A DNA stretch of 39,469 nt, taken from an uncultured Eubacteriales bacterium. GTDB lineage: Bacteria > Bacillota > Clostridia > Lachnospirales > Lachnospiraceae. The notes beneath the pieces were generated by a model. It had not been told where the DNA came from. It made no database searches and saw nothing but the letters and a program-made list of their open reading frames with translations. The translations under genes and the position numbers were made by a program. Positions 1 through 39,469 of this stretch are shown piece after piece (positions within the stretch are counted from its first letter, which is position 1; each line of letters opens with the position of its first letter). The DNA lies in NCBI GenBank assembly GCA_949292785.1, contig CASFBK010000020.1:1-39469 (forward strand), read 5' to 3'.

Positions 1-645
1 CTTGCGGCGGGAATCACAGTGAGTATTTCCGGCAATAAGCTGTTGTTTAAAAATGCGGATGGGATTGTGATTCGGGATAAGGTGCTGGATGAGGATGAAT
101 GGAAAAATTTTAGGGATTTGATGACGCCGGAAGAGGCTGCAAGGTATGATAAGTATTGGCAGGACACTATAACATCTATATCAAAGGGAGAAAGACCAGA
201 TCCAATAACATATTTAAGCCAGGAGTATATAGATAAGCATTTGGCACAGTTTGAGAATGGCGCTTCATATATAATGCCGGAAACAGATTATGATTTGTAT
301 TATCGAGGAATGCCAGAAATTGCGAGAAACGATGGGACACTGTTTGTTACATCCACCGATTATATGAATAGAATAATAAATGAAGCTAATGGAGATTTAG
401 CATATATTGAAAAAGCACTAGGTTATCCAGAAGGTTCTTTAAAAGAAGGTAATTTTAAAATAATTACTATTGAAAATCCAACGGACTATCATATAAGTAT
501 GCCAAGTGGAAATGAAGCAGGAGCAAATTGTGAATGGATTCCAGGAGGAAGTACTTCTGGAGGAGTTCCGGAAGCAATTGTACATAATGTACCAAATGAT
601 ACCAGTAAAATAAATATCGATACAATTAGTTTGGAGAGAAAATGA
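1..645 (+). CDS. C-terminal part of a probable polymorphic toxin (5' end outside window)
   Basis: The reading frame is open from base 1, so the GTG at 19 is probably internal and the protein starts upstream of the window. About 214 residues are visible. They are hydrophilic, with no signal peptide or membrane segment. The last third carries a glycine-rich stretch with G-N-E-A-G-A-N, W-I-P-G-G and G-G-V-P-E-A-I-V. I recall similar endings on secreted contact-dependent or polymorphic toxins, but I cannot name the family or the activity. A Y-Y-R-G plus V-T-S-T pattern faintly suggests an ADP-ribosyltransferase-like fold; this is weak. The stop codon overlaps the next gene by 4 bases, the usual toxin-immunity arrangement. 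A housekeeping function cannot be ruled out without the N-terminus. Confidence 0.6.
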   Translation, partial: LAAGITVSISGNKLLFKNADGIVIRDKVLDEDEWKNFRDLMTPEEAARYDKYWQDTITSISKGERPDPITYLSQEYIDKHLAQFENGASYIMPETDYDLYYRGMPEIARNDGTLFVTSTDYMNRIINEANGDLAYIEKALGYPEGSLKEGNFKIITIENPTDYHISMPSGNEAGANCEWIPGGSTSGGVPEAIVHNVPNDTSKINIDTISLERK

Positions 646-1124
646 TGGAAATAAAAGAGTTAATTTTAAAATCAGTAGAAAATAAGAGTTTAGAAAAAGT
701 ATTAACTGGTGAAGGAGAATACAAGAAGGAAATAAGTGAATTTATCGGATCAGAAGTGCCAACAGATTGGCCTAATATTATAAGAGGAGGCATTTATAAG
801 GTTTATGAGGAACGTCCAGAATTAAATATTGATGTTAGGTTTGAAAATGCAATCATAAGTCTGTGTGAAGGAAATTATTATGATGTATATTGTGTGACGA
901 TGGTCGTCTTTTTTCAAATAGTGAGCGAAGAACGAAAAAGTGCTCCTTTTTCTATAAATAGATTAGTAATTCTTCAGAAATTAAAGGAGGGCTTATTAAG
1001 AAATAAAGTAGCATTAGAAAAATGTAAAAAATGGACTGGTGGAAGATTTCCAGATGGAATTTGGGGAGATATAAGCCGGGTTAATTCAATTTTATTCGAA
1101 GATTATGGAATAAAAATTATATAA
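642..1124 (+). CDS. Probable immunity protein for the upstream toxin
   Basis: The 160-residue product is small, acidic to neutral and probably cytosolic, with no signal peptide. The start ATG-ATG overlaps the previous stop (ATGA), and GGAGAG lies just upstream, so the two genes are translationally coupled. I do not recognise the fold; there is a W-P-N-I-I segment near residue 43 and a W-T-G-G-R-F-P motif near residue 131. The role is inferred only from position, size and overlap. Base composition is markedly AT-rich, like the upstream gene and unlike the housekeeping genes to the right, which fits horizontally acquired toxin-immunity cassettes. Confidence 0.55.
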   Translation: MMEIKELILKSVENKSLEKVLTGEGEYKKEISEFIGSEVPTDWPNIIRGGIYKVYEERPELNIDVRFENAIISLCEGNYYDVYCVTMVVFFQIVSEERKSAPFSINRLVILQKLKEGLLRNKVALEKCKKWTGGRFPDGIWGDISRVNSILFEDYGIKII

Positions 1125-1347
1125 AAAGGTAGTCTATACTTCGAGACAGTCAGACATAGACAGGCTGATGGAGGGAAGATATACACCAGGCAGATGACTT
1201 TATGCTGTCATTTATTTTGACGTCTACAGGAGGAACGGCTGCACAGGAGTTTGTGAGTATATAAGAGCGTTAAATATAGAGTAATAAAGAAAATATTATT
1301 TAGAAGAAAACAGAACAAAAATTGATAATAAGGAAAGAAAAAGATAA
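1125..1347 (+). other. Intergenic remnant between toxin-immunity pair and membrane genes
   Basis: No full gene is present. A short open stretch around 1205-1264 reads S-F-I-L-T-S-T-G-G-T-A-A-Q-E-F-V-S-I then stop. Its end, a V-S-I encoded by GTGAGTAT, resembles the V-S-I of the toxin gene at 19-26. It may be debris from an earlier toxin-module exchange. This is a weak reading. Confidence 0.3.
1251..1280 (+). promoter_or_regulatory. Weak candidate sigma-A promoter for the small membrane genes
   Basis: TTGTGA at 1251-1256 and TATAGA at 1275-1280 are separated by 18 bases, about 65 bases before the ATG at 1348. Both boxes deviate from consensus. Confidence 0.3.
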
Positions 1348-1803
1348 ATGAAAGAGAACGTAATTAATAATAATGAAAATATGCTGGAAAAAGTAATGAA
1401 TAAAAAAATATCTGAAAAACTGCAAGCATGGAATTGGTTTGCAATCCTATCATCTGTGATATTGTTTTTGCTTATGTGCGTAAAAGGGGAGCTTTATACT
1501 GATTTATGGGAAGATGAGTTATACAAAAGTCTGGGAATTATTGTTCCTCTTTCCGTACTATTACCCATTGTGGAAAAAATTGTTTTGGCGGCAGGAAAAA
1601 TAGAACGAGTGAAAATTCCGGTAGAAGTAATTCAATTTTTAGCAGGGGCATGTGTTTTTGCGGGCTATATTATCGTTCGAGTAAATGCAGGTGGACATGA
1701 AACCGATGCGGAGTTTTATGCAAGACGTTTTCTTGCGATATGGTTCATGCTGGACTTTATAGGTGCCTTTTTTATGCATCGTGCGATAAGAGAGGAAATT
1801 TAA
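1348..1803 (+). CDS. Small multi-pass membrane protein of unknown function
   Basis: The 151-residue product has a polar N-terminus of about 28 residues and then four likely membrane segments, at about 30-46, 63-82, 92-110 and 128-144. It starts at ATG with an AAGGAAAG stretch 9 bases before it. I recognise no family. It lies 16 bases before the next membrane gene, so the three small membrane genes probably form one operon. Because they sit directly behind a toxin-immunity pair, they could be membrane immunity proteins or cargo of the same accessory region. That is inference from context only. Confidence 0.6.
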   Translation: MKENVINNNENMLEKVMNKKISEKLQAWNWFAILSSVILFLLMCVKGELYTDLWEDELYKSLGIIVPLSVLLPIVEKIVLAAGKIERVKIPVEVIQFLAGACVFAGYIIVRVNAGGHETDAEFYARRFLAIWFMLDFIGAFFMHRAIREEI

Positions 1804-1819
1804 AGGAGGGAGACGAGTT

Positions 1820-2278
1820 ATGAAAAAACAGTTTATAAAAAGTCAGGTAAACAAAAATTTTATATTATCATTAACATTAGTAGCCATATTGGTAGTGATG
1901 GTAGTTGGGGAAGTGTGGTTAATTTGCGGTCTGGCTTCTGATGAAGGATTTATGTGGATGACTTTTGGAATAGGATTTTTAGGGATAGTGATGCTGGTAA
2001 TTGCAACAGTTATGACCGCAACGCTGGCATGCTTCATTTTTATTTTTGCGTTGATTGCAAAATTGATTTATAAAAATACGTCAGAGAAAATAACAGCATA
2101 CAGGGTACTAATGGGCTTATCGTATGCAGGACAGATTTGTCTATTGTTTTATAGCTTTCATGGAATATTGGCGGGAGGTTGGGGAAGTGTTATAAGCGTG
2201 GCAATCAGTGCATACATATTTTGGGCAATATTTATGGGAATGCGAGGAACGTATACGGAAAGGCTCAAAGAATCATGA
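1820..2278 (+). CDS. Small membrane protein, paralogue of the next gene
   Basis: The 152-residue product has a basic N-terminus (M-K-K-Q) and about four hydrophobic segments at residues 14-36, 44-80, 96-110 and 120-140. AAAGGAGGGAGACGAGTT precedes the ATG, a strong ribosome site. It shares with the next product V-N-K-N-F-I-L near the start, a central F-A-L-I-A-(K/R)-L-I-Y-K stretch, and a C-terminal G-G-W-G-S...S-A-Y-I-F-W-A...R-G-T-Y-T block. They are clearly tandem duplicates. Function is unknown. Confidence 0.65.
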   Translation: MKKQFIKSQVNKNFILSLTLVAILVVMVVGEVWLICGLASDEGFMWMTFGIGFLGIVMLVIATVMTATLACFIFIFALIAKLIYKNTSEKITAYRVLMGLSYAGQICLLFYSFHGILAGGWGSVISVAISAYIFWAIFMGMRGTYTERLKES

Positions 2279-2313
2279 AGATAAAACCAAATAAGAAAGG
2301 GATAAGAGGAATG

Positions 2314-2850
2314 ATGAAAAAACAAGTAAACAAAAACTTTATTCTAATGTTAACATTAGTGGCAATGTTACTTCTGGTAATTATATTAGGAATAACAATG
2401 GTATATGTATTGAATTCAGGAATGAATGGGCTTCAAAGTGATATAAGCAGAATGCGGAGCAAGGACGAAATAGGAGATGTAGAAGGATATGGAATTATCG
2501 TTAATAGCATAGGATACGGACTGGCGGGAATGGGAAAGCTGTTGATACTTCTGTTTTTGATTGTAATTCCAACAGCGCTTGCATCTTTTATTTTTGTTTT
2601 TGCGCTGATAGCAAGACTGATTTATAAGGATACTCCGGGAAGAATATTAACGTACAGAATTTTAATGGGATTTTCCTTTGCAGGGCAGATTATGATGTTT
2701 CTTACGGGCTTGTTTATGTTGAAAAGCGGAGGATGGGGAAGCCTGATTAGCATGGTAGTCAGCGCATACATATTTTGGGCATTATTTATAGGAATAAGAG
2801 GAACTTATACCAATCGGATAAAAAGCAATGGGAATGAAGGGAGCAACTAG
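2314..2850 (+). CDS. Small membrane protein, tandem paralogue
   Basis: The start is ATG at 2314, or the adjacent ATG at 2311. AAGAGG lies just upstream, and the protein then begins M-K-K-Q-V-N-K-N-F-I-L like its paralogue. The open frame extends back to 2179, but that part overlaps the previous gene and is not homologous. The product is about 178 residues. Compared with the upstream copy it has an extra soluble insertion near residues 33-60 that contains a polar S-R-M-R-S-K-D-E segment, between the first and second membrane segments. It ends with a charged tail. Function is unknown. Confidence 0.65.
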   Translation: MKKQVNKNFILMLTLVAMLLLVIILGITMVYVLNSGMNGLQSDISRMRSKDEIGDVEGYGIIVNSIGYGLAGMGKLLILLFLIVIPTALASFIFVFALIARLIYKDTPGRILTYRILMGFSFAGQIMMFLTGLFMLKSGGWGSLISMVVSAYIFWALFIGIRGTYTNRIKSNGNEGSN

Positions 2851-2934
2851 AGCGAGAAGTCGTGGTAATAAGTGACAATGGAACCGTTATGATTGAGCCG
2901 CATAGAAATGATTGAATGGAATTTAGATAATAGA

Positions 2935-2961
2935 TAAAAAATCTCCCTTTTTCAGGGAGAT
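2935..2961 (-). terminator. Rho-independent terminator of the PsiE-like gene
   Basis: On the minus strand an 8-bp stem, ATCTCCCT with AGGGAGAT (2941-2961), is followed by TTTTTTATC. The TGA stop of the gene lies inside the hairpin. Confidence 0.85.
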
Positions 2962-3401
2962 GATACGTCTTTATCAGAGTCCTTTGTTTCCATATTACCA
3001 AACATATTTCCGCTCCCTTTCTTAAAAGGAAAATTGAGATATTTTTTTATGGCAAAAATGAGACCAATACTGATAATGGTAATAAGATTTTCATAAACTG
3101 TCGTATGCTCAATAATCATATGCCGGGCAACCAGAAACATCAGCACTTCTAGTACAGTATCTTCGCTTGGCTGACAAAGCATCTTTAAAAATTCAATTCC
3201 AATCAGAATATTAAAAATAGAACCAACAAAGGTTAAAAAGGCATCGTTTGAAAAACGTGTATGCCAGAAGTCTATAAAAGCCTCTCCCAGAGAAAAACTG
3301 GCAATTACAATGGCGACAAGCACGACAAACGCCATCAGTAGTTCCAGAATGTTACAGGAGTGATAAAGGGTATTTCGTACCTTACTTAATGCTTTTTTCA
3401 A
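2952..3401 (-). CDS. PsiE-like small membrane protein (TTG start)
   Basis: The 149-residue product has four hydrophobic segments, at about residues 17-46, 53-70, 82-98 and 103-118. The order and the motif L-E-L-L-M-A-F-V-V-L-V-A-I near residue 19 resemble the PsiE family of phosphate-starvation-inducible membrane proteins, whose function is poorly known. The only sensible start is TTG at 3401, with GAGG seven bases before it. The gene begins 26 bases after the SRP RNA 3' end, and I see no terminator between them, so it may be read from the SRP RNA promoter. The C-terminal tail is polar and ends S-S-P. Confidence 0.65.
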   Translation of the reverse strand: MKKALSKVRNTLYHSCNILELLMAFVVLVAIVIASFSLGEAFIDFWHTRFSNDAFLTFVGSIFNILIGIEFLKMLCQPSEDTVLEVLMFLVARHMIIEHTTVYENLITIISIGLIFAIKKYLNFPFKKGSGNMFGNMETKDSDKDVSSP

Positions 3402-3426
3402 GAAAATACCTCATTTCATTAATTTC

Positions 3427-3697
3427 AAAACCGAGCGCTCTGCTTTGAATCCAGCCCATGAGCGTTACTTCTACAGTTAGCTCGGCCCAGGCAGCCTCAC
3501 GGCACATGAAAGGTTCTACTTAGTGCTGCTTTGTTCCCAACCTGACACGGTTCGTAGATTTCCATTGCGTAAGACCCAGACGTCATCACCACTTATAAAA
3601 GGCAGCCCCACAGACAAAAATCCGGGGCAGAGCATCACTCCAACTATAGCGGATTGTTGGTACAGGGCACCGCTGCCACCCCAGCTGCTCGGAGATT
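3427..3697 (-). ncRNA. ffs: Signal recognition particle RNA, large Gram-positive type
   Basis: On the minus strand the S-domain tip reads GTGTCAGG-TTG-GGAA-CAA-AGCAGC, which keeps the CAGG/AGCAG internal loop and the GGAA tetraloop bound by Ffh. The Alu-domain block GCGGTGCCCTGTACC, with AATCCGCTATAG after it, and the 3' block GCCTGGGCCGAGCTAACTG match what I remember of Bacillus subtilis scRNA. The outer ends can pair (CCGAGC near 3687-3692 with GCTCGG at 3431-3436). This gives about 270 nucleotides, as expected for the long form with an Alu domain. It acts with Ffh and FtsY to target membrane proteins. Ends are estimated from the closing helix and the promoter. Confidence 0.93.
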
Positions 3698-3699
3698 TA

Positions 3700-3728
3700 A
3701 GTATACCGTTTTTTCTTGTAAAAGTCAA
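3700..3728 (-). promoter_or_regulatory. Strong sigma-A promoter of the SRP RNA
   Basis: On the minus strand TTGACT (3723-3728) and TATACT (3700-3705) are separated by exactly 17 bases, and the RNA start is predicted about 3-8 bases downstream. It lies just after the end of the PucR-like gene. Confidence 0.9.
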
Positions 3729-3756
3729 CCTCATCAGGATACTTTTGCGGAAGCTT

Positions 3757-4941
3757 TTACAGGACAAATTTCTGCAAATATAGCGCTACGTGGAAATTCA
3801 GTCTCACAGAGGCATCCTCCAGATTGCAATGAGTGATTTCTTCCATGCGGGTAAGGCGATATTTGATGGTATTACGATGTGTATACATGGCATCTGCGGT
3901 ATGCAATAGATTACAATTATTTTGAAGATAAATATACAAAGTTTCTATTAATTGTGTATGATTGGAAGTGTCATAGTCAATCAGAGCGCCTAGTTGTTTC
4001 TTAACAAAAGTTTCCATTATTTCCATGCAGTTCAAATTAGAAAATAACTGGTATAACCCGAGCTGTTCATAATCCACCACCTGTTGATGATGTTCCTGTT
4101 TCGAACAGAAGGTGATGCATTCGGCGGCTTGTTCATAACTATGCTTAAGGATACTGACTTCCGAAACCGGAAGACCGATGCCAATATTACAGTTCAGCTG
4201 CGGATAGGTACCGGAAATGTAAGCCAAAATGGTTTCAAAAATTGGTTTGATTTGCAAGGTATCATCATTGGAAAGCATACCGATTATATGATTGCTGTAG
4301 CAGGAAGAAAGAATCTGAAAGCCTGCTTTGAAAAACGTGTGCTGAAGATATTCACGGATGTTTCCACTGATAGACTGCTCCATTCCTGCAGTACGTCCAA
4401 AGTCAGGAAGGGTAAAATGCAGCAGGAAGAAGCGCTGGGGACCCTCCAACCGATAACCGGCATCCATTGCCTGAAGCTTTAACAGGTTCGGACTGATATG
4501 ATTTTCAAAGATAATGCTGGAAATAACATCATCACCACTATTTTGGTGAAAATTGCTGTTTGCAATGGCGTGTCCGATTTCTTCAAAAAAGTCTACAAGA
4601 GGAAGATTCCAGGGAATTGCAAAGAGCGGAAAGGAATGTTTGTTGCAAAGGGCGATTACAGGCTTTGAAACGGTCTGAATATAGTCAGAACCAATTAAGA
4701 GCAGGGCGCCGGACATATTTAAATGTATAGCTTCGGTAAGGATTGCTTCTAAATTGAAGTCTGGTTCAGAAGTAACCAGTTTGCTGATGATTAGAAGCTC
4801 TCCTCCATGCACCCATTGGGAAAGAGAGAGAGACTCTGCCTTGTATACCCAGCGGATTCCTTTATGCAGACCGTCGGAGCCGGCCAGTAGTTTGAGCTTG
4901 GACAGGGAAGAGAGCGTGGATAGATCTTTGCATTGAAACAT
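3757..4941 (-). CDS. PucR/CdaR-family transcription regulator
   Basis: The 394-residue protein has three parts. The N-terminal PucR-type sensor domain (about 1-125) includes V-Y-K-A-E-S-L-S-L-S-Q-W-V-H-G-G-E-L-L-I. A middle CdaR GGDEF-like domain spans about 170-310. A C-terminal helix-turn-helix around residues 350-375 reads T-A-D-A-M-Y-T-H-R-N-T-I-K-Y-R-L. The family regulates purine, allantoin and other nitrogen-ring catabolic genes. The start is fixed by AAAGGAGG ten bases upstream. It is divergent from the symporter-creatininase-deaminase operon, so it is the likely regulator of that operon and may sense its substrate. The intergenic region is about 300 bases with promoters facing both ways. 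Confidence 0.88.
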   Translation of the reverse strand: MFQCKDLSTLSSLSKLKLLAGSDGLHKGIRWVYKAESLSLSQWVHGGELLIISKLVTSEPDFNLEAILTEAIHLNMSGALLLIGSDYIQTVSKPVIALCNKHSFPLFAIPWNLPLVDFFEEIGHAIANSNFHQNSGDDVISSIIFENHISPNLLKLQAMDAGYRLEGPQRFFLLHFTLPDFGRTAGMEQSISGNIREYLQHTFFKAGFQILSSCYSNHIIGMLSNDDTLQIKPIFETILAYISGTYPQLNCNIGIGLPVSEVSILKHSYEQAAECITFCSKQEHHQQVVDYEQLGLYQLFSNLNCMEIMETFVKKQLGALIDYDTSNHTQLIETLYIYLQNNCNLLHTADAMYTHRNTIKYRLTRMEEITHCNLEDASVRLNFHVALYLQKFVL

Positions 4942-4978
4942 GTCGGAACCTCCTTTGTGTTTTGTGTCTTATGAATCA

Positions 4979-5007
4979 ATTATAATAAAGAAAAAACGGT
5001 ATTTCAA
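4979..5007 (-). promoter_or_regulatory. Sigma-A promoter of the PucR-like regulator
   Basis: On the minus strand TTGAAA (5002-5007), 17 bases, TATAAT (4979-4984), about 38 bases before the start codon. Between this and the opposing promoter, CTTTG-N6-CAAAG at 5033-5048 is a possible operator; that is speculative. Confidence 0.75.
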
Positions 5008-5101
5008 TAAAAAATATACATTGACTTGTTACCTTTGCACAAACAAAGCAGAGATGATTCGTATGGCAGGAATAAAAAGCAAACAGGAAAAGGACTGTTT
5101 A

Positions 5102-5131
5102 TTGACTTTTTAGAAGAAAACTGCGTATAAT
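5102..5131 (+). promoter_or_regulatory. Sigma-A promoter of the creatinine-type operon
   Basis: TTGACT at 5102-5107 and a perfect TATAAT at 5126-5131, 18 bases apart. The predicted transcript starts near 5138 and meets a terminator within about 70 bases. Confidence 0.85.
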
Positions 5132-5163
5132 AGCATCAACAAAATAAATCAGAACAATAAACG

Positions 5164-5206
5164 AAGGAGTTTATACAGGCGCTTAGTCTGTGTAGACTCC
5201 TTTTTT
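5164..5206 (+). terminator. Leader terminator (possible attenuator) before the operon
   Basis: GGAGTTTATACAG (5166-5178) pairs along all 13 positions, with two G-U pairs, with CTGTGTAGACTCC (5188-5200), followed by TTTTTT. It lies between the promoter and the first gene, so transcription would stop unless relieved. The right arm CTGTGTA can alternatively pair with TACACAG at 5221-5227. That suggests a switchable leader, but no ligand-binding domain is recognisable in the 26 bases before the hairpin. Confidence 0.8.
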
Positions 5207-5248
5207 GCAACCTGTGCATATACACAGTGGAAGAAAGGAAGGATTATT

Positions 5249-5410
5249 ATGATGACATGGCAGATTATGATGGGAGCACAGTTGATTTCAATAGTAGCAT
5301 CCGCAGCAGTAGTAGTAGCATTTATGCTGAAAAAAGAACCGCTGGATGCAACGGAGAGGACAAAGGGACAGGTGGAAGTAGATACACCATTGGTATCAGG
5401 AACAATTTAA
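5249..5410 (+). CDS. 53-residue single-span membrane protein, first gene of the symporter operon
   Basis: This small gene starts ATG-ATG at 5249 after GAAAGGAAGG, a good ribosome site. Residues about 5-26 form one hydrophobic helix (G-A-Q-L-I-S-I-V-A-S-A-A-V-V-V-A-F-M-L), followed by K-K and a polar tail ending V-S-G-T-I. It sits about 140 bases before the symporter. Small membrane subunits encoded beside sodium/solute symporters are known from other families, so an accessory or regulatory subunit is plausible. I know no named family for it. Its frame differs from the longer overlapping frame at 5227-5532, which has no ribosome site and a Ser/Gly-rich, non-protein-like composition. Confidence 0.75.
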   Translation: MMTWQIMMGAQLISIVASAAVVVAFMLKKEPLDATERTKGQVEVDTPLVSGTI

Positions 5411-5420
5411 AAGAGGATTT

Positions 5421-5447
5421 TTCCACCGTGCATTGGCACGGTGGGAA
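5421..5447 (+). other. Stable hairpin between the small gene and the symporter
   Basis: CCACCGTG (5423-5430), loop CATTGG, CACGGTGG (5437-5444): an 8-bp GC-rich stem extended by TT/AA with a bulged G. There is no T run directly after it, so it is more likely an mRNA-processing or stability element than a terminator. A second weak pairing, AAAAGGC with GCCTTTT, lies at about 5454-5487. Confidence 0.55.
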
Positions 5448-5553
5448 CTATGTAAAAGGCATAGCTTTATTTTTTTGCGCCTTTTTTCGGGAAAACACTG
5501 GAAAAATGGGGATTTTGCAGAACGTAAAATAAGTGAGTAAAGGAGAAATGAAC

Positions 5554-7032
5554 ATGACATTACAGCAGATTTCAGTTATTTTTTTCGTTGGTTTTTTAGT
5601 GCTGGTAAGCCTGGTGGCATTTATTTCCGGCAAGCTGGGAAGCAGGACTACAAGTGGTTCGGCAGATGTAGATTATTATTTAGGCGGAAGAAGTACTCCG
5701 ACCGTTGTGCTGGCGTTTTCCTATGTAACATCATCCATTAGTGCAGCATGTTTTATGGGGGACCCGGGAATTATGTCAACGGTAGGATGGCCATATTACT
5801 GGGTAGTAATCGCAGTTATTCCCGGGTTAATTATTCCGGCAGTTCTGTTGATGCCTAAGATGAGAATGCAGGCGGAAAAGCTGGGGTCTTTGACCATTCC
5901 GGAATATTTGGGAGACCGTTATAACTGCAATGAATTAAGACTTATCGTTGCAGGAGTGATTTCTATTTTTTATATTTTTCCTTTGGTAGCGCAGTTTAAG
6001 GGAGCTGCGGTATTATTAGAATCTTTTACCGGAATCTCCTTTAAGGCAGGACTTGCGATTATTTCTGTAGTTATTGTATTTTATGTAATCGTAGGTGGGT
6101 TAAAGTCTGTAGCATGGACTGATTTTGCACAGGGACTTCCTATGCTGGTAATCAGCGTTGTGCTTGTAATTCTGTCGCTGAAAGCAGTAGGTGGATTCAG
6201 TGGACTTGAAACGAAGCTTGCAGAAATCGACCCGAATATGTTAAACATCGTACAGGCAGAGTCCTCTGATGCACAGATGTCCCTGTCCGGAGTATTTGGA
6301 AATTTTGTATTCTGGTGCATTATTTTTATTAGTCAGCCATATCTGTGTTCCAGATTTCTGGCAATTCCAAATGTGAGGAGAAAGACTATCGGAGTATTTT
6401 TGATTACGTCGTTGATTTTAAGTTCCGTTTATAATAGCTTTTATCTTTGTGGATTAACAGGAAGAGTATTATTCCCGGACGTGGCAGCAGACTATCTGAC
6501 GGTTACCATGGCAAAGGAAATGCTCCCAAAATGGGCGGCAGCGCTGATGATGGTGGGTATCTTTGCGGCTATGATGTCCACAGCAACTTCTGTACTTTTG
6601 GTAGTTGGACAGGCAGTTGGTCGTGATTTTTATTCAAAAACAATCAATATAAAAGCAACTCCGGAGCAGGAGGTACGGGTAACCAGAATTGCAGTAGTCG
6701 TAGTTGCAGCAATCTGCTTTATATTTAATTTTGTAAATCCGCCGGAATTCCTAAGTGTTGTTCTGTATCTGGGATTGAGTGGAATTGGTGCATGTATCGG
6801 AGTTCCATTGTTCTCAGCAATTATTTCTAAGAAGTCAACAAAGGAAGGAGCAGTAGCGTCTGCGGTTGTCGGACCGCTTGCTTATATGCTATTTAATTAT
6901 GGATTCGGAATCAATTACTGGTTTTCCTGTCTGTTAGCTGTTGTAGTGGCGGCTCTCCTGATGGTAGGAATATCCTTTTTTATCAACCGGAAACAGGAAG
7001 CAGACAACTGCGAAACAAAAAATAGAAATTAA
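5554..7032 (+). CDS. Sodium/solute symporter (SSS family), candidate creatinine or creatine importer
   Basis: The 492-residue multi-pass protein has about 13 hydrophobic segments. It shows SSS features: Y-Y-L-G-G-R-S-T-P near residue 37, S-S-I-S-A-A-C-F near 60, and G-I-F-A-A-M-M-S-T-A-T-S near 330, a sodium-site-like region. The nearest relatives I recall are PanF-like symporters. ATG at 5554 is chosen because AAAGGAG (5539-5545) is 8 bases before it; GTG at 5533 and ATG at 5548 are too close to, or ahead of, the ribosome site. The creatininase gene follows after 24 bases. Substrate is inferred from the neighbours only, so a creatinine-like ring compound, creatine or cytosine are all possible. 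Confidence 0.85.
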   Translation: MTLQQISVIFFVGFLVLVSLVAFISGKLGSRTTSGSADVDYYLGGRSTPTVVLAFSYVTSSISAACFMGDPGIMSTVGWPYYWVVIAVIPGLIIPAVLLMPKMRMQAEKLGSLTIPEYLGDRYNCNELRLIVAGVISIFYIFPLVAQFKGAAVLLESFTGISFKAGLAIISVVIVFYVIVGGLKSVAWTDFAQGLPMLVISVVLVILSLKAVGGFSGLETKLAEIDPNMLNIVQAESSDAQMSLSGVFGNFVFWCIIFISQPYLCSRFLAIPNVRRKTIGVFLITSLILSSVYNSFYLCGLTGRVLFPDVAADYLTVTMAKEMLPKWAAALMMVGIFAAMMSTATSVLLVVGQAVGRDFYSKTINIKATPEQEVRVTRIAVVVVAAICFIFNFVNPPEFLSVVLYLGLSGIGACIGVPLFSAIISKKSTKEGAVASAVVGPLAYMLFNYGFGINYWFSCLLAVVVAALLMVGISFFINRKQEADNCETKNRN

Positions 7033-7056
7033 AATTAGAATTAGGAGGAACAGAAC

Positions 7057-7821
7057 ATGTCATATTATATGCATGATATTACCTGGCCGGAATTCCAGAA
7101 GAAAAAAGATTCCGTTGTCATATTACCGATTGGAGCAACAGAGCAGCATGCACAGCATTTGCCCCTTTGTACGGATGCCAGGATTGCAGAGAAATTTTCC
7201 TATTATTTAGCCGAAAAGTTAGACGGCATTATTATGCCGACCTTAAGCTATGGATATAAGTCAAAGCCCTTAAGTGGTGGCGGTCCTCTTTTTCCGGGAA
7301 CCATAGACCTGAATGGAAAAACGGTTATTGATCTGGTATATGATGTCCTGATGGAACTGGTACGGGATGGCTTTACGAAGATTTTCATTATGAATGCTCA
7401 TTTTGAAAATGAGGCATTCGTGGTAGAAGCGATGGATTTGGTAAATCGTGATACCAACGGAGCGGCTACTATTATTGAATCGAACTGGTGGGATCCAATG
7501 CCAGAGGATGTGATTGATAAAGTATTTGACGAGGTACCATTTCCCGGATGGGCATTTGAACATGCGGCAGTAACGGAGACGTCGCTTATGATGTATTTCG
7601 CACCGGAACTGGTTTGCTTTGAGCGGGCAGTGGAGGCGCCGCCTACGGTAGCGCTGCCGTATTTCCGTTATCCGTTGAAAAAAGGAGATGTACCCGAAAG
7701 CGGCGCGTTAGCAAGCAGTATTTCTTCTAGTGCAGAGCGTGGAAAAATCATTGTAGACAGTGTAATACCAGAGTTGGTAAAAATCTGTGAAAAAGAATTT
7801 CATCTGAAAGAAGAGAAATAA
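7057..7821 (+). CDS. crnA: Creatininase (creatinine amidohydrolase, EC 3.5.2.10)
   Basis: The 254-residue metal-dependent enzyme interconverts creatinine and creatine. Compared from memory with Pseudomonas putida creatininase, all key residues are present. The metal ligands correspond to E29, H31 and D40 in G-A-T-E-Q-H-A-Q-H, and to H115 and E117 in M-N-A-H-F-E-N. The substrate tryptophans correspond to W145 and W165, and the catalytic histidine to H169 in F-E-H-A-A-V-T-E-T-S. The diagnostic Y-G-Y-K-S...S-G-G-G...F-P-G-T block at 65-82 is shared with true creatininases, not just the wider family (for example MftE or FAPy deformylase types). AGGAGG precedes the ATG by 9 bases. It lies 21 bases before the deaminase gene. 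No creatinase is seen nearby, which suggests use in the creatine-to-creatinine direction. Confidence 0.85.
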   Translation: MSYYMHDITWPEFQKKKDSVVILPIGATEQHAQHLPLCTDARIAEKFSYYLAEKLDGIIMPTLSYGYKSKPLSGGGPLFPGTIDLNGKTVIDLVYDVLMELVRDGFTKIFIMNAHFENEAFVVEAMDLVNRDTNGAATIIESNWWDPMPEDVIDKVFDEVPFPGWAFEHAAVTETSLMMYFAPELVCFERAVEAPPTVALPYFRYPLKKGDVPESGALASSISSSAERGKIIVDSVIPELVKICEKEFHLKEEK

Positions 7822-7842
7822 AGATACAGGGGGCTGGATAAT

Positions 7843-9099
7843 ATGAGGAAGTTATTTTCTAATGTGAGAATCAAGGGATGTCAGACCATGAAGTCTGTTC
7901 TGGTAGAGGATGGCATCATAAAAAGAATTGCAGAAAGGATAGAAGTTCCAGAGCATACGGAAATCATCGATTTAGGAGGGCATCTTACCGTACCGCCTTA
8001 TGTAGACCCGCATATTCATTTGGACTATGTGTTTACCGCCCGCAAGGAAGGGGCATTGAACGGAACAGGAACTCTATTTGAGGGAATTCAGCGTTGGAGT
8101 GAAACAAAGTCAGATTTGACGGTAGAAGAGGTAAAGGCAAGAGCAAAAGAAGGAATAAAAAAGGAAATGACAGCAGGTGTACAGTACATCCGAACCCATG
8201 CGGATGTGACAGACCCATCCTTTACTTCATTAAAGGCATTGTTGGAGCTTCGGGAGGAACTGAAAGATATCGTAACTATTCAGGTCGTAGCATTTCCGCA
8301 GGAAGGCATGTACGCTTATAAAGGCGGCGATGAACTGGTAGAAGAAGCGTTGAAAATGGGAGCAGACTCTGTAGGTGCCATTCCTCATTATGAATATGCA
8401 AGAGAATTTGGCGAGAAGTCCATTCACAAAACGGTAGAACTTGCAGTAAAATACGATAAACTGATTGATGTTCATTGTGATGAGACAGACGACGACCAAT
8501 CCCGTTTTCTGGAATTATTGTCGGCATTAAGTTATATGGAAGGAATTGGAAATAAAACAACAGCAAGTCATACCTGTTCCTTTGGCTCTGCCAATAACAG
8601 TTATGCATTTCGGCTGATGAAGCTTCTCAAAAAGGCGGATATCAATTTTATCTCCTGTCCTACGGAAAATATTTATCTTCAGGGACGTCAGGATACTTAT
8701 CCAAAACGCCGGGGACTGACCCGCGTAAAGGAGTTGAACGATGCGGGCATCAATGTATGCTTTGCACAGGATTCCATGTCAGACCCATGGTATCCGTTGG
8801 GAAACGGAAATATGATGATGATACTGGATCATGGAATTCATATCTGTCAGATGATGTCCTTTGAAGAAATTGATAATGCATTAGATTTGATTACCGTGAA
8901 TGGGGCGAAAACCATGCATCTGCAGGATTCTTATGGACTTGAGGAAGGAAAGCTGGCAAACTTTATTGTGTTAAATGCCAAGTCAGAGTTTGAAGCAGTA
9001 TGTGAGAGAGCAGGAATACTGGCTTCTGTCCGGGCAGGAGAATTTCTACTGAAAAAAGACCCGGAGGTCATTCATACAGATTTGGAAATCTTAAAATAA
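7843..9099 (+). CDS. codA: CodA-like metal-dependent deaminase, candidate creatinine deaminase
   Basis: The 418-residue amidohydrolase aligns end to end, from memory, with Escherichia coli cytosine deaminase, with a constant offset of 3. The metal and catalytic residues are H57 and H59 (D-P-H-I-H-L-D), Q153 (F-P-Q-E-G), H211 and E214 (H-C-D-E), H243 (A-S-H-T) and D310. Two pocket positions differ: E. coli D314 is S311 and F316 is S313, in A-Q-D-S-M-S-D-P-W. Some CodA-type enzymes deaminate creatinine to N-methylhydantoin plus ammonia, and the creatininase next door makes that the best guess. Cytosine or isoguanine remain possible. It is the last gene of the operon and is followed by a terminator; CAGGGGG is the ribosome site. 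Confidence 0.82.
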   Translation: MRKLFSNVRIKGCQTMKSVLVEDGIIKRIAERIEVPEHTEIIDLGGHLTVPPYVDPHIHLDYVFTARKEGALNGTGTLFEGIQRWSETKSDLTVEEVKARAKEGIKKEMTAGVQYIRTHADVTDPSFTSLKALLELREELKDIVTIQVVAFPQEGMYAYKGGDELVEEALKMGADSVGAIPHYEYAREFGEKSIHKTVELAVKYDKLIDVHCDETDDDQSRFLELLSALSYMEGIGNKTTASHTCSFGSANNSYAFRLMKLLKKADINFISCPTENIYLQGRQDTYPKRRGLTRVKELNDAGINVCFAQDSMSDPWYPLGNGNMMMILDHGIHICQMMSFEEIDNALDLITVNGAKTMHLQDSYGLEEGKLANFIVLNAKSEFEAVCERAGILASVRAGEFLLKKDPEVIHTDLEILK

Positions 9100-9100
9100 G

Positions 9101-9151
9101 AATAAGGATGCTTCTTTGCGGCAGAACGCAGGGAGATGCATCCTTATTTTT
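9101..9151 (+). terminator. Terminator between the convergent deaminase and tadA genes
   Basis: AATAAGGATGC (9101-9111) pairs perfectly with GCATCCTTATT (9138-9148), followed on the plus strand by TTTATT. It also overlaps the end of tadA on the other strand, so it may act in both directions. Confidence 0.85.
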
Positions 9152-9620
9152 ATTCATTTTTACGCTTCTTTTCCCGCAAGTTTTTAAAAAAACTACTGAG
9201 CATAGTGGAACATTCTTCCTCCAGAACGCCTTTCTCCAATGCTACCTGATGATTAAAGGCGCTGATCTGCAGAAGATTAAGGACAGAGCCGGCACAGCCC
9301 GCCTTGGGATTCATACTTCCAATTACGACCTTATCCATGCGAGCCTGAACGATGGCTCCGGCGCACATCTGGCATGGTTCTAGCGTAACATATAATGTGC
9401 AGCCCTCCAGACGCCAGTCTCCCAGCTTTTTACTGGCTTTTTTGATGGCAAGGAGTTCCGCGTGGGCAAGGGTATTTTTATCTGTATTACGGCGGTTGTA
9501 GCCCCTTGCAATGATTTTTCCCTCATAGACAATGACACAGCCGATGGGAACTTCTTCTAATTTTTCCGCTTTTCTTGCCTCCCGGATAGCGGATTTCATA
9601 AATTTTTCTTCCTGATTCAT
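9150..9620 (-). CDS. tadA: tRNA adenosine(34) deaminase TadA
   Basis: The 156-residue zinc deaminase converts A34 to inosine in the tRNA-Arg(ACG) anticodon. The motif H-A-E is at 53-55 and P-C-Q-M-C at 82-86 (zinc ligands H53, C83, C86; proton shuttle E55). The start is ATG at 9620, with AGGAG five bases upstream; an upstream in-frame start would add 17 unrelated residues. Length is normal for the family. The C-terminus is basic (K-K-R-K). It is divergent from nrdG. Confidence 0.95.
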   Translation of the reverse strand: MNQEEKFMKSAIREARKAEKLEEVPIGCVIVYEGKIIARGYNRRNTDKNTLAHAELLAIKKASKKLGDWRLEGCTLYVTLEPCQMCAGAIVQARMDKVVIGSMNPKAGCAGSVLNLLQISAFNHQVALEKGVLEEECSTMLSSFFKNLREKKRKNE

Positions 9621-9697
9621 ATACACTCCTGCTGATTCTGTGATAATATAGTATATAAGGTATTTTAGCATAGAATTTATGAAATGGGGAGAGCGTT

Positions 9698-10393
9698 ATG
9701 CAGATACATGGATTTCATAAAACAACATTACTGGATTTTCCGGGCTATGTAGCGTCTACCGTTTTTTGCGGAGGATGTGATTTTCGCTGTCCTTATTGCC
9801 ACAATGGGGATTTGGTATTATATCCCGGAAAAGCACCGCTTATTCCGGAAGAGGAAGTATTTACGCATTTAAGAAGGCGCAGGGAGATTTTAGACGGAGT
9901 TTGTATTACTGGCGGAGAGCCTACGCTGCAGCCGGATTTGGAAGAATTTATTATGCGGGTAAGGGAACTGGGGTTGAAGGTAAAGCTGGATACCAATGGA
10001 TATCATCCAAAAGTTTTAATGGACTTATGCAAAAAGAATCTCATTGATTATGTAGCAATGGACATTAAGGGATCACCGGAACAATATGAAGAAATTACCG
10101 GGGTAAAGCCATGGGATTTCAATAAGATACAGGCATCAATATATTTTCTTATGAGCGGAGAGGTACCTTATGAATTTCGGACTACAGTGGTAAAGGAACT
10201 GCACAGTATAGAAGATATGCAAAAGGTCAGCGCCTGGATTAGCGGCGCAAGAGCTTATTATCTGCAGAATTATAAAGATTCTAAGCAGGTGATTCAAAGA
10301 GGTTTTCACGGGTTTGAGCCCGAAGAGTTAAAGCGTATGTGCAGAGTGATTCAGGAAAAAATCCCGGCTGCACAGGTGAGAGGAGTGGAGTAG
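9698..10393 (+). CDS. nrdG: Anaerobic ribonucleoside-triphosphate reductase activating protein (radical SAM)
   Basis: The 231-residue radical SAM enzyme has the 4Fe-4S motif C-D-F-R-C-P-Y-C (27-34) and the SAM-binding G-G-E-P at 71-74 (I-T-G-G-E-P-T). It installs the glycyl radical on the anaerobic reductase NrdD. The start Q-I-H-G-F-H-K-T-T-L-L-D-F-P-G is typical of the NrdG-like branch of Clostridia. The partner nrdD is not in the window. GGGGAGAG lies before the ATG. The next gene begins at the base after its stop codon, so the two are co-transcribed. A glycyl-radical-activating role for another enzyme cannot be excluded. Confidence 0.88.
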   Translation: MQIHGFHKTTLLDFPGYVASTVFCGGCDFRCPYCHNGDLVLYPGKAPLIPEEEVFTHLRRRREILDGVCITGGEPTLQPDLEEFIMRVRELGLKVKLDTNGYHPKVLMDLCKKNLIDYVAMDIKGSPEQYEEITGVKPWDFNKIQASIYFLMSGEVPYEFRTTVVKELHSIEDMQKVSAWISGARAYYLQNYKDSKQVIQRGFHGFEPEELKRMCRVIQEKIPAAQVRGVE

Positions 10394-10942
10394 ATGGAAA
10401 TGGTCTATGAGACACCGCGGTTACTGCTAAGGGTATTGCGGGAGGATGCAGCGGATAAGGTACTGGAATTCTATGAGGAAAATAAGGCGATTTTTGAACA
10501 ATATGAAATAGACCGGGTGGATAACTTCTATACCAGGGCATATCAGGCAGCTTTACTGCGCTGTGAATATAATCTTATGGTCCGATTGCAGGCGGTAAGA
10601 TTTTGGGTTTTTGAAAAGGAGAAGCCAGATCGTATTGCTGGAACCTTTTCCGTTCATAATATCCGGTATTCCGCGTATCAGGATTGCGAGCTGGGGTACA
10701 AATTCCACCAGGAGGTATGGGGGAAGGGATATGCCAGAGAGAGTATTGAGCGGGGAATTGCAATCGTGTTTGATGAATTAGGTCTGCATCGGATAGAAGC
10801 CTTAGTGATGCCGGGAAACCAGCGGTCAAAGCATTTGCTTTGGTCCCTTGGTTTTTCATTGGAAGGAATAAAACGGCAGAATGTAAGACTTCATGGTACC
10901 TGGTGTGACCATGAGGTCTACAGTCTGCTGAATAATCCGTGA
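10394..10942 (+). CDS. GNAT-family N-acetyltransferase, RimJ/RimL type
   Basis: The 182-residue protein starts E-T-P-R-L-L-L-R-V-L-R-E-D, the classical RimJ/RimL opening. The acetyl-CoA loop region E-V-W-G-K-G-Y-A-R-E-S is at about 111-121, followed by A-L-V-M-P-G-N-Q-R-S-K-H-L-L-W-S-L-G-F, which is the conserved N-x-x-S-x-x-x-x-x-x-G-F pattern. It transfers acetyl groups to an amino group of a protein or small molecule; the target is unknown. The ribosome site GGAGTGGAG lies inside the end of nrdG. Length is normal. Confidence 0.88.
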   Translation: MEMVYETPRLLLRVLREDAADKVLEFYEENKAIFEQYEIDRVDNFYTRAYQAALLRCEYNLMVRLQAVRFWVFEKEKPDRIAGTFSVHNIRYSAYQDCELGYKFHQEVWGKGYARESIERGIAIVFDELGLHRIEALVMPGNQRSKHLLWSLGFSLEGIKRQNVRLHGTWCDHEVYSLLNNP

Positions 10943-10958
10943 ATTAATAAAAACAGTG

Positions 10959-11945
10959 TTATTCCAGAGGGCGAAGCCAGTAACCGAATTGACCCGTTTT
11001 CGTATGCTCTTCTGAGGTAGAATGAAAATCAGGAAAACCGAAAAGCGTAGCCATGACCCGTTCCGGGTTTTGGAATACACCAGGGACACCAAGAATCCAT
11101 TCACAGGGCTGGGTGTCCTTTTTTTTGCCTAAAATCAGATGATGATAATTAAAAAATCCGTGAAGCAAAAAGCTGTTGTTGTTAAGATGCCAGTAGGATT
11201 TGGGCAGCAGACGTAAGTCCTTTAGCTCTAATTGTACCCAGTCAAAATAAGCTTCGGAAGGGAAGGGAGCGACAGGAGGGAAGTTTTCCATAATAAAGTT
11301 CCATCTGGCAGAGTGACTTTTTGGCATTTTTAAGTCAGGTATCTGGGGAGAAGCCGACTCTGATGGGCTGTTGCAAAGGTCAACAGCGGCTTCTGCTGCT
11401 TTCAAATCCAAAGCCTCGGAAGCAGGAGCCGAATTTTCTTCGGAAGCAGGAGTAGAATTTTCTTCGGAAGCAGGAGTAGAATTTTCTTCGGAAACATGAG
11501 CTGCATTTAAAGCATGAGGTTCCTTGAGAATAGAAGGTTCCGCAGCTGTGGAACTATCCGCAGGGAAAAAGGAATTCCGGTCAAAGGCATCATCATCCCA
11601 TTGGCTTAAAATCATTTGGCGGTCCGATACAGGACAAAAAATTCCTTTTATATTAGAAATATTGTAACCGGTGTTGGAGATGTGGGCAGCATCCACCGAC
11701 TCCTTAAACTCTCCTGCACCTCGGGAAAAATGAATAGAACCAAGTAAAATGCCCGGAAATCCGTTCGTATTTTGGGCATAGAAATACACCGGAATATCAT
11801 GCTCCATGAGACCGGTGTTTTTCATGTGTATTTCTACGCGGTAATGCGCATCTCTCTTTTCGATTTTGGCGTAACCCACATTGCGGGTCTTCTGACTGCC
11901 TTCATATAAATACAAGTAAGTAACCATGCGATGGAATTCAGACAT
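10959..11945 (-). CDS. Conserved Lachnospiraceae protein, DUF6128-like, with tandem peptide repeats
   Basis: The 328-residue protein has an N-terminal conserved domain (about 1-130, with Y-L-Y-L-Y-E-G and a G-N/Y-A-K-I-E-K strand pattern). A low-complexity linker follows, and then a conserved C-terminal domain from about 215 (R-W-N-F-I-M-E-N-F-P...L-L-P-K-S-Y-W-H-L...S-F-L-L-H-G-F-F-N-Y-H-H-L-I-L-G) to the end. I remember this layout from uncharacterised proteins of Lachnospiraceae. The linker holds repeats of E-E-N-S-T-P-A-S. No signal peptide or membrane segment is visible. ATG at 11945 is chosen because GGAG lies 8 bases upstream; the GTG at 11954 overlaps that ribosome site. Confidence 0.65.
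   Translation of the reverse strand: MSEFHRMVTYLYLYEGSQKTRNVGYAKIEKRDAHYRVEIHMKNTGLMEHDIPVYFYAQNTNGFPGILLGSIHFSRGAGEFKESVDAAHISNTGYNISNIKGIFCPVSDRQMILSQWDDDAFDRNSFFPADSSTAAEPSILKEPHALNAAHVSEENSTPASEENSTPASEENSAPASEALDLKAAEAAVDLCNSPSESASPQIPDLKMPKSHSARWNFIMENFPPVAPFPSEAYFDWVQLELKDLRLLPKSYWHLNNNSFLLHGFFNYHHLILGKKKDTQPCEWILGVPGVFQNPERVMATLFGFPDFHSTSEEHTKTGQFGYWLRPLE
11416..11493 (-). repeat. Three-unit 24-bp coding tandem repeat
   Basis: Units of 24 bases (11431-11454 and 11455-11478 identical, with partial flanking units before and after) encode E-E-N-S-(T/A)-P-A-S in the linker of the DUF6128-like protein. The near-identity at DNA level suggests recent slippage expansion. Confidence 0.85.
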
Positions 11946-11994
11946 ATGATACACTCCAACAAGCTTTCTACATCTTATTCCTTAACCGCATAAA

Positions 11995-12657
11995 TTATTC
12001 CTGTGAAGTATCGGATGACTGGTTCTGTCCGGTAATCGCAAGGGCAAGGTCAGAGCCAAAGGATGACATATTGGCGGGTACCCAGGAATTGTCCTGAATG
12101 ACACATTCTACCGTAATCGCTGTAGTATCTTCCGAAGGAGTCACATCCTGATAGGCAGCAATCAGATTTTGCGTATAAGTCTGCATGAGAAATACCTGCT
12201 GTTCCTCCAAGGTAGTAAGACCGGACTGGTTCGCAGCTTCTCTTGCGCTGTAGAAAGCATCTTCATCTAACTTGGATTCGTCAAAATAGGTAGTGTGAAG
12301 AACTACGGTTGCCTTTCCTTCGGATTCGGATGTAATTTCTACATTTGCCTCCAATTTGGAAAGCGCTTCCTTTCTTGCAGAACAAAGTTCATCTAGTGTA
12401 TCATCATCAATTTCCTGTCCACTGGCAGAAAAGTTTGCCCGAATGGTTTCTTTTACAGAATTATCATAAGCAGTCTGAGCAGATTTGATATCTTCCTCTG
12501 ACATACCAAGAGAGGAAATTCCGTCTGTATCTCCAAGGATATATAAGTCATAAATCGCTTTTACGGAAGAAGCGGCGTTATTCTCCGGTTTGCCGCAGGC
12601 AGTAAGGAATACAGAACATAGAAAAATACAGAAAATAGAAATACAAAATTTTTTCAT
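11995..12657 (-). CDS. Secreted lipoprotein, DUF5105-like
   Basis: The 220-residue protein has a lipoprotein signal peptide with lipobox L-T-A-C, cysteine at residue 21. The mature part is a soluble alpha/beta domain rich in acidic residues, with a repeated pattern of Y-D-L-Y and a Q-x-F-L-M-Q-T-Y-T-Q-N-L segment near 155. This fits DUF5105-type lipoproteins of Clostridia, whose role is unknown. ATG at 12657 has AGGAG 8 bases upstream; TTG at 12660 is only one codon earlier. It is expected on the outer face of the membrane. Confidence 0.75.
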   Translation of the reverse strand: MKKFCISIFCIFLCSVFLTACGKPENNAASSVKAIYDLYILGDTDGISSLGMSEEDIKSAQTAYDNSVKETIRANFSASGQEIDDDTLDELCSARKEALSKLEANVEITSESEGKATVVLHTTYFDESKLDEDAFYSAREAANQSGLTTLEEQQVFLMQTYTQNLIAAYQDVTPSEDTTAITVECVIQDNSWVPANMSSFGSDLALAITGQNQSSDTSQE

Positions 12658-12697
12658 CAAAAGCTCTCCTTATAAAATACATAGAATAATTAGCTTT

Positions 12698-12726
12698 ATT
12701 ATAAAGGCAAAAGAAGTAAAAGGCAA
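12698..12726 (-). promoter_or_regulatory. Promoter of the lipoprotein gene
   Basis: On the minus strand TTGCCT (12721-12726), 17 bases, TATAAT (12698-12703), about 40 bases before the start codon. Confidence 0.65.
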
Positions 12727-12789
12727 GGAAAGAAAATGTCAGAAAAGGAGGAACGGACAATAATATGCAAATTATAACATTTTAAACAA

Positions 12790-12818
12790 TGGGAAAAAAA
12801 GAAATTCCTTTTTATAAT
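12790..12818 (+). promoter_or_regulatory. Possible activator-dependent promoter of the GH94 operon
   Basis: A good -10 box, TATAAT, lies at 12813-12818, 46 bases before the start codon, but the -35 position (TGGGAA) is poor. That fits activation, for example by the YesN-type regulator further on; this link is inference. Confidence 0.4.
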
Positions 12819-12864
12819 AAGGACAGATAGAAAAATAAAAAGAAAATAACAGGGGGCTTTCGAA

Positions 12865-15267
12865 ATGAAATACGGATATTTTGACAACGAAAACAGGGAG
12901 TATGTCATTGAACGGGTAGATTTGCCAACATCCTGGACAAATTATCTTGGGGTAAAAGACATGGCAGTTGTAGTGAATCACACTGCAGGCGGTTACATGT
13001 TCTACAAGTCACCGGAGTATCACCGGGTAACACGTTTTCACGGAAATTCAATACCTATGGACAGACCTGGACATTATGTATATATCCGTGATGAAGAAGA
13101 TGGAGATTATTGGAGCATTTCCTGGCAGCCGGTAGGTAAGCCATTAGACCAGGCGAAGTATATCTGCCGTCACGGAATGAGTTATTCTACTTATGAATGT
13201 GATTATAAGAACATTCATGCAGAGCAGACTCTGGTAGTACCGAAGGATGATGCGGTAGAGCTGTGGGATGTAAAAATAAAAAATAATGATGACAGGGTAA
13301 GAAAGTTAAACGTATTTTCTTATTTGGAATTTTCCTTCCATCATATTATGATTGACAATCAGAACTTCCAGATGAGTCTGTATTGTGCAGGTTCCTCTTA
13401 TAAAGACGGAATCATTGAAGAGGACCTGTTCTATGAAGAATTTGGTTACCAGTATTTTACAGCAAACTTTGAGCCGGATGGTTTTGACTGTCTGCGGGAT
13501 AAGTTCATTGGACCATACCGTACGGAGGATAATCCTATCGTAGTAGAACATGGAAAATGTACCGGTTCCTATGAAAAAGGAAATAACCACTGCGGAACCT
13601 TGCAAAAATACGTTACCTTGCAGCCGGGAGAAGAAGTACGCCTGGTATTCATGTTAGGAGAAGGCAATCGTGAAGCCGGAGCCAAAATGCGTAAAAAGTA
13701 TTCCGATATGAAAAATGTGGATACAGTATACACAGAGCTTCGCAATTATTGGGAAGAAAAGTGCCAGAAGCTTCAGATTAAAACACCGAATGAAGGAATG
13801 AACACCCTGATTAATACATGGACCTTATATCAGGCTGAAATCAATGTTATGTTCTCTCGTTTTGCATCTTTTATTGAAGTGGGTGGTCGTGTTGGCCTTG
13901 GTTACCGCGATACAGCGCAGGATTCTATGACGATTCCACATTCTAATCCGCAGAAATGTAAGCAGCGTATTGTAGAGCTGCTGACAGGACTTACTACCCA
14001 GGGCTATGGTCTTCACCTGTTCCAGCCGGAGTGGTTCCAGTCGGATAACAAGGAGAAGCCATTTCAGTCACCAACAGTAGTACCTACGCCAAATGCAGCA
14101 GACATGGTACATGGTATCGAGGATGCATGTTCCGACGATGCGCTGTGGCTGGTTCCTTCCATTGTAGAGTATGTAAAGGAAACCGGTGACATTGGATTTT
14201 TAGACGAAGAAATCACCTATGCAGATACCTATCCGGACGGACCAAAGGGAACCGTATATGAGCATATGATGAAGATTCTTGATTTCTCCGCAGAACAGGT
14301 AGGAAAAACAGGAATCTGTAAGGGACTTCGTGCAGACTGGAATGACTGTCTGAATCTGGGCGGAGGAGAAAGTGCGTTGGTATCCTTCCTGCATTACTGG
14401 GCAATCAGTAACTTCTTAGAAGCAGCAGAATTTCTTGGAAGAAAAGCAGAAGTCGAAAAGTATACCGAAATGTTAGAAAAGGTAAAAGAAGTATGTGATA
14501 CCCAGCTGTGGGATGAAGAGTGGTTCATCCGCGGCGTTACCAAGAACGGTAAGAAAATCGGTACGATGGAAGATAAAGAAGGAAAGATTCACTTAGAATC
14601 TAATGCATGGGCAGTGCTTTCCGGCGCAGCATCCCAGGAAAAGGGCGAAAAGGCAATGGACAGCGTAGAAAAATATCTGTTCACACCATATGGAATTATG
14701 TTGAATGCGCCATCTTATACCGTGCCGGATGATGATATAGGATTCGTCACACGAGTATATCCGGGACTTAAGGAAAATGGTGCGATTTTCAGCCATCCAA
14801 ATCCTTGGGCGTGGGCAGCAGAATGTAAGCTGGGACGCGGGGATAAGGCAATGAAGTTCTACGATGCATTGTGCCCGTATTATCAGAACGACAAAATAGA
14901 AGTGCGCGAGGCAGAACCTTATTCTTATTGTCAGTTCGTTATGGGAAAGGACCATACCGGATTTGGAAGAGCAAGACATCCTTTCATGACAGGAACCGGC
15001 GGCTGGGCATACTTCTCAGCGACCCGCTATATGTTAGGAATTCGTCCTCAGTTTGATTCTCTTGAAATTGATCCATGTATTCCGGGAGAATGGGAAGGCT
15101 TTGAGGTAAGCAGAGAATGGAGAGGTGCGAAATTTAACATTTCCATAGAAAATCCAAACAAAGTGATGAAGGGGGTAGCAGAGATTTACCTGGATGATAA
15201 GAAGGTAGAAAAAATACCGGTACAGGAAAAAGGAAGCTGCCACAAAGTGAAAGTAGTCATGGGATGA
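12865..15267 (+). CDS. chbP: GH94 N,N'-diacetylchitobiose phosphorylase
   Basis: This 800-residue GH94 enzyme cleaves (GlcNAc)2 with phosphate to GlcNAc-1-P and GlcNAc. Length and sequence follow Vibrio chitobiose phosphorylase (801 residues), as I remember it, far better than cellobiose phosphorylase. Examples are the start M-K-Y-G-Y-F-D-N-E-N-R-E-Y-V-I, the block S-R-F-A-S-F-I-E-V-G-G-R-V-G-L-G-Y-R-D-T-A-Q-D near 329 (cellobiose enzymes have S-R-S-A-S-Y-F-E-S-G), and N-L-G-G-G-E-S after the catalytic region. The general acid lies in A-D-W-N-D at 490-494. There is no signal peptide, so it is cytosolic. AGGGGG lies 8 bases before the ATG. It forms an operon with the mutase 16 bases downstream, and nagAB lie in the same region, which supports GlcNAc chemistry. 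Confidence 0.87.
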   Translation: MKYGYFDNENREYVIERVDLPTSWTNYLGVKDMAVVVNHTAGGYMFYKSPEYHRVTRFHGNSIPMDRPGHYVYIRDEEDGDYWSISWQPVGKPLDQAKYICRHGMSYSTYECDYKNIHAEQTLVVPKDDAVELWDVKIKNNDDRVRKLNVFSYLEFSFHHIMIDNQNFQMSLYCAGSSYKDGIIEEDLFYEEFGYQYFTANFEPDGFDCLRDKFIGPYRTEDNPIVVEHGKCTGSYEKGNNHCGTLQKYVTLQPGEEVRLVFMLGEGNREAGAKMRKKYSDMKNVDTVYTELRNYWEEKCQKLQIKTPNEGMNTLINTWTLYQAEINVMFSRFASFIEVGGRVGLGYRDTAQDSMTIPHSNPQKCKQRIVELLTGLTTQGYGLHLFQPEWFQSDNKEKPFQSPTVVPTPNAADMVHGIEDACSDDALWLVPSIVEYVKETGDIGFLDEEITYADTYPDGPKGTVYEHMMKILDFSAEQVGKTGICKGLRADWNDCLNLGGGESALVSFLHYWAISNFLEAAEFLGRKAEVEKYTEMLEKVKEVCDTQLWDEEWFIRGVTKNGKKIGTMEDKEGKIHLESNAWAVLSGAASQEKGEKAMDSVEKYLFTPYGIMLNAPSYTVPDDDIGFVTRVYPGLKENGAIFSHPNPWAWAAECKLGRGDKAMKFYDALCPYYQNDKIEVREAEPYSYCQFVMGKDHTGFGRARHPFMTGTGGWAYFSATRYMLGIRPQFDSLEIDPCIPGEWEGFEVSREWRGAKFNISIENPNKVMKGVAEIYLDDKKVEKIPVQEKGSCHKVKVVMG

Positions 15268-15283
15268 CCAAAGGAGGAATACA

Positions 15284-16705
15284 ATGATTAAATTTGGAAC
15301 CGGCGGCTGGAGAGCCGTAATAGGAGACGATTTTACAAAACAAAATATACAGATACTGGCAAAAGCCCTTGCTAATAAAATGAAAAGCGAAGGCGTAACA
15401 GAAAAAGGGATTGTTATGGGATATGACCGCCGTTTTCTTGCAAAGGAAGCAATGCAGTGGGCAGCTATGGTATTTGCAAAAGAGGGCATCAAGGCATATC
15501 TGATTAACAAATCCTCACCAACACCATTGATAATGTTCTATGTCATGAAACATGAGTTTCCATATGGCATGATGGTAACTGCAAGTCATAATCCGGCAAT
15601 TTATAATGGTATTAAAGTATTTACTGCTGGTGGACGTGATGCAGATGAGATTCAGACCAAAGACATAGAAGACTATATATCTGAAATAAAACCATCCTCC
15701 GTAGAAGAGATGGATTACGCCGAAGGCGTGAAAGCTGGACTGATAGAAGAAATCTATCCACTGAATGAGTACCTTGATAATATCATTGCGTCTGTCAACA
15801 TGGAAGCCATTCGCCAGGCGGGATTGAAGATTGCATTAGATCCCCTGTATGGTGTAAGCGAAACCTCCCTGAAAACTATTTTGCTTACCGCCCGCTGCGA
15901 AGTGGAAACCATTCATGACAGACATGATACTCTATTCGGTGGAAAGCTTCCGGCTCCAACAGCCTCCACGCTGCGTACATTGCAGACCTATGTGGTAGAG
16001 CACAAGTGTGACATTGGAATTGCTACGGATGGTGATGCTGACCGTATCGGTTTGATTGATGATAAGGGAAATTTCCTCCATCCGAATGACATTTTAGTTT
16101 TATTATATTACTATCTGGTAAAACACAAGGGCTGGCACGGTTCTGTTGTTCGTAATATTGCAACAACGCATATGCTGGATAAGGTGGCAGAACGTTTTGG
16201 CGAAAAGTGCTATGAAGTTCCGGTTGGCTTTAAGTATATATCTGCTAAAATGCAGGAGACCAATGCTATCATAGGAGGAGAGTCTTCCGGTGGTCTGACC
16301 GTTCGCGGACACATCAATGGAAAAGATGGAATCTATGCAGCAGCTCTTTTAATCGAGATGATTGCAGTAACAGGAAAGAAGCTGTCCTCTATTATGGATG
16401 AGATTCGTAAGGAATGTGGCAGCATCTATATGGAAGAAAGAGATTATAAATTTACTCATGAGAAAAAGGCGGCAATGCAGAAACTTCTCATGGAAGAAAA
16501 ACAGATACCGGAATTACCGGAAGAAATTGACCATATTTCTTATCTGGATGGAAGTAAAGTATATTTCAAAAATGGTGGATGGGTAATCGCAAGATTTTCA
16601 GGAACCGAACCGTTGCTTCGTATTTTCTGCGAAATGCCAAATATAGAAAGTGCCAAAGAAATATGTGGAATTTATGAAAAGTTCCTTGGACTTGAAGAAA
16701 TATAA
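15284..16705 (+). CDS. Phosphohexosamine (GlcNAc-1-P) mutase, alpha-D-phosphohexomutase family
   Basis: The 473-residue protein has the family's four domains. The phosphoserine loop is T-A-S-H-N-P (about residues 98-103), the metal loop D-G-D-A-D-R is near 248-253, the sugar-specificity loop is G-G-E-S-S-G-G near 334, and the phosphate loop R-F-S-G-T-E-P-L-L-R lies near the C-terminus. It should convert the sugar-1-phosphate released by the GH94 enzyme to the 6-phosphate. By context that is GlcNAc-1-P to GlcNAc-6-P, which feeds NagA. A plain phosphoglucomutase is the alternative. It starts 16 bases after chbP with AAAGGAGG before the ATG, and a terminator follows. Confidence 0.88.
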   Translation: MIKFGTGGWRAVIGDDFTKQNIQILAKALANKMKSEGVTEKGIVMGYDRRFLAKEAMQWAAMVFAKEGIKAYLINKSSPTPLIMFYVMKHEFPYGMMVTASHNPAIYNGIKVFTAGGRDADEIQTKDIEDYISEIKPSSVEEMDYAEGVKAGLIEEIYPLNEYLDNIIASVNMEAIRQAGLKIALDPLYGVSETSLKTILLTARCEVETIHDRHDTLFGGKLPAPTASTLRTLQTYVVEHKCDIGIATDGDADRIGLIDDKGNFLHPNDILVLLYYYLVKHKGWHGSVVRNIATTHMLDKVAERFGEKCYEVPVGFKYISAKMQETNAIIGGESSGGLTVRGHINGKDGIYAAALLIEMIAVTGKKLSSIMDEIRKECGSIYMEERDYKFTHEKKAAMQKLLMEEKQIPELPEEIDHISYLDGSKVYFKNGGWVIARFSGTEPLLRIFCEMPNIESAKEICGIYEKFLGLEEI

Positions 16706-16730
16706 TTATTTCTTAAGATAATTTATGAAA

Positions 16731-16768
16731 GCGCCTGTGGGCTTAAGAGCCTGCGGGCGTTTTATATA
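16731..16768 (+). terminator. Rho-independent terminator of the chbP-mutase operon
   Basis: CGCCTGTGGGC, loop TTAAGA, GCCTGCGGGCG: an 11-bp stem with three G-U pairs, followed by TTTTATAT. Confidence 0.85.
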
Positions 16769-16814
16769 TCATAAAACAAAAGTCGAAAGGATTTCTTTTT
16801 TTCATGAAAACGCA

Positions 16815-16843
16815 TGGACAAATAAAGGAGAAAAAGATATAAT
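16815..16843 (+). promoter_or_regulatory. Promoter of the HTH-TPR regulator
   Basis: TGGACA (16815-16820), 17 bases, TATAAT (16838-16843); the start codon is 34 bases after it. Confidence 0.75.
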
Positions 16844-16876
16844 AAACGATTATTATAAAAAAGAGGAGAAAAGCAA

Positions 16877-17785
16877 ATGGTGTACGAAATTGGAAGTTTT
16901 ATACGGGATTTGAGGATAGAGCGCGGTTATTCCCAAGAAGAACTTTGCTATGGGATTTGTTCAACCGGAAATTTGTCAAAGATAGAAAATGGAGTGCGTA
17001 TGCCCAGTCGAAAGACCATAGAAGCTTTGATGCAGCGGCTTGGCTGCGAAGATGTATTCTTACAGTTTTCCAGTAGAGAAGAAATGCACCAGGAGCAGCT
17101 TTGCGAAGAGATTGTAATGAGATTGTCGGCAAAAGATTTTGACGGATTAGAGGCTCCCTTAAAAGAATTTGAGGCGTCCATTTCAGAAGGGGATATATTG
17201 AATTCACAATATTGCCGGTTTACAAAAGCAATGATAAATCAGGCAAAGGGAGTTTCGCGGGAAGAAGTTATCCGGGAATTAGAAGAAGCGTTAAAAATGA
17301 CAAAACCAGGATACAGGAAAGAGGAATTCAATCTGAATGGGTTGTTGACTTATAACGAAATTGTGATTCTTATTAATATTGCCAATACATACGCCAAAAA
17401 AGATAATGAAAAAGCCATCGAGATTTTATCCGGATTAAAACAATATATGGATACACATATCTTAGATGGGCAGGAACGGATAAAAAAGTATCAGGTGATT
17501 ATTTTTAATCTATCGGATATTATGGTGGACGAAAAAAGATATGATGAAGCTATAGAGCTATGTGATTTGGGGATTGAAGATAGTAAAGTAAATAACCGCC
17601 TGCGCCTGTTTCCATACTTTCTTGCCAATAAAGGGTTTGCCTTATTAGGGAAAGGAGAGGAGCAACGGGCGCAGGAACAGTTGAAAAAAGCTTATCATAT
17701 GTGGGATGCTATGGATAATGAAAAAGAATGTCAAAGACTCATTCAATACTCGAAAGAAAAGTGGAATCTTATTGACCTTCTATAG
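16877..17785 (+). CDS. XRE-type HTH regulator with TPR domain (RRNPP-like)
   Basis: The 302-residue protein has an N-terminal XRE helix-turn-helix (about 6-60: I-R-D-L-R-I-E-R-G-Y-S-Q-E-E-L...L-S-K-I-E-N-G-V-R-M-P-S). An all-helical array of TPR-like repeats fills the rest (for example Y-D-E-A-I-E-L-C-D-L-G-I near 218 and A-L-L-G-K-G-E-E-Q-R-A near 258). The same layout and length are seen in Rgg, PlcR, ComR and related cytosolic receptors of secreted peptides (RRNPP family). GAGGAG precedes the ATG. Its 3' end overlaps by 17 bases a convergent small secreted-peptide gene, a strong hint of a cognate pair. It could instead regulate the adjacent chitobiose genes. Confidence 0.82.
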   Translation: MVYEIGSFIRDLRIERGYSQEELCYGICSTGNLSKIENGVRMPSRKTIEALMQRLGCEDVFLQFSSREEMHQEQLCEEIVMRLSAKDFDGLEAPLKEFEASISEGDILNSQYCRFTKAMINQAKGVSREEVIRELEEALKMTKPGYRKEEFNLNGLLTYNEIVILINIANTYAKKDNEKAIEILSGLKQYMDTHILDGQERIKKYQVIIFNLSDIMVDEKRYDEAIELCDLGIEDSKVNNRLRLFPYFLANKGFALLGKGEEQRAQEQLKKAYHMWDAMDNEKECQRLIQYSKEKWNLIDLL

Positions 17786-17918
17786 CGAGATAAAATCCAT
17801 AGGTAGAAGCAGCTATGTTTCTGGCAGAGGAAGAAGCATTTGATATCTTTCCTACTGGCGTTAATAAAGTAGAAGAGATTAATAAGGTTGCACATAGACT
17901 GGTAAAAAGTTTTTTCAT
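17769..17918 (-). CDS. 49-residue secreted peptide precursor, candidate signalling peptide
   Basis: The start ATG at 17918 has TAGGAGGG 7-8 bases upstream, one of the best ribosome sites in the window. The product has a classic export signal: M-K-K, then a hydrophobic core (L-F-T-S-L-C-A-T-L-L-I-S-S-T-L-L) and a probable cleavage near residues 20-28 (T-P-V-G-K-I-S-N-A). The tail is 21-29 residues, S-S-S-A-R-N-I-A-A-S-T-Y-G-F-Y-L-A-I-E-G-Q. Size and layout match PapR- and Phr-type precursors whose C-terminal 5-10 residues become the signal. It runs convergent to the RRNPP-like regulator and overlaps its end. It has no cysteine pair or double-glycine leader. No clear promoter is seen, only imperfect TTGCA(T/A)-type repeats at about 17955-17980. 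Confidence 0.7.
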   Translation of the reverse strand: MKKLFTSLCATLLISSTLLTPVGKISNASSSARNIAASTYGFYLAIEGQ

Positions 17919-17992
17919 TATAAAACCCTCCTATAATATGTTTTTAATATGTAATTATTGCAAGGTAAGAATAATGCAAACACTGGAAAAAA

Positions 17993-18051
17993 ACCATGAA
18001 CTTTGAGGAAAATTTGAAAAAAAAGAAAAAATTTTCCTCAAAGTTCATGGT
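17993..18051. repeat. Perfect 23-bp inverted repeat with 13-base A-rich loop
   Basis: The left arm (17993-18015, beginning ACCATGAACTTTGAGG) and right arm (18029-18051) are exact reverse complements; the loop is GAAAAAAAAGAAA. It lies 75 bases upstream of the peptide gene and ahead of the structured-RNA promoter. It has no T run on either side, so it does not look like an ordinary terminator. It could be an operator or a transcript-stabilising element. Confidence 0.9.
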
Positions 18052-18066
18052 AAGGAAAGCGCAGAA

Positions 18067-18075
18067 TGATAAAAT
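18067..18075 (+). promoter_or_regulatory. Extended -10 promoter for the structured RNA
   Basis: TGATAAAAT (TG, one base, TAAAAT at 18070-18075) fits an extended -10 element; the -35 region is weak. The predicted start at about 18080-18083 coincides with the first helix of the RNA. Confidence 0.45.
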
Positions 18076-18078
18076 GAT

Positions 18079-18190
18079 AGCTGGAGTACGGATATCTCGG
18101 GGGGCGGAATTACAATTCCGAAAAGAGAATATCAGCTCTAGCAAAAGTGTCGGAAGACCCTGCGGATTTTCGCGGGGTCTTCTTAATTTT
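18079..18190 (+). ncRNA. Candidate structured RNA (unrecognised riboswitch-like leader or small RNA)
   Basis: Three nested helices can be drawn. P1 is GCTGGAG (18080-18086) with CTCTAGC (18136-18142). P2 is GATATCTC (18091-18098) with GAG-A-ATATC (18125-18133). P3 is CGGAAT, loop TACA, ATTCCG (18105-18120). A run of six G (18099-18104) and an AAAA (18121-18124) form a purine-rich internal loop. A strong terminator follows after ten bases. A compact folded domain followed by a terminator is typical of riboswitches, and the sensor kinase gene lies downstream. I do not recognise the class. It may also be a stand-alone RNA, because another promoter precedes the kinase. Confidence 0.5.
18153..18190 (+). 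terminator. Terminator ending the structured RNA
   Basis: GAAGACCCTGCG (18153-18164), loop GATTTT, CGCGGGGTCTTC (18171-18182): a 12-bp stem with one G-U pair, then TTAATTTT. Confidence 0.85.
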
Positions 18191-18202
18191 AATAATAAAA
18201 TA

Positions 18203-18211
18203 TGATATAAT
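18203..18211 (+). promoter_or_regulatory. Extended -10 promoter for the sensor kinase
   Basis: TGATATAAT at 18203-18211 gives an extended -10 with perfect TATAAT; the -35 is poor (TTAATT). It overlaps the tail of the preceding terminator and leaves a leader of about 100 bases. Confidence 0.6.
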
Positions 18212-18315
18212 GAGCGTAAGTGAGCCAACATGCGTGCATGATGGAAGAACAGCGAAATTATTGGGTGATGGAATCACGTTATCAGCAAAATAGTATAAAA
18301 TTGGGAGAAAAAAGG

Positions 18316-20211
18316 ATGAAAGTACTTAAGAAACAGGAAAAAAAAGGACCATATTCACTCAAACGGCGTTTGATGTTGTTTATCATTGGGTGCTGGGCAG
18401 CCCCGATTATTGCGTTTTTCAGTTTTATTACATTATCTTATCGAGAAGGAATTATAGTAAAGACAGAACGGCTGATTGAAGACCAGTTGGCAAATGCAGC
18501 ATCTTTTATTTCTGTCCGTCTGGAAGATATTATAACACTTTGTCAAAGTCCTTCCTATGAAGGGGGCTGGGAACAGGCGTGGAAAAAGTATAACAACGGC
18601 GAAATGGATCGTTCACACTATCTTGCCACTATGAATACCAGTTTAAAGGGGAAATTTTATCTGGATGACAGATTTTTGTTGTATGCTTTTTACGAAGCAG
18701 ATGTGGAGTGGCCTGTCTGCTGTTCCTCAAGAGCCGGAGTTACACAGAGTGAATATGTAGATATGGTTGGTGATAAGGTAAAAGAATGGATAGAAGGCGG
18801 TTTGGATTATATTCATCTTGAGGTTGTTGACGGACATATTTTTCTGATGCGAAATCTTTACAGTACCATGGAATATAAGTATTTTGGAACACTGGTGGTA
18901 GAACTGAATGAACAGAAATTATTAATGGATATTCCGAATGAACAACGGGAGAACATGGTCATTTGTGTGAACGATTCGGAAGGACATATTAATTATGCGA
19001 AAGTATCAGAAAGAACCGGACAGGAGAAGCTGCTGCAAAAGCTTTTGAATCACTATACAGGATATTCCGGTAGAAACATTCAAAGAGAGAATAATAGTGC
19101 CTATAATGGATATCTGTATCAGGAAAAGTTTGATAATTATCATCTTGGGGTTGCGTATCTGGCAGAACACAAAGAAATTTATTCTAATTTATATGAGCTG
19201 TACGATATGGTATTGGTAATGCTGTTGATTTTCTTACCATTACTCCTTTATGTCAGATATTTCCTGAAAAAGCAGATTCAGGAGCCGGTGAAACATCTTA
19301 CGATAGCATCTAGGAAGATGGAAGCCGGGAATATTGGAATAAAAGTAGGGGGCGGAGAAATGCCCAATGCAGAGTTTAACTACTTAAAAGAATCCTTTGA
19401 CAGTATGTCAACACAGGTAAAAGAGCTTTTTGATTATATTTATGATGAAAAGCTGGCACGGAGAGATGCTCAGATTCTGGCGCTTCAGGCACAGATTAAC
19501 CCTCATTTTTTGAATAATACGCTGGAAATGATGAACTGGCAGGCACGTATGAGTGGGGATGTAGTAGTATCTAAAATGATTGAATCACTTGGAACTGTGC
19601 TGGATTATCGGATGAACCGGGCAAATGTAAAAGAAATTTATCTGCAAGAAGAATTAAGGTGCACGGATGCGTATTTTTATATTATGTCCATGCGGTTCGG
19701 GCAACGTCTCAAGGTGGAAAAAGAGATTGATGAAGAACTTCTCTATATTAATGTTCCGCCGTTGATTCTGCAGCCGTTGGTAGAAAATGCCATAGTACAT
19801 GGAGTAGAAAATGCAAAAAGCGGAAGTATTGGGGTTCATGTATACCATGATGAAGAACAGGTATATTTAAAGGTAACCAATACCGGAAAGAAATTAAGCA
19901 AAGAAGAACAGGAAAGAATACAGGCAATTCTTTCGGGAGACACGGCAAAAATCTCAAAAGGAAAGGGAAAGCATACCTCTATCGGAATCAGAAATGTAAA
20001 TGAGCGTATTAAGCTGGTGTATGGAGAGGAATATGGTCTTTCTATCTGTCAGGAAGAAAGTGGAATTACCGTATCTACCATAGTGCTGCCTTATCAGCAG
20101 AATGAGAATGAGGTGGATAATGAACGAAAAGAAGAGGAGAGAAATAAGAGAGAACGCCAGAAAGTGGAATCAGAGCTTCGAAATATGCACCAAAATAATA
20201 AAAATACATAA
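18316..20211 (+). CDS. YesM-type sensor histidine kinase
   Basis: The 631-residue membrane kinase has TM1 at about 17-40, an extracellular sensing domain of about 250 residues, TM2 at about 297-318, HAMP, and a His_kinase domain with Q-I-N-P-H-F-L-N-N (phosphorylated H397). A HATPase domain follows with P-P-L-I-L-Q-P-L-V-E-N-A-I-V-H-G and G-I-G-I/S-I-G-I-R-N-V-N-E-R. ATG at 18316 is chosen because GGGAG lies 8 bases before it; an upstream GTG at 18220 would add 32 residues that block the membrane start. The charged tail of about 35 residues after the ATPase is unusual. It flanks, with the YesN-type regulator, a CUT1 ABC transporter, so it probably senses the transported sugar. Confidence 0.9.
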   Translation: MKVLKKQEKKGPYSLKRRLMLFIIGCWAAPIIAFFSFITLSYREGIIVKTERLIEDQLANAASFISVRLEDIITLCQSPSYEGGWEQAWKKYNNGEMDRSHYLATMNTSLKGKFYLDDRFLLYAFYEADVEWPVCCSSRAGVTQSEYVDMVGDKVKEWIEGGLDYIHLEVVDGHIFLMRNLYSTMEYKYFGTLVVELNEQKLLMDIPNEQRENMVICVNDSEGHINYAKVSERTGQEKLLQKLLNHYTGYSGRNIQRENNSAYNGYLYQEKFDNYHLGVAYLAEHKEIYSNLYELYDMVLVMLLIFLPLLLYVRYFLKKQIQEPVKHLTIASRKMEAGNIGIKVGGGEMPNAEFNYLKESFDSMSTQVKELFDYIYDEKLARRDAQILALQAQINPHFLNNTLEMMNWQARMSGDVVVSKMIESLGTVLDYRMNRANVKEIYLQEELRCTDAYFYIMSMRFGQRLKVEKEIDEELLYINVPPLILQPLVENAIVHGVENAKSGSIGVHVYHDEEQVYLKVTNTGKKLSKEEQERIQAILSGDTAKISKGKGKHTSIGIRNVNERIKLVYGEEYGLSICQEESGITVSTIVLPYQQNENEVDNERKEEERNKRERQKVESELRNMHQNNKNT

Positions 20212-20294
20212 TACAAAATAACCAAAGAAATAGTCAAAAATAAGAAAGAAAGGAGACTATTTACCCAAGTAAACAAGCTTTTGACAGGGCAAAA

Positions 20295-20335
20295 TTAGAC
20301 AAGGAAACGAACAAAATAAGGCAAATCTTGTCTAA
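20295..20335. promoter_or_regulatory. Candidate operator: 9-bp inverted repeat upstream of the ABC operon
   Basis: TTAGACAAG (20295-20303) and CTTGTCTAA (20327-20335) are perfect inverted copies with centres 32 bases apart, about three helical turns. They lie 60-100 bases before the -10 box of the transporter genes, a usual place for an AraC-type activator such as the YesN-like protein. Confidence 0.5.
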
Positions 20336-20372
20336 GATGGCAAGAATAAACAAATAATGTCAAGTCAGTCTA

Positions 20373-20401
20373 ATGCTTTTTGTGTAAGCTGCACGTATAA
20401 T
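20373..20401 (+). promoter_or_regulatory. Activator-type promoter of the ABC transporter operon
   Basis: A perfect TATAAT at 20396-20401 has a poor -35 (ATGCTT, 17-base spacing), consistent with activation by the flanking two-component system. The ribosome site AAAGGAGG follows about 40 bases later. Confidence 0.6.
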
Positions 20402-20454
20402 ATAGGTATAGTAAATAAAAACTTTACGGAATAAAGAAAAGGAGGATTTCAATT

Positions 20455-21804
20455 ATGAAAAACAAAGTTTTATCCGTGTTGTTAGTATCTGCTATGGCAG
20501 TAAGCATGTTAGCAGGATGTGGTGACAGCAAAGACACAGGAAGCAATGGTGATTCCGGTAAGAAGACGGAGCAGGGCGATGATGCTGGGGATGCTGGACA
20601 AAATGATGTAACATTGAAGACAGTATCCATGTTTGGAGGAACAGACCCGAACGTAGCTGCATATGAAGAAATCAATGAGCAGTTCCAGAAGGATTATCCA
20701 TACATTACGATTGAAGATAATTCTCAGACTTCTAACCAGGATTGGAAAGCAGCAGTTGCAGCAGACTTCGCAGTTGGAAATGAACCGGATGTTATCCAGT
20801 ATTTCACAGATGCAACTGCAAACACAGTATTAGCAACAGACAAGTTTGTAACATTAGACGAAATCAAAGCAGAATATCCAGATTATGCAAAGGATATTAC
20901 AGAAGTAGCATTAAAGGCAACTGCTAACCCGGATGGAGTAAACAGAGCAGTTCCTACTACCGGATACTGGGAAGGACTTTTCTGTAACAAAGATTTGTTT
21001 GACCAGTACAATGTAGCACTCCCAACAGACTGGGATTCTCTGGTAACAGCAGTTGAAACCTTTAAGGAAAATGGTATTATTCCAATCGCATGCTCCTTAA
21101 ATGCAGTACCTCACTACTGGATTGAGTACACAATGTTATATTCCGCTGGTGTAGATGAGTACCAGAGTGTTCCGGAAACCGCTCCGGAGAGCTGGGTAAA
21201 AGGTCTTGAAGTAATCAAAACCTTAAGAGATATGGGTGCATTCCCAGAAGATACTGATACAATCGATGATGCATATGCCGGACAGTTATTCAAAGATAAG
21301 AAAGCTGCTATGCAGTTAGATGGTTCCTGGTATGCAGGTGGTGTAGAAGATGCTGGTAATGGTGACACAACCGTAGTTGTAGCATTCCCAGGAGTACCGG
21401 ATCAGAAAGCTGAAGCAAACACAATCATTAGTGGTATGTCTTCCGGATTCTATATTACCAAGAAAGCTTGGGATGATCCAGACAAGAGAGATGCAGCAGT
21501 TAAGTTTGTAATGGCTCATACTTCTAAAGAAGGTATCCAGAAATATTGGGAAGCAACAGGTAAGATTCAGGTAACAGCAGCAGAGTTAGATGCTCCTTCC
21601 GACTTAAGCGTATTAGGACAGTCTGCAATGGATTTAGTTAATTCTGCAACAGCAACAGCTTTACCAACAGACGCAAGAATCGGAAGTGACCCATATAGTG
21701 TAATTACATCCTCTATGTCACAGGTTTCTGTAGGTTCTGCATCTGCTGAAGATGTATTGAATGAAGCATTAGCATTATTTAAAGAATTAGACGCACAGCA
21801 GTAA
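20455..21804 (+). CDS. ABC sugar-binding lipoprotein (CUT1, family 1)
   Basis: The 449-residue lipoprotein has lipobox L-A-G-C with lipid cysteine C22. A Gly/Asp/Ser-rich linker to about residue 45 comes before the binding domain, which starts V-T-L-K-T-V-S-M-F-G-G-T-D-P-N. Family features include the aromatic-rich binding region (for example G-Y-W-E-G-L-F near 168 and the W-Y-A-G-G segment near 290). It captures an oligosaccharide outside the membrane and delivers it to the two permeases. Given chbP and nagAB in the same region, diacetylchitobiose or an N-glycan-derived sugar is the likely ligand. AAAGGAGG precedes the ATG. It is separated from the permeases by a terminator hairpin. Confidence 0.9.
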   Translation: MKNKVLSVLLVSAMAVSMLAGCGDSKDTGSNGDSGKKTEQGDDAGDAGQNDVTLKTVSMFGGTDPNVAAYEEINEQFQKDYPYITIEDNSQTSNQDWKAAVAADFAVGNEPDVIQYFTDATANTVLATDKFVTLDEIKAEYPDYAKDITEVALKATANPDGVNRAVPTTGYWEGLFCNKDLFDQYNVALPTDWDSLVTAVETFKENGIIPIACSLNAVPHYWIEYTMLYSAGVDEYQSVPETAPESWVKGLEVIKTLRDMGAFPEDTDTIDDAYAGQLFKDKKAAMQLDGSWYAGGVEDAGNGDTTVVVAFPGVPDQKAEANTIISGMSSGFYITKKAWDDPDKRDAAVKFVMAHTSKEGIQKYWEATGKIQVTAAELDAPSDLSVLGQSAMDLVNSATATALPTDARIGSDPYSVITSSMSQVSVGSASAEDVLNEALALFKELDAQQ

Positions 21805-21816
21805 TCATGATAATTA

Positions 21817-21851
21817 AACAGAGGGGGACTAAACCGCTCCCTCTGTTTTTT
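21817..21851 (+). terminator. Partial terminator between binding protein and permeases
   Basis: AACAGAGGG (21817-21825), loop of 13, CCCTCTGTT (21839-21847), then a T run. Such hairpins usually allow read-through and keep the binding protein more abundant than the permeases. Confidence 0.85.
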
Positions 21852-21885
21852 ACGCCAAAAAGCGCATTAGAAAGGTGGAAGAAAG

Positions 21886-22761
21886 ATGTTATATAAGAAA
21901 AAATGGCCCTTAATTATATTTGTGATACCGGGACTTCTGTTCATGCTGATCTTTCTTTACTTGCCATTTGTAGAAAATATTAAGAACAGTTTTTATAACA
22001 TGACGGCAATTATTGAAATGCCGGGCACGAAATGGAAATTCATTGGGTTAGAAAATTACAGAAATTTATTTACCGATCCTACGGTAAGAGTAGCTATCTG
22101 GAACTCCTTTAAAATGATGATTTTGACAGTTGTGTTTGAGGTTGGAATTGCATTTGTGTTAGCGGTTCTGGTTTCAAATATAAAAAAATTTCAGCAGGTA
22201 TTCCGTACTGTATATTTTTTCCCGGTAGTTATATCTGCAACAGCAATCGGTTTGTTGTTTAAACTGTTTTATAACTATAACGGTGGTATGTTAAATCAGA
22301 TTTTAGAGTTCTTTGGAAAAGAGCCGGTGAACTGGTTAGGACCGGATACGGCATTTGCTATGATTTGTGTGCCGACAATCTGGAGCTACATAGGATTTTA
22401 TTTCGTAATTATGTTGACGGGATTAAGTGATATTTCTGATGATATATATGAAGCAGCATCCATTGATGGCTGCAGTAAGTTCAAACAAGTATTTCATATT
22501 ACATTACCGATGTTAAAACCAGTGTTTGCGACCTGTGTTACGCTTGCAGTAACAGGTGCGTTGAAGGTGTTTGACCTTCCGTGGGTTATGGTTCCAAACG
22601 GAGCACCACAGGGTAGTACACATTTCTTAGGAACCTACATGTATCAGCAGACCTTCGGACTTGGAAACTATGATTATGGTTCTACCTTGTCATTGTTGAT
22701 TGTAGTAATGGGTGTATTGGTATCCTGGATTGTAGGATTCTTCACTAAGGAAAGAGATTAA
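21886..22761 (+). CDS. ABC sugar permease 1 (MalF/UgpA type)
   Basis: The 291-residue inner-membrane protein has six membrane segments. The EAA loop (E-A-A-S-I-D-G-C-S-K-F-K-Q-V-F-H-I-T-L-P near 193) contacts the ATPase. The start W-P-L-I-I-F-V-I-P-G-L-L-F is typical of the MalF branch. GAAAGGTGG is the ribosome site. The next permease starts 13 bases after its stop. No ATPase gene is in the window, so a shared MsmX/UgpC-like ATPase is expected elsewhere. Confidence 0.92.
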   Translation: MLYKKKWPLIIFVIPGLLFMLIFLYLPFVENIKNSFYNMTAIIEMPGTKWKFIGLENYRNLFTDPTVRVAIWNSFKMMILTVVFEVGIAFVLAVLVSNIKKFQQVFRTVYFFPVVISATAIGLLFKLFYNYNGGMLNQILEFFGKEPVNWLGPDTAFAMICVPTIWSYIGFYFVIMLTGLSDISDDIYEAASIDGCSKFKQVFHITLPMLKPVFATCVTLAVTGALKVFDLPWVMVPNGAPQGSTHFLGTYMYQQTFGLGNYDYGSTLSLLIVVMGVLVSWIVGFFTKERD

Positions 22762-22774
22762 GGAGGGTAATGTC

Positions 22775-23608
22775 ATGAAGCACAAAAAAGTAAGTGTTGG
22801 AAAAATTATTGTGTACCTCATACTAATCCTTTGGGCTGTTACTACGATTTTTCCTTTCGTATGGGTACTTTTAAACTCAGTAAAGCCTTCCGCAGAGGTA
22901 TTATCATCTTCCTTTGCATTGCCGAAGGTGTTTACCTGGGACAATTATCAGAATGTATTTGAAAGTATGAATATTGGGGAGGCTTATAAAAATAGTTTAA
23001 TTATTTCCGGTTCTGTAACGATTGGAGTTATGATTTTATCAGCAATGATGTCCTTTGCTCTTACAAGATATAACTTCAAAGGAAAGAAAATAATAGAAAG
23101 CTTGTTAGCAGCCAGCCTGATGTTCCCGGTATTTTCCACAATCATTCCGGTGTTCCGTATGATTGTAAAGGCAGGGTTATTAAGTACAAACTTAGCAGTT
23201 ATTCTGCCGCAGATTGCAGGTAACTTAAGCTTTGCAACCATTGTCATGATAGGATTTATGAGGAGTATTCCGATTGAGATGGAAGAAGCATCATATATGG
23301 AAGGGGCAAATGTATTCCAGGTATTTATAAAAATCATTGTTCCGTTATGTAAAGCTTCCCTATCCACAGTAGCAATCTTCAGTTTTATGTGGTCCTACAA
23401 CGATTTGTTTGTACAGAAGATTATGATTCGTGAGCCGAAGAAATTTCCGATTTCTAACTTACTGGAAAGAATCAGTTCACAGTATGGAACAGACTTTGGT
23501 CTGATGGCAGCGTCTGTTACCATGATTGTATTACCGGTTATGATTGTTTACATCTTCCTTCAGAAGAATATCATTAAAGGATTGACAGCAGGAGCAGTAA
23601 AAGGATAA
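22775..23608 (+). CDS. ABC sugar permease 2 (MalG/UgpE type)
   Basis: The 277-residue membrane protein has the MalG-type opening (T-T-I-F-P-F-V-W-V-L-L-N-S-V-K) and an EAA loop reading E-E-A-S-Y-M-E-G-A-N-V-F-Q-V-F-I-K-I-I-V-P near 170. It pairs with the upstream permease to form the channel. AAGGAGGG lies 7 bases before the ATG. The response-regulator gene follows after about 33 bases, so regulator and transporter are probably in one transcript. Confidence 0.92.
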   Translation: MKHKKVSVGKIIVYLILILWAVTTIFPFVWVLLNSVKPSAEVLSSSFALPKVFTWDNYQNVFESMNIGEAYKNSLIISGSVTIGVMILSAMMSFALTRYNFKGKKIIESLLAASLMFPVFSTIIPVFRMIVKAGLLSTNLAVILPQIAGNLSFATIVMIGFMRSIPIEMEEASYMEGANVFQVFIKIIVPLCKASLSTVAIFSFMWSYNDLFVQKIMIREPKKFPISNLLERISSQYGTDFGLMAASVTMIVLPVMIVYIFLQKNIIKGLTAGAVKG

Positions 23609-23641
23609 AATAACCTTATAAGAGAAGCCGAGGTGGTACCA

Positions 23642-24415
23642 ATGTATAGGGTTATGATTGTAGACGACGAACCAATTATAGTGGAAGGATTGTCCAGAAG
23701 TATTCCATGGGAAAGATGGAATTGCCAGGTGGTGGCGACTGCCAATGACGGGCTGGAAGGAAAGGCTCTGCTGGAAAAGTATAAGCCGCATATGATGTTT
23801 ATAGACATCTGTATGCCGGAAATGTCCGGATTGCAGCTAATCGCAGCCATAAAGTCAGAGTTTTCTGATGTAGAGATTACGATACTTACAGGCTTTCGAG
23901 ATTTTGAATATGCTCAACAGGCGATTCGCCTGGGGGTGACTCGGTTTCTATTGAAGCCTTCCAATATGGAAGAATTAGAAGAAGCTATCGATACCATGTG
24001 CGAAAATCTAAAGAACAAGAATATTCTTCCGGATTCTGAGGCGAAAGAAGAGCCGGAAGAGGCACAGGAGAATGAGAGCAAGGCAAGTAGTTTTATTGTA
24101 AAAAATGCGATGCATTACATAAGGGAAAATTACACACAGAAGTTGACATTGTCTGACGTAGCGGAGAAAACCTATGTCAGTCAATGGCATTTGAGCAAGC
24201 TTTTGAATCGCCATATCGGTCAGAGCTTTTCGGAGATACTTAACAATGTTCGGATTGAGCAGGCAAAGAAATTGCTGGAAGATCCGTCCTTGCGGATTGG
24301 AGATGTGGCGGATGCCGTAGGGTTTATGGATATGGCGCATTTTTCCAGAGTGTTTAAAAAGCAGGTAGGGATATCTGCCAACGAGTACCGTAATCAGGTG
24401 TTGGGGAAGAATTAA
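23642..24415 (+). CDS. YesN-type response regulator (AraC-family output)
   Basis: The 257-residue protein has a receiver domain with acidic pocket D8-D9, phosphorylated D55 (M-F-I-D-I-C-M-P), T83 and K105. A short linker rich in glutamate (about 130-150) leads to an AraC-type double helix-turn-helix (about 155-255: K-L-T-L-S-D-V-A-E-K-T-Y-V-S...I-G-D-V-A-D-A-V-G-F-M-D-M-A-H-F-S-R-V-F-K-K). ATG at 23642 is preferred because GAGGTGG lies 5 bases before it, over GTG at 23633 inside that site. It is the partner of the YesM-type kinase and probably activates the transporter and maybe the chbP operon. Confidence 0.92.
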   Translation: MYRVMIVDDEPIIVEGLSRSIPWERWNCQVVATANDGLEGKALLEKYKPHMMFIDICMPEMSGLQLIAAIKSEFSDVEITILTGFRDFEYAQQAIRLGVTRFLLKPSNMEELEEAIDTMCENLKNKNILPDSEAKEEPEEAQENESKASSFIVKNAMHYIRENYTQKLTLSDVAEKTYVSQWHLSKLLNRHIGQSFSEILNNVRIEQAKKLLEDPSLRIGDVADAVGFMDMAHFSRVFKKQVGISANEYRNQVLGKN

Positions 24416-24439
24416 AGAAAATAGAAATATATGTGGCGG

Positions 24440-24485
24440 GACTGTATCGCTTGATGAGAATGAGAGCGGATGCAGTCTTGCTTTT
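24440..24485 (+). terminator. Terminator of the response-regulator transcript
   Basis: GACTGTATCGC (24440-24450) with GCGGATGCAGTC (24466-24477), one bulge and one G-U, then TTGCTTTTTG. Confidence 0.75.
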
Positions 24486-24535
24486 TGTTTGGTAATGTAA
24501 CAAGAGATGGAAGAATATGAAAAAAAGGATATATG

Positions 24536-24585
24536 AAATGCACCCCTTTTACAACCATCTTCTTGTTGTAAAAGGGGTGCATTTT
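24536..24585. terminator. Bidirectional terminator between the YesN-type gene and nagA
   Basis: A perfect 20-bp stem (24536-24555 with 24565-24584, core GCACCCCTTTTACAAC) around a 9-base loop CATCTTCTT. A T run follows on the plus strand; on the minus strand the stem itself ends in TTT. It separates two convergent units. Confidence 0.9.
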
Positions 24586-24598
24586 TAGGAAGACTAAG

Positions 24599-25720
24599 TT
24601 ACGCCCTATAAACTTCCCTTAAGGTTAAATCAGAATTCAACAAAACAAAATCGGCAACCTTTCCAATTTCAAGACTGCCATACTTATCATCAATACCAAT
24701 AGAACGTGCCGGATTGATGGTAGCGCATTTTACGGCACTGGCAAGAGGAATTCCCATAGAAACAGCTGTACGCATACAATCTGCAAGATTCGTAACAGAA
24801 CCGGCGATTGTACCATCCTTTAATGTAGCAAGGTTTCCTTTCACAATCACGTCCTGACCGCCTAATGCATACATACCATCCGGCTTACCGGCTGCCATCA
24901 TACTGTCACTGATGAGAACAATTCTGTCATCGGTAAACATAGAAAAAGCAGTACGGACAGCGGAGGGATGAATATGAATCCCATCACAAATCATTTCTGC
25001 AAAGCAATTCGGTGTATCAAAGGCAGCGCCAATAACGCCGGGAGCCCGGTGAGTAAAACCAGGCATTGCGTTGAACAGGTGGGTTACATGGTCAGCGCCA
25101 TTTTGGAATGCCTCCATAGCGATATCGTAGTCGCAGGTAGTGTGGCCAATGGAGATGGAAATATCTTTTAATTCAGAGGATTTCACCTCTTTGATAAAGT
25201 CCATAGCACCCTCTGTTTCCGGTGCAAGGGTCAAAAGCTTTACCAGTCCGCCGGAAGCCTGCTGAAGGTCATTAAGTGTTTCAAAGCTGGCTGTTGCAAT
25301 ATAAGCTGGATTTTGGGCGCCACGTTTTTCATAAGCGATAAAAGGTCCCTCCAGGTTAATCCCAACAAGACGTGACTGGGAAGCGCTGCTTTGTTCCTTA
25401 GCAAATACCTGTCCGTTCTTACAAATATCCAGAAGCATATCCTTGGATAACGTCATAGAGGCAGGACAGATAGAAGTAATTCCCTGGCTCAATTCGTATT
25501 CTGCCATGGCAGCAAGTCCTTCCGGTGAAGCATCGCAGAAATCATGTCCCGCGCATCCGTGGAAATGAACGTCAATTAATCCCGGAATGACATAACAGCC
25601 ATTCGCGTCAATGACAGTATCATCTGTAGTATGGTCAGAAAAGCAACCGTTTTCAACATACAGGGTTTCTTTTACAAAGCCCTGATTTTCACGAAAAACA
25701 AGTCCGTTTATAATTTTCAT
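24599..25720 (-). CDS. nagA: N-acetylglucosamine-6-phosphate deacetylase
   Basis: The 373-residue amidohydrolase converts GlcNAc-6-P to GlcN-6-P and acetate. It has the metal motif H-F-H at 52-54 (G-L-I-D-V-H-F-H-G), the catalytic-site glutamate in N-L-E-G-P-F near 125, histidines in I-G-H-T-T and H-L-F-N-A-M, and the catalytic aspartate in L-I-S-D-S-M. Length is normal. It follows nagB by 21 bases in the same operon. Its substrate is the expected product of the phosphomutase at 15284. Confidence 0.95.
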   Translation of the reverse strand: MKIINGLVFRENQGFVKETLYVENGCFSDHTTDDTVIDANGCYVIPGLIDVHFHGCAGHDFCDASPEGLAAMAEYELSQGITSICPASMTLSKDMLLDICKNGQVFAKEQSSASQSRLVGINLEGPFIAYEKRGAQNPAYIATASFETLNDLQQASGGLVKLLTLAPETEGAMDFIKEVKSSELKDISISIGHTTCDYDIAMEAFQNGADHVTHLFNAMPGFTHRAPGVIGAAFDTPNCFAEMICDGIHIHPSAVRTAFSMFTDDRIVLISDSMMAAGKPDGMYALGGQDVIVKGNLATLKDGTIAGSVTNLADCMRTAVSMGIPLASAVKCATINPARSIGIDDKYGSLEIGKVADFVLLNSDLTLREVYRA

Positions 25721-25741
25721 GCAAAATAACCCCCTTAGATA

Positions 25742-26476
25742 CTAAAGTGGACACTTACTCAAAGCAGCTTCATCTGCCACCAGAGTTACATCAGGATGCA
25801 TCTGAAGAATAGAAGCCGGAACCTGAGGAACCACCGGACCAAAAAATGCTTTGTTTACTGCGTCAGCCTTTGCTTCGCCACTGACAATAATTAAAATTTT
25901 CTTCGCCATCATAATAGACTTGATGCCCATGGTATAAGCCTGCGTTGGTACATCTTCAATTTTTTCAAAAAATCTGGAGTTTGCCTGAATGGTGCTCTCT
26001 GCTAAATCTACACAGTGCGTTTCTTTTTCAAAGGCTTCTCCTGGTTCGTTAAAACCAATATGTCCGTTATTTCCAAGTCCTAAAAGCTGTAAATCAATAC
26101 CGCCTAATTCCTGAATAACTGCTTCATGTGCAGCACATGCTTTGGCAGCGTCTGTTTCCGTTCCGTTAGGAACGTGTGTATTTGCCAGGTCAATGTTGAT
26201 ATGCTTAAAGAAATTCTCATGCATAAAATAGTAATAACTTTGGTCATTATCATGAGATAATCCGCGGTACTCATCCAGGTTTACGGACTTTGTCTGGGAG
26301 AAATCAATATCCCCCTTATTGTACCAGTCAATTAACTGTGCATAGGTTCCCAGTGGAGACGAACCAGTGGCAAGTCCAAGTACACAGTCAGGCTTCATAA
26401 TGACCTGTGCCGAAATAATGTTGGCAGCCTTGCGGCTCATTTCGTTGTAATCCTTTGCTTTGATAATTTTAACCAT
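25742..26476 (-). CDS. nagB: Glucosamine-6-phosphate deaminase
   Basis: The 244-residue enzyme converts GlcN-6-P to fructose-6-P and ammonia. Motifs are G-L-A-T-G-S-S-P-L-G-T (phosphate loop, 34-44), N-L-D-E-Y (catalytic D68) and G-L-G-N-N-G-H-I-G-F-N-E-P-G with H139 and E144. The residue matching E. coli D141 is N137, as in Bacillus-type enzymes. The length lacks the C-terminal allosteric extension of the E. coli form, as usual in Firmicutes. ATG at 26476 follows GGAGG by 7-8 bases. First gene of a nagB-nagA operon. Confidence 0.96.
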   Translation of the reverse strand: MVKIIKAKDYNEMSRKAANIISAQVIMKPDCVLGLATGSSPLGTYAQLIDWYNKGDIDFSQTKSVNLDEYRGLSHDNDQSYYYFMHENFFKHINIDLANTHVPNGTETDAAKACAAHEAVIQELGGIDLQLLGLGNNGHIGFNEPGEAFEKETHCVDLAESTIQANSRFFEKIEDVPTQAYTMGIKSIMMAKKILIIVSGEAKADAVNKAFFGPVVPQVPASILQMHPDVTLVADEAALSKCPL

Positions 26477-26522
26477 AGAAAGACCTCCATTCTTTATTTA
26501 AAATACATAATCTTCTAAGATA

Positions 26523-26551
26523 ATGCTAACAAGAAAAAGAGAAAATCGCAA
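26523..26551 (-). promoter_or_regulatory. Candidate promoter of nagB-nagA
   Basis: On the minus strand TTGCGA (26546-26551), 17 bases, TAGCAT (26523-26528), about 47 bases before the nagB start. Confidence 0.5.
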
Positions 26552-26682
26552 TAAATTTGACGAAAGAAGGCAATTTAAGATAAAAAAAAGCAAAGAAAGT
26601 GCAAAGATTCAAAAAACACCAACAATAATCGTTCTTAATCTATGTAATAATAGGGGGAAAACGGCATAACGGATGGTTCTGC

Positions 26683-26711
26683 TTGCACGATACAATAGAA
26701 GAGACTATAAT
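26683..26711 (+). promoter_or_regulatory. Promoter of the chemoreceptor gene
   Basis: TTGCAC (26683-26688), 17 bases, TATAAT (26706-26711), 44 bases before the start codon. Confidence 0.75.
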
Positions 26712-26755
26712 AAAATATATAGCATGTCATATCAGGGAGAAAGGATGAAATTCGA

Positions 26756-28759
26756 ATGAAAAAGAAAGAGCAGAAGAAGATGGTTTCCATTAAGACGAAG
26801 CTCCTGGGGACGATATTACCGGTAGTTGCAGTTATCGTGCTGGTTATCGCGGGAATATCCTATTTGATTTCGAAGAATATTATAACAGAATATTCCGAGA
26901 ATCTTTTAAGCTCGTCTATTGAGAATCAGGCAAATGAGATTGAGTCATGGCTGGACGAGAATTTGTCTGCATTTCAGATTGTAAAGCAGACCATAGAGGG
27001 GACAAGTCCGGATGAAGAAGCGTTACAGCTTATGCTGAATAGCTATTATCAATTTAATGATAATTATCCGGATGGATTGTATATAGCAGATGAAAAAGGA
27101 AAACTCATGAAGGCAGAGGGGTCAGAAAAAACGGAGAGTAATCCGATTGACTCGGTATGGTATCAGGATGGTATTACAAGATTGAATATGGGATTTACGG
27201 ATGCATATACAAATGCCGCTGGAGAAGCAGTTGTCAGTGCGTCTGGTATTTTAAATGACAATTCCGGTGAGCTTAAGGTGATTTCAGCAGACCTGTCATT
27301 GCAGCGTATTAGTATTATTGTAAATAGTTTTATTGAGATGGAAGACGCACAGGCGTTTTTGGTAAATTCGAAAGATGGTACAATTCTTGCTCATAGAGAT
27401 AACAGCCTGATTTCTACTAAGCTTGCAGATTCCGGCAATACCTTTATGAAAGAGGTAGATGAAAAACTAAATCAGCATGATTATCAAATGACGGAAATTG
27501 ACAATAACATGACTGCATTTACAGAAATCTCCGGAACAGACTGGATTCTGGTATCATATATTCCTACGGCAACTATTTATGCAGATATTAACGGTGTCAG
27601 AACCATTATGGTTGTAATTGGACTGGTATCGCTGTTGCTGCTGGCAGTCCTGATTGAACGCGTCGTTCAGCTGGTAATCAAACCGGTAAAAGAACTGACC
27701 AGAATCATTACAGCTATGACAGATGGTGATTTTACTGTTCGGGTGAAAACAAAGAGTAATGATGAAATCGGTGTCATGAGCCGTGGAGTAGAGAAGTTTA
27801 TTCACTCTATGCGAAATATGATTTCGTCTATTCATGGTGTGTCCGATAAGCTGCATGTTCAGGCAGATAACAGCAATGGTGTTTCTGACGAAATGTACGA
27901 TGCTTCCAGACTTCAGAGCGAGTCCATGAAGGAGTTGAACAATACGGTAGAACAGCTTTCAGTTTCGGTTAATGAGATTGCAGAAAATGCCACAACTCTG
28001 GCAATGGTAGTAGCGGATACCAGAGAAGATGGAGAGCAGGTAGACTGCAAAATGAAAGAGACTGTGGAGGTCTCTCGTAAGGGAAAAGCAGATATGCAGA
28101 ATGTTGGTATTGCAATGCAGAGTATTAATGAATCTGTTGTGAAATTGCAGCAGGCCATTGACAAAGTAGGAAAAGCGTCGGAAGAAATTACCAACATTAC
28201 CGGTGTAATCAGCGGTATTGCGGACGAGACGAATCTGTTATCGTTAAATGCGTCTATTGAAGCAGCAAGAGCAGGAGAAGCAGGAAAAGGCTTTGCAGTG
28301 GTTGCTACAGAAATCGGTCAGCTGGCACAGACCAGTGCGAATTCAGTACATAATATTGAGAACCTTATTTCTGAAATCAATGATTTGGTCAAGGATGCAG
28401 TAAGTCAGGCGGATGACAGTGTAAACAATATTAATAACAGCGGCGAGCTGGTAAATGGTGCCCTGAAGACCTTTGATGTTATTTTTGATAATATTGATGA
28501 AGTAAGTAATCTGGTACAGCAGATGATTGAAAAAGTAGAAAAGGTAGATAATGTTGCCACTAACGTAGCTGCGATTTCCGAAGAACAGGCAGCAAGTTCT
28601 CAGGAGATTTTAGCAACATCAGATACGATGGTAGAACAGGCGAACAGTATCATGGGAAATAGTGAGACGGTAGCAAGTGATGCAAAAGAACTGACAGAGT
28701 CAGCGGAAGAGTTGTCGAATCAGGTGAACATATTTAAGGTGGAGAAGGGAGCGTGTTAG
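26756..28759 (+). CDS. Methyl-accepting chemotaxis protein with dCache-type sensor
   Basis: The 667-residue receptor has TM1 at about 19-42, a large extracellular sensor of Cache type (about 43-275), and TM2 near 280-305. HAMP follows (about 306-360: V-I-K-P-V-K-E-L-T-R), then a signalling domain with the hairpin tip E-A-A-R-A-G-E-A-G-K-G-F-A-V-V-A near 502 and flanking coiled coils. ATG at 26756 is used; an ATG at 26744 leads to a stop within four codons. The last bases overlap the next gene's region, so the binding lipoprotein is co-translated. This suggests joint sensing of a sugar-like ligand. Confidence 0.92.
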   Translation: MKKKEQKKMVSIKTKLLGTILPVVAVIVLVIAGISYLISKNIITEYSENLLSSSIENQANEIESWLDENLSAFQIVKQTIEGTSPDEEALQLMLNSYYQFNDNYPDGLYIADEKGKLMKAEGSEKTESNPIDSVWYQDGITRLNMGFTDAYTNAAGEAVVSASGILNDNSGELKVISADLSLQRISIIVNSFIEMEDAQAFLVNSKDGTILAHRDNSLISTKLADSGNTFMKEVDEKLNQHDYQMTEIDNNMTAFTEISGTDWILVSYIPTATIYADINGVRTIMVVIGLVSLLLLAVLIERVVQLVIKPVKELTRIITAMTDGDFTVRVKTKSNDEIGVMSRGVEKFIHSMRNMISSIHGVSDKLHVQADNSNGVSDEMYDASRLQSESMKELNNTVEQLSVSVNEIAENATTLAMVVADTREDGEQVDCKMKETVEVSRKGKADMQNVGIAMQSINESVVKLQQAIDKVGKASEEITNITGVISGIADETNLLSLNASIEAARAGEAGKGFAVVATEIGQLAQTSANSVHNIENLISEINDLVKDAVSQADDSVNNINNSGELVNGALKTFDVIFDNIDEVSNLVQQMIEKVEKVDNVATNVAAISEEQAASSQEILATSDTMVEQANSIMGNSETVASDAKELTESAEELSNQVNIFKVEKGAC

Positions 28760-28761
28760 GA

Positions 28762-29742
28762 ATGAGAAAAAAGCTTGGGATATTATTAAGTTTCGCAATG
28801 CTTGGCATGATGGTATTTACTGGATGCGGTGGCGGCAAAGCTACAGCATCAGGGAAAGAAGTGAAAATACTTCTTGCCTTAAATGAAATGGACACCTTCC
28901 GTCAGACACTGATAGAGGCAGCGCAGAAAACGGCGGAAGAAGAAGGCGTACAGCTTGATGTCAAGGATGCAGAAGGCTCCATTGAAAATCAGGTAAATTT
29001 CTTGAAATCTGCAGAGGAAGACGGATATAATGTAATTCTTTGCAGCGCAGTATCTGCGGAGACTGTGGTAGAATTAAAGGCGAGTGCCGGAGATATACCG
29101 ATTATATTCATTAATAGCTGTCCTGAGGAAAAACAGCTAAGAGAAGGAGAATATATTTATGCAGGTTCCAGGGAAAGTGAAGCAGGACAGTATCAGGCGG
29201 AATATATATTAGACAGGATGGCAGATAAGGATGAAATTAACGTTGTGCTTTTAAAAGGACCGAAAGGACATTCTGCAACAGAAGGAAGAACAAATGGAGC
29301 AAAGCAGACATTAGAAGCCAGTGGAAAGAAAATTAATTATGTGTTTGAAGATTATGCAAACTGGGAACAGGATCAGGCAAAGAGTATGTTCGAAATCTTT
29401 TTAAAAACAGGAGCAAAGGCGGATTGTGTTATCTGCAACAATGACTCCATGGCGCTTGGTGTCATAGATGCCTGCAAAGAAGCCGGTATTGATTTGAGTG
29501 AACTGCCGGTTCTTGGGGTAGATGCCACTGCGGACGGATGTGCAGCTATCCAGAAAGGAGACATGGCATTTACCGTTTATCAGTCTGCGCTGGGTCAGGG
29601 AGAAGCAGCCGTAAAGGCTGCCATCAAGTTTGCAAAGGGAGAATCTCTGGACGCTCTGGAAGGAGTTACCGAGGATGGGAAATACGTCTGGGTTCCTTTT
29701 GAAAGAGTAGATAAAAGTAATGTGTCAGATTACAGCAACTAA
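28762..29742 (+). CDS. Orphan periplasmic-type sugar-binding lipoprotein
   Basis: The 326-residue lipoprotein has lipobox F-T-G-C with C22. The mature domain is of the ribose/galactose-binding type (Peripla_BP_4): V-K-I-L-L-A-L-N-E-M-D-T-F-R-Q-T near the start, G-Y-N-V-I-L-C-S-A-V near 90, and C-N-N-D-S-M-A-L-G-V-I near 225. No permease or ATPase gene follows, and a terminator comes next. GTG at 28753, overlapping the receptor gene, is an alternative start that would add three residues. It probably hands its ligand to the chemoreceptor rather than to a transporter; that is inference from the gene pair. Confidence 0.85.
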   Translation: MRKKLGILLSFAMLGMMVFTGCGGGKATASGKEVKILLALNEMDTFRQTLIEAAQKTAEEEGVQLDVKDAEGSIENQVNFLKSAEEDGYNVILCSAVSAETVVELKASAGDIPIIFINSCPEEKQLREGEYIYAGSRESEAGQYQAEYILDRMADKDEINVVLLKGPKGHSATEGRTNGAKQTLEASGKKINYVFEDYANWEQDQAKSMFEIFLKTGAKADCVICNNDSMALGVIDACKEAGIDLSELPVLGVDATADGCAAIQKGDMAFTVYQSALGQGEAAVKAAIKFAKGESLDALEGVTEDGKYVWVPFERVDKSNVSDYSN

Positions 29743-29768
29743 TTACAGAATTGAATAGAAGCTATCAT

Positions 29769-29820
29769 TAAAAAATCCGCATTCTTTAGATAATAGCTAT
29801 CTGAGAATGCGGATTTTCAT
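29769..29820. terminator. Bidirectional terminator between binding lipoprotein and tRNA-Ser
   Basis: AAATCCGCATTCT...AGATA pairs with TATCT...GAGAATGCGGATTT around ATAGC. TTTTTT follows on the minus strand (for the tRNA) and TTTTC on the plus strand. Confidence 0.85.
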
Positions 29821-29837
29821 TAATAATAAATAGAAAC

Positions 29838-29925
29838 GGAGGAGGGGGGATTTGAACCCCCGCGCCGGTGCTACCGACCTACTGGTGTTCGAAGCCAGAC
29901 CCTTCAGCCACTTGGGTACTCCTCC
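29838..29925 (-). tRNA. tRNA-Ser, anticodon CGA
   Basis: The 88-nucleotide class II tRNA has acceptor stem GGAGGAG/CTCCTCC and a T arm GGGGG-TTCAAAT-CCCCC. The long variable arm (TAGGTCGGTAGCACCGGCGC region) is typical of serine. The anticodon loop TTCGAAC (29887-29893 on plus) gives anticodon CGA for codon UCG. The pair at 31-39 is a C-A mismatch. CCA is not encoded. Confidence 0.93.
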
Positions 29926-29939
29926 AAGCTAACAAAAAT

Positions 29940-29968
29940 AGCATACCAAATAATTTACAGAAATGCAA
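29940..29968 (-). promoter_or_regulatory. Promoter of tRNA-Ser
   Basis: On the minus strand TTGCAT (29963-29968), 17 bases, TATGCT (29940-29945), ending 14 bases before the mature tRNA. Confidence 0.7.
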
Positions 29969-29976
29969 TTAAAATC

Positions 29977-30005
29977 TTGTGATACCTAAAATTTTGGGAT
30001 ATAAT
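29977..30005 (+). promoter_or_regulatory. Promoter of pfkA and the downstream genes
   Basis: TTGTGA (29977-29982), 17 bases, TATAAT (30000-30005). It is back to back with the tRNA promoter, 8 bases apart. Confidence 0.8.
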
Positions 30006-30045
30006 AAGATGTAAAAACACATAAAACGCAAAGGATGTGAATTCT

Positions 30046-31119
30046 ATGAAAAGAATCGGGATGCTGACAAGTGGTGGAGACTGCCAGGCATTAAATGCCG
30101 CAATGCGCGGAGTGGTAAAGGGATTAAGTAAGAATGCGGATCAGTTGGAAGTATATGGGTTTTACGAAGGATACAAGGGACTGATATACGGAAATTACCG
30201 ATTGCTGACAGCAGCAGATTTTTCGGGTATTCTGACAAAGGGAGGAACCATTCTTGGAACATCGAGACAGCCCTTTAAACGGATGCGGATACCTGACGAG
30301 AATGGGTTGGACAAGGTTGAAGCAATGAAAGAGAATTACCGCAAGCTTCGTTTGGATTGTCTTGTAATTCTCGGAGGAAACGGAACACAGAAAACAGCGA
30401 ATCTTTTGCGGGAAGAAGGACTCAATGTCATTCATCTTCCGAAGACGATTGATAACGATATTTATGGTACGGATATTACCTTTGGTTTTCAGAGTGCCAT
30501 TGACATTGCAACATCAGCCATTGACTGTATCCATACAACGGCGGCATCCCATAACAGGGTGTTTATCGTAGAAGTGATGGGACATAAGGTAGGCTGGCTT
30601 ACGTTGTATGCAGGAGTAGCCGGAGGAGCAGATATCATTTTGCTTCCGGAGATACCATATGATATAGATAAGGTAGTCGAGGCGGTACAGCGAAGAAGCC
30701 AGGCAGGCAAGGGATTTACCATTTTAGCAGTGGCAGAAGGAGCTATTTCAAAAGAGGACGCCCAGCTTACCAAAAAGGAATATAAAGAAAAGCTTAAGAA
30801 ATCCCCATATCCGTCGGTTTCTTATGAGGTGGCAGCAAGAATTGAAGAAAAGACAGGCTGTGAAGTGCGTGTGACCGTGCCGGGACATACCCAGAGAGGC
30901 GGAAGCCCATGTCCTTACGACAGAGTGCTTTGTACCAGACTTGGTGCAGCAGCAGCAGACCTTATTTTAAAGAATAAATATGGTTACATGGTAGCCATGA
31001 TAAATGGAAATACAAAGCCGGTGCCATTAGAAGAAGTGGCAGGCAAATTAAAGACCGTAGAGCCGGAATGCCGGATGATAAAAGAGGCAAAGCTCATCGG
31101 CATTAGTTTTGGAGATTAA
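30046..31119 (+). CDS. pfkA: 6-phosphofructokinase, G104/K124 (group III) type
   Basis: The 357-residue enzyme phosphorylates fructose-6-phosphate in glycolysis. It has T-S-G-G-D-C-Q-A-L-N-A at 8-18, G-G-N-G-T at 110-114 and P-K-T-I-D-N-D at 132-138. The residue matching E. coli G104 is G113, an ATP-type signature. The residue matching G124 is K133, usual in PPi enzymes. This mix is the group III pattern, so the phosphate donor is most likely ATP but is not certain. ATG at 30046 follows AAAGGA by 10-11 bases; GTG at 30037 is an unlikely alternative. dnaX begins 2 bases after its stop. Confidence 0.9.
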   Translation: MKRIGMLTSGGDCQALNAAMRGVVKGLSKNADQLEVYGFYEGYKGLIYGNYRLLTAADFSGILTKGGTILGTSRQPFKRMRIPDENGLDKVEAMKENYRKLRLDCLVILGGNGTQKTANLLREEGLNVIHLPKTIDNDIYGTDITFGFQSAIDIATSAIDCIHTTAASHNRVFIVEVMGHKVGWLTLYAGVAGGADIILLPEIPYDIDKVVEAVQRRSQAGKGFTILAVAEGAISKEDAQLTKKEYKEKLKKSPYPSVSYEVAARIEEKTGCEVRVTVPGHTQRGGSPCPYDRVLCTRLGAAAADLILKNKYGYMVAMINGNTKPVPLEEVAGKLKTVEPECRMIKEAKLIGISFGD

Positions 31120-31121
31120 AA

Positions 31122-32696
31122 ATGTCTTATACTGCGTTATATCGTAAGTTCCGCCCACAGGAATTTGAAGACGTCAAGGGGCAGGAACACATAGTTACAA
31201 CATTAAAGAATCAAATAAAAGCAGACAGAATTGGACATGCCTATCTTTTCTGCGGGACCCGTGGAACAGGTAAGACTACGATTGCAAAGATTTTTGCAAA
31301 GGCAGTCAACTGTGAGCATCCCGTAGATGGCAGTCCGTGTGGAGAGTGCCCGTCCTGTAAAGCAATTTCGGCGGGTACCTCCATGAATGTGATAGAAATA
31401 GATGCGGCTTCGAACAACGGCGTAGATAATATTCGTGAGATTCGGGAGGAAGTTGCATATTCACCAACAGAGGGCAAGTACAAAGTCTATATTATTGATG
31501 AGGTTCATATGTTATCCATAGGAGCCTTTAATGCATTATTAAAGACTTTGGAGGAGCCCCCTTCTTATGTCATCTTTATTTTGGCGACAACAGAAGCCCA
31601 TAAGATACCAATTACCATTCTTTCCAGATGCCAGCGATATGATTTTAAACGGATTACCATTGATACCATTGCAGCACGTTTATCAGAATTAATGGAAGCG
31701 GAGCAGGTTGAGGTGGAGGAAAAGGCAATCCGCTATATTGCCAAGGCGGGAGACGGTTCCATGCGTGATGCATTAAGCCTGTTAGACCAGTGCATCGCCT
31801 TTTATCTGGGACAGAAGCTTACCTATGACCATGTGTTAGAAGTGCTTGGTGCGGTAGATACTGAAGTGTTCAGCCAGATGCTTCGTAAGATTATGGAAAA
31901 AGATATTCCCGGTGTTATCAGCTTATTAGAAGAGCTGATAATACAGGGCAGAGAGCCGGGGCAGTTCGTGGTGGACTTTACCTGGTATCTTCGGAACTTG
32001 CTGTTGGTGCAAAGTTCTGATAATATGGAAGACGTGCTGGATATTTCCAGTGACAATCTGACTCTGATGAAGGAAGAAGCGCAGATGATAGATGCAGGAC
32101 AGCTTATGCGTTATATCCGTGTTTTTTCCGAATTATCCAATCAGATACGTTATGCAACCCAGAAGCGGGTCATGATAGAGATAGCTCTGATTAAGTTATG
32201 TAAACCAGAGATGGAAGAAGATTACGGTTCCCTGGCAGAGCGTATTGCTCAACTGGAGAAAAAAATAGAAGAAGGCGTACCGGTACAAATGACGACGGCG
32301 TCCCCCAATCAGGGCGGTACCTCCGAAGTGTCCAAGAGCGTGTCAGCGCAGCCAAGACCGCAGCTTCCCAAGGCAATACCGGAGGATGTGCAGCAAGTGG
32401 TGCGAAATTGGCACTCCATCTTAGAGGGACTTTCCGGAATGTTGAAAAATTACTTAAGACCCGCACATTTAAGTCTCGGTGGAGAAAGCCAGTTATTGAT
32501 TGTACTGGATGATGAAGTGGCAGAAGGAATTGTCAATTCCGATTTACACAGGCAGGAGCTAAAGGATGCCATAGCAGCTAAGATAGGAAAAGAAGTGGAA
32601 ATACGGATTCAACTGAATCAGACCAACCGACCCTTTGAAGAATCCTTTCCTGACATTGGAAAGCTGATAAATATGGAAGTAACCATTGAGGATTAG
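31122..32696 (+). CDS. dnaX: DNA polymerase III subunit gamma/tau
   Basis: The 524-residue clamp-loader ATPase has Walker A G-T-R-G-T-G-K-T-T near 45-53, a zinc cluster C-x8-C-x2-C-x2-C (about 64-78), Walker B I-I-D-E-V-H near 124, and sensor 1 L-A-T-T-E near 155. Domain III ends near 365, followed by a variable tau region. An A7 run at 32259-32265 (codons 380-382) would give TAG after a one-base slip, just past domain III, which may yield a short gamma form of about 381 residues. The gene starts 2 bases after pfkA with GGAG upstream and is followed by the YbaB-like gene, a common dnaX-ybaB-recR order. Confidence 0.97.
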   Translation: MSYTALYRKFRPQEFEDVKGQEHIVTTLKNQIKADRIGHAYLFCGTRGTGKTTIAKIFAKAVNCEHPVDGSPCGECPSCKAISAGTSMNVIEIDAASNNGVDNIREIREEVAYSPTEGKYKVYIIDEVHMLSIGAFNALLKTLEEPPSYVIFILATTEAHKIPITILSRCQRYDFKRITIDTIAARLSELMEAEQVEVEEKAIRYIAKAGDGSMRDALSLLDQCIAFYLGQKLTYDHVLEVLGAVDTEVFSQMLRKIMEKDIPGVISLLEELIIQGREPGQFVVDFTWYLRNLLLVQSSDNMEDVLDISSDNLTLMKEEAQMIDAGQLMRYIRVFSELSNQIRYATQKRVMIEIALIKLCKPEMEEDYGSLAERIAQLEKKIEEGVPVQMTTASPNQGGTSEVSKSVSAQPRPQLPKAIPEDVQQVVRNWHSILEGLSGMLKNYLRPAHLSLGGESQLLIVLDDEVAEGIVNSDLHRQELKDAIAAKIGKEVEIRIQLNQTNRPFEESFPDIGKLINMEVTIED

Positions 32697-32735
32697 TAGA
32701 TAGAATATAATATTAGAAAGCAGGAGGAAAAGAAA

Positions 32736-33089
32736 ATGGCAAAACGTGGAGGATTTCCGGGAGGAATGCCTGGAAACATGAACAATTTAATGAAGCAGGC
32801 GCAGAAAATGCAAAAGCAGATGGAGGAAGCGACCAAAGAGCTGGAAGAAAAGGAAGTAACTGCAACCGCAGGAGGCGGAGCAGTAGAGGTAACTGTTTCC
32901 GGTAAAAAAGAAGTAACCAAGGTGAAGCTTGCAGAAGAAGTGGTAGACCCGGATGATATCGAGATGTTAGAAGACCTGATTATGGCAGCAACCAACGAAG
33001 CGTTAAGACAGATTGAAGAGTATTCTGCACAGTCCATGTCCAAAATAACCGGTGGATTGGGAGGAATGGGTGGAGGATTCCCATTCTAA
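32736..33089 (+). CDS. YbaB/EbfC-family nucleoid-associated protein
   Basis: The 117-residue protein starts with a glycine/methionine-rich segment and then the family core ([11 protein letters not shown] near 25-35, V-T-V-S-G-K-K-E-V near 52-60, [11 protein letters not shown] near 72-82). A flexible [12 protein letters not shown] tail follows. It forms dimers that bind DNA. The gene is 39 bases after dnaX with AGGAGG before the ATG, in the conserved dnaX-ybaB-recR order. Confidence 0.95.
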
Positions 33090-33167
33090 TAACCGGAAAA
33101 CGTTCTATTACAGAATATAGGACATTCCGCGCGAAGAAAATGACCTCGCGATAGATGGAGTGAAATT

Positions 33168-33764
33168 ATGGATTATTACAGTACCCAGATTAGTAAATTG
33201 ATAGAAGAATTGTCGGGACTTCCGGGGATTGGAAGTAAATCGGCCCAGAGACTGGCATTTCATATATTGAACATGCCGGTGGAACATGTAGAAAAATTAT
33301 CTGCCGCAATTATTGACGCCAGAAGAAATGTGCGGTATTGTAAACAGTGTTTTACATTGACGGACGATGATTTGTGTCCAATCTGTAAAAATAGCAATCG
33401 TGACCATAAGACGATTATGGTAGTAGAAGATACCAGAGACCTGGCGGCTTATGAAAAAACCGGTAAATACGAAGGTGTCTATCACGTACTGCACGGGGCA
33501 ATTTCTCCAATGCTCGGCATTGGACCAAATGATATTAAGCTAAAGGAATTAATGCAGCGGCTTCAGGGAGACGTGGATGAGGTGATTATTGCGACCAATT
33601 CCAGCCTGGAGGGCGAGACGACAGCAATGTATATCAGTAAGCTTATTAAGCCTATTGGCATTAAGGTTTCCAGAATCGCCAGCGGAGTTCCCGTAGGCGG
33701 CGATTTGGAATATATTGACGAGATGACATTATTACGTGCACTGGAAGGAAGAACAGAAATATAA
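33168..33764 (+). CDS. recR: Recombination protein RecR
   Basis: The 198-residue protein of the RecFOR repair pathway has a helix-hairpin-helix ([13 protein letters not shown] near 18-30), a C4 zinc motif (C-K-Q-C-F...C-P-I-C near 58-74), and a Toprim domain (V-V-E-D-T-R-D near 85). Walker-like residues [13 protein letters not shown] follow near the end. Length is exactly typical. ATG at 33168 follows GATGGAG. Confidence 0.97.
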
Positions 33765-33785
33765 TCATTTTTAAAGGAGAAAATC

Positions 33786-34625
33786 ATGGAAAATTTAGAA
33801 CTTCAAAAGATTGCCAATGAAGTCCGCAAAGGTATTATTACCGGAGTTCATGCTGCAAAGGCAGGACATCCCGGCGGCTCTTTGTCTGCAACCGAACTGT
33901 TTACCTATCTGTATTTCGAGGAAATGAATATCGACCCGAAAGAGCCAAAGAAGCAGGATAGAGACCGTTTTGTATTGTCAAAGGGACATACGGCGCCGGG
34001 ACTCTATGCAACTCTGGCAAACAGAGGATTTTTCCCGGTAGAGGATTTAAAGACACTACGTCATATCGGTTCCCATCTGCAGGGACATCCTTGTATTTCG
34101 CATACACCGGGGATTGATATGTCAAGCGGTTCCTTAGGACAGGGAATCTCCGTAGCAGCAGGAATGGCTCTTTCTGCTAAGTTAAGCGGGGACGGCTATC
34201 GTGTTTATACGCTGTTAGGAGACGGCGAGATTCAGGAAGGTCAGGTATGGGAGGCAGCCATGTTCGCAGGCTTCCGTAAGCTGGATAACTTTGTTGCAAT
34301 CGTAGATAACAACGGTCTGCAGATTGACGGCAGGATAGACGAGGTATGTTCTCCTTACCCAATCGATGAGAAGTTCAAAGCATTTAACTTCCATGTAATT
34401 AATGTAGCAGATGGAAATGATTTTGATGAACTCCGTGCTGCCTTTAAAGAAGCAAGAGAAACCAAAGGAATGCCTACCGCAATCATCATGAAGACGGTAA
34501 AGGGAAAAGGTGTGTCCTACATGGAAAACCAGGCAGGATGGCATGGAAAAGCACCAAACGATGAAGAATACGAAATTGCCATGAAAGAACTAAAGGAAGC
34601 AGGTGAAGCGTTATGTCAGAAGTAA
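33786..34625 (+). CDS. Transketolase, N-terminal subunit
   Basis: The 279-residue TPP-binding half of a split transketolase has G-H-P-G-G-S-L-S near 29, the ThDP/Mg motif G-D-G-E-I-Q-E-G-Q-V-W-E near 147-158, and a G-H-T-A-P-G-L-Y segment near 71. It carries two-carbon transfers in the pentose phosphate pathway together with the next gene product. AAAGGAG lies 6-7 bases before the ATG. It overlaps the C-terminal subunit gene by 13 bases. Confidence 0.95.
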   Translation: MENLELQKIANEVRKGIITGVHAAKAGHPGGSLSATELFTYLYFEEMNIDPKEPKKQDRDRFVLSKGHTAPGLYATLANRGFFPVEDLKTLRHIGSHLQGHPCISHTPGIDMSSGSLGQGISVAAGMALSAKLSGDGYRVYTLLGDGEIQEGQVWEAAMFAGFRKLDNFVAIVDNNGLQIDGRIDEVCSPYPIDEKFKAFNFHVINVADGNDFDELRAAFKEARETKGMPTAIIMKTVKGKGVSYMENQAGWHGKAPNDEEYEIAMKELKEAGEALCQK

Positions 34626-35554
34626 AGAAGATTGCAACCAGAGAAAGCTATGGAAACGCTTTGGTAGAGCTTGGAAAAGAACATGAAAATCTGGTGGTTT
34701 TAGATGCTGACCTTGCAGAGGCTACCAAAACCGGAATGTTTAAGAAACAATTTCCGGAACGTCACATTGACTGCGGAATCGCAGAATCCAATATGATAGG
34801 CGTGGCAGCCGGACTTGCAGCTACCGGAAAAGTGCCATTTGCCAGCACCTTTGCCATGTTTGCAGCAGGCAGAGCCTTTGAACAGGTTCGTAACTCCGTA
34901 GGTTACCCCCACTTAAATGTAAAAATTGGGGCAACCCATGCAGGAATCTCTGTAGGAGAAGACGGTGCGACCCACCAGTGTAACGAAGATATTGCACTGA
35001 TGCGTACCATTCCGGGGATGATAGTGATTAATCCATCCGATGATGTAGAAGCAAGAGCTGCGGTAAAGGCGGCTTATGAATTAGACGGACCGGTGTATTT
35101 AAGATTTGGACGTCTTGCGGTTCCTGTTATCAATGACCGCCCGGATTACAAGTTCGAGATTGGAAAAGGTGTATTGTTAAAAGAAGGAAAAGACGTCACC
35201 ATCGTGGCAACAGGACTTTGCGTATCAGAATCCCTTGCCGCAGCAGAAAAGCTTGTCGCAGAAGGAATTGACGCAGAGGTAATTAATATTCATACCATTA
35301 AGCCGTTAGATGACGAACTCATTGCAGCCTCTGCGAAAAAGACCGGAAAAGTAGTAACCGTAGAGGAACACTCCGTTATCGGCGGACTCGGCAGTGCAGT
35401 ATGCAACTGTTTATGCGAGAAAGCGCCTACACCTGTTTGCAAAATCGGTGTAAACGACGTATTCGGAGAATCCGGTCCGGCAGTAAAACTCATTGAAAAA
35501 TACGGACTGGATGCAAATGGAATCTATGAAAAAGTAAAAGCTTTCGTAAAATAG
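34613..35554 (+). CDS. Transketolase, C-terminal subunit
   Basis: The 313-residue pyrimidine-binding half has the start R-E-S-Y-G-N-A-L, a conserved glutamate in H-I-D-C-G-I-A-E-S-N-M near 53-60, and F-A-S-T-F-A-M-F near 77. A C-terminal swivel domain runs from about 185. The ATG lies inside the end of the N-terminal gene (13-base overlap), with AAGGAAGCAGGTGA upstream. The pair forms a heterotetramer, as usual in Clostridia and archaea. Confidence 0.95.
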   Translation: MSEVKKIATRESYGNALVELGKEHENLVVLDADLAEATKTGMFKKQFPERHIDCGIAESNMIGVAAGLAATGKVPFASTFAMFAAGRAFEQVRNSVGYPHLNVKIGATHAGISVGEDGATHQCNEDIALMRTIPGMIVINPSDDVEARAAVKAAYELDGPVYLRFGRLAVPVINDRPDYKFEIGKGVLLKEGKDVTIVATGLCVSESLAAAEKLVAEGIDAEVINIHTIKPLDDELIAASAKKTGKVVTVEEHSVIGGLGSAVCNCLCEKAPTPVCKIGVNDVFGESGPAVKLIEKYGLDANGIYEKVKAFVK

Positions 35555-35575
35555 AATGGAAAACTTATAAAAAAG

Positions 35576-35618
35576 AAGGATTTTCTACAACAGAAAATGT
35601 TGTGGAAGGTCCTTTTTT
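35576..35618 (+). terminator. Terminator after the transketolase genes
   Basis: AAGGA-TT-TTCTACAAC (35576-35591), loop AGAAAAT, GTTGTGGAA-GG-TCCTT (35599-35614), one small internal loop, then a T run. Confidence 0.85.
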
Positions 35619-35734
35619 GTTATCTCAAAAAGAATGTTGCCAGAGGAACACGAAACATTTTTCTCAATCGGGACAGGAATTTTCAAAAACTGCAAAGAGA
35701 ATATGCTACCATGGACAAAAAATGAGGTGATGAC

Positions 35735-37156
35735 ATGATTGAAATTATTTGCAGGGAAAAACAGCAGGAAGAACAGGAAATAAAGCTGCCGAAAAATATC
35801 CGGCAGGTAGGCAGCCCAAAGGGAAGACACAAAATATACATGGAAGACTATGTGTATACTTATCTTAAAAATCAGGCACAGGAGAACCGCAAGTGCGCTG
35901 CGGTATTGTTGGGAAAGAGCTGTGTCAGCAGAGATATACGTTACACCTTCATTAGCGGAGCCATAGAATGTGGACAGGCGGTATTTCAGTTTGACAGTGT
36001 TTATCTGGATGAAAGCTTTTGGGAATACATATATGAGGAAGGAAAAGAGTATTTTCCGGATGCCGTCATTGTTGGATGGTTTGTAGGGGAACAGGGAGAA
36101 GGAATGAATCTTCCTGCCGCAATAGAGTCTGCTCACCGAAAGTATTTTGCGGGAAGAGACAAAGTCTTGATGCTGATGGATGCAGAAGAAGAGGACGAGC
36201 TGTTTTATATCTATGAGCAAGGATATTTACAAAAGCGGGAAGGTTATTACGTTTATTATGAAAAAAATATTGCCATGCAGGAATACATGATAAGAAAAAA
36301 AGAGGAACGGCATTATATAGAACCCGTGTTGCCGGAGGAAGAAGAACCCCTGTGGAGGTGCCCGGAATCAGATGAGAGTTTAGAAGAAGAGCCGCAAAAA
36401 GTAGAGGAAGAACCTATCACAACAGCCCAGGAGAAGGAGTCAGAGTGGGACAGCCTTCACAAAGAGATAAGGGAAGAAACAATAGAAGAGCAGCAGAAAC
36501 CGGTCGGTGAAAAAATATTTGTAAAAAGCAGTATGGAAGAGCCAATATCGGAAGCGGAAAAGGCGCTGCAAAATTATCGCCATGCCATGTTAGAAAAGCG
36601 TGGTCATAAGGTGGAGCTTCAGAATAAAAGATTCTTGTATACAGCAGCATCTTTTTTTATGATAGTTTTTTGCATTGTAGGAATTACTACAATTAACAAT
36701 TATCGGAAAATGCAGGAAGTAGAAGACGTTCTTTATGTAATAAAAGGCGAGAACGAAAAAAAATCAGCATCGGATTTAGTGGTGGAAAGTGTGGCATCTG
36801 AAGTAACACCGATAGAAGAGGAACAACAGAACACAGAAGGACAGCCTGCAGAACAACCGCAGTCCACGGACCAGCAGTCCGCAGACCAACAGCAAGCCAC
36901 GGGACAACAACAGGAGGTGATTACACAACAGCCTTCCGCCACAGAAACACAGCCAACAGCTACGCCGGATACACAGCAGTCGGCAGCTCCCCAGCAAACA
37001 GAACCGCAGTATTATATTGTTCAGGCAGGGGACACATTAGAATCCATTTGTTTAAAAATTTATCAGGACAAGTCTAAGGTAGCGGCGTTGTGTCAGGCGA
37101 ATGGAATACAGAATGGAAATCAGATTCAGGCGGGACAGAAACTGATATTACCATAA
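35735..37156 (+). CDS. Membrane protein with degenerate MPN-like N-domain and C-terminal LysM
   Basis: The 473-residue protein has four parts. Residues about 30-180 have the layout of an MPN/JAMM fold (I-Y-M-E-D-Y-V-Y-T-Y-L...A-A-V-L-L-G...V-G-W-F near 32-116). Where active enzymes have H-x-H-P after the G-W, this one has V-G-E-Q-G, so it would be inactive. An acidic region rich in glutamate (about 200-290) follows, then one membrane segment near 300-320. An outer linker rich in Gln/Thr/Pro (about 360-425) leads to a LysM domain (Y-Y-I-V-Q-A-G-D-T-L-E-S...L-I-L-P). The N-part should be cytosolic and the LysM should bind peptidoglycan. GAGGTGAT precedes the ATG. The MPN assignment is tentative. 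Confidence 0.65.
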   Translation: MIEIICREKQQEEQEIKLPKNIRQVGSPKGRHKIYMEDYVYTYLKNQAQENRKCAAVLLGKSCVSRDIRYTFISGAIECGQAVFQFDSVYLDESFWEYIYEEGKEYFPDAVIVGWFVGEQGEGMNLPAAIESAHRKYFAGRDKVLMLMDAEEEDELFYIYEQGYLQKREGYYVYYEKNIAMQEYMIRKKEERHYIEPVLPEEEEPLWRCPESDESLEEEPQKVEEEPITTAQEKESEWDSLHKEIREETIEEQQKPVGEKIFVKSSMEEPISEAEKALQNYRHAMLEKRGHKVELQNKRFLYTAASFFMIVFCIVGITTINNYRKMQEVEDVLYVIKGENEKKSASDLVVESVASEVTPIEEEQQNTEGQPAEQPQSTDQQSADQQQATGQQQEVITQQPSATETQPTATPDTQQSAAPQQTEPQYYIVQAGDTLESICLKIYQDKSKVAALCQANGIQNGNQIQAGQKLILP

Positions 37157-37165
37157 TTCCTTTGC

Positions 37166-37192
37166 AATATGGTGTGGTCGCACAATATTTTT
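37166..37192 (+). terminator. Probable terminator of the MPN-LysM gene
   Basis: AATAT-G-GTG (37166-37174), loop TGGTCG, CAC-A-ATATT (37181-37189), one mismatch, then a T run. Confidence 0.5.
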
Positions 37193-37193
37193 A

Positions 37194-37222
37194 ATGCACA
37201 GACAAACAAAATGCGTTATAAT
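37194..37222 (+). promoter_or_regulatory. Weak promoter of the DUF5711-CvpA pair
   Basis: A perfect TATAAT at 37217-37222, but the 17-base-spaced -35 (ATGCAC) is poor. Confidence 0.4.
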
Positions 37223-37314
37223 AAAATAGGAATGTTATTGGCATTCTTGTTGAATGTAACCATTTTCCCGCGGAGCGTGAAAATGATTGCTGCAAGAAAT
37301 TTGGAGGTGCAGTT

Positions 37315-38499
37315 TTGGCAGAGGGAACATACCAGGTGGTGCAGTCGGATGTAGAAGAAATGCATGAGAAAATCCGAATCCACCGGAGAAAAATATTAAA
37401 ATGGACATGCATTATAGTAGTATTGTTATTGCTGCTTTTGGCAGCAGGATATCTCTATTTTCAGTCGAAAACATACTCTAAGTATGAAGTCATAGACAGC
37501 GTGGAAAGAGAGGACTCCGCAGGAACACAGTTTGTTTCTTTTGCAGGAAATATCCTAAAATATGGAAAGGACGGCGCTCTTTGCATAGATGAAAGCGGGC
37601 AGCTTATCTGGAACCAGACCTATGAAATGCAGTCTCCTATGGTAGATATATGTGAAGGTTATGCTGCGATTGCAGAAAAAAAGGGCAATCAGATATATAT
37701 CATGGACACCAAGGGAAAATGCGGAGAGATTGAAACAACCATGCCAATCCAAAGAGTTCAGGTGGCAAATCAGGGAACCGTTGCAATTCTCATGGAGCAG
37801 GAGGGAACCGGATATTTACAGCTTTATGATAAAGAAGGAACCTTTTTGGCAGAAGGAGAAGTACATACAGAAAACAGTGGGTATCCATTGGATATCACCC
37901 TATCAAATGACGGAAGAAAAATGGCAGTTTCCCTGTTGGATATCAATGCGGGAAACGTAAAAAACACTATCACTTTCTATAATTTTGGTTCCGTAGGACA
38001 AAATGAGATTGATAATATTGTAGGAACATATTCTTATGCAGATATGGTATTTCCGCGCATAGAATTTCTGACCAACGATGTTATGGTCGCATTCGGAGAG
38101 CAGAAGGCAATTATATTTGAAGGAACCCAAAAGCCACAGGTAAAGAAAGAAATCGCATTAGAACAAGAGGTGCGGAGCATTTTTTATAATGAAGCTTATC
38201 TGGGCTTTGTATTTAACAACGATGATGCCAAACAGCCATACAAAATGAGCGTGTATAATCTGCGCGGGGCAGAAGAGATGAGCCAGAATTTTGAAATGGA
38301 CTATAGTGAAATTGGTTTTCTTGAAAATGATGAAATCTGTATCAGGAATGAACTGGAATGTTCTATTTATAATTTGCGTGGAAATAGAAAATTTCATTAC
38401 AATTTTGAAAATAATATCCGAAAAGTATTCTCTACCAAGAGAAGTATAGAATATATTTTTATGATGGATGGTGAAACACAGAAAGTGAGATTGAAGTAA
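37315..38499 (+). CDS. DUF5711-like single-span membrane protein (TTG start)
   Basis: The 394-residue protein has one membrane segment near 28-50 and then an extracytoplasmic domain of repeated beta strands (for example G-N-I-L-K-Y-G-K-D-G-A-L-C-I-D-E-S-G and L-D-I-T-L-S-N-D-G-R-K-M-A-V-S). This looks like a beta propeller and resembles DUF5711 proteins of Lachnospiraceae; function unknown. The start is TTG at 37315, with GGAGG 7 bases before it; no ATG fits better. It ends 2 bases before the CvpA-like gene, so the two are coupled. Confidence 0.7.
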   Translation: MAEGTYQVVQSDVEEMHEKIRIHRRKILKWTCIIVVLLLLLLAAGYLYFQSKTYSKYEVIDSVEREDSAGTQFVSFAGNILKYGKDGALCIDESGQLIWNQTYEMQSPMVDICEGYAAIAEKKGNQIYIMDTKGKCGEIETTMPIQRVQVANQGTVAILMEQEGTGYLQLYDKEGTFLAEGEVHTENSGYPLDITLSNDGRKMAVSLLDINAGNVKNTITFYNFGSVGQNEIDNIVGTYSYADMVFPRIEFLTNDVMVAFGEQKAIIFEGTQKPQVKKEIALEQEVRSIFYNEAYLGFVFNNDDAKQPYKMSVYNLRGAEEMSQNFEMDYSEIGFLENDEICIRNELECSIYNLRGNRKFHYNFENNIRKVFSTKRSIEYIFMMDGETQKVRLK

Positions 38500-38501
38500 A
38501 A

Positions 38502-39203
38502 GTGGAAATGAGCGGTTTATTTGCAGTAGTAATTATCATATTGGCGGGATTTACCCTCCATGGTTACATAAAAGGATTGGTACGGGTGGTATTTTCACTG
38601 GTGTCCATATTCCTTACCATAGTGTTTGTTACATGGATGACACCATATGTTGCAGACTTCTTGGGAAAAACACCTGTTTATCAAAACATACAAGAAAAAT
38701 GTGTGGAGAGCATACAGGGAAAGACACAAGCAGAAATGGAACAGGAAACCGAAAATCAGGAGCCTCTTACCATAGCGGGAATAGAGATTCCCCAGGAGTG
38801 GCAGGAATTGTTATCGCATAAGAACGTAGAAACCGCAGATGGCATTCTGGAGCAGAGCGGGATTTACGAAGAGATAGGAGATTATGTAGCGGGCATCATA
38901 ATAAATATCATAGCATGTATCATTACCTTTATTATTGTATTTTTGGTACTTCGTATTTTAGTAAATATATTAGATATTGTAGCAAAGCTCCCGGTATTGA
39001 ACTGTATGAATCATCTGGGCGGAACGATAGCAGGAGCATTGGAAGGAGTTATAGTAATTTGGATTCTGTTTTTTGTAATAACCCTGTGTCAAAGCAGTGA
39101 GTTATGTCAGAAACTATTACAGGATATTAATCAGAATTCATTTTTGAAATTACTTTCTGAAAACAATTTAATAGAAGACATTTTAATGAGAGTTATTTTG
39201 TAA
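38502..39203 (+). CDS. CvpA-family membrane protein
   Basis: The 233-residue protein has four to five membrane segments. The CvpA-like start (I-I-L-A-G-F-T-L-H-G-Y-I-K-G-L-V-R-V-V-F-S near 12-32) is clear. An insert of about 70 polar residues (60-125), with a glutamate-rich part, comes before the second half (V-L-R-I-L-V-N-I-L-D-I-V-A-K-L-P-V-L-N near 148). The family is linked to envelope functions and colicin V export, but the molecular role is unclear. GTG at 38502 is two codons upstream of ATG 38508; both are possible. It is the last protein gene before the rRNA promoters. Confidence 0.75.
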   Translation: MEMSGLFAVVIIILAGFTLHGYIKGLVRVVFSLVSIFLTIVFVTWMTPYVADFLGKTPVYQNIQEKCVESIQGKTQAEMEQETENQEPLTIAGIEIPQEWQELLSHKNVETADGILEQSGIYEEIGDYVAGIIINIIACIITFIIVFLVLRILVNILDIVAKLPVLNCMNHLGGTIAGALEGVIVIWILFFVITLCQSSELCQKLLQDINQNSFLKLLSENNLIEDILMRVIL

Positions 39204-39244
39204 TAGATATGGGGGTCTGCTTTTTGCCGGACCCCCATATCTAT
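39203..39244. terminator. Long perfect inverted repeat after the CvpA-like gene
   Basis: ATAGATATGGGGGTC (39203-39217) pairs over 15 bases with GACCCCCATATCTAT (39230-39244) around a 12-base loop TGCTTTTTGCCG. No T run follows on either strand. By position it is the operon's end, but it is an atypical terminator. Confidence 0.65.
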
Positions 39245-39293
39245 GAAAGAAAAAAATACTGAAAAAATAAACAAATTTTGTTGTCAAAAAGTG

Positions 39294-39322
39294 TTGACAT
39301 GGAAAAATAAACGTGATATTAT
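39294..39322 (+). promoter_or_regulatory. rRNA operon promoter P1 (candidate)
   Basis: A perfect TTGACA (39294-39299), 17 bases, TATTAT (39317-39322). Just after the start lie a GC hairpin (GCCGC...GCGGC at about 39330-39348) and a perfect 8-bp hairpin (TTCTGAAA, AGAA, TTTCAGAA at 39353-39372). Confidence 0.8.
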
Positions 39323-39386
39323 AATCTTCGCCGCTGAGAACGGCGGCAAACTTCTGAAAAGAATTTCAGAAAAAATAAAAAAGTTG

Positions 39387-39415
39387 TTGACAAGAGCGAA
39401 TGACTGTGATAAGAT
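39387..39415 (+). promoter_or_regulatory. rRNA operon promoter P2 (candidate)
   Basis: A perfect TTGACA (39387-39392), 17 bases, TAAGAT (39410-39415). It is in tandem with P1, 93 bases downstream, a layout typical of Gram-positive rrn operons. Confidence 0.8.
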
Positions 39416-39469
39416 ATAGAAGTTGTCGCTTGAGACAGCAAAAACAGAAACCTTGATAACTGAACAGTG
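39416..39469 (+). other. Probable rRNA leader, 16S gene expected beyond the edge
   Basis: The leader ends ACCTTGATAACTGAACAGTG, which resembles the sequence before 16S genes in Lachnospiraceae as I remember it. The window stops before any 16S sequence. Confidence 0.65.

Follow-up and report, generated by a model that had tools for sequence, protein, structure and literature searches.

Does a regulator gene that ends on top of a small convergent gene form a peptide-signalling pair with it and, if so, what would such a pair control? The question is raised by a locus in the window (the whole stretch of 39,469 nucleotides analysed here, from a Lachnospiraceae bacterium whose genome we call G000). 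An earlier sequence-only reading had described a cytosolic XRE-TPR regulator overlapping by 17 bases a 49-residue gene on the opposite strand, and had proposed that the two are a receptor and its secreted signal; it overlooked inverted activator-like sites, a divergent small RNA, and leaderless tails in several homologues. With these features included, we consider it likely that the locus is a PlcR-like RNPP peptide-signalling module in which a divergent small RNA is a second target.

The regulator gene (16877 to 17785, + strand) encodes 302 residues and is predicted to specify a PlcR-like XRE-TPR peptide receptor. The protein contains an HTH_3 domain (37.8 bits, cutoff 23), and its match to RNPP_C, at 21.7 bits, is below the Pfam cutoff of 26.5. 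The PlcR profile aligned with it over the full profile length (positions 1 to 288, E 1.8e-19), and an AF2 model (pLDDT 91.1) returned PlcR as the top fold match, making PlcR the best solved structure both by sequence profile and by predicted fold; Rgg2 appeared only further down the fold-match list. We accept the architecture of RNPP (or RRNPP) receptors, an N-terminal HTH followed by a TPR-type peptide-binding domain, despite the sub-threshold RNPP_C score, because the PlcR profile and the AF2 fold span the whole protein. Profile and predicted fold together point to a PlcR-type receptor. The gene is preceded by a promoter (16815 to 16843, + strand) with a -35 TGGACA at 16815 to 16820, a 17-nt spacer and a -10 TATAAT at 16838 to 16843. 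It scores 11 of 12 and is the top promoter-like site of the stretch, in a scan that returned 7 sites against 5.5 expected from shuffles. This promoter looks constitutive.

The propeptide gene (17769 to 17918, - strand) is convergent with the regulator gene, and the 3' ends of the two ORFs overlap by 17 nt (17769 to 17785); ORFs and translation thus confirm the coordinates and sizes of the earlier description. Its product of 49 residues, MKKLFTSLCATLLISSTLLTPVGKISNASSSARNIAASTYGFYLAIEGQ, consists of a leader and a tail, STYGFYLAIEGQ, with YGFYLAIEGQ at the C terminus. A ribosome-binding site, AGGAGG (17927 to 17932, - strand), matches at 6 of 6 positions and lies 8 nt before the ATG, so the "excellent ribosome site" of the earlier account was aptly named. 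The putative export signal is formed by a pair of lysines near the N terminus and a hydrophobic stretch whose best 12 residues average 2.07 in hydropathy; it agrees with the earlier call, as judged by a hydropathy heuristic rather than by SignalP. Pfam and NCBIfam searches of the propeptide gave no match. By the same heuristic, the window gene has what is expected of an RNPP precursor: a small gene adjacent to the receptor, an export signal, and a candidate signal peptide at the C terminus.

We then have to ask whether the pair is kept. Orthologues of the regulator, which we call family A, are present in 14 of 29 genus genomes (window included) at 53-75% identity. Two of these receptors are broken: in G026 a transposase gene (DDE_Tnp_1_6, 538 aa; L032:5786-7402, - strand) sits inside the receptor gene, with the peptide, sites and RNA still there, and in G006 the receptor gene is frame-broken. 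The earlier reading had suggested looking for small opposite-strand frames at the 3' ends of homologous regulators, and it withstands that check: a convergent small frame occurs at 10 of the 14 A loci, lacking a leader in four of the ten (L004, L005, L009, L010). The peptides fall into three types. Type A1 peptides, each of which carries an MKK leader, are found in the window, in G026 (tail GFHLAIEDQ) and in G006 (tail FYIAVEGD). Type A2 has the tail SYFDDLIEYY (SYFDDLMEYY in L008); it is leadered in L006, L007 and L008, and in L004, L005 and L009 it is an 11-codon frame, MAYFDDLIEYY, with no leader. A search of the rest of the genus for the A2 peptide gave no strong match. The third type, MKSYIQHTFLALS, is found in L010. 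No peptide frame was found at A loci L011, L012, L013 and L014, where only one of the half-sites described below is seen. Ribosome sites are perfect in L001, L002, L003, L006, L007 and L010 and match at five or more of six positions in L008; the starts of L004, L005 and L009 have a poor site (AGGGGG 12 nt away, or 3 of 6). A scan of genome contigs gave 12 loci, of which 11 are close; they come from Eubacterium sp. 14-2, Petralouisia muris and Lachnospiraceae bacteria 3-1 and A2, as well as from MAG records.

A paralogous receptor, family B (28-38% identity to A), was examined at 22 loci, with 11 intact convergent peptide frames, one broken frame (L098) and ten loci with none. B tails are of the GFFLGDVEETF kind. 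Three are leadered (L015, L019, L022); the other 8 of the 11 intact peptides have no leader (L017, L018, L020, L021, L087, L095 and L096, and L016, which is long but not hydrophobic). L095 retains an MGKTKK-like start and the tail, and the hydrophobic core of L015 is absent. Because a peptide frame is absent at 4 of 14 A and 10 of 22 B loci, the receptor may act there without a peptide. The window genome has its own B receptor (G000:C11:72755; L087:2747-3673), beside which lies a leaderless convergent frame, MVNANILFRPLDDVEEMF. The operator at L087 is mixed, with one A-like and one B-like arm, and a short divergent stretch there ends in a terminator-like hairpin.

Convergent small frames were counted with a fixed rule (ATG, SD of at least 5/6, small-frame stop within -60 to +200 of the partner's stop). 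Under this rule 26 of 46 clan regulators have one, two of which (L013, L116) look spurious; the peptide candidates of L005 and L112 fail the SD rule. The same rule applied to other large ORFs gave 19 of 194, and eight of these 19 were clan regulators that the filter had missed (L032, L087, L099, L100, L102, L103, L104, L105), the L104 frame being merely the end of a neighbouring gene. Removing the eight leaves 11 of at most 186 large ORFs. Convergent small frames beside clan regulators therefore exceed chance.

Similarity between tails runs mostly within families. Among 120 tail pairs compared, 21 were beaten by fewer than 2% of shuffles (about 2.4 expected by chance), and in 19 of the 21 both tails belong to A1, to A2, to B plus L111/L112, or to the fused family described below; two of these 19 involve L112 with an incorrect ending. 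The L112 tail, AFCYILGDVRVSS, matches two B tails (5 and 12 of 2000 shuffles) and does not match L111 (395 of 2000) or the A tails (1730 and 2000 of 2000). Cross-family matches are weak (A2 versus one B tail, 29 of 2000 shuffles; L010 versus one B tail, 26 of 2000), and no pair of an A1 tail with an A2 or B tail is among the 21 significant pairs of the 120. A single tail motif for all families was rejected, as the significant pairs are almost all within families. Tail codons within A2 and close B pairs change mostly synonymously (synonymous/nonsynonymous changes 3/0 for L004/L009, 5/0 for L005/L009, 2/1 for L006/L008 and 4/2 for L004/L006 in A2; 3 and 0 for the close B pair L015/L019). For A1, with three peptides, purifying selection on the tail codons is not clear (3/3 for L001/L002, 1/6 for L001/L003). 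The A2 tail is kept under a 33-nt receptor overlap in L006 and a 17-nt overlap in L004, so the overlap alone does not explain its conservation.

Related loci extend beyond the genus. Of 397 genomes of the family that were searched, 12 had a match at E <= 1e-30, among them the window's own and one genus member. A further 10 loci were read, and five of them have a convergent leadered candidate (L111, L112, L118, L121, L123). Inverted repeats lie beside L121 (26-nt arms) and L123 (12-nt arms), and imperfect ones, found by eye, at L111 and L118. In some relatives two clan regulator genes stand head to tail (L118:1489-2415 and 2397-3344, - strand; L123:575-1513 and 1495-2421, + strand; L107:70-1080 and 1144-2124, + strand), overlapping each other in L118 and L123.

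We also observed two-unit receptors of 607-628 aa, at L099:2858-4702 (+ strand, in the window genome, G000:C18), L100:3275-5161 (- strand, G026), L103:3727-5571 (+ strand, G052) and L127:1831-3654 (- strand, G008). These have two HTH-TPR units per chain, the second HTH starting at about residue 310, and the AF2 model of L099 (pLDDT 88.2, pTM 0.87) has PlcR as its best match; on this modelled fold they look like single-chain receptor dimers, of which the tandem gene pairs are a possible forerunner. Each of the four has a convergent frame for a leadered peptide, such as MKKTVFKSVKSIIIAAAVCAGLTCGVINAVSAPDSATSAIVATHPSFADGIC. Of the 11 such long receptors encountered, 5 have a convergent peptide frame, the fifth being L133 with a weak SD, and none was found for L100:12105-13940, L124, L125, L126, L138 or L139. 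RRNPP_detector, according to the accessible text of PMC10075063, scanned complete genomes and has a strict class of receptors of 250-500 aa; at 607-628 aa, the two-unit receptors lie outside that filter.

The presence and absence of leaders bears on what the peptide does. The broken receptors L002 and L003 were excluded from the receptor alignments and trees; one of the alignments covered 33 of the 46 clan regulators plus L101 and L102, with L007, L026, L090, L092, L093, L096, L097, L112, L113, L116 and L121 also outside it. Placing the three states (exported, leaderless, none) on a tree of 28 receptors from families A and B takes a minimum of 8 changes, against a mean of 13.0 for shuffled states (none of 200 shuffles as low); for the exported state alone the minimum is 4, two of them forced by well supported branches. 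As read from these sequences, then, the peptide tails persist across relatives while the export leader comes and goes. With the tree left unrooted, the order of these changes is guesswork, and the simpler reading is that the leader went first and the gene after it. The secreted-peptide claim of the sequence-only reading suits the window, whose gene has a leader, and is complicated outside it, because several homologues keep the type of tail without an export leader.

These leaderless versions might form a cell-autonomous timer inside the producer, the exported form in the window being the older state. Tails that persist without leaders would suit such a timer, as would L095 and the repeated switches of the exported state across the receptor tree. 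In G000, where the B peptide lacks a leader, a search found no EcsB, which was taken as a proxy for one of the routes that export leaderless peptides, and this too fits an internal timer. However, there are known leaderless peptides that leave the cell and signal (PMC10518010, in its accessible text), the unrooted tree leaves the direction of change as a guess, and the window's own A gene has a leader. We regard a timer as rather unlikely, and return to the exported peptide as the preferred reading for the window.

On the other side of the peptide promoter, we predict a small RNA of about 106 nt (18082 to 18189, + strand), with a G-run in an internal loop and a terminator-like hairpin at 18152 to 18183. 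Predicted lengths across loci are 95-157 nt, and all of these RNAs would end in a terminator-like hairpin: a stem of 12-15 pairs is found in 13 of 13 complete loci (14 pairs in the window), in a scan that returns the best hairpin by design. The T-run after the hairpin is clear in 10 loci and weak in L001-L003. An independent scan also flags the window hairpin, at 1 terminator-like site in the stretch against 1.0 expected from shuffles. Four RNAs that we folded have z-scores of -3.8 to -5.9 (window, -5.74), hairpins included. A covariance model gave 13 strong matches (E <= 6.3e-9), all beside an A regulator and thus in 13 of 14 A genomes; the window RNA scored E 5.6e-10, its own copy being in the model. 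The RNA alignment left out L007, a near-copy of L006, and L012, where the contig ends. Since 12 of the 13 matches were in the model, the informative part is the absence in the 15 genus genomes without an A regulator, where no strong match was found (best, 0.003). The RNA is also kept where the peptide is lost (L011, L013, L014). Rfam 15, searched over 16600-20600, gave no family at gathering score, and its weak matches to miRNA models fall on the inverted repeat. Complementarity to the G-run gave 3-mismatch sites not clearly above control in the three genomes searched, and candidate targets found in this way were not retained.

The divergent transcript could instead be an attenuated leader, a decoy promoter or the start of a sensor-kinase operon. 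In its favour, the next gene on the same strand in the window, from about 18220 or 18313, encodes a sensor kinase, the searches just described found neither a target nor an Rfam family at threshold, and at 6 of 13 loci the RNA contains small frames, of 9-31 codons. Yet those six have no shared frame and the other 7 of 13 have none of 8 codons or more, the downstream content varies (a nagA-like gene on the other strand in L002 and L003; tRNA-Ser in L004, L010, L011 and L014), the terminator-like hairpin recurs in every complete locus with a clear T-run in the ten outside L001-L003, and the RNA outlives the peptide gene. We judge a leader or operon start to be unlikely, and a regulatory RNA remains our preferred reading of the transcript.

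Between the peptide gene and the RNA lies a perfect inverted repeat, with arms at 17993 to 18015 and 18029 to 18051 (23 nt each, 13 nt apart, 100% complementary). Each arm contains an exact copy of a 19-nt half-site, TTTTCCTCAAAGTTCATGG, one facing the peptide gene (17994 to 18012, - strand) and one facing the small RNA (18032 to 18050, + strand). The RNA-side -10, TAAAAT (18070 to 18075, + strand), is 19 nt from its half-site, and a -10 at 19-20 nt is found in 14 of 14 loci. On the peptide side we read TATTCT (17968 to 17973, - strand), 20 nt from its half-site, by analogy: the scan preferred CATTAT at 17 nt in the window, where TATTCT is also present at 20 nt. In 9 of the 10 loci scanned its choice did fall at 20 nt, on TATTCT in L002 and L003 and on TATACT in L004-L010. 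With its 14th base left free, the half-site has an exact copy next to 13 of the 14 A regulators and a copy with one mismatch next to the remaining one; no exact copy occurs in the other 15 genus genomes. Because the start-to-start spacing of half-sites varies from 19 to 126 nt (10 loci), each unit seems to be a separate site.

The two outward promoters match the -35 consensus poorly, with means of 3.14 and 2.80 of 6 (random positions, 2.47), against 4.46 for the receptor promoters, 13 of which were scanned and average 5.85 of 6 at the -10. A general sigma-70 scan ranks the receptor promoter first and lists neither outward promoter. Poor -35 elements, with sites ending at the -35 position, are the pattern expected of activator-dependent promoters beside a constitutive receptor, and would suit a receptor that activates the peptide and RNA promoters. 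Of the four peptide-less A loci, three (L011, L013, L014) have an RNA promoter with the -35 TGGACG (4/6), closer than in 10 of the 11 other loci; L009 also has 4/6, and the fourth, L012, only 2/6. This is a hint that the RNA promoter in L011, L013 and L014 may be drifting to receptor independence. With PlcR profile and fold, a conserved peptide gene and these promoter sites, the earlier proposal of an RNPP-type receptor with a convergent propeptide gene gains good support.

Other occurrences of the site were considered. A CATGG 20 nt from the TATAAT before the receptor gene was rejected as a third half-site, and a cross-regulation cascade was dropped with it, because an ordinary -35 TGGACA with a 17-nt spacer accounts for the motif. 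Two further one-mismatch half-sites occur in G000, in C7 before a secreted chitinase gene and in C12 at the end of an SbcC-like gene. The former (L088, about 3570; G000:C7:112569) is upstream of a 948-aa chitinase (3759-6605; GH18, GH19 and CBM5/12). No further half-site with up to two mismatches was found in G026, and G006 has one 2-mismatch site. We do not claim a wider regulon.

The same sites could be read the other way, with the apo-regulator acting as a PrgX- or Rgg3-like repressor that shuts both promoters until the peptide releases it. Paired inverted sites could allow looping, and repressive RNPP members exist. Rgg3, which acts as a repressor (PMC13361665, accessible text), is a precedent. 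However, sites that end at the -35 position of promoters without a good -35 suit an activator, the half-site spacing ranges over 19-126 nt, and a single site stands beside the RNA in L011, L013 and L014; repression is improbable in our estimate.

Least probable of all is that the small frame encodes a secreted effector, bacteriocin-like peptide or small toxin under its neighbouring regulator rather than a pheromone: small Sec-type peptides adjoining XRE regulators can be effectors and the peptide has no Pfam or NCBIfam match, but the short A2 and B tails are kept among relatives with the leader present or absent, the tails differ between receptor clades as specificity would require, and the receptor appears to be a PlcR-type peptide sensor.

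We therefore return to the peptide-signalling module. The DNA itself shows the two genes, the sites, the layout of the promoters and the hairpin, and that all of these are conserved. From this we infer a circuit of export, trimming, uptake, binding and activation rather than repression, and with it the existence and function of the RNA. The receptor would be made constitutively. The 49-residue precursor would leave the cell via the Sec route and be cut to a short C-terminal peptide around GFYLAIEGQ, which an oligopeptide permease would re-import; the genome encodes two SBP_bac_5 proteins, the family of OppA. The imported peptide would bind the TPR superhelix of the receptor, and the loaded receptor would bind the 19-nt sites, each of which ends where the absent -35 would lie. 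Loaded receptor would then activate the propeptide promoter, giving positive feedback, and the RNA of about 106 nt, which would pass the response on by acting on target mRNAs or proteins; the small RNA is probably switched on by the sensor. A broader picture we offer with less than even confidence: a PlcR-like receptor with a single dedicated small RNA as its main output, whose promoter mirrors that of the pheromone, in a genus that repeatedly strips the signal of its leader and then loses it while receptor, site and RNA survive, and in a genome that also holds a related fused two-HTH-TPR receptor with its own convergent secreted peptide.

RNPP-type peptide quorum sensing seems hardly described in the Lachnospiraceae, a dominant gut family. 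Among the open-access papers searched, none has RRNPP, Lachnospiraceae and "quorum sensing" side by side in its text (figures and supplements may list such a cluster), and among the matches listed no title or abstract opening concerned such a system in this family. RNPP receptor-peptide pairs and convergent overlap are already known; what appears to be new here, from sequence, is the mirrored promoter with a predicted small RNA. If the proposal is true, it provides concrete peptides, receptors and promoter sites to test in Lachnospiraceae.

The PlcR-PapR system of the Bacillus cereus group has a receptor alike in sequence and fold. There papR lies downstream of plcR in the same orientation, whereas here, in relatives as in the window, the peptide gene runs towards its regulator, which it overlaps in the window; a divergent small RNA is predicted, and the taxon is another. 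The earlier reading likened the convergent overlap to some Rgg-SHP genes, and rightly so: group III Rgg/SHP pairs of streptococci are described as convergent (PMC3679016), with overlap of the regulator 3' end (PMC13361665), in the accessible text of each, as the 17-nt overlap is here. In contrast, the receptor here is nearer PlcR than Rgg, the precursor has 49 residues and a leader against the 22-26 residues of the SHPs tabulated in PMC3679016, and the accessible text of the two papers mentions no RNA for those pairs, whereas a divergent small RNA is predicted here. Leaderless communication peptides (RopB-LCP) of 8-9 aa work between cells and are encoded divergently from ropB (PMC10518010, accessible text); some relatives here likewise have leaderless frames, of 11-23 aa, with a conserved tail, but leadered and leaderless precursors share that tail within one genus. 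Qsr and QssR of Clostridium, which the accessible text of PMC10075063 names as RNPP-type systems, are likened here as clostridial RNPP-type systems by name only.

If true, signals that are exported in some lineages, leaderless in others and lost in the rest, all within one receptor family, would form a natural series in which to test directly how bacterial communication evolves and is lost. In layout the locus is most suggestive of another system, to which it does not belong. In Staphylococcus agr, one regulator serves the divergent promoters P2 and P3, for the signal (RNAII) and a regulatory RNA (RNAIII), and here too one regulator would serve a signal promoter and a divergent RNA promoter. 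The regulator here is an HTH_3 XRE-TPR protein, not an AgrA-type response regulator, there is no cyclic peptide precursor, and the predicted RNA is far shorter than RNAIII. If our reading is true, the locus would be an RNPP circuit working through a regulatory RNA, as agr does.
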